Below are positions 1 through 33,931 of a stretch of 33,931 nt of DNA, in pieces. The DNA comes from an uncultured Burkholderiales bacterium (GTDB taxonomy: Bacteria; Pseudomonadota; Gammaproteobacteria; Burkholderiales; Burkholderiaceae_C). The position numbers and the translations under genes are program-made. The first letter of the stretch is position 1; each line of letters opens with the position of its first letter. Location of the stretch: the NCBI GenBank assembly GCA_937864005.1, contig CALMIL010000019.1, positions 1-33,931 on the forward strand, given 5' to 3'. Below the pieces are notes generated by a model. It had not been told where the DNA came from, ran no database searches, and saw only the letters and a list, made by a program, of their open reading frames with translations.

Positions 1-41
1 TGACGCACAATGCGCATGGCGCCGTCGCTTGCGAGGGCGCC
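1..41. other. Sequence left of first complete repeat: possible further spacer
   Basis: These 41 bases are GC-rich and do not look like an AT-rich leader. The first six bases, TGACGC, differ by one base from the repeat end TGAAGC, and the following 35 bases match spacer length. The array may therefore continue beyond the left edge, with a slightly altered repeat cut by the window. Chance similarity over six bases cannot be excluded. Confidence 0.4.
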
Positions 42-3000
42 GTTTTCCGGGGCTCGATGCCCCGGCCTCATTGAAGCAACGACCACGGCATTACGTGGCC
101 TGGCGAAGTGGACGTTTTCCGGGGCTCGATGCCCCGGCCTCATTGAAGCTTCGGCAAGGTCGTTCGCGCGGTGACCTTTGGGCGGGGTTTTCCGGGGCTC
201 GATGCCCCGGCCTCATTGAAGCGTAATTCGCGAGGGTCCATCGGCGTGCGCCGCGCCAGTTTTCCGGGGCTCGATGCCCCGGCCTCATTGAAGCGCCGCG
301 TCGAGCGCGTACCCAAGACGCATCGTTGCCGGTTTTCCGGGGCTCGATGCCCCGGCCTCATTGAAGCTCCAGCTCGCCCCACTCGTAGGCGCGCACGCCC
401 TGGGTTTTCCGGGGCTCGATGCCCCGGCCTCATTGAAGCGAGGTCTTGCCGCGTGGGCTGGCTGCCAGTGATGATGGTTTTCCGGGGCTCGATGCCCCGG
501 CCTCATTGAAGCGAGCACCCCGCCGGCCGCGGCGTAGGTCGCCAGCGCGTTTTCCGGGGCTCGATGCCCCGGCCTCATTGAAGCATCCAGATGCGTGCCC
601 AGCCCGTCGCATTCAACGGCGTTTTCCGGGGCTCGATGCCCCGGCCTCATTGAAGCAGCACCAGCATGCCGACGTTCTCAGCGTTGAAGGCGGTTTTCCG
701 GGGCTCGATGCCCCGGCCTCATTGAAGCCGGCATGAACACCCGCCCAAGCCGCGCAGAGCGCGCCGTTTTCCGGGGCTCGATGCCCCGGCCTCATTGAAG
801 CAGCAGCTCGATGCGCAGGTAATGCGTTTGCATCGCGTTTTCCGGGGCTCGATGCCCCGGCCTCATTGAAGCATGTTGTTCCACGCGCCGGCCGCGCCGT
901 TGCTGGCCGGTTTTCCGGGGCTCGATGCCCCGGCCTCATTGAAGCACGGCGATCTGCGCGCAAGCCTGCTCGATCGGGCCGGGTTTTCCGGGGCTCGATG
1001 CCCCGGCCTCATTGAAGCGCGACCGCCGTCTCGCGCCATCTCGCCCGCAAGTGGGTTTTCCGGGGCTCGATGCCCCGGCCTCATTGAAGCCACCATCGGC
1101 AGGCGCCGGCCGAACTGCTCGACCGGGTTTTCCGGGGCTCGATGCCCCGGCCTCATTGAAGCGCCTTGGCCTTGGCGTTGGCGTGAAGGCGATCAATGTT
1201 TTCCGGGGCTCGATGCCCCGGCCTCATTGAAGCGCGATGCGCATCATGCGATCAAGACGAAAGCCGAAGCGGTTTTCCGGGGCTCGATGCCCCGGCCTCA
1301 TTGAAGCGAGAATGCTGCACTTCACCGAACAGCAGGCCGCCGCAGGTTTTCCGGGGCTCGATGCCCCGGCCTCATTGAAGCCCCCGGAGGCGGTCGCGGG
1401 CCTTGGTGAGGTGTACACGGTTTTCCGGGGCTCGATGCCCCGGCCTCATTGAAGCCGCACGCGCAGATTAAATCGTCCCCGGAGTGCTTCATGTTTTCCG
1501 GGGCTCGATGCCCCGGCCTCATTGAAGCACGCTGCCGCGCTCGCCGGTGACACTATTGCGCGCATAGGTTTTCCGGGGCTCGATGCCCCGGCCTCATTGA
1601 AGCAGCGTCGCGGCTGCGTTCGGCGGCGCACTGCCGAGGTTTTCCGGGGCTCGATGCCCCGGCCTCATTGAAGCGCCGCCATCCGCGTTGTCGCCGAACA
1701 GTCGGCCGCCGTTTTCCGGGGCTCGATGCCCCGGCCTCATTGAAGCTCGTCGGCCGGGCGGATGCGCTTGCGCAGTGCAGGGTTTTCCGGGGCTCGATGC
1801 CCCGGCCTCATTGAAGCATCGTCGGCATTGACCCCGGCGTGAAAACCGGGTTGTTTTCCGGGGCTCGATGCCCCGGCCTCATTGAAGCCTGCGCAATGCT
1901 ACGGAGATGCGTATTTCTTCTGCCGTTTTCCGGGGCTCGATGCCCCGGCCTCATTGAAGCACGCCATGCCTGCGGAAGCACTCGATCATGTCGGCCGTTT
2001 CCCGGGGCTCGATGCCCCGGCCTCATTGAAGCCGCATCCAGCCGGCGCTATGCGAGCGAGACGACAGGTTTTCCGGGGCTCGATGCCCCGGCCTCATTGA
2101 AGCCCAGGAACGGCGCTGCGATGTCGATCGTGCGCGGTGGTTTTCCGGGGCTCGATGCCCCGGCCTCATTGAAGCCCAGTCGGTGAGGCGGTCTTCGCGC
2201 GCTTCGCAGTGTTTTCCGGGGCTCGATGCCCCGGCCTCATTGAAGCGTGAACTGTCATTTCGGCGCCTCCCGCGCTCTGTCAGTTTTCCGGGGCTCGATG
2301 CCCCGGCCTCATTGAAGCGGCCCTGGCGCCGGGCTGCAGCGGATAACCGATGGGGTTTTCCGGGGCTCGATGCCCCGGCCTCATTGAAGCGAGGATGCCA
2401 GGCTGCGCAAGTGGTTCGGCGCGCGCGTTTTCCGGGGCTCGATGCCCCGGCCTCATTGAAGCTCGCTCGCGCGTGGCCTTCACAACACGGCGCATTGTGG
2501 TTTTCCGGGGCTCGATGCCCCGGCCTCATTGAAGCGTCATCTCCTTCGTCATCTACTTCGTCAGAGTCAATGTTTTCCGGGGCTCGATGCCCCGGCCTCA
2601 TTGAAGCCATCCATCGATTCGAAGCTGCCGGCCGACTTCACAGCGTTTTCCGGGGCTCGATGCCCCGGCCTCATTGAAGCGACCTGTCGCTCGCCTGGGT
2701 CGCCGCGGTACGCGACGGTTTTCCGGGGCTCGATGCCCCGGCCTCATTGAAGCAGGCAGGCTCACATCGGCATTCGCCACTACGCCTTGCGCGTTTTCCG
2801 GGGCTCGATGCCCCGGCCTCATTGAAGCGCTACATGACGCAGCAGGGCTACCTCGCGGTCGGCCGTTTTCCGGGGCTCGATGCCCCGGCCTCATTGAAGC
2901 GAACAAGAGATCGTTCGTACTTTGGAGCGCGGGACGCGTTTTCCGGGGCTCGATGCCCCGGCCTCATTGAAGCGACAACATCCTGAACTTCGGCGGCGAG

Positions 3001-5857
3001 AAGGACAAGGTTTTCCGGGGCTCGATGCCCCGGCCTCATTGAAGCGTCTGCTTCGGTCGCATCTTCGTCGCTCAGTGACAGTTTTCCGGGGCTCGATGCC
3101 CCGGCCTCATTGAAGCCCGCTGGCCGTCGCCGCGCCGTAGTCGCCGCTGGCCGTTTTCCGGGGCTCGATGCCCCGGCCTCATTGAAGCCGCCGCGCCGTG
3201 CAGCGCATGCAGTGGCTCACCATCGTTTTCCGGGGCTCGATGCCCCGGCCTCATTGAAGCGGTGCGCTGAGCACGTTCCTTGCGGGGTTCCTCGCGAAGG
3301 TTTTCCGGGGCTCGATGCCCCGGCCTCATTGAAGCATGCCTATTTCGACGCCGCGATGGACGGTCCTGAAAGTTTTCCGGGGCTCGATGCCCCGGCCTCA
3401 TTGAAGCAGGTTGCCGTTGATCGTGTAGTTCCCTGCGCTCGGGAGTTTTCCGGGGCTCGATGCCCCGGCCTCATTGAAGCTGCAAGCGTCGTCTTGCCTT
3501 GCCCTACCGCCTTCGGTTTTCCGGGGCTCGATGCCCCGGCCTCATTGAAGCTCGCTCATGCCGCAGCCCTGCACCGCACCTGAATCGTTTTCCGGGGCTC
3601 GATGCCCCGGCCTCATTGAAGCCAACGTCATCGGTCTTCTTGGCCTTGCTGTTCTTCGTTTTCCGGGGCTCGATGCCCCGGCCTCATTGAAGCGGCACCC
3701 GCGAAGACCTCGCCAATGCCGCATTCGAGGTTTTCCGGGGCTCGATGCCCCGGCCTCATTGAAGCGCCTCGGCCTCGCGCATGACGTGCTCCAGATTGCG
3801 CGTTTTCCGGGGCTCGATGCCCCGGCCTCATTGAAGCAAGCGCGCCGAGTACGGCTCCGGCGACGAGGCCACGTTTTCCGGGGCTCGATGCCCCGGCCTC
3901 ATTGAAGCCAGACCGTCTGAATCGTCTCCCCGAGCGCGACGGCCAGGTTTTCCGGGGCTCGATGCCCCGGCCTCATTGAAGCATGTGGGGCTTCCTCGTG
4001 ATGCTCTTCGGCGTTGGCTGTTTTCCGGGGCTCGATGCCCCGGCCTCATTGAAGCCCGGGGTTGCCCTGGTAGTCCTTCGGAACGATGCTGGTTTTCCGG
4101 GGCTCGATGCCCCGGCCTCATTGAAGCCAAGCCGCGCGGCGCTTCAACACGGTCGCCTGCGGGTTTTCCGGGGCTCGACGCCCCGGCCTCATTGAAGCTG
4201 TGCCGTTGGCGACCGCAACATTCAGCGCACCGCCGCGTTTTCCGGGGCTCGATGCCCCGGCCTCATTGAAGCCGCGTGTTGCTCGCGACAGATCTTGTCG
4301 TGACGGTAAAGTTTTCCGGGGCTCGATGCCCCGGCCTCATTGAAGCCAACTCATCGGCCAAGCAGGCGGCGGATCGTGGAGGTTTTCCGGGGCTCGATGC
4401 CCCGGCCTCATTGAAGCTTGTAGATTTCCCACTTGATCTTGGCCTCTGCCCGGTTTTCCGGGGCTCGATGCCCCGGCCTCATTGAAGCTGGCGGTCCGCT
4501 TTCGAGCTTCGCAACTGCTCGCTCGTTTTCCGGGGCTCGATGCCCCGGCCTCATTGAAGCAACGCATCGACATCGGCTTGAGTGACTGCCATAGTGCGTT
4601 TTCCGGGGCTCGATGCCCCGGCCTCATTGAAGCACTGTCCACTGGCCTGCAATCGGCTGGGGCGAGCCGGTTTTCCGGGGCTCGATGCCCCGGCCTCATT
4701 GAAGCGACGGCGTCAACCTCGTCGACAACCTGCCGGCGCGCGTTTTCCGGGGCTCGATGCCCCGGCCTCATTGAAGCGTCACCCCCGCATGAGCATCAAC
4801 TTCAGCACGGCCGGTTTTCCGGGGCTCGATGCCCCGGCCTCATTGAAGCTTGAAGCAGTCGATGCGCAGCCGCCCGCCCGGCTGCGGTTTTCCGGGGCTC
4901 GATGCCCCGGCCTCATTGAAGCACCCCGGCGCAAGCGGCGCACGTGCCGCTGTCGGGCGTTTTCCGGGGCTCGATGCCCCGGCCTCATTGAAGCGCGGGC
5001 CAACGGCCCGTCGGCGGCACGAATTCGGGTTTTCCGGGGCTCGATGCCCCGGCCTCATTGAAGCACGCCGGGGAGTGCGTTGATGAGCACGGCTGAGGCC
5101 AGTTTTCCGGGGCTCGATGCCCCGGCCTCATTGAAGCTAGACACCTACGCCGACGACCTGCGCACGACGGCGGGTTTTCCGGGGCTCGATGCCCCGGCCT
5201 CATTGAAGCAACGGCCAGCGGCTCAGGTTCCTGCCGCGCTGCGAGGTTTTCCGGGGCTCGATGCCCCGGCCTCATTGAAGCGGTACGTCGGCGGGCAGGC
5301 GCCCTGAGTCGAGGGCGGTTTTCCGGGGCTCGATGCCCCGGCCTCATTGAAGCGAGGCCGCTGGATTGCTGCTCGTCGCTCACCTCGTGCTCGTTTTCCG
5401 GGGCTCGATGCCCCGGCCTCATTGAAGCATGCTCACGGTCACACCCCACACCAGCATGTCATGTTTTCCGGGGCTCGATGCCCCGGCCTCATTGAAGCGG
5501 CGTGCCTGGCATCTGCACCGTGCCGCTGCCCCAGGTTTTCCGGGGCTCGATGCCCCGGCCTCATTGAAGCCGCCTCCATGATGGCGGCGTCAAGAATCGC
5601 CTTCGGGTTTTCCGGGGCTCGATGCCCCGGCCTCATTGAAGCGTTTCGCACACATCCGGCTGCGGTTCCGGCTCCACGTTTTCCGGGGCTCGATGCCCCG
5701 ACCTCATTGAAGCGGGGGCATCCTTCCCGAGGTCGCGTCGTTGCTTGCGGTTTTCCGGGGCTCGATACCCCGGCCTCATTGAAGCGCCATGCCGTGCGCG
5801 GTACTTGTTGCGACTCCCGGAGTTTTCCTGGGCTCGATGCCCCGGCCTCATTGAAGG
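42..5857 (+). CRISPR. CRISPR array, 81 repeats / 80 spacers
   Basis: A 36-bp repeat starting GTTTTCC and ending ATTGAAGC recurs 81 times with start-to-start distances of 71-74 bp (first at 42, last at 5822), giving 80 spacers of 35-38 bp. Each repeat holds a 7-bp stem CCGGGGC/GCCCCGG around a 5-base loop, followed by a 12-base tail. Nearly all copies are identical. Variants sit at 2001 (T to C), 4179 (T to C in the loop), 5701 (G to A), 5767 (G to A in the loop), and 5829 plus 5857 in the last copy. Clustering of variants in the last three repeats marks the right end as the old, distal end, so transcription is inferred to run left to right from a leader outside the window. A 36-bp hairpin repeat with an ATTGAAGC-type handle is seen in several type I (for example I-G) and type III systems; the subtype cannot be fixed because no cas gene is present. 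Confidence 0.99.
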
Positions 5858-5900
5858 CAATTCCGAAGCGTTGCGCGGCAGATGAGGCTGCCGAGGTCTT

Positions 5901-5929
5901 TCGCCAATCGGGCCGGCCGATGCTAAGAT
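5901..5929 (+). promoter_or_regulatory. Weak sigma-70-like promoter candidate
   Basis: TCGCCA at 5901-5906 and TAAGAT at 5924-5929 are separated by 17 bp, about 50 bp upstream of the small gene at 5982. Each box matches 4 of 6 consensus bases. It is the only plausible promoter in the 124-bp gap after the CRISPR array, but weak matches like this arise often by chance. Confidence 0.3.
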
Positions 5930-5981
5930 TTTCCGCAGGCCGCACTGTGGCGCCGGATCATTCACTTCGCGAGGACGCATC

Positions 5982-6254
5982 ATGAGCCTGTTCGAAACCA
6001 TGAAGGGGGTGCAGATCCCCACCACCGACGAAGAGAGAAACCAGCTCGTCATCACCGAGGGGTCGAACGGGTTCTGGAACTACCACCTGTCGCGGCGCGT
6101 GAACCACATGCGGGCGCTGTGCGGTACCGCGACGCTGCCGACGGCGCTGCCGGTCTCGGCCTGGGGCGCACCGGCGGAAGAGGGGCTGCCCAAGGCGCCC
6201 ACTTACTGCGAGAAGTGCGCGCGCGCCGCCTGGCCCGAGAAGTACGCCGGCTAG
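5982..6254 (+). CDS. Small Cys-pair protein of unknown function (90 aa)
   Basis: I do not recognise this family. The 90-residue soluble protein has His35 and His42, Cys47 in the string MRALCG, and a Cys76-x-x-Cys79 pair near the C-terminus (YCEKC), a layout that could bind a metal such as zinc. Aromatic residues cluster around 32-34 (FWNY). There is no signal peptide or membrane segment. The ATG at 5982 has a GAGG-type ribosome site eight bases upstream (GCGAGGACGC). It stands alone, 124 bp beyond the end of the CRISPR array and 211 bp before the cytochrome gene. Nothing in the sequence ties it to CRISPR function; proximity is the only link. It is probably a real gene because of the start site, the composition and the ordered Cys/His spacing. 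Confidence 0.72.
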   Translation: MSLFETMKGVQIPTTDEERNQLVITEGSNGFWNYHLSRRVNHMRALCGTATLPTALPVSAWGAPAEEGLPKAPTYCEKCARAAWPEKYAG

Positions 6255-6465
6255 ACGCGCCGGCAACGGGCGCGGGGTGCGATTCCAGGCGCCCGTGCCC
6301 GGCGAAGCGGCTCGCGCAGCAGGCGTTCCGTGCAGGCATGCGATGAGCCTGACGGCCAGGTTCGGCTTCGGCGCCGCGGCGCAGGATGAACACGCCGACC
6401 GCCCATTGCGCGGTGCGGCCGGCCACCGGCGCAAGCAGATCGCGATTCGCTGACCGGAGGCTTCG
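6255..6465. other. Gene-free interval with no recognised gene
   Basis: This 211-bp gap between the Cys-pair protein and the cytochrome gene has no convincing start or coding family. It stays open on the minus strand only because it is GC-rich. The composition and the density of short inverted GC blocks would fit a dispersed intergenic repeat, but no second copy occurs in this window. Confidence 0.4.
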
Positions 6466-6948
6466 ATGAAGGAGCAGCTTCGCAACCGCGTCCAGCTTGC
6501 GATCATCGCCGTGCTGGCCGTCGCGATCGCGGCGATGGCGTACAAGTTCATCGTCGCCGGGTCGGTCGAGCCGTCCGCCGACGGGCGCACCGCGATCGTG
6601 CTCGAGGCCGGCGAGCGGGACTTCGTGCTCGCCGAGATGCGCGGTTTCGTCTCCGGGCTGCAGCAGATCACGGCGGCGCTCGCGCGTGACGACATGAAGG
6701 CGGTCGCCGCCGCCGCGCGCCGGCTCGGGATGGGCGCGGCGCATTCGGCGCCGGTGGCACTGGTCGGCAAGCTGCCGCTGGCGTTCAAGACGCTCGCGTT
6801 CAGCGTGCATCGCGATTTCGACGCCATCGCGCTCGATGCCGACAGCCTGGGCGACGCGAAGCACAGCCTCGGGCAACTGGCCGACACGCTGGGCAAATGC
6901 GCTGCCTGCCACTCGGACTATCGCTTCAAGCTCACGGCGGAGCGGTAG
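6466..6948 (+). CDS. Membrane-anchored cytochrome c'-like protein
   Basis: This 160-residue protein has one hydrophobic segment at about residues 9-31 (uncleaved anchor or signal peptide), then a helical domain, then a single haem-binding CAACH motif at 145-149 close to the C-terminus, followed by DYRF. A four-helix bundle with one CxxCH near its end and a trailing YR is the pattern of cytochrome c', a periplasmic haem protein that binds nitric oxide in many denitrifiers and methane or sulfur oxidisers. The length is slightly above the family's usual 130-155 because of the N-terminal anchor. The ATG follows a GGAGG-like site (ACCGGAGGCTTCG). The neighbouring convergent gene is nnrS, also tied to nitric oxide, which supports the reading. 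It could instead be a related small electron-transfer cytochrome. Confidence 0.8.
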   Translation: MKEQLRNRVQLAIIAVLAVAIAAMAYKFIVAGSVEPSADGRTAIVLEAGERDFVLAEMRGFVSGLQQITAALARDDMKAVAAAARRLGMGAAHSAPVALVGKLPLAFKTLAFSVHRDFDAIALDADSLGDAKHSLGQLADTLGKCAACHSDYRFKLTAER

Positions 6949-6973
6949 TTCGCTTCGTATCGGTACGCGGCGT

Positions 6974-7004
6974 CGCCGGCAGCGTCGGGCCGCTGCCACC
7001 GGCG
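6974..7004. terminator. Hairpin in the convergent cytochrome/nnrS gap
   Basis: CGCCGGCAGCG at 6974-6984 pairs with CGCTGCC and CCGGCG at 6991-7004 around a six-base loop with a single bulged A. It lies in the 72-bp gap between two converging genes. There is no T-run on either side, so it is a stem-loop that may help end or stabilise both transcripts, not a textbook intrinsic terminator. Confidence 0.4.
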
Positions 7005-7020
7005 GTCACGGCCGCCCGCT

Positions 7021-8193
7021 TCAAGCCGCGCCGCGCGCCGCCTTCTCCCGCAGCCACCGCGCGTGGCCGCGCACGGCGTCGATCAGGATCCACGCCGCGA
7101 CGAGAAACGCGACCGACCAGCAGGCCGCCGCGGCGACGAACAGCTCGACGGCGCGGTCGGGCGCCAGCGCGGCGGCGAAGCGGGCGATCGTCGCGAGCGC
7201 GATCAGCAGCGTGCCCCAGACCAGCCTCGCCTCGTCGGCGCCGGGGCGATGCGCGCGCGTCAGCATCGTGATCGTCATCACGTTGAACGTCAGCGTGCCG
7301 AGCGCGCCGACCGTGACGAGGTGCATCGCGGCGGTGCGCAGCGCGCCTTGTGCCGCCAGCGCGATGCCCAGCAGCCCGGCGCCGAGCCAGAGGTAGCCGG
7401 CGCCCAGGCACCACAGGTCCGGCCGGCCCTTGCACGCCCACAGCCGCCAGCGCAGCAGCCGCACGACAGCGAGCGCACCCGCGACGGCGCAGGCGATCTG
7501 CGTCGCCGCGACGAGCGGCGCAAAAGGCGCGCTGCCGACCGCCAGCGCCATCGCGACGAGGATCGTGCCCTCGATGCGCGGCTGCACCCGGGCGTCGAGC
7601 GCCGCGCCCTGGCGGTAGAACTGGCCGGCCGCGGCGGGGGCGATGATGCGCCCGCCCATGAACAGCATCAGCGCCGCGAGCGCGAGGACGACGCCGAGCG
7701 CGATCTCGTGCGCCGACGCGTCGCCGAGCGCGAACGCGGCGACGTCGAACGCGACGGCGGCGGCGCACAGCGCGCTGATGATCACCGGCAGCGCCTGGTT
7801 GCGCAGCTTCTTCGCGGCGCGAAAGAGCCGCGGCGTCGCGTGCACGCCGAGCGCGGCGACGAAGGCGATGTCGAACGCCGCGGCGACGATGCCGCCGAAG
7901 GCGATGAACGCGAGCCGCGCCGCCAGCCAGGCGGTGAGCAGCGCCCAGCGCCGCGCGGGCGACAGTGCACCGAGCTGGTTGCCGGCGACGACCGCGAGCG
8001 CATAGCCCAGCAGCATCTCGTGCGCATGGCCGAGCGGCGTCGCCAGCGACGGCGGCCCGGAGACGATGCCCATCATCGCAAGCACCGACCATGGCAGCAC
8101 GATTGCCGCGTAGAGCGACGCGGCAAGATAGAACGTCGAGCCCGCGGCGATCGGCGAGCGCACCGGCGGCGCTTTGTCCGCTTTCGAAGCCAT
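7021..8193 (-). CDS. nnrS: NnrS family haem-copper membrane protein
   Basis: This 390-residue integral membrane protein has about 12 predicted transmembrane segments. The N-terminal motif GHAHEMLLGYALAVVAG (about residues 55-71) and a later AMHLVTVGALGTLTFNVM segment are typical of NnrS, whose conserved histidines bind haem and copper. NnrS proteins are induced under denitrifying conditions and protect cells against nitric oxide stress. The start at 8193 was chosen because the upstream open frame, which runs on to 9942, is antisense to the sigma-54 activator gene. From this start the protein begins with a short charged stretch and then enters the first hydrophobic segment. It converges on the cytochrome c'-like gene and is divergent from the regulator at 8341 across a 147-bp gap. 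I see no clear FNR/NnrR palindrome there. Confidence 0.9.
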   Translation of the reverse strand: MASKADKAPPVRSPIAAGSTFYLAASLYAAIVLPWSVLAMMGIVSGPPSLATPLGHAHEMLLGYALAVVAGNQLGALSPARRWALLTAWLAARLAFIAFGGIVAAAFDIAFVAALGVHATPRLFRAAKKLRNQALPVIISALCAAAVAFDVAAFALGDASAHEIALGVVLALAALMLFMGGRIIAPAAAGQFYRQGAALDARVQPRIEGTILVAMALAVGSAPFAPLVAATQIACAVAGALAVVRLLRWRLWACKGRPDLWCLGAGYLWLGAGLLGIALAAQGALRTAAMHLVTVGALGTLTFNVMTITMLTRAHRPGADEARLVWGTLLIALATIARFAAALAPDRAVELFVAAAACWSVAFLVAAWILIDAVRGHARWLREKAARGAA

Positions 8194-8340
8194 GGCCGAG
8201 GCTACATCGCGGCAGTGCCCTCGTTCGCGGTGCTGTCGCTGCGCGGTGCAGGTTCGAGGGCGGCGCAGTGCTGCCGGCTGCGGGGCTGCGCCCGGGCGCA
8301 GCGCGTAAAGTCGTGCCATTGCATCAGCGAACGAGCGCCG

Positions 8341-9894
<1,554 letters not shown>

Positions 9895-9902
9895 CCTGCC
9901 GC

Positions 9903-9927
9903 ACAGTGTCCAGTACGCGGACAGTGT
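9903..9927. promoter_or_regulatory. Inverted repeat, candidate activator-binding site
   Basis: ACAGTGTCC (9903-9911) and GGACAGTGT (9919-9927) form an inverted repeat with one mismatch and a 7-bp centre (core TGTCC-N7-GGACA). It lies about 155 bp upstream of the candidate -24 element, the usual distance for an enhancer bound by a sigma-54 activator, and right after the stop codon of such an activator. A second small palindrome, TGTC-C-GACA, is at 9968-9976. Confidence 0.65.
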
Positions 9928-10080
9928 TCGATTGTCAGTCACTCACTGCCGCAAACTTCGAGCTGACTGTCCGACATCAAGGCACACCGCGCGGCTTGGC
10001 GGGGGCTCACGACTTCGAAAGTCGCCGATCCTGCCTTGCCGATCGGCCGCAACTCAGGGATTGCGCCGATCCGGTGCAAG

Positions 10081-10097
10081 CTGGCATGGGCATTGCA
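10081..10097 (+). promoter_or_regulatory. Sigma-54 (-24/-12) promoter of the ABC transporter operon
   Basis: CTGGCATGGGCATTGCA matches the sigma-54 consensus YTGGCACG-N4-TTGCW with a single mismatch among the key bases (C to T after GGCA). The invariant GG (10083-10084) and GC (10095-10096) are the required 12 bp apart. The predicted transcript start is near 10108, leaving a leader of about 50 nt before the substrate-binding protein gene. A gene for a sigma-54 activator lies just upstream. Confidence 0.8.
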
Positions 10098-10158
10098 TGG
10101 AACAGTCGCACCCGCCCGTCCATCCCGCGGCGCGGCGGATCATCCTTGCAGGAGACCT

Positions 10159-11361
10159 ATGACCATGAAGCGACTTTTGACCGCCGCGCTTTGCGCCGCA
10201 GCCCTCGTCGCCGGCGTGACCGGCGTGCAGGCTGCCGACCCGAAGGAAATCAAGATCGCGCTGATCGCGAGCAAGACCGGGCCGCTCGAAGCCTATGCCA
10301 AGCAGACGATCACTGGCTTCATGATGGGGCTCGACTACGCGACCGGCGGCACGATGATGGTCGCCGGCAAGAAGCTCGTCGTCATCGAGAAGGACGACCA
10401 GGGCAAGCCCGACGTCGGCAAGGCGGTGCTCGCCGCGGCGTACGCCGACGACAAGGTCGACATCGCGGTCGGCCCGACCGCCTCGCCGGTCGCGCTGGCG
10501 ATGCTGCCGGTGGCCGAGGAGTACAAGAAGATCCTGCTCGTCGAGCCGGCGGTCGCCGACTCGATCACCGGCGACAAATGGAACAAGTACATCTTCCGCA
10601 CCGGCCGCAACAGCTCGCAGGACGCGATCTCGAACGCCGTCGCGCTCGACAAGCCGGGCAACGTGATCGCGACGCTCGCGCAGGACAACGCCTTCGGCCG
10701 CGACGGCGTGAAGGCGTTCCGCTCGGCGATCAAGAACGCGAAGTTCGTGCACGAGGAGTTCGTGCCGTCGGGCACGACCGACTTCACGGCCGCGATGCAG
10801 CACCTGATCGACGCGATGAAGGACCAGAAGGGCCGCAAGATCGTCTGGGTCGTCTGGGCCGGCTCGCCGTCGCCGTTCTCCAAGTTCGCCGAGCTCGAAC
10901 TGCAGAAGCGCTACGGCATCGAGATGGCAACCGGCGGCAACATCCTGCCGGCGATGGTCGCGTACAAGGCGTACCCCGGAATGGAAGGCGCGCTCTACTA
11001 CTACTTCGGCATCCCGAAGAACCCGGTCAACGAGTGGCTCGTCGCGAACCACTACAAGCAGTTCAAGACGCCGCCTGACTTCTTCACCGCGGGCGGCATG
11101 AGCGCGGCGATCGCGGTCGTCGATGCGCTGAAGAAGACCAAGGGCGACACCAACACCAACAAGCTGATCGCGACGATGGAAGGCATGAGCTTCGAGACGC
11201 CCAAGGGTCTGATGACCTTCCGCAAGGAGGACCATCAGGCGATGCAGGACATGTATCACTTCAGAATCAAGGTCGACCCGGCCTTCGCCTGGGGCGTGCC
11301 CGAACTGGTGCACGAGATCAAGGCGAGCGAGATGAATATCCCGATTCAGAACAAGCGTTGA
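10159..11361 (+). CDS. HAAT-family ABC transporter substrate-binding protein
   Basis: This 400-residue periplasmic protein starts with a signal peptide (about residues 1-24, ending VQA before ADPKE). The mature part begins KIALIASKTGPLEAYAKQ and has the two-lobe Leu/Ile/Val-binding-protein fold of the Peripla_BP_6 type. It captures a small solute, in this family an amino acid, amide, urea or aromatic acid, and delivers it to the permeases encoded downstream. The substrate cannot be read from sequence. GGAG lies at 10151-10154, close to the ATG at 10159. A second ATG at 10165 (MKRLL) has better spacing and is a possible alternative start. It is the first gene of the operon and is followed by a strong stem-loop that overlaps its stop codon, consistent with extra production of the binding protein. 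Confidence 0.93.
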   Translation: MTMKRLLTAALCAAALVAGVTGVQAADPKEIKIALIASKTGPLEAYAKQTITGFMMGLDYATGGTMMVAGKKLVVIEKDDQGKPDVGKAVLAAAYADDKVDIAVGPTASPVALAMLPVAEEYKKILLVEPAVADSITGDKWNKYIFRTGRNSSQDAISNAVALDKPGNVIATLAQDNAFGRDGVKAFRSAIKNAKFVHEEFVPSGTTDFTAAMQHLIDAMKDQKGRKIVWVVWAGSPSPFSKFAELELQKRYGIEMATGGNILPAMVAYKAYPGMEGALYYYFGIPKNPVNEWLVANHYKQFKTPPDFFTAGGMSAAIAVVDALKKTKGDTNTNKLIATMEGMSFETPKGLMTFRKEDHQAMQDMYHFRIKVDPAFAWGVPELVHEIKASEMNIPIQNKR

Positions 11362-11384
11362 AACGCCGCAGGCGTTTCAACGCT
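11354..11384 (+). promoter_or_regulatory. 14-bp perfect stem-loop over the binding-protein stop codon
   Basis: Bases 11354-11367 (AGCGTTGAAACGCC) pair perfectly with 11371-11384 around a three-base loop GCA. The TGA stop (11359-11361) lies inside the left arm. No T-run follows, so read-through into livG is expected. Such intercistronic hairpins in binding-protein operons are known to shield the upstream mRNA from 3' exonucleases and raise its level over the transporter genes. Confidence 0.75.
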
Positions 11385-11409
11385 GCGCGCTGAACGTTTC
11401 GCTCCCCCT

Positions 11410-11430
11410 AGCCCCCTCCAAGCGGGGGCT
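11410..11430 (+). promoter_or_regulatory. Second intercistronic hairpin
   Basis: AGCCCCC (11410-11416) and GGGGGCT (11424-11430) pair around a 7-base loop in the 114-bp gap before the first ATPase gene. No T-run follows. It may act with the hairpin at 11354 as an mRNA processing or attenuation point, or may be a common C/G-rich genomic repeat. Confidence 0.5.
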
Positions 11431-11475
11431 CCAGTCAGGATCACGAGTGCGGACTGCGTCCGCGCCGGAACCGCT

Positions 11476-12227
11476 GTGCTCGAAACCACCGACCTCACGA
11501 TTCGCTTCGGCGGGCATGTTGCCGTCGATCACGTCACGTGCCGCTTCGAGCCGGGCACGCTGACGGCGATCGTCGGCCCGAACGGCGCCGGCAAGACGAC
11601 CTACTTCAACCTCATCAGCGGGCAACTGCCGGCGAGCGAGGGCAAGGTCGAGCTCGACGGCGAGGACATCACGCGCCTGCCGGCGTCGAGCCGCACGCGC
11701 CGCGGCCTCGGGCGCGCGTTCCAGCTCACGCAGCTCTTTGCGAACCTGTCCGTCGTCGAGAACGTGCGGCTTGCGGTGCAGGCGCGCTGCGGCGGCGGCA
11801 TGGCGCTCCTGAAGGTCTGGCTCGACCATGACGAATGGATCGCCGAGGCGACCGACCTGCTGCAGCAGGTGCAACTCGCCGACAAGCGCGACGTGCCGGC
11901 CGCGGCGCTGCCGCACGGCGACCAGCGCAAGCTCGAGGTGGCGCTCTTGATGGCGCTCGGCCCCAAGGTCTACATGTTCGACGAGCCGACCGCTGGCATG
12001 AGCGTCGACGACGCGCCGGTCGTGCTCGACCTGATCCGCGCCCTCAAGGCGCGCGGCGACCGCACGATCCTGCTCGTCGAGCACAAGATGGACGTGGTGC
12101 GCGAACTCGCCGACCGCATCATCGTGCTGCACAACGGCAAGCTCGTCGCCGACGGCGAGCCGGCAGCCGTGATCGCGTCGCCAGTCGTTCAGGAAGCCTA
12201 CCTCGGCGTGGCCGCCGAGGCGTCCAC

Positions 12228-12231
<4 letters not shown>
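11476..12231 (+). CDS. livG: Branched-chain amino acid-type ABC transporter ATPase (LivG-like)
   Basis: This 251-residue nucleotide-binding subunit has Walker A GPNGAGKTT (34-42), a Q-loop region around GRAFQLTQLF, an unusual signature LPHGDQRKLE (145-154) that replaces LSGGQ as is common in LivG proteins, Walker B VYMFDEP (165-171) and switch His203 in LLVEHKM. It powers solute import together with the LivF-like partner at the membrane. The start is a GTG at 11476. The alternative would delete the first beta-strand (TTDLTIRFGG), so the GTG is preferred. Its TGA overlaps the ATG of the next gene (ATGA), showing translational coupling. Confidence 0.92.
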
Positions 12232-12961
<730 letters not shown>

Positions 12962-12965
<4 letters not shown>

Positions 12966-13981
12966 CGACAACGACCAGCGCCGCGCTCAGCGCCGAACAG
13001 GCCGCCGATGACATCCCGAAGGCGCGCTTCGACTGGATTCCGATTGCGCTCGTCGCGCTGCTCGCCGCGATCGCGCTGCCGGCGATCGGCAGCACCAGCA
13101 CCTGGCTCACGCTGACGGTGGCCGGCCTCGCGATGGGGCTGATCGTCTTCGTCATCGCCTCCGGCCTCACGCTCGTCTTCGGGCTGATGGACGTGCTCAA
13201 CTTCGGCCACGGCATCTTCATCGCGATCGGCGCCTTCGTCGCGACGAGCGTGATGGGCTGGTCGGCAGGCGTCGGCTTGAGCGGCCTCGCGGGCGTGTTC
13301 GCCGCAATGTCTGTCGCGATGGCGGTCGCCGCCGCGATCGGCTGGGCCTTCGAGCGCGTCATCATCCGTCCGGTCTACGGCATGCACCTGAAGCAGATCC
13401 TGATCACGATGGGCGGCATGATCGTCGGCGAGGAACTGATCAAGATGATCTGGGGCCCGCTGCAGATCGCGCTGCCGCTGCCCGAAGCGCTCGGCGGCGC
13501 GTGGCTGATCGGCGACGCCGCGATCGAGCGCTACCGCGTGTTCGCCGGCGCGATCGGCCTCGTCGTTTTCGCCGCGCTCGCCTTCACCCTCGCGCGCACC
13601 AAGATCGGCCTCCTGATCCGCGCCGGCGTGCAGGACCGCGAGATGGTGGAAAGCCTCGGCTACCGTATCCGGCGCCTGTTCGTCGGCGTGTTCGTCGTCG
13701 GCTCCGGGCTCGCCGGGCTCGGCGGCGTGCTGTGGGGCCTGTACCAGCAAAGCGTCACGCCGCAGATCGGCGCGCAGGTCAACATCCTGCTCTTCATCGT
13801 CATCATCATCGGCGGCCTCGGTTCGACGCTGGGCTGCTTCGTCGGCGCCTTGCTCGTCGGGCTGATGGCGAACTACACCGGTTTCCTCGCGCCGAAGGTC
13901 GCGCTCTTCTCGAATATCGCGCTGATGGTCGCGATCCTGATGTGGCGGCCGCAGGGCCTGTATCCGGTGTCGAGCCGATGA
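12962..13981 (+). CDS. livH: Branched-chain amino acid-type ABC transporter permease (LivH-like)
   Basis: This 339-residue inner-membrane permease has about nine hydrophobic segments. LTLVFGLMDVLNFGHGIFIAIGAF (start near residue 67) contains the NFGHG motif of LivH proteins, and IGGLGSTLGCFVGALLVG near the C-terminus is the other family hallmark. The N-terminal 20 residues are polar and extra to the usual core. It forms the translocation pore together with the LivM-like subunit. It starts at an ATG overlapping the livF stop (ATGA). Confidence 0.92.
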
Positions 13982-14023
13982 ACGCGCACCACGGCTCGCC
14001 CGCGCCGCAGCGGAGGCACTGAG

Positions 14024-15115
14024 ATGCTCGACCGCATCCTCTCGCACGACCGCCCGCGCAGCGTCTGGCTGGCGCTGATGCTCGTCGCCGTGCTCGTCGC
14101 GCTCGCGCTCGCGCCGTTCCTCTTTCCGGGTGCGAAGGCGATGTCGGTCGCGGCCAAGATGCTCGTCTTCATCCTGCTCGTCGCGAGCTACGACCTGCTG
14201 CTCGGCTACACCGGAATCGTCAGCTTCGCGCACACGATGTTCTTCGGCATCGGCGCCTACGGCGTCGCGATCGCGAGCACGCGCCTGGGCGACGGCTGGC
14301 TGGCACTCGGCGCCGGCGTCGCCGCGGCGCTCGCCGTCGCCGTCGTGCTGTCGCTCGTCATCGGCCTCTTCAGCCTGCGCGTGAAGGCGATCTTCTTCGC
14401 GATGATCACGCTCGCCGTCGCCGCCGCGTTCCAGACGCTCGCCTCGCAGCTCTCGTCGCTGACCGGCGGCGAGGACGGGCTGAGCTTTCGCACGCCCGAG
14501 TGGCTGAGCCCGTCGTTCGAGCCGTTCGAGAGCGAGTTCTTCGGCCTGCTGATCGACGGCAAGACGATCACCTACTGGCTGCTCTTCGTCGTCGTCGTCG
14601 CGCTCGTGCTGCTGCTGCTGCGCATCGTCAACTCGCCGTTCGGCCGCGTGCTGCAGGCGATCCGCGAGAACGACTTCCGCGCCGAGGCGATCGGCTACCG
14701 CACTGTCGTCTATCGCACGCTCTCCAACGTGCTGTCGGCGCTGTTCGCGACGATCGCGGGCGTCCTGCTCGCGCTGTGGGTGCGCTACGTCGGGCCCGAT
14801 ATCACGCTGTCGTTCGAGGTCATGCTCGACGTGCTGCTGATCGTCGTCATCGGCGGCATGGGAACGATCTACGGCGCGATCATCGGCAGCGTGCTCTTCA
14901 TGTTCGCGCAGAGCTATCTGCAGGACCTGATGAAGCTCGTCTCGACAGGCGGCGGCGTGCTCGACGGCGTGCCGGTGCTGGGCGTGCTGTTCTCGCCCGA
15001 CCGCTGGCTGCTGTGGCTGGGCATCCTCTTTGTGCTGTCGGTCTACCACTTCCCGGCCGGCGTCGTCGGCCGCCTGCGCGCCGGCCGCGCGGTGAAGGCG
15101 AAGGGCGCGCCATGA
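14024..15115 (+). CDS. livM: Branched-chain amino acid-type ABC transporter permease (LivM-like)
   Basis: This 363-residue inner-membrane permease has roughly ten hydrophobic segments. It carries the LivM hallmarks LLLGYTGIVSFAHTMFFGIG (about 63-82), an RAIREND-like loop (QAIRENDFRAEAIGY) and IGGMGTIYGAIIGS near the C-terminus. It partners the LivH-like subunit. It begins 42 bp after livH, with GGAGG (14011-14015) eight bases upstream of the ATG. Its stop overlaps the ATG of the hydrolase gene (ATGA). Confidence 0.92.
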   Translation: MLDRILSHDRPRSVWLALMLVAVLVALALAPFLFPGAKAMSVAAKMLVFILLVASYDLLLGYTGIVSFAHTMFFGIGAYGVAIASTRLGDGWLALGAGVAAALAVAVVLSLVIGLFSLRVKAIFFAMITLAVAAAFQTLASQLSSLTGGEDGLSFRTPEWLSPSFEPFESEFFGLLIDGKTITYWLLFVVVVALVLLLLRIVNSPFGRVLQAIRENDFRAEAIGYRTVVYRTLSNVLSALFATIAGVLLALWVRYVGPDITLSFEVMLDVLLIVVIGGMGTIYGAIIGSVLFMFAQSYLQDLMKLVSTGGGVLDGVPVLGVLFSPDRWLLWLGILFVLSVYHFPAGVVGRLRAGRAVKAKGAP

Positions 15116-15951
15116 CCGGCCCCGCATCTCACTACCTGCGCTGCGAAGGCCGCGAGATCCACTACACCGAGTGGGGTGCGCAGCATGCGCAGACGGTGGT
15201 CGCCTGGCACGGCCTGGCGCGCACCGGGCGCGACATGGACGAAGTCGCGGAACATCTGTCGGCGCGCTTTCGCGTCATCTGCCCCGACACCCTCGGCCGC
15301 GGACTGAGCGAGTGGAGCCCGGACCCGGCGGCCGAATACTGCCTGAGCTTCTACGTGCGGCTCGCGCACTCGCTGCTGAACCAGCTCGGCATCGACCGCG
15401 TGCAGTGGCTCGGCACGTCGATGGGCGGCGCGATCGGCCTCGTCGCCGCGGCTGGCGCGCTGCGCGGGCGCATCACGCGCCTGATCCTGAACGACAACGG
15501 GCCGCAACTGGCGGCGGCCGCGATCGAGCGCATCCGCGCCTACGCCGGCAACCCGCCCGCGTTCGCGACGGTGAGCGAGCTCGAGGCGTATTTCCGCACC
15601 GTCTACAAGCCCTACGGCTTCCTGACCGACGCCCAATGGCGGCGCCTCACCGAAACCTCGACCCGCCGCCTGAGCGACGGCCGCGTCACGCCGCATTACG
15701 ACCCGGCGATGGTGCAGCAGTTCATCGCCCACCCGAACGACTACGAACGTTGGGCCGAATGGGACAGCCTCGACATCCCGGTGCTGTGCCTGCGCGGCGA
15801 GGCGAGCGACCTGCTGCTCGCCGAAACGGCCGACGCGATGCGCCAGCGCGGCCCGCGCGCCGTCGTCGTCACGATCCCCGGCTGCGGCCACGCGCCGGCG
15901 CTGAACGTGCCGGAGCAGCTGGCGCTCGTCGAGCGGTTCTTCGCCGGCTGA
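15112..15951 (+). CDS. Alpha/beta-hydrolase co-encoded with the transporter
   Basis: This 279-residue cytoplasmic alpha/beta hydrolase has the oxyanion-hole His-Gly (WHGLARTG, 32-39), nucleophile elbow GTSMGG with Ser103, acid Asp233 (GEASDLLL) and catalytic His260 (GCGHAP), so the triad is complete. No signal peptide is seen. Its ATG overlaps the livM stop codon, so it is part of the transporter operon. The simplest inference is that the imported solute, or a CoA/ester/amide derivative of it, is hydrolysed by this enzyme. The family is too broad to name the substrate. Confidence 0.88.
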   Translation: MTGPASHYLRCEGREIHYTEWGAQHAQTVVAWHGLARTGRDMDEVAEHLSARFRVICPDTLGRGLSEWSPDPAAEYCLSFYVRLAHSLLNQLGIDRVQWLGTSMGGAIGLVAAAGALRGRITRLILNDNGPQLAAAAIERIRAYAGNPPAFATVSELEAYFRTVYKPYGFLTDAQWRRLTETSTRRLSDGRVTPHYDPAMVQQFIAHPNDYERWAEWDSLDIPVLCLRGEASDLLLAETADAMRQRGPRAVVVTIPGCGHAPALNVPEQLALVERFFAG

Positions 15952-16097
15952 TGACCAAGACGGCCCGTAGCCGCCTTCGCGCATCGATCCAAAGATCGGG
16001 GCATTGGCAACATTCCCGCTGAACGGCTGGAGGCTACTGGGCAAGTGCGAGGCGCAAATCGGGTGGCATTGCCGAAGAATCCTGCCCGAAATGCTGT

Positions 16098-16126
16098 TGC
16101 GCACTGCATTGCGGCCGGGAATAGAC
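16098..16126 (+). promoter_or_regulatory. Candidate promoter of the first antitoxin gene
   Basis: TTGCGC (16098-16103) and AATAGA/TAGACT (16121-16128) stand 17-19 bp apart, 30 bp upstream of the antitoxin ATG. The same TAGACT box occurs at 17502-17507, 28 bp before the second antitoxin gene, which makes the pair more believable than either alone. Confidence 0.4.
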
Positions 16127-16155
16127 TCGGGGCCGTCAGTCCGTCGGAGTGCCGA

Positions 16156-16398
16156 ATGACCGCATCGCTGAAAGCCGTCGAAGCCGCTGCCATGGAGCTC
16201 ACCGCGCAGGATCGTGCTGAATTGATCGAGCGGCTGATCGACACGGTGGTTCCGCCGCCGCCGCTGCACCCGGCGTGGGAAGAGGAGATCGCGCGCCGTG
16301 TGGCCGAACTCGATGCCGGGTTGGTCGAGAGCATTCCGGCCGAAGCCGTATTCGCGCGGATGCGCGCCATGATCGAGGCCCATGACGCCCAGAAATGA
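16156..16398 (+). CDS. Addiction-module antitoxin, first module
   Basis: This 80-residue acidic helical protein is of the 'putative addiction module component' type (Unstab_antitox family). Features include the N-terminal VEAAAMELTAQDRAELIERL and the middle HPAWEEEIARRVAELDAG. It should neutralise the toxin encoded next, and autoregulate the pair. The upstream frame is open for another 37 codons, but the ATG at 16156 has the family's normal N-terminus. The TGA overlaps the toxin ATG (ATGA). It is clearly related to the antitoxin at 17535 (shared pattern AxxAMxLTxxxRAxL and IPxExVxAxxRA). Confidence 0.85.
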   Translation: MTASLKAVEAAAMELTAQDRAELIERLIDTVVPPPPLHPAWEEEIARRVAELDAGLVESIPAEAVFARMRAMIEAHDAQK

Positions 16399-16685
16399 GG
16401 CACGAGTTTCGGCCGCAGGCGCAGCAGGAGCTTCTTGACGCGACGCGGTGGTACCTCGCGAATGCTGGCCCTGGCGTCGCCGCACAGTTCGAGAGGGCCG
16501 TGCAACGCGCCTTGCGCCTGCTGGCCTTCATGCCGCAAGTGGGCCGCCCCGGCTACCCCGGAGTGCGGACCTGGCATCTGAAGGACTTTCCGTACACCTT
16601 GGTATACCGCGTGACCGGCGATGCGATCGTCATCCTTGCCGTGGCGCATCAGAGTCGTGAGCCGGGCTACTGGGCGGGTCGGTAG
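16395..16685 (+). CDS. ParE/RelE-type toxin, first module
   Basis: This 96-residue toxin of the ParE/RelE superfamily starts MRHEFRPQAQQELLDATRWY, has the central PQVGRPGYPGVRTWHLKDFPYTLVYRV strand region and ends VAHQSREPGYWAGR. Proteins of this group poison gyrase or cleave mRNA; which one is not decidable here. The ATG overlaps the antitoxin stop, and the full length matches the family. A degraded copy of its start region is found at 18205-18256, and a related, frameshifted toxin at 17759. Confidence 0.87.
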   Translation: MRHEFRPQAQQELLDATRWYLANAGPGVAAQFERAVQRALRLLAFMPQVGRPGYPGVRTWHLKDFPYTLVYRVTGDAIVILAVAHQSREPGYWAGR

Positions 16686-16734
16686 CGGCGGACAAGCGAG
16701 TGCAGACCTTGCGGCCAAGCGTCACGATGGCAGG

Positions 16735-17439
16735 GTGATCCGCCACATCCTGCCGCTGCGGCTGCCGCTGGCGCTGGCGCTGGCGCTGGCCGCAGCAGCG
16801 CCGGCCCTCTTCGCGCAAACGCCGCCCGGCCCGGCCGAGCAGGCACGCTACGGCGGCCTGCACGCGGCGGCGCAGCAGGGTGACGCCGCGCGCATCGCGG
16901 CGCTGCTCGCCGCGGGCGCCGCCCCCAATAGCCGCGACGGCAACGGCCGCACGCCGCTGCACGTCGCCGCATTCGCGCGCCAGGGCGACGCGATCCGCGC
17001 GCTCGCCAAGGGCGGCGCCGACCTCGGCGCGCTCGACAACGACCGCTACGACGCGGTGACGATCGCCGCCGTCGCCGACGACGAGCCCACGCTCGCCTTG
17101 CTTCTCTCGCTCGGCGCGAGCGCGAAGCTGACGACGAGCCGCTACGACGGCACGGCGCTCATCGCCGCCGCGCACCTGGGCCACGACAGCGTCGTGCGCC
17201 AGCTGATCGCCGCTGGCGCGCCGCTCGACCACGTCAACAACCTGCACTGGACGGCGCTCATCGAGGCCATCTTCCTCGGCGACGGCGGCAGGCGCCACCA
17301 GGCCGTGGTGCGCGACCTGCTCGCCGCGGGCGCGAACACCCAGCTCGCCGATCGCACCGGCGCGACGCCGCTCGCGCTGGCGCGCGGGCGGGGTTACCGC
17401 GAAATGGTGCTGATGCTGGAGGCGGGCGGCGCGCGTTGA
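16735..17439 (+). CDS. Secreted ankyrin-repeat protein
   Basis: This protein of about 234 residues has a signal peptide (LPLALALALAAAAPALFAQ, ending near residue 28), then five to six ankyrin repeats. Recognisable units include LHAAAQQGDAARIAALLAAG, the TPLHVAAFARQGDAIRALAKGGAD unit, ALIAAAHLGHDSVVRQLIAAG and [21 protein letters not shown]. Ankyrin repeats bind partner proteins, and the export signal places it in the periplasm. The GTG at 16735 is chosen because it puts the signal peptide at the N-terminus; the open frame upstream is antisense to nothing but overlaps the toxin gene. It sits between two related toxin-antitoxin modules. Its 3' end recurs as a fragment at 18291-18352. Confidence 0.82.
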   Translation: MIRHILPLRLPLALALALAAAAPALFAQTPPGPAEQARYGGLHAAAQQGDAARIAALLAAGAAPNSRDGNGRTPLHVAAFARQGDAIRALAKGGADLGALDNDRYDAVTIAAVADDEPTLALLLSLGASAKLTTSRYDGTALIAAAHLGHDSVVRQLIAAGAPLDHVNNLHWTALIEAIFLGDGGRRHQAVVRDLLAAGANTQLADRTGATPLALARGRGYREMVLMLEAGGAR

Positions 17440-17522
17440 GAAGTTGCGCCCAGGCGCTGCATGGATCGTCCGTGGCGGTGGCGCCGTCACGCCCACCGAA
17501 CTAGACTGCCGGCAACGACATG

Positions 17523-17529
17523 AAGGAGG
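17523..17529 (+). promoter_or_regulatory. Ribosome-binding site deciding the second antitoxin start
   Basis: AAGGAGG at 17523-17529 is a near-perfect Shine-Dalgarno sequence five bases before the ATG at 17535. It argues against the in-frame ATG at 17520, which lies upstream of it. Confidence 0.8.
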
Positions 17530-17534
17530 CCCAC

Positions 17535-17759
17535 ATGCCAACCCCGATCGAAATCGTCGAAGCCGAGGCCATGAAACTCACGCCTGGCGAACGCGCTGAT
17601 CTGGCCGACAAGCTATGGCTGAGTGTGCACTCCAAGGAAGAGGTCGATACCGCATGGGATGCAGAGATCGCGCGGCGTATCGAGCAGATCGATTCCGGCG
17701 AGGTGGAGTGCATCCCGTGGGAAAGCGTGATGGCCGAACTGCGCGCCAAGCTCGATTGA
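17535..17759 (+). CDS. Addiction-module antitoxin, second module
   Basis: This 74-residue acidic protein of the same 'addiction module component' family as the gene at 16156 starts MPTPIEIVEAEAMKLTPGER, with DTAWDAEIARRIEQIDSG in the middle. The start is fixed by the strong ribosome site at 17523. Its stop overlaps the start of the next reading frame (TGATG), the usual coupling to a toxin gene. That toxin is frameshifted here, so the antitoxin may now be unpaired, although it could still bind the first module's toxin. Confidence 0.85.
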   Translation: MPTPIEIVEAEAMKLTPGERADLADKLWLSVHSKEEVDTAWDAEIARRIEQIDSGEVECIPWESVMAELRAKLD

Positions 17760-18054
17760 TGCAGTTGATCGCCCACCCCGCGGCGCGGCGCGGCGCGAGC
17801 TCGACGCCGCGCTGGAGTGGAGCGGGGCGACTTTCGGCCGCCCTACGGCGGCGCGATTGCAGCGCAGGATCGAACAGGCGGGCCGCATGTTGATGCGCGA
17901 GCCGGCGCTCGGGACGCCGGCCGAGGGCCGGGCGCGCAAGCTGCCGCTGAGCAGGTTTCCATTCACGCTGGTGTATCGCGTGGATGGCAGCGTCATTCAC
18001 GTGCTGGCGCTGATGCATCAGAGCAGGGAGCCGGGGTACTGGGCAGACCGATAG
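17759..18054 (+). pseudogene. ParE/RelE-type toxin, second module, frameshifted
   Basis: The ATG at 17759 reads MQLIAHPAARRG and then leaves the toxin frame, ending at a stop near 17891. From 17797 another frame continues the protein as ELDAALEWSGATFGRPTAAR, followed by LQRRIEQAGRMLMREPALG and ending ALMHQSREPGYWADR at 18054. Joining the two frames inside the GC repeat at 17781-17797 gives a normal toxin of about 96 residues. So the gene is disrupted by a small indel in a GCGGCGCGGC-type tract, or the assembly has an error there. The C-terminal 65 residues alone (from a TTG at 17857) would lack the first helices. It resembles the toxin at 16395 (shared TLVYRV and HQSREPGYWA). Confidence 0.8.
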
Positions 18055-18204
18055 TGGAACCGCGGGCTATAGAGGCGCCACACTGCAGTGGCTGGCGATG
18101 TGGCCCTGCAGGCTTGTCGGTGGCGGCGCGGGGAACACTCGCATCGAGTGCCCGGGCTGACGCGCGTCGCGGGCGGGTTCAAGCCCGAGGACGGCGGGTT
18201 TCAC
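18055..18204. other. Gene-free interval
   Basis: I see no gene, repeat or clear promoter in these 150 bp between the broken toxin and the toxin/ankyrin remnant. Confidence 0.5.
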
Positions 18205-18352
18205 ATTGACGCCAAGAAATGAGGCACGAGATTCGGTCGAAAGCCCGGCAGGAGCCAGGCAGATCGGCCACGTCGATCCGGGACAGCACGACGCGCGCGG
18301 CCGCGGCTACCGCGAGATGGTGCTGATGCTGGAGGCGGCCGGCGCACGTTGA
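18205..18352 (+). pseudogene. Remnant: toxin start joined to ankyrin gene end
   Basis: Bases 18205-18256 closely match the antitoxin/toxin junction at 16381-16432, including GACGCC(C/A)AGAAATGAGGC and the toxin start MRHE. Bases 18291-18352 match the 3' end of the ankyrin gene (17385-17439): [13 protein letters not shown], then GAR and a stop. The roughly 1 kb between these points in the intact copy is missing. This is therefore a deletion-fused relic of another copy of the toxin-ankyrin unit. Confidence 0.78.
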
Positions 18353-18383
18353 CCATGGCGGCGGCTGTCGGGGAGGGGCTCCC

Positions 18384-18389
18384 TACAAT
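18384..18389 (+). promoter_or_regulatory. Candidate -10 box of uvrA
   Basis: TACAAT matches five of six -10 consensus bases, 25 bp before the uvrA ATG. No matching -35 hexamer at 16-18 bp is visible, and I see no LexA box (CTGT-N8-ACAG). Confidence 0.35.
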
Positions 18390-18413
18390 GTCCGGCCCCT
18401 CTTTCGTCAGCGC

Positions 18414-24212
<5,799 letters not shown>

Positions 24213-24235
24213 AGTGACGATAGTGCTACGAAGCT

Positions 24236-24402
24236 GCGTGCTCCGTACCTCCCGCTTGCGCCATACGAAGCGAAAGGCGCTGCATTCTCGTTGTAGTCAG
24301 CGGTAAACGCATGGATGGCCTCACACAGTTGCTCGACGCTGCTGAAGCTCGCGTTCTTCAGCGTCTTGCGCTGGGAGATGCCGAACCAGATTTCGACCCA
24401 GC
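24236..24402 (-). pseudogene. IS630-family transposase C-terminal fragment
   Basis: Read on the minus strand from 24400, the frame gives WVEIWFGISQRKTLKNASF followed by SSVEQLCEAIHAF and TADYNENAAPF. This is the end of an IS630-type DDE transposase (typical pattern W-x-x-x-WFxxL-x-R...SxxxLxxAIxxFIxxxN). The catalytic part is absent, and the fragment joins directly to a BrnA-like fragment at 24403. No inverted repeats are visible. It is a dead remnant. Confidence 0.72.
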
Positions 24403-24474
24403 GGCCGCGGCTGGCAGACGCGCGTCAACGCGCTGCTGCGCGAGGCGGTCGAGCAGGGGGCGCGTCAAGAGTTG
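24403..24474 (+). pseudogene. BrnA-like (DUF4415) antitoxin C-terminal fragment
   Basis: The plus-strand frame reads GRGWQTRVNALLREAVEQGA, matching the conserved end of BrnA/DUF4415 antitoxins (GxGWQTRINAxLR). The N-terminus and the partner BrnT toxin are missing, and the normal stop is not found where expected. It is a short relic joined to the transposase remnant. Confidence 0.62.
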
Positions 24475-24559
24475 AAGCGCGGTCCCGTTTGCACCGTCGT
24501 TATCAATTCGCTAACATGCGCGCAGGCACTCGATCGAGTACACGCGCGAGGCGCACAAG

Positions 24560-24781
24560 GTGCTGGCGAAGTTGCCGCGCAACCTGAGGGCGCTCATGGA
24601 AGCGAAGATCGATGCGGTGGCGGCCGACCCATACGCGCAGCACAACAACGTGACACGCATGCAGGGCCGGCCGGAGTTCCGGCTGCGCGTGCACGACTGG
24701 CGGGTGATCTACCGCGTGCTCGACGACAGGGTGGTGTTGCTGGTCATCAAGATCGGCGGGAGAGGGCAGGTGTACGAATGA
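24560..24781 (+). CDS. RelE-like toxin, N-terminus possibly frameshifted
   Basis: This 73-residue product from a GTG start (VLAKLPRNLRALMEAKIDAV...) carries the RelE/ParE core: MQGRPEFRLRVHDWRVIYRV followed by strand residues VVLLVIKIGGRGQVYE. RelE toxins cut mRNA at the ribosome; the Arg-rich strand HDWRVIYRV is the usual active region. The same frame is open upstream as HSIEYTREAHK, the normal first strand and helix, but has no start codon. An ATG at 24516 would supply the start (MRRHSIEYTREAH) if two bases were removed from the GCGCGC run at 24519-24523. So the gene is either N-terminally shortened or frameshifted. It overlaps the antitoxin gene downstream by four bases (toxin first, antitoxin second). 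Confidence 0.68.
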   Translation: MLAKLPRNLRALMEAKIDAVAADPYAQHNNVTRMQGRPEFRLRVHDWRVIYRVLDDRVVLLVIKIGGRGQVYE

Positions 24782-25146
24782 GCAGGATTCAGATCGTTGA
24801 ACAAGACGGCAAGCCCGTGTGTGTGGTGGTGCCGATGGACCTGTGGGAGCGCATCCGCGAGGCGGCCGAGGATGCCGAGGACATCGCCGACCTGGAACGC
24901 TTCGACCGCGAAGACGACGGCATCCGCTTCCCCGCTGCCGTGGCCCACGCGATGGCCGACGGCGCGAGGCCCGTGCGCGCCTGGCGCGAGCACAAGGGCC
25001 TGACGCTTGGCGCCCTGGCCGAGGCGGCGGGCCTGTCCAAGCCCTTCGTCAGCCAGATCGAGGGCGGCCGGCGCACGGGCAGCGCCGCCACGCTCAAGAA
25101 GCTGGCCGCGGCGCTGGGCGTGCCGGTGGGGGCGCTGGTGCCCTGA
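24778..25146 (+). CDS. XRE-family HTH antitoxin
   Basis: This 122-residue protein has an N-terminal segment like Phd/YefM-type antitoxins (IQIVEQDGKPVCVVVPMDLW), an acidic linker (EDAEDIADLERFDREDD) and a C-terminal XRE/Cro helix-turn-helix: LTLGALAEAAGLSKPFVSQI, then EGGRRTGSAATLKKLAAALG. It should bind the preceding RelE-like toxin and repress the operon. The ATG overlaps the toxin stop (ATGA). Toxin-before-antitoxin order with an HTH antitoxin matches the HigBA arrangement; the exact family name is uncertain. Confidence 0.85.
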   Translation: MSRIQIVEQDGKPVCVVVPMDLWERIREAAEDAEDIADLERFDREDDGIRFPAAVAHAMADGARPVRAWREHKGLTLGALAEAAGLSKPFVSQIEGGRRTGSAATLKKLAAALGVPVGALVP

Positions 25147-25159
25147 CGCCGCTGGCGCG

Positions 25160-25708
25160 TCAGGCCGTGGCGCCGCGCCGCTTCGCCCGGATGTGCAGCA
25201 TCCCGCCGGCCTGGACGAGGTCGATGCGCTCGATCATCAGGTTGGCGATGCGGTGGCGCTCGACCGGGAACAACAACGGGTCCCGGACGTCGTTGAGGCG
25301 CCCCATCGCCATCACAACGCCGGCCTCGTCGATTTGCGCGCCGCTCTTGTTCTGGTTCTGCTGGACGTGGCGCACCACCGAGGCGATGGACTCGGGGCTG
25401 GTCAGCACGCCGCGAATGCGCGCCACCACCGCCGCCTCGATCTCGGCGGCGGGCAGACGGTCGTGGTTCTTGCCCGGCGCGCCGAAACGGCTCTCCGACT
25501 TGGCGACGTAGTACTGGTACTTGCGCCCGTTCTTGCGCGAGCAGATCGCACACATCCGCTCGCCCGAGGGCGCGTACAGCAGACCGCGCAGCAGCGCGTC
25601 GTTGCGCGACCTGATCTTGGTGTCCACCCCGCGCGCGTGGCTGTCGCACGCCAGCACCGCATGAACCTTGTCCCACAGCTCGCGGTCGAAGCTCGGCCAG
25701 TCGCGCAC
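25160..25708 (-). pseudogene. Serine recombinase C-terminal fragment
   Basis: The minus-strand frame of 182 residues starts [19 protein letters not shown], followed by ALLRGLLYAPSGERM and the zinc-ribbon segment CAICSRKNGRKYQYYV. This is the end of the Recombinase domain and the zinc beta-ribbon of large serine site-specific recombinases (phage integrase/transposon type). The catalytic resolvase domain with its serine is missing. The frame stops matching at 25708, where a uvrA-like fragment begins on the other strand. Translation from a GTG at 25708 is possible but would give an inactive protein. Confidence 0.82.
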
Positions 25709-25723
25709 CCCTCACGGGGCACG

Positions 25724-26020
25724 GCCCCGCATCGAGCATCTGCTGCAACTGCTCGAGGACGTCGCCCTCGGCTGCCTGACGCTCGGCCAGCCGTCGCCGA
25801 CCTTGAGCGGCGGCGAGGCGCAGCGCATCAAGCTGGTCAGCGAACTCGTCAAGGTCCGCGACGACGTGACGCGCCGCAGCCAGAAATCGCCGCACACGCT
25901 CTCTGTCATCGACCTCGGCCCCGGGGGCGGCGACGCGGGCGGGCGCGCCGGAGCAGGTGGTGGCCGCGGGCAGCCACCACACCGGCATCGCGCTGGCGCG
26001 CGGTGCTGGCGCGGCAGTGG
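25724..26020 (+). pseudogene. uvrA-like 3'-end fragment with internal deletions
   Basis: Bases 25724-25900 closely follow uvrA 23753-23932 ([20 protein letters not shown], then [14 protein letters not shown]). The match then jumps over the Walker B/H-loop region to uvrA 24072 ([13 protein letters not shown]), and misses a further short piece before the PEQVVAAGS end at about 26020. The signature motif is kept but the ATPase is broken, so this is debris. It shares GCGCCGGAGCAGGTGGT (25945-25961) with the fragment at 32402, whereas the intact uvrA differs there. Confidence 0.85.
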
Positions 26021-26055
26021 CCGCGACCGGGAGGTGTGCGCCGGAAGGCAGGCCT

Positions 26056-26412
26056 ATGGCATCAGGCGCCCACGGCAGGGCGCGCTGGAGGGCGATTGCG
26101 GCGTACAACGGCCTGGCGCTCGATCGGGCCGAGGGCGAACGCATCGCCCGGGCGATGGCCGGCAAGGGCATCGCCTTCCTCGGCAACCAAGGCGTCATCG
26201 TCGCCGGCGAGCGCACCGCGCATGCCTGCGACGACCTGTACCACCTGGAGCGCGCCTGCATGCCGCAGGCGCTGGCGATGAGCACCGTTCGGCCGCTGGC
26301 GCCGGCGAGCACGGCGTTGTCGGCGCGCGTGGCCCGACAGATCCAGGGCGAACGCGAGCAATCGGATCTGTTCTTCGAGGCCCTGCGCCGCAGGCTGCCG
26401 GCGCCGCGCTGA
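26056..26412 (+). pseudogene. Class II aldolase/adducin family C-terminal fragment
   Basis: This 118-residue frame ends a class II aldolase/adducin-type protein: [20 protein letters not shown], then [19 protein letters not shown]. Full family members have about 210-260 residues, so the N-terminal half, with the first metal-binding histidines, is missing. The conserved NHG metal ligand reads NQG here. It follows directly on the uvrA fragment. An ATG at 26056 could be used, but enzyme activity is unlikely. Confidence 0.72.
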
Positions 26413-26419
26413 CGGGCCG

Positions 26420-26444
26420 AAAAAAAGGGCCGCTGACGCGGCCC
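26420..26444 (-). terminator. Intrinsic terminator of the DUF1194 PEP-CTERM gene
   Basis: On the minus strand, GGGCCGC and GCGGCCC arms (26427-26433 and 26438-26444) form a 7-bp GC stem with a 4-base loop, followed by seven T's (the A-run at 26420-26426). It lies 28 bp past the stop of the minus-strand gene. The aldolase fragment on the other strand ends just before it. Confidence 0.85.
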
Positions 26445-26472
26445 CATGTAACAGAGCGGATCGCGCTGTCGA

Positions 26473-27255
26473 TCAGGTCTTCTTCACAGCGCGCCGACGC
26501 ACCGCACCGGCGCCGAGCAGCGCGAGGCCGACCAGCGCCAGCGAACTCGGCTCGGGCACGTTGCTGATTTCCCTGACCAGCTTGGCCTCGATCGCGCGGC
26601 CGAAGTCGTTGAAGTTGGCTGCCGCCATCACGAAGCCGTTGCCGCCCTTGACGTTGTTCGTGTAGTAGGTGAGCAAATTGTTCTCACCCAGGATCGGCAG
26701 GCCGTTGATCGCATCGACACCCGCGGTGATGGCGGCGTTGCGGCCGCCGCCGGCTGCAACGAAGCTGGCACTGTCGTTGTCGGCGCCGTCGCCCGAGACA
26801 TCGATGACCTGGCGCAGTGACTCGAAGCCGTTGGCGGTGCCGCCGACTTCGGTGCCGAAGCCGGTGTACATCTTGCCGATCGCGTCCTGGATCGCCGTGT
26901 TGCCCGAGAAGGCGCGGCTCGTGCTATTGATCGCGGCGGCGAAGCTGTTGGCGCTCGCCGTGTCATTGATCAGCGTCCAGCCGACCTGGATGCTTTGCTG
27001 GTTCCGACCCGACCATTCGATGTAGGTGACGGCGATGCTGCCAAGCTGGCTGGCCGCAATGGCGCTCTGCACGGCAGCGCTCTGGAACGCCTGCACGTAG
27101 CCTTGCTTCTGCAGGTTGTACTCGGTGCTGTCGACGCTGCCGGACACGTCGACCAGCAGCATCAACTCGAGGCCTACCGACGTGGCCGATGCTTGACCGC
27201 CGGCCAGCAGCGCGGCAGCGCCCAGGACGGACATCGCATATTTCTTCAGTCTCAT
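26473..27255 (-). CDS. DUF1194/VWA-like PEP-CTERM protein
   Basis: This 260-residue exported protein has an N-terminal signal peptide ([21 protein letters not shown], cut near residue 24). A VWA-type domain (DUF1194) follows with the metal-site motif DVSGSVDS (about 36-43) and a second DVSGDGADN. The C-terminal PEP-CTERM tag is [20 protein letters not shown] plus RRR. PEP-CTERM proteins are cut by an exosortase (EpsH/XrtA) at the inner membrane and released to the surface, often with exopolysaccharide. The start at 27255 has GGGGGAAA upstream; the longer frame would put non-signal residues first. It is divergent from prsT and carries its own sigma-54-like promoter and terminator. Confidence 0.9.
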
Positions 27256-27305
27256 GGTTTCCCCCAGGTGGTGATAGGCAACACAAATCGTGTCGGAATA
27301 TGCAA

Positions 27306-27321
27306 TGCACAATCCATGCCA
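27306..27321 (-). promoter_or_regulatory. Sigma-54-like promoter of the DUF1194 PEP-CTERM gene
   Basis: On the minus strand TGGCATGGATTGTGCA has GG and GC 12 bp apart and differs from the TGGCACG-N4-TTGC consensus at two positions (C to T, T to G). The predicted start of transcription is about 40 nt before the ATG at 27255. PEP-CTERM genes in related bacteria are known to be under RpoN/PrsR control. Confidence 0.65.
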
Positions 27322-27624
27322 GAGGGCCATGTGATTGATTTACAAAGGCTTTCTTCTTGCTGGTGGGTCATTGACGGGGGTTTCCGTAAGAAAGATCGAC
27401 ACCCCCCGAACAGGGGGTCAAGGAGCTTTCGAGACACCACCTACCCGGCGCTTCCGCAGTTTGAAGTGGATTCGCACATACCCGCAAATGAGGGGTGTGC
27501 AAGCTTCGCATTTGCGGCAATCCGTCATGCGCGCCGATGTCGCGCGCGGGCGTCTTGCCTTCATACTGCCGGGACTCGACATGTGCCGTGGCGAACTGCG
27601 GCAGCCTCTGCCAGGGACGAATCC
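27322..27624. other. Divergent intergenic region with C/G-block inverted repeats
   Basis: The gap between the two PEP-CTERM-system genes has no coding sequence I can support. GGGGGT at about 27376 pairs with ACCCCC at about 27402. The block GACACCCCCC / GGGGGTC around 27399-27420 forms another inverted repeat. These may be regulator sites. I found no clear -24/-12 or -35/-10 pair for prsT. Confidence 0.4.
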
Positions 27625-30396
27625 ATGCGCAACCGACATCTGCTCCAAACCACCGTGCTGGCCTGCCTGCTGGCGCTGGCCGGCTGCGGTGGCCAGTCCG
27701 AGGCCGAGCTGCTCGCCTCGGCCAAGGACTACCTGAAGAAGAACGACCCGAAGGCCGCGGTCATCCAGCTGAAGAATGCCTTGCAGCAGCAGCCTTCGTC
27801 CGGCGAGGCGCGCTTTCTGCTCGGCCAGGCGCTGCTGGAAAGCGGCGATGCGGCCGGCGCCGAAGTCGAATTGCGCCGCGCGGCGGAGCTGCAGTATCCG
27901 GCGCCGCAGCTGAACGTGCTGCTCGCCCAGGCCATGCTGCGCCAGGGCGAGTTCGACAAGCTGACCCGGCAGTTCGGCAGTACCGAGCTCGGCGACCCCG
28001 CGGCGATGGTCACCCTGCAGCTGGCGCTGGCCGATGCCTACCGCGCGCAGGGTGCGAAAGACAAGGCGCGCGCGGCCGTCGACAAGGCGCTGGCGGCGCA
28101 GCCCGATGCGCTGGCGGCGTTGCTGGCGCGCGCGCAGATGCTGGCCGTGGCCGACGACCTCGATGCGGCATTGGCGGCCACCGACGAGCTGCTCGCCAGG
28201 CATGCCGACAGCGCCGACGCCTGGCGGCTGAAGGGTGAATTGCTGGTGCGCGCCAAGGGCGATGCGCCGGGCGCGATCGCGGCCTACGAACAGGCCGTCA
28301 AGCTGCGCCCGAGCGAGCCGGAACTGCATGCAGCGCTGATCACGCTGTACTTCACGAACAAGGACCTGGCCGGCGCGACACGCCAGTTCGAGGCGATGAA
28401 GGCCGCCGCCCCCGACCAGCCGCTGACCAGGTTCTACGCAGCCCAGCTGGCTTTTGCGCATGCCGACTACAGGCAGGCGCAGCAAATGCTGCAGGAGCTG
28501 CTGCGCCAGACCCCGGAAAACGCCGCCGTGCTGAACCTGGCCGGCGCCACCGAGTTGGCGCTGGGCTCGATCGGCGCCGCCGAGACCTACCTGAGCAAGG
28601 CCGTGCTGCTGCAGCCGGGATACGCCGCCGCGCGAAGCATGCTGGCACGCGTGCAGCTGCGCGCCAACCAGCCGGCGCTGGCGCTGGCCACCTTGCGCCC
28701 GCTGCTCGACAAGGCCGATGCGCAAACCCTGCTCGTCGCCGGACAGGCTGCGCTGCTCAGCGGCGACGCGAAAGCCGCCGACGGCTACTTCGCGCGCGCC
28801 AAGGCGGGCGACGCCGACAACGCCAAGGTGCGTGCCGCGTTGGCCATCTCGCGGCTGGCCAAAGGCCAGGCCGATGCCGCTTTCGGCGAGCTGCAGGCGC
28901 TGGCGGCCAGCGACAAGGGCACCACCGGCGACCTGGCATTGATCAGCGCCTACCTCAGCCGCGGCGACATTCCCGCCGCGCTGAAGGCCATCGACGCGTT
29001 CGACAAGAAGCGCCCGAACAGCGCATTGGCGGCCGACCTGCGCGGCCGCGCCCATCTGCAGCAGCGCGACGCCGCCGCGGCCCGCCGCAATTTCGAGCAG
29101 GCGCTCGAGCGCGACCCGCACTACCTGCCCGCGGTGATCAACCTGGCGGCGCTCGACATGGTGCAGAAGAAGCCCGACGCAGCCAAGACGCGCTTCGACG
29201 ACTACCTCAAGCTCGAGCCGAAGAGCGTGCCCGCGCTGCTCGGCCTGGCCGACATCAAGCGCATGAACGGCGGCACGACGCAAGAGGTTGCCGCGCTGAT
29301 CAAGGCGGCGATCGACGCGAATGCCAACGATGCGCAGCCGCGCCTGGCGCTGATCAACCTGTACCAGACGACAGGCGACAACGCTGCCGCGCTCAGCACG
29401 GCGCAGGCGGCGGCGGCGGCCTTGCCGAACGACATCGAAATCCAGTTTGCGCTGGCGCACAGCTTGATCGCCTCGGGCGACATCAACCAGGCGAACAGCA
29501 TGTACGGCCGCATCACCAGCCAGCACCCGGATCTGGCGGCAGGCCACCTGGGTCTGGCCGAGACCGAACTGGCGAAGAAGGATTTCACCGCCGCGTGGAA
29601 GAGTGCCAATCGCGCCTTGGATCTGGCGCCGAACGCGGTGGCCGCGCAACACATTGCCATCCTCGTGGCGATGAACGACAAGCGTGCGCAGGACGCCTTG
29701 CCGATCGCCCGCAGCATGCAAAGCCAAAGGCCGAAGGACTCGCTCGGCTACATCCTCGAAGGCGAGATCGAACTGGCACAGCAGCAGCCCGATGCGGCGG
29801 CGGCGGCATTTCGCAAGGCGCTGGCGACGAACAACCCGGCGCAGGCGCCGGCGCAACTGCATGCCACGCTGCTGCGTGCGAAGAAGGACGCCGAGGCGGC
29901 GAAGTTCGCCGACAGTTGGCAGCGTTCACATCCCAAGGACGCGCTGTTCCTGCTCTACCTTGCAGAAGCGGCAACCGCCCGCGGCCAGTACGAGGCCGCT
30001 CGAGCGCACTACCGGCAGTTGCTGACGCTGCAGCCGGACAATCCGATCGCGCTGAACAACCTGGCCAATGTGCTGCTGTTGGCGAACGACAGCGGCGCGC
30101 TGGCGCTGGCCGAAAAGGCCAACCAGCTGGCACCCGGGCAGCCGGCCCTCATGGACACGCTGGCCATGGCACTGGCTGCCGACAAGCAGTTCCCCAAGGC
30201 CATCGAGCTGCAGAAGCAGGCCATCGGCAAGGCACCGAACAGCCCGGCCTATCAGCTGACGATGGCGAAGATCTACCTGCAGTCCGGCGACAAGGCGCAG
30301 GCGCGCCGCGTGCTCGAAACGCTGCTCGCGCCGGGCAAGGATTTCCCGCAGCGCGCCGAAGCCGATGCGCTGCTGAAGGGCGCGGCCAGTTCCTGA
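27625..30396 (+). CDS. prsT: PEP-CTERM system TPR-repeat lipoprotein PrsT
   Basis: This 923-residue protein begins with a lipoprotein signal peptide and lipobox LALAGC (Cys21 becomes the lipidated N-terminus). Then comes an almost unbroken array of tetratricopeptide repeats, e.g. AVIQLKNALQQQPSSGEARF, the AAAARRNFEQALERDPHYLPAVINL unit and ALNNLANVLLLANDSGALAL. Length, lipobox and repeat content match the PrsT family (TIGR02917-type), an envelope component of the exosortase/PEP-CTERM exopolysaccharide locus, probably a scaffold for export or processing complexes. The ATG at 27625 follows AGGGA with 8-base spacing; the frame upstream is open but non-coding in character. The exosortase and prsK/prsR are not in this window. 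Confidence 0.93.
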   Translation: MRNRHLLQTTVLACLLALAGCGGQSEAELLASAKDYLKKNDPKAAVIQLKNALQQQPSSGEARFLLGQALLESGDAAGAEVELRRAAELQYPAPQLNVLLAQAMLRQGEFDKLTRQFGSTELGDPAAMVTLQLALADAYRAQGAKDKARAAVDKALAAQPDALAALLARAQMLAVADDLDAALAATDELLARHADSADAWRLKGELLVRAKGDAPGAIAAYEQAVKLRPSEPELHAALITLYFTNKDLAGATRQFEAMKAAAPDQPLTRFYAAQLAFAHADYRQAQQMLQELLRQTPENAAVLNLAGATELALGSIGAAETYLSKAVLLQPGYAAARSMLARVQLRANQPALALATLRPLLDKADAQTLLVAGQAALLSGDAKAADGYFARAKAGDADNAKVRAALAISRLAKGQADAAFGELQALAASDKGTTGDLALISAYLSRGDIPAALKAIDAFDKKRPNSALAADLRGRAHLQQRDAAAARRNFEQALERDPHYLPAVINLAALDMVQKKPDAAKTRFDDYLKLEPKSVPALLGLADIKRMNGGTTQEVAALIKAAIDANANDAQPRLALINLYQTTGDNAAALSTAQAAAAALPNDIEIQFALAHSLIASGDINQANSMYGRITSQHPDLAAGHLGLAETELAKKDFTAAWKSANRALDLAPNAVAAQHIAILVAMNDKRAQDALPIARSMQSQRPKDSLGYILEGEIELAQQQPDAAAAAFRKALATNNPAQAPAQLHATLLRAKKDAEAAKFADSWQRSHPKDALFLLYLAEAATARGQYEAARAHYRQLLTLQPDNPIALNNLANVLLLANDSGALALAEKANQLAPGQPALMDTLAMALAADKQFPKAIELQKQAIGKAPNSPAYQLTMAKIYLQSGDKAQARRVLETLLAPGKDFPQRAEADALLKGAASS

Positions 30397-30424
30397 GCCT
30401 GCCGCGCGCGATCGCGCTGCGGCA

Positions 30425-30606
30425 TCAGAGCGCGCTGGCGGCCTTGACCTGCGCCTTGCCGACCACGCCGCGCAGCAGCCGGCTGGCCATGTGCTGGCTG
30501 CCGATGCGCAAGGTGGCGCGGCCCCTTCCATCAGGCCGACCTCGTGGATGCCGGGCACCTTCGAGCAACCCGCACCCTGGTCGACCCAGCGCGCCACGCA
30601 ACCGGG
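30425..30606 (-). pseudogene. Malate synthase G (glcB) internal fragment, frameshifted
   Basis: Minus-strand translation gives VARWVDQGAGCSKVPGIHEV, then GLMEG. After a one-base shift it continues RATLRIGSQHMASRLLRGVV and runs to a stop at 30425. This is the conserved C-terminal region of malate synthase G (E. coli GlcB: GCSKVPD..., ...RATLRISSQHIANWL). Only about 60 residues remain of a protein of more than 700. It lies directly downstream of prsT on the opposite strand and joins a transposase fragment at about 30607. Confidence 0.75.
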
Positions 30607-30680
30607 TGAACCGCCCCGGGAACCGGAGTTTGTGCAGCGCCTGGCTGCACTCGTGCCACGCCCGCGACTGCACCTGATTC
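30607..30680 (+). pseudogene. IS91-type (Y2) transposase fragment
   Basis: The plus-strand frame reads EPEFVQRLAALVPRPRLHLI. This matches the end of Y2/IS91-family transposases (PF04986), where 'FLxRLAALVPxPRxHLxRYHGVLAP' is conserved. The match breaks off at HLI, where sequence from an AI-2E transporter on the other strand begins. It is a short relic of a mobile element. Confidence 0.65.
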
Positions 30681-30740
30681 AGCACCACCGGGCCGATGAA
30701 GATGCCGATCAGCCCGCGGCGACGCACGCCCGATACCGGC
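30681..30740 (-). pseudogene. AI-2E family transporter short fragment
   Basis: Minus-strand translation of 30681-30716 gives GLIGIFIGPVVL, the hallmark near the C-terminus of AI-2E/PerM family membrane proteins. The same stretch recurs with small changes at 32201-32236 in a longer fragment of that family. On its own this piece is too short for certainty. Confidence 0.5.
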
Positions 30741-30854
30741 GGCACTTGTGCCCAATGCCTGCCCTCGCGCGCAGGCCCTCGCGTGCGTTCGCGGCTGGCT
30801 CGAAGTTGTCGTATCAGCCCCGATGGACCCAGACCGTCGATGGCCTTGTCGGCT
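30741..30854. other. Gene-free interval
   Basis: Nothing recognisable: no gene family, start site or repeat stands out in these 114 bp before the palindrome at 30855. Confidence 0.45.
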
Positions 30855-30871
30855 TGTCAGTATTCTTGACA
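30855..30871. promoter_or_regulatory. Perfect inverted repeat TGTCA-N7-TGACA, candidate activator site
   Basis: TGTCA (30855-30859) and TGACA (30867-30871) form a perfect palindrome with a 7-bp centre, 53 bp upstream of a -24/-12 promoter. Spacing and shape equal those of the TGTCC-N7-GGACA repeat at 9907-9923. It is a plausible site for a sigma-54 activator such as PrsR, which is not encoded here. Confidence 0.6.
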
Positions 30872-30923
30872 GTCACACCAATTGTTTCGCAAGAATCTCA
30901 ATCGTAACAACAAGTTAAATCGT

Positions 30924-30939
30924 GGGCACGAATTCTGCT
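30924..30939 (+). promoter_or_regulatory. Sigma-54-like promoter of the THxN PEP-CTERM gene
   Basis: GGGCACGAATTCTGCT has the full GGCACG element and the GC at the correct 12-bp distance (GG 30925-30926, GC 30937-30938). It deviates from the consensus at two outer bases. Transcription would start near 30950, leaving a leader of about 140 nt before the ATG at 31093. Confidence 0.7.
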
Positions 30940-31092
30940 TGAACGCTCGCAGAAGCGGACGAATCGTGATTCGTATCGCTTCGGCGGACGAACAGTGTCG
31001 TCGGGAGTGTGGTTGGCGTTGTGCAAGCAACGCGTCGCCGCGGTCGCGCGCCTGCTCGCTGCAACTCACCAGTTGAAACAGGAGCATCTCAA

Positions 31093-31863
31093 ATGACATC
31101 ACTACGTCTCGAGTTGATCGCTGCCGCTGCGGCGAGCCTGCTGGCGGGCGCCGCAATGGCGGGCACCGTGAGCCTGTCGAACATGACGGCCACCTGGTAC
31201 GACGGCAATCCGTCGGCCAACGTCACCTACAGCAACAACGGCTCAACCAATCCCCACTCACGCTGGGGCACGCCTGCGGGTACCGGAGGCCAGAGCGGCT
31301 ACGACTTCAGCATTGCCAGCCAGCCGATCAACTTCGTCGTGCCGCCGTCGCCGTCGCCGAACCAGGTGCTGGGCACGTTCACGCACCTGAACCAGCCGAT
31401 CAACTCCGGTACCAGCATCACCGACATCAAGCTGAAGATCAGCGCTGACGTGAGCATCGACTCGGCCTATCAGGCTACCCTGAACTTCAACTACCGCTTT
31501 GACCACTGGGAGACGCCAAACAGCGACAACCCCTGCGCGAACCCAAACGGGCCGAACCAGAACGGCTGTGCAGACCGGGTGATTGCCACCTGGTTGGCGA
31601 CGTCCGACAGCTTTTTCGTCGGCCTCGATGAGTACACGCTGAACGTCATCGGCTTCTCGCTCGATATGGCAGGCACCCATCCGTTCACCCAGTTCTGGAC
31701 TGCCGAAAATGCGAACAACGATGCCTATCTGGTCGGCAACGTGACCTTGAAGCGTGACCTCGAGCCGCCGAACGCCGTACCGACGCCGGCCACCTTGCCG
31801 CTGGTCGCGCTGGCGCTGGCCGGCGTGTACGGTGTGCGCCGCAAGAAGGCGGCCCAGGGCTGA
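31093..31863 (+). CDS. THxN-type PEP-CTERM-like surface protein
   Basis: This 256-residue exported protein has a signal peptide (LELIAAAAASLLAGAAMA, cut near residue 23), a beta-rich domain containing FTHLNQPINSG (the THxNxPI motif that names the THxN PEP-CTERM family), and a C-terminal sorting region VPTPATLPLVALALAGVYGV followed by RRKK. The tag reads PTP where PEP is usual, a tolerated variant in some family members. Two cysteines (in NPCANPNGPNQNGCAD) may form a disulfide. It is a likely exosortase substrate released to the matrix. GGAG at 31081-31084 precedes the ATG by eight bases. A sigma-54 promoter and palindrome lie upstream. Confidence 0.87.
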   Translation: MTSLRLELIAAAAASLLAGAAMAGTVSLSNMTATWYDGNPSANVTYSNNGSTNPHSRWGTPAGTGGQSGYDFSIASQPINFVVPPSPSPNQVLGTFTHLNQPINSGTSITDIKLKISADVSIDSAYQATLNFNYRFDHWETPNSDNPCANPNGPNQNGCADRVIATWLATSDSFFVGLDEYTLNVIGFSLDMAGTHPFTQFWTAENANNDAYLVGNVTLKRDLEPPNAVPTPATLPLVALALAGVYGVRRKKAAQG

Positions 31864-31918
31864 GCGAGTTTCGCCGCACCGGATTAGCGACCAAGCTCAG
31901 CAGTCGCATCGCCACGCC

Positions 31919-32004
31919 CCCTCACCCCAACCCTCTCCCCCGTTGCCGGGGGAGAGGGAGGGGTTCCCCCCCTCTCCCGCGTTCGGGAGAGGGCGGGGTG
32001 AGGG
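31919..32004. repeat. Palindromic intergenic repeat with two internal hairpins
   Basis: The outer arms CCCTCACCCC (31919-31928) and GGGGTGAGGG (31995-32004) are perfect inverted repeats. Inside are two stems: CCCTCTCCCCC/GGGGGAGAGGG (31931-31941 with 31948-31958) and CCCTCTCCCG/CGGGAGAGGG (31970-31979 with 31984-31993). Sequences starting CCCTCACCCCAACCC are widespread intergenic repeats in proteobacteria, so this is probably one copy of a mobile REP- or MITE-like unit. Confidence 0.8.
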
Positions 32005-32066
32005 TCTTTGGGGCAGTGCCATCGCCGGTGCCGAGGTTCATCGCCAATCAGGTTGCCGCAAGGCGG

Positions 32067-32104
32067 GGCCCGCGGGACGTTGCGTCCGCGGGCCTCGTGT
32101 TTTC
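32067..32104 (+). terminator. Intrinsic terminator candidate
   Basis: GGCCCGCGGGACG (32067-32079) pairs with CGTCCGCGGGCC (32083-32094), with one bulged G and a three-base loop, and is followed by TCGTGTTTT. It probably ends the THxN PEP-CTERM transcript, although it lies 200 bp past the stop, with the palindromic repeat in between. Confidence 0.65.
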
Positions 32105-32186
32105 TGGGCCCGTTTGCGTCCAGCCGTTATGGGCCGACAGCATCTGCGCAATGCCTGACTCGCTTGAACCTTGGCCGGCAATGCCG

Positions 32187-32336
32187 CTAGGTCACGGCCA
32201 GCACTACCGGGCCGAAGAAGTTGCCGATCAGCCCGAAGGCGAGCAGCCCGCCGATCGCGCCGCCGAAGATCGGCAGCAGCGGCAGGTCGGCGCCGCGGCG
32301 GATCGGCACCGGGCGCACCACGTTGTCCATCGTCAC
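32187..32336 (-). pseudogene. AI-2E family transporter C-terminal fragment
   Basis: Minus-strand translation gives VTMDNVVRPVPIRRGADLPL, then LPIFGGAIGGLLAFGLIGNF and FGPVVLAVT before an early stop. This matches the signature segment of AI-2E/PerM transporters (MDNVLRPLLIGRGADLPLLL...GLIGLFVGPVVLAV). Full proteins have about 350 residues with eight membrane spans, so only a remnant is here. It abuts a uvrA fragment on the other strand. Confidence 0.8.
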
Positions 32337-32470
32337 AGAGCATCGGCGACGTGCTGAACCCCGAAGGCGGCGATGCGGGCGGGCTCATCGTCGCCGCGGG
32401 CGCGCCGGAGCAGGTGGTCGCCGCGGGCAGCCACACCGGCGACGCGCTGCGCGCGGTGCTGGCGCGGCGT
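32337..32470 (+). pseudogene. uvrA-like 3'-end fragment, second copy
   Basis: GAGCATCGGCGACGTGCTGAA (from about 32338) matches uvrA near 23691-23711. The sequence then jumps directly to the part matching uvrA from about 24084 ([14 protein letters not shown], then [20 protein letters not shown]). About 370 bp are missing between. It shares GCGCCGGAGCAGGTGGT (32402-32418) with the fragment at 25945, against a different sequence in intact uvrA. Confidence 0.82.
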
Positions 32471-32661
32471 GAGTTCGGCGACCGGGACCGCCACAAGGCA
32501 GACAGCTGAAAGCAGGTCCCTGCGGGCGGGAGCTCTGGATGGCGTTTGCGACGCAGTGCGCGGCTCGAGACCGCCCGAACGCACAAGCTCAGGAGCGACT
32601 CCTGCAGATACCTGTCCTCGTTGGAAAGGGCTCAGATTTGTTCATAAGGCGAAAGTGCATT
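32471..32661. other. Gene-free interval
   Basis: No gene or relic is recognisable in this stretch between the uvrA fragment and the tandem repeats. It should contain the promoter of the AbrB/VapC operon, but no convincing -35/-10 pair stands out. Confidence 0.4.
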
Positions 32662-32713
32662 ACCATCACTCCGAACCATCACTCCGAACCATCACTCCGA
32701 ACCATCACCGGGA
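32662..32713 (+). repeat. 13-bp tandem repeats before the AbrB/VapC operon
   Basis: ACCATCACTCCGA occurs three times head to tail (32662-32674, 32675-32687, 32688-32700), and a fourth, partly matching copy ACCATCACCGGGA fills 32701-32713. The block ends nine bases before the antitoxin ATG. Such iterons could be the operator bound by the AbrB-type antitoxin, or a slippage-prone leader that tunes expression. Confidence 0.85.
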
Positions 32714-32722
32714 CGAACCACT

Positions 32723-32974
32723 ATGGCTACGCTGACAGTCACTGCACGGGGGCAGGTCACTTTTCGCAAGGAAGTGCTGCAACATCTCGGGATCAAGCCA
32801 GGCGAGAAGATCGAGCTGGACTTGCTGCCCGACGGCAGGGGCGTGCTCAAAGCCGCCCGGCCTACCGGATCGATCAGCTCGTTTGTCGGTCTGCTCGCTG
32901 ATCGCACCGAGAAGGTGGCCACCGTTGAAGAAATCAACGACGCAGCGGCACGCGGCTGGGCCGGCAGGAAGTGA
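32723..32974 (+). CDS. AbrB/MazE-type (VapB) antitoxin
   Basis: This 83-residue protein has an N-terminal swapped-hairpin AbrB/SpoVT DNA-binding domain (TLTVTARGQVTFRKEVLQHL, GIKPGEKIELDLLPDGR) and a C-terminal tail that should wrap around the toxin. It pairs with the PIN toxin downstream, whose GTG start overlaps its TGA (GTGA). The start at 32723 follows directly on a tandem-repeat block. A typical ribosome site is weak (GGGACGAACC). Confidence 0.9.
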   Translation: MATLTVTARGQVTFRKEVLQHLGIKPGEKIELDLLPDGRGVLKAARPTGSISSFVGLLADRTEKVATVEEINDAAARGWAGRK

Positions 32975-33366
32975 AGGTTGTTGTTGACACCAACGTCCTG
33001 GTTCGCGCTGTCGTGGGCGACGATGCCGCTCAGGCGCGAGTCGCCGCCAAGGTCTTGACGCAAGCCGAACTGGTCGCGGTCGCTCTGCCCTGCCTGTGCG
33101 AGTTCGTGTGGGTCCTGCGCAAGGTCTACGGCTTGCGGAGCGAGGACATCGCGGCGGCCATCCGGGCGCTGCTCGCCGCGGACAACGTTCGGATGAACAG
33201 GCCCGCCGTCGAGGCCGGCCTGTCGATGCTCGAAGCGGATGGAGACTTCGCCGACGGCGTCATCGCCTATGAAGGCCACTGGCTGGGCGGCGAAACCTTC
33301 GTCTCCTTTGACAAGCAAGCGGTTGCCTTGTTGGCCGCGATTGGCAAGCCGGCGCGGCTGCTTTAA
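32971..33366 (+). CDS. vapC: VapC-type PIN-domain ribonuclease toxin
   Basis: This 131-residue PIN-domain nuclease has all four acidic active-site positions: Asp6 (VVVDTNVLVR), Glu44 (CEFVWVL), Asp95 (GDFADGVIA) and Asp114 (SFDKQA). VapC toxins cut tRNA or rRNA when freed from the antitoxin. The start is a GTG at 32971 overlapping the antitoxin stop. The length is typical, and the gene looks intact. Confidence 0.92.
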   Translation: MKVVVDTNVLVRAVVGDDAAQARVAAKVLTQAELVAVALPCLCEFVWVLRKVYGLRSEDIAAAIRALLAADNVRMNRPAVEAGLSMLEADGDFADGVIAYEGHWLGGETFVSFDKQAVALLAAIGKPARLL

Positions 33367-33456
33367 CGGCCATGCCGGCGGTCGTCCAGTGCGCCGACAA
33401 GGCGCCGGTGCAGTTGCGCGGCCGAGACCGCGTGCGCGCAACGCCGTTCGATCGGT

Positions 33457-33651
33457 TCAATCGCGCGCCAGACGCTTGACCATCGCCGCGCTTGTCAGCA
33501 TTTCGAGCTGCGCCTCGAGCCGGATCACGCGCTCGGTCAGATTCTCGATCTTGATCTGCTGCGACTTGATAGCCTCGCTTTGCCGCACGCCCCGGTCCTC
33601 GCGCTCGAGCATGGCCGTCAGCGCGCCCCAGACGCGATCGGTGACACCCAT
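33457..33651 (-). CDS. Small coiled-coil protein
   Basis: This 64-residue protein has a predicted coiled coil over most of its length (EAIKSQQIKIENLTERVIRL, EAQLEML) and a basic tail (VKRLARD). I do not recognise a family. Its ATG at 33651 overlaps the stop of the gene upstream on the same strand (TGATG), so the two are translationally coupled and probably act together. Confidence 0.65.
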   Translation of the reverse strand: MGVTDRVWGALTAMLEREDRGVRQSEAIKSQQIKIENLTERVIRLEAQLEMLTSAAMVKRLARD

Positions 33652-33931
33652 CACGCCGCCCTGCGTGCGGCGGCCTTGCGTGCCGCAGCGCGTTCCACCG
33701 CGGCAATGCGCGCATTGCTCGCTTCGATGAACGCGAGCGAATCGTCGATGGCCGCCCCGGCGCGATCGGCGGCCGTCCTGGCGGCATCGGCCAGCGCACC
33801 GAGTTCCTCGTCGGCGCGCTCGGACTCGTAGGCCGCTGCGCCGCGACGCACCAACTCAAAGACCTGCAGGCCGAGCCGCTTCGCCTTCGTGACCAGGCTC
33901 TTCTTCTCGCGCGCGGTCGTGCGGACAACGA
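33651..33931 (-). CDS. Ribbon-helix-helix/MobC-like protein, cut by window edge
   Basis: The frame is open from the right edge to a TGA at 33651, with at least 92 residues visible. It begins VRTTAREKKSLVTKAKRLGL and continues QVFELVRRGAAAYESERADE, the pattern of the small ribbon-helix-helix domain found in MobC-type plasmid mobilisation proteins and some antitoxins (T-x-x-E-x-x-x-L...A-x-x-x-G-L-x-V-S-E-x-V-R). An Ala-rich helical tail follows. The true start lies outside the window. The coiled-coil gene is coupled to its 3' end. Function as a DNA-binding protein is an inference. Confidence 0.6.
   Translation of the reverse strand, partial: VVRTTAREKKSLVTKAKRLGLQVFELVRRGAAAYESERADEELGALADAARTAADRAGAAIDDSLAFIEASNARIAAVERAAARKAAARRAA

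Follow-up and report, generated by a model that had tools for sequence, protein, structure and literature searches.

A long, seemingly orphan CRISPR array in a Burkholderiales draft genome very probably belongs to a type I-G system whose cas operon was assembled on another contig

The window, by which we mean the whole stretch of 33,931 nt that was analysed, comprises the entire contig C19 of a 281-contig draft genome of an uncultured Burkholderiales bacterium. Its left end is occupied by a CRISPR array with 81 copies of a 36-nt repeat, GTTTTCCGGGGCTCGATGCCCCGGCCTCATTGAAGC, as detected by a repeat scan (Table 1). Seventy-six copies are identical; the variants are no. 28 (position 1997), no. 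58 (4163) and nos. 79-81 (5678, 5750 and 5822), with two changes in the last of these. The 80 spacers are all different, no 14-mer being common to any two, and measure 34-39 nt. The initial annotation of this DNA, made from the sequence alone, had given spacer lengths of 35-38; its count of 81 repeats and 80 distinct spacers was borne out, as was its description of a nearly uniform array with variants in the last three repeats. In the whole genome, 81 copies of the repeat were found, all on one strand of C19.

Eighty of the 81 repeats score above the gathering score of Rfam family RF01330 (CRISPR-DR16), over the full model. Folding gave a 7-bp hairpin (MFE -15.9 kcal/mol, z = -2.2), and the repeat, tested for the I-G kind, shows the length of 36 nt, the hairpin, the 4-nt spacing and the 8-nt ATTGAAGC handle (handle rule from PMC9638904). 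In a metagenome survey, arrays had on average 12.7 spacers (SD 14.2, maximum 1,131; PMC8026048), and 6 of 105 contigs with the same repeat type as ours carry at least 81 repeats within the stretches examined. The array of 80 spacers is long, though not exceptional.

Table 1 Features of the array and its immediate flanks in the window
Feature	Position	Strand	Evidence
CRISPR leader 3' end (most likely), truncated by contig start	1..41	+	PWM score, identity to leader of the relative G298
77-mer of 41 nt leader and repeat 1, of the same length as the assembly k-mer; the assembly graph probably branches here	1..77	+	77-nt overlaps
CRISPR array, 81 repeats of 36 nt and 80 unique spacers of 34-39 nt	42..5857	+	Repeat scan, Rfam
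Leader-proximal repeat 1, with the consensus sequence: hairpin of 7 bp, 4 nt, 8-nt 5' handle ATTGAAGC	42..77	+	Fold; cleavage site from PMC9638904
Spacer 5, similar to phage VapE-like primase/helicase gene (28-31/36 nt)	368..403	+	Sequence matches
Last three repeats, point changes in each: trailer (oldest) end	5678..5857	+	Repeat scan
Unique sequence 3' of the array, without further repeat, up to a small ORF (5982-6254)	5858..5981	.	

Other parts of the window contain a number of features of separate interest. In a UvrA-like ORF of 1,932 aa (18414-24212), about twice the usual length of UvrA, several motifs recur internally, in as many as four copies. Fragments similar to its C-terminal part lie at 25724-25973 (87% over 190 nt) and 32345-32474 (90% over 116 nt), and a short zinc-ribbon-like recombinase piece (PF13408, just below the cut-off; 25160-25708, minus strand), possibly a mobile-element remnant, is located between the uvrA-like sequences. 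A toxin of the ParE type and a putative antitoxin (PF05016 and PF09720; 16045-16685), a PIN-domain protein (PF01850; 32971-33366) and a DUF1194 protein with a PEP-CTERM sorting motif (26473-27330, minus strand) are also encoded, and upstream of the DUF1194 gene a long TPR-like ORF on the plus strand starts at 26995.

No cas gene was found within the window, as the initial annotation had stated. Type I-G effector genes are present on contig C226 of the same assembly. Within the window's own genome, matches to the Csb1 and Csb2 families were confined to C226. The end of this contig encodes a WYL regulator, cas3g, cas8g2, csb1 and csb2, in this order and in one direction, followed by a gene for a PIN-type toxin on the opposite strand (labelled by eye and by the matching region of a relative, without a family match) and by the contig end. 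Measured against the NCBIfam curated type I-G cut-offs, Cas3g (TIGR02621; L150:5497-8217, L150 being a stretch of C226) reached 614 bits versus 400 and has an HD region near the C-terminus, Cas8g2 (TIGR04106) reached 216 versus 125, Csb1/Cas7g (TIGR02570) 139 versus 38, with PF09617 at E 1.8e-40, and Csb2, a Cas5-Cas6 fusion (TIGR02165), 272 versus 45. PADLOC made the same calls, and the effector operon is free of stop codons. By these family matches, the cas set on C226 is classified as type I-G, of the variant with Cas8g2. We also considered an orphan array without any effector and rejected it, given Csb1, Csb2, Cas3g and Cas8g2 on C226. Elsewhere on the same contig (L150:97-4188, or C226:33096-37187), a ribonucleotide-reductase-like ORF of 1,363 aa was recognised by eye, with an apparent intein insertion starting with CVTADTWIATSQGARQVRELVG and ending with VHAFDANGLVAHN, likewise seen by eye.

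A loosened repeat scan of species genomes detected the repeat in many Proteobacteria and a few other organisms, and typing of the flanks of those loci returned recurrent neighbours, including Csb1- and Csb2-like proteins, nearly all of them left of the array in the reading direction of the window. In relatives, the cas operon and the leader lie to the left of arrays read in the same direction, in agreement with the first assignment of the old end to the right and of the leader to the left.

The likely arrangement of the missing part can be read from G298, a genome of the same family, which carries WYL-cas3-cas8g-csb1-csb2-toxin region-cas4/1 fusion-cas2-leader-array on one contig. In an alignment with G298, the end of C226 lies ~2.7 kb ahead of the first G298 repeat, so that C226 breaks off at the point where cas4/1 would be expected to begin. 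C19 opens immediately ahead of repeat 1, and its start and the end of C226 have matching directions. Since the genes shared with C226 are followed in G298 by cas4/1, cas2, the leader and the array, a gap of ~2.6 kb very probably separates C226 from C19; the order in G298 is the sole support for this join, which has no directly linking sequence. This gap most likely holds the cas4/1 fusion, cas2 and the remaining leader sequence, and the missing piece, including two 77-nt overlaps, is expected to measure ~2.8 kb.

No Cas1 of any type was found in the assembly sequence examined, in which the five contigs shorter than 3,000 bp that were read (C3, C8, C26, C35 and C37 of this genome, G000) consist entirely of N; calls of absence for small clusters in this genome are unreliable. 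Because the expected bridging contig of ~2.8 kb falls within this masked size range, the absence of Cas1 says little. Taken at face value, it would fit a true orphan array, still used by the effector on C226 but frozen after the loss of cas4/1 and cas2. We consider such a loss very improbable, as the masking affects just the size of the expected piece, C226 ends precisely where cas4/1 should begin, the leader side of the array is uniform and the contig break described below fits variation at the newest spacer. It is thus highly probable that the array in the window is the memory of an ordinary type I-G CRISPR-Cas system, with its effectors on C226 and its adaptation genes most likely in the gap. 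Its orphan appearance very probably arose when the assembly broke between the array and the cas genes, leaving the latter on another contig.

Within the genus, csb1 was found in one of five genomes, the window's own, and the Cas4g/Cas1g cut-off was passed by 3 of 401 genomes of the family. The system was therefore probably acquired horizontally.

The 41 bases before repeat 1 deserve special attention, as window position 1 is also base 1 of contig C19 and the assembly has no sequence further to the left. Bases 1-6 read TGACGC, as originally reported, and bases 1-41 had been taken for another spacer behind the end of a near-repeat, with the array running well beyond the window. We scored the 41 nt before repeat 1 with a position weight matrix (PWM) made from 60 distinct leader ends of I-G loci. 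Bases 1-41 obtained 6.2 bits versus a leave-one-out leader median of 8.3, and 60% of the leaders score equally high or higher. The same score was attained by 4 of 2404 spacer contexts from other arrays, by 1 of the 80 spacer contexts of the window and by 44 of 20000 shuffles. Without gaps, bases 1-41 are identical at 24-25 of 41 positions to three leaders, namely those of G298 (25/41), Rubrivivax SJ592 and Burkholderiales UWPOB_RUBRI1; none of 2,484 controls matched the three at this level, and two reached 25 for any one leader. The motif CACAAT, which may represent a -10-like box, occupies the offset that it has in the leaders of G298 and of Rubrivivax-type relatives.

The evidence against a leader comes from TGACGC itself, which agrees with the repeat end TGAAGC at five of six positions, a likeness of which none of the 60 leaders reaches even 4/6. 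If these six bases were the end of a slightly mutated repeat, bases 7-41 would form a spacer of normal length (35 nt) and the array would run on leftward. The leader-side repeats are otherwise perfect, and a changed newest repeat is therefore unlikely; leader likeness of this degree was, moreover, matched by only 4 of 2404 spacer contexts, and no control equalled the identity to the three Burkholderiales leaders. We rejected the leftward extension on these leader statistics and regard it as improbable. Judged by sequence likeness, bases 1-41 very probably form the 3'-terminal part of a type I-G leader, and the array is for this reason probably complete on the left. Under the refutation rule of the initial annotation, a leader immediately before position 42 overturns the idea of an array extending well beyond the window, whereas the assigned orientation stands.

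The point at which the contig starts is informative in itself. Forty contigs were read from their starts (31 in full, of which five are masked). All three true overlaps of contig ends measured exactly 77 nt, one of them being that of the C19 right end with the start of C5, which establishes that the assembly was built at k=77. The distance from the start of C19 to the first base of spacer 1 is likewise 77 nt (41 of leader and 36 of repeat). Such a contig start arises in a de Bruijn graph when a shared 77-mer continues into different bases. That C19 begins exactly k nucleotides before spacer 1 suggests a fork of the assembly graph after repeat 1, with strains differing in their newest spacer. 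Newly acquired spacers are inserted where leader and repeat meet (PMC10504553, on type I-G). The leader contig of a relative (L023/L238) terminates precisely with the final base of repeat 1; contig breaks at repeat 1 were compared in other genomes as well, in a sample of mixed assemblers.

From the contig break, recent spacer acquisition appears reasonably likely, and we lean towards reading the boundary as a trace of live immunity, where a k=77 assembly stopped at leader and repeat 1 and the newest spacers of the cells would differ. The start of C19 may instead be a coincidence caused by a coverage gap or a leader SNP, a possibility that we rate as lower but take seriously and that concerns the claim of activity only, not the identity of the array. 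It is a single contig end, and a random break within the array would be in register in ~1/72 of cases; against coincidence, the value of k comes from three independent exact overlaps, and the relative's leader contig, too, ends at the last base of repeat 1. Register with k=77 would equally be expected of a fork at a repeat/spacer boundary inside a longer array, which is a point for the leftward extension dismissed above. The active system proposed in the initial annotation is plausible, with a stop-free effector operon in the genome and a contig break that suggests variation of the newest spacer. If newest-spacer variation is indeed the cause, screening draft genomes for k-exact contig ends at repeat 1 could reveal, without recourse to reads, which arrays continue to grow and, were the break general, would offer an inexpensive indicator of recent spacer acquisition.

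The targets of the array were sought in several collections. No full protospacer, from which the TTN PAM of type I-G and interference might be judged, was found in phages (80 spacers and bases 7-41 searched), in plasmids (spacers 1-54) or in viral contigs (four exact patterns, from spacers 25, 5, 1 and 39). In relatives, searched with spacers 1-40, matches were mostly partial, GC-rich or in conserved genes, and the sole lead to a phage gene came from spacer 5. This spacer matches a VapE-domain primase/helicase gene at 31 of 36 positions in a relative's genome and at 28-30 of 36 in two IMG/VR phages, with the first 20 nt exact. Because the matched stretch encodes a conserved motif, the match indicates the gene family and not necessarily the donor phage. 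Translated spacers 25 and 48 contain IVGIDPGVKTG and KAVGQGKTTLA, which may point to an RuvC-like and a P-loop protein, respectively. Spacers compared with their own genome gave no convincing self-target, the one weak partial match being that of spacer 15 on C246 (E 0.006).

By analogy with characterised I-G systems, the array would be transcribed from left to right, from a leader whose last 41 nt are bases 1-41, and Csb2 would cut each repeat 4 nt beyond the hairpin to give crRNAs with the ATTGAAGC handle. These would guide Csb1, Cas8g2 and Csb2 together with Cas3 to invading DNA, the effector genes being supplied from C226 of the same genome.

Overall, we interpret the locus as an ordinary, long and probably complete type I-G array, a known kind of system whose cas operon was separated from it by assembly. 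An apparent orphan array thereby becomes a normal, subtype-assigned system, with its cas genes in the same assembly and the break at the site where an active array varies most, and provides an example of the false orphans that draft assemblies can produce. As to the repeats, nothing notable distinguishes them from Rfam RF01330 (CRISPR-DR16).

One of the closest known systems is the G298 locus (L149), which has the same succession of genes, with WYL and a homologous toxin region among them, and a leader with 25/41 identical positions; its repeat differs from that of the window at a few bases outside the stem. Unlike in the window's genome, the G298 locus is intact on one contig, with cas4/1 and cas2 present and at least 52 repeats. 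The window's repeat type is also present in Thioalkalivibrio sulfidiphilus ALJ17 (L076), which is conspecific with HL-EbGr7, the strain used as biochemical model (PMC9638904). In the T. sulfidiphilus I-G system, Csb2 cuts 4 nt beyond the hairpin and leaves an 8-nt handle, and toxin-antitoxin genes lie between csb2 and cas4/1 (PMC9638904). Common to both systems are the 36-nt repeat with the 3' end CCTCATTGAAGC and a hairpin separated by 4 nt from the 8-nt handle, as well as cas3, csb1, csb2 and toxin-antitoxin genes placed between csb2 and cas4/1 (PMC9638904), the latter being an expected gene in the genome studied here. The large subunit differs, being Cas8g2 (GSU0052/Csb3-like) in the window's genome and Csx17/Cas8g in T. 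sulfidiphilus (PMC9638904). In the genome studied here, in contrast to T. sulfidiphilus, cas4/1 was not seen, and the array is very probably parted from its cas genes only by an assembly gap.
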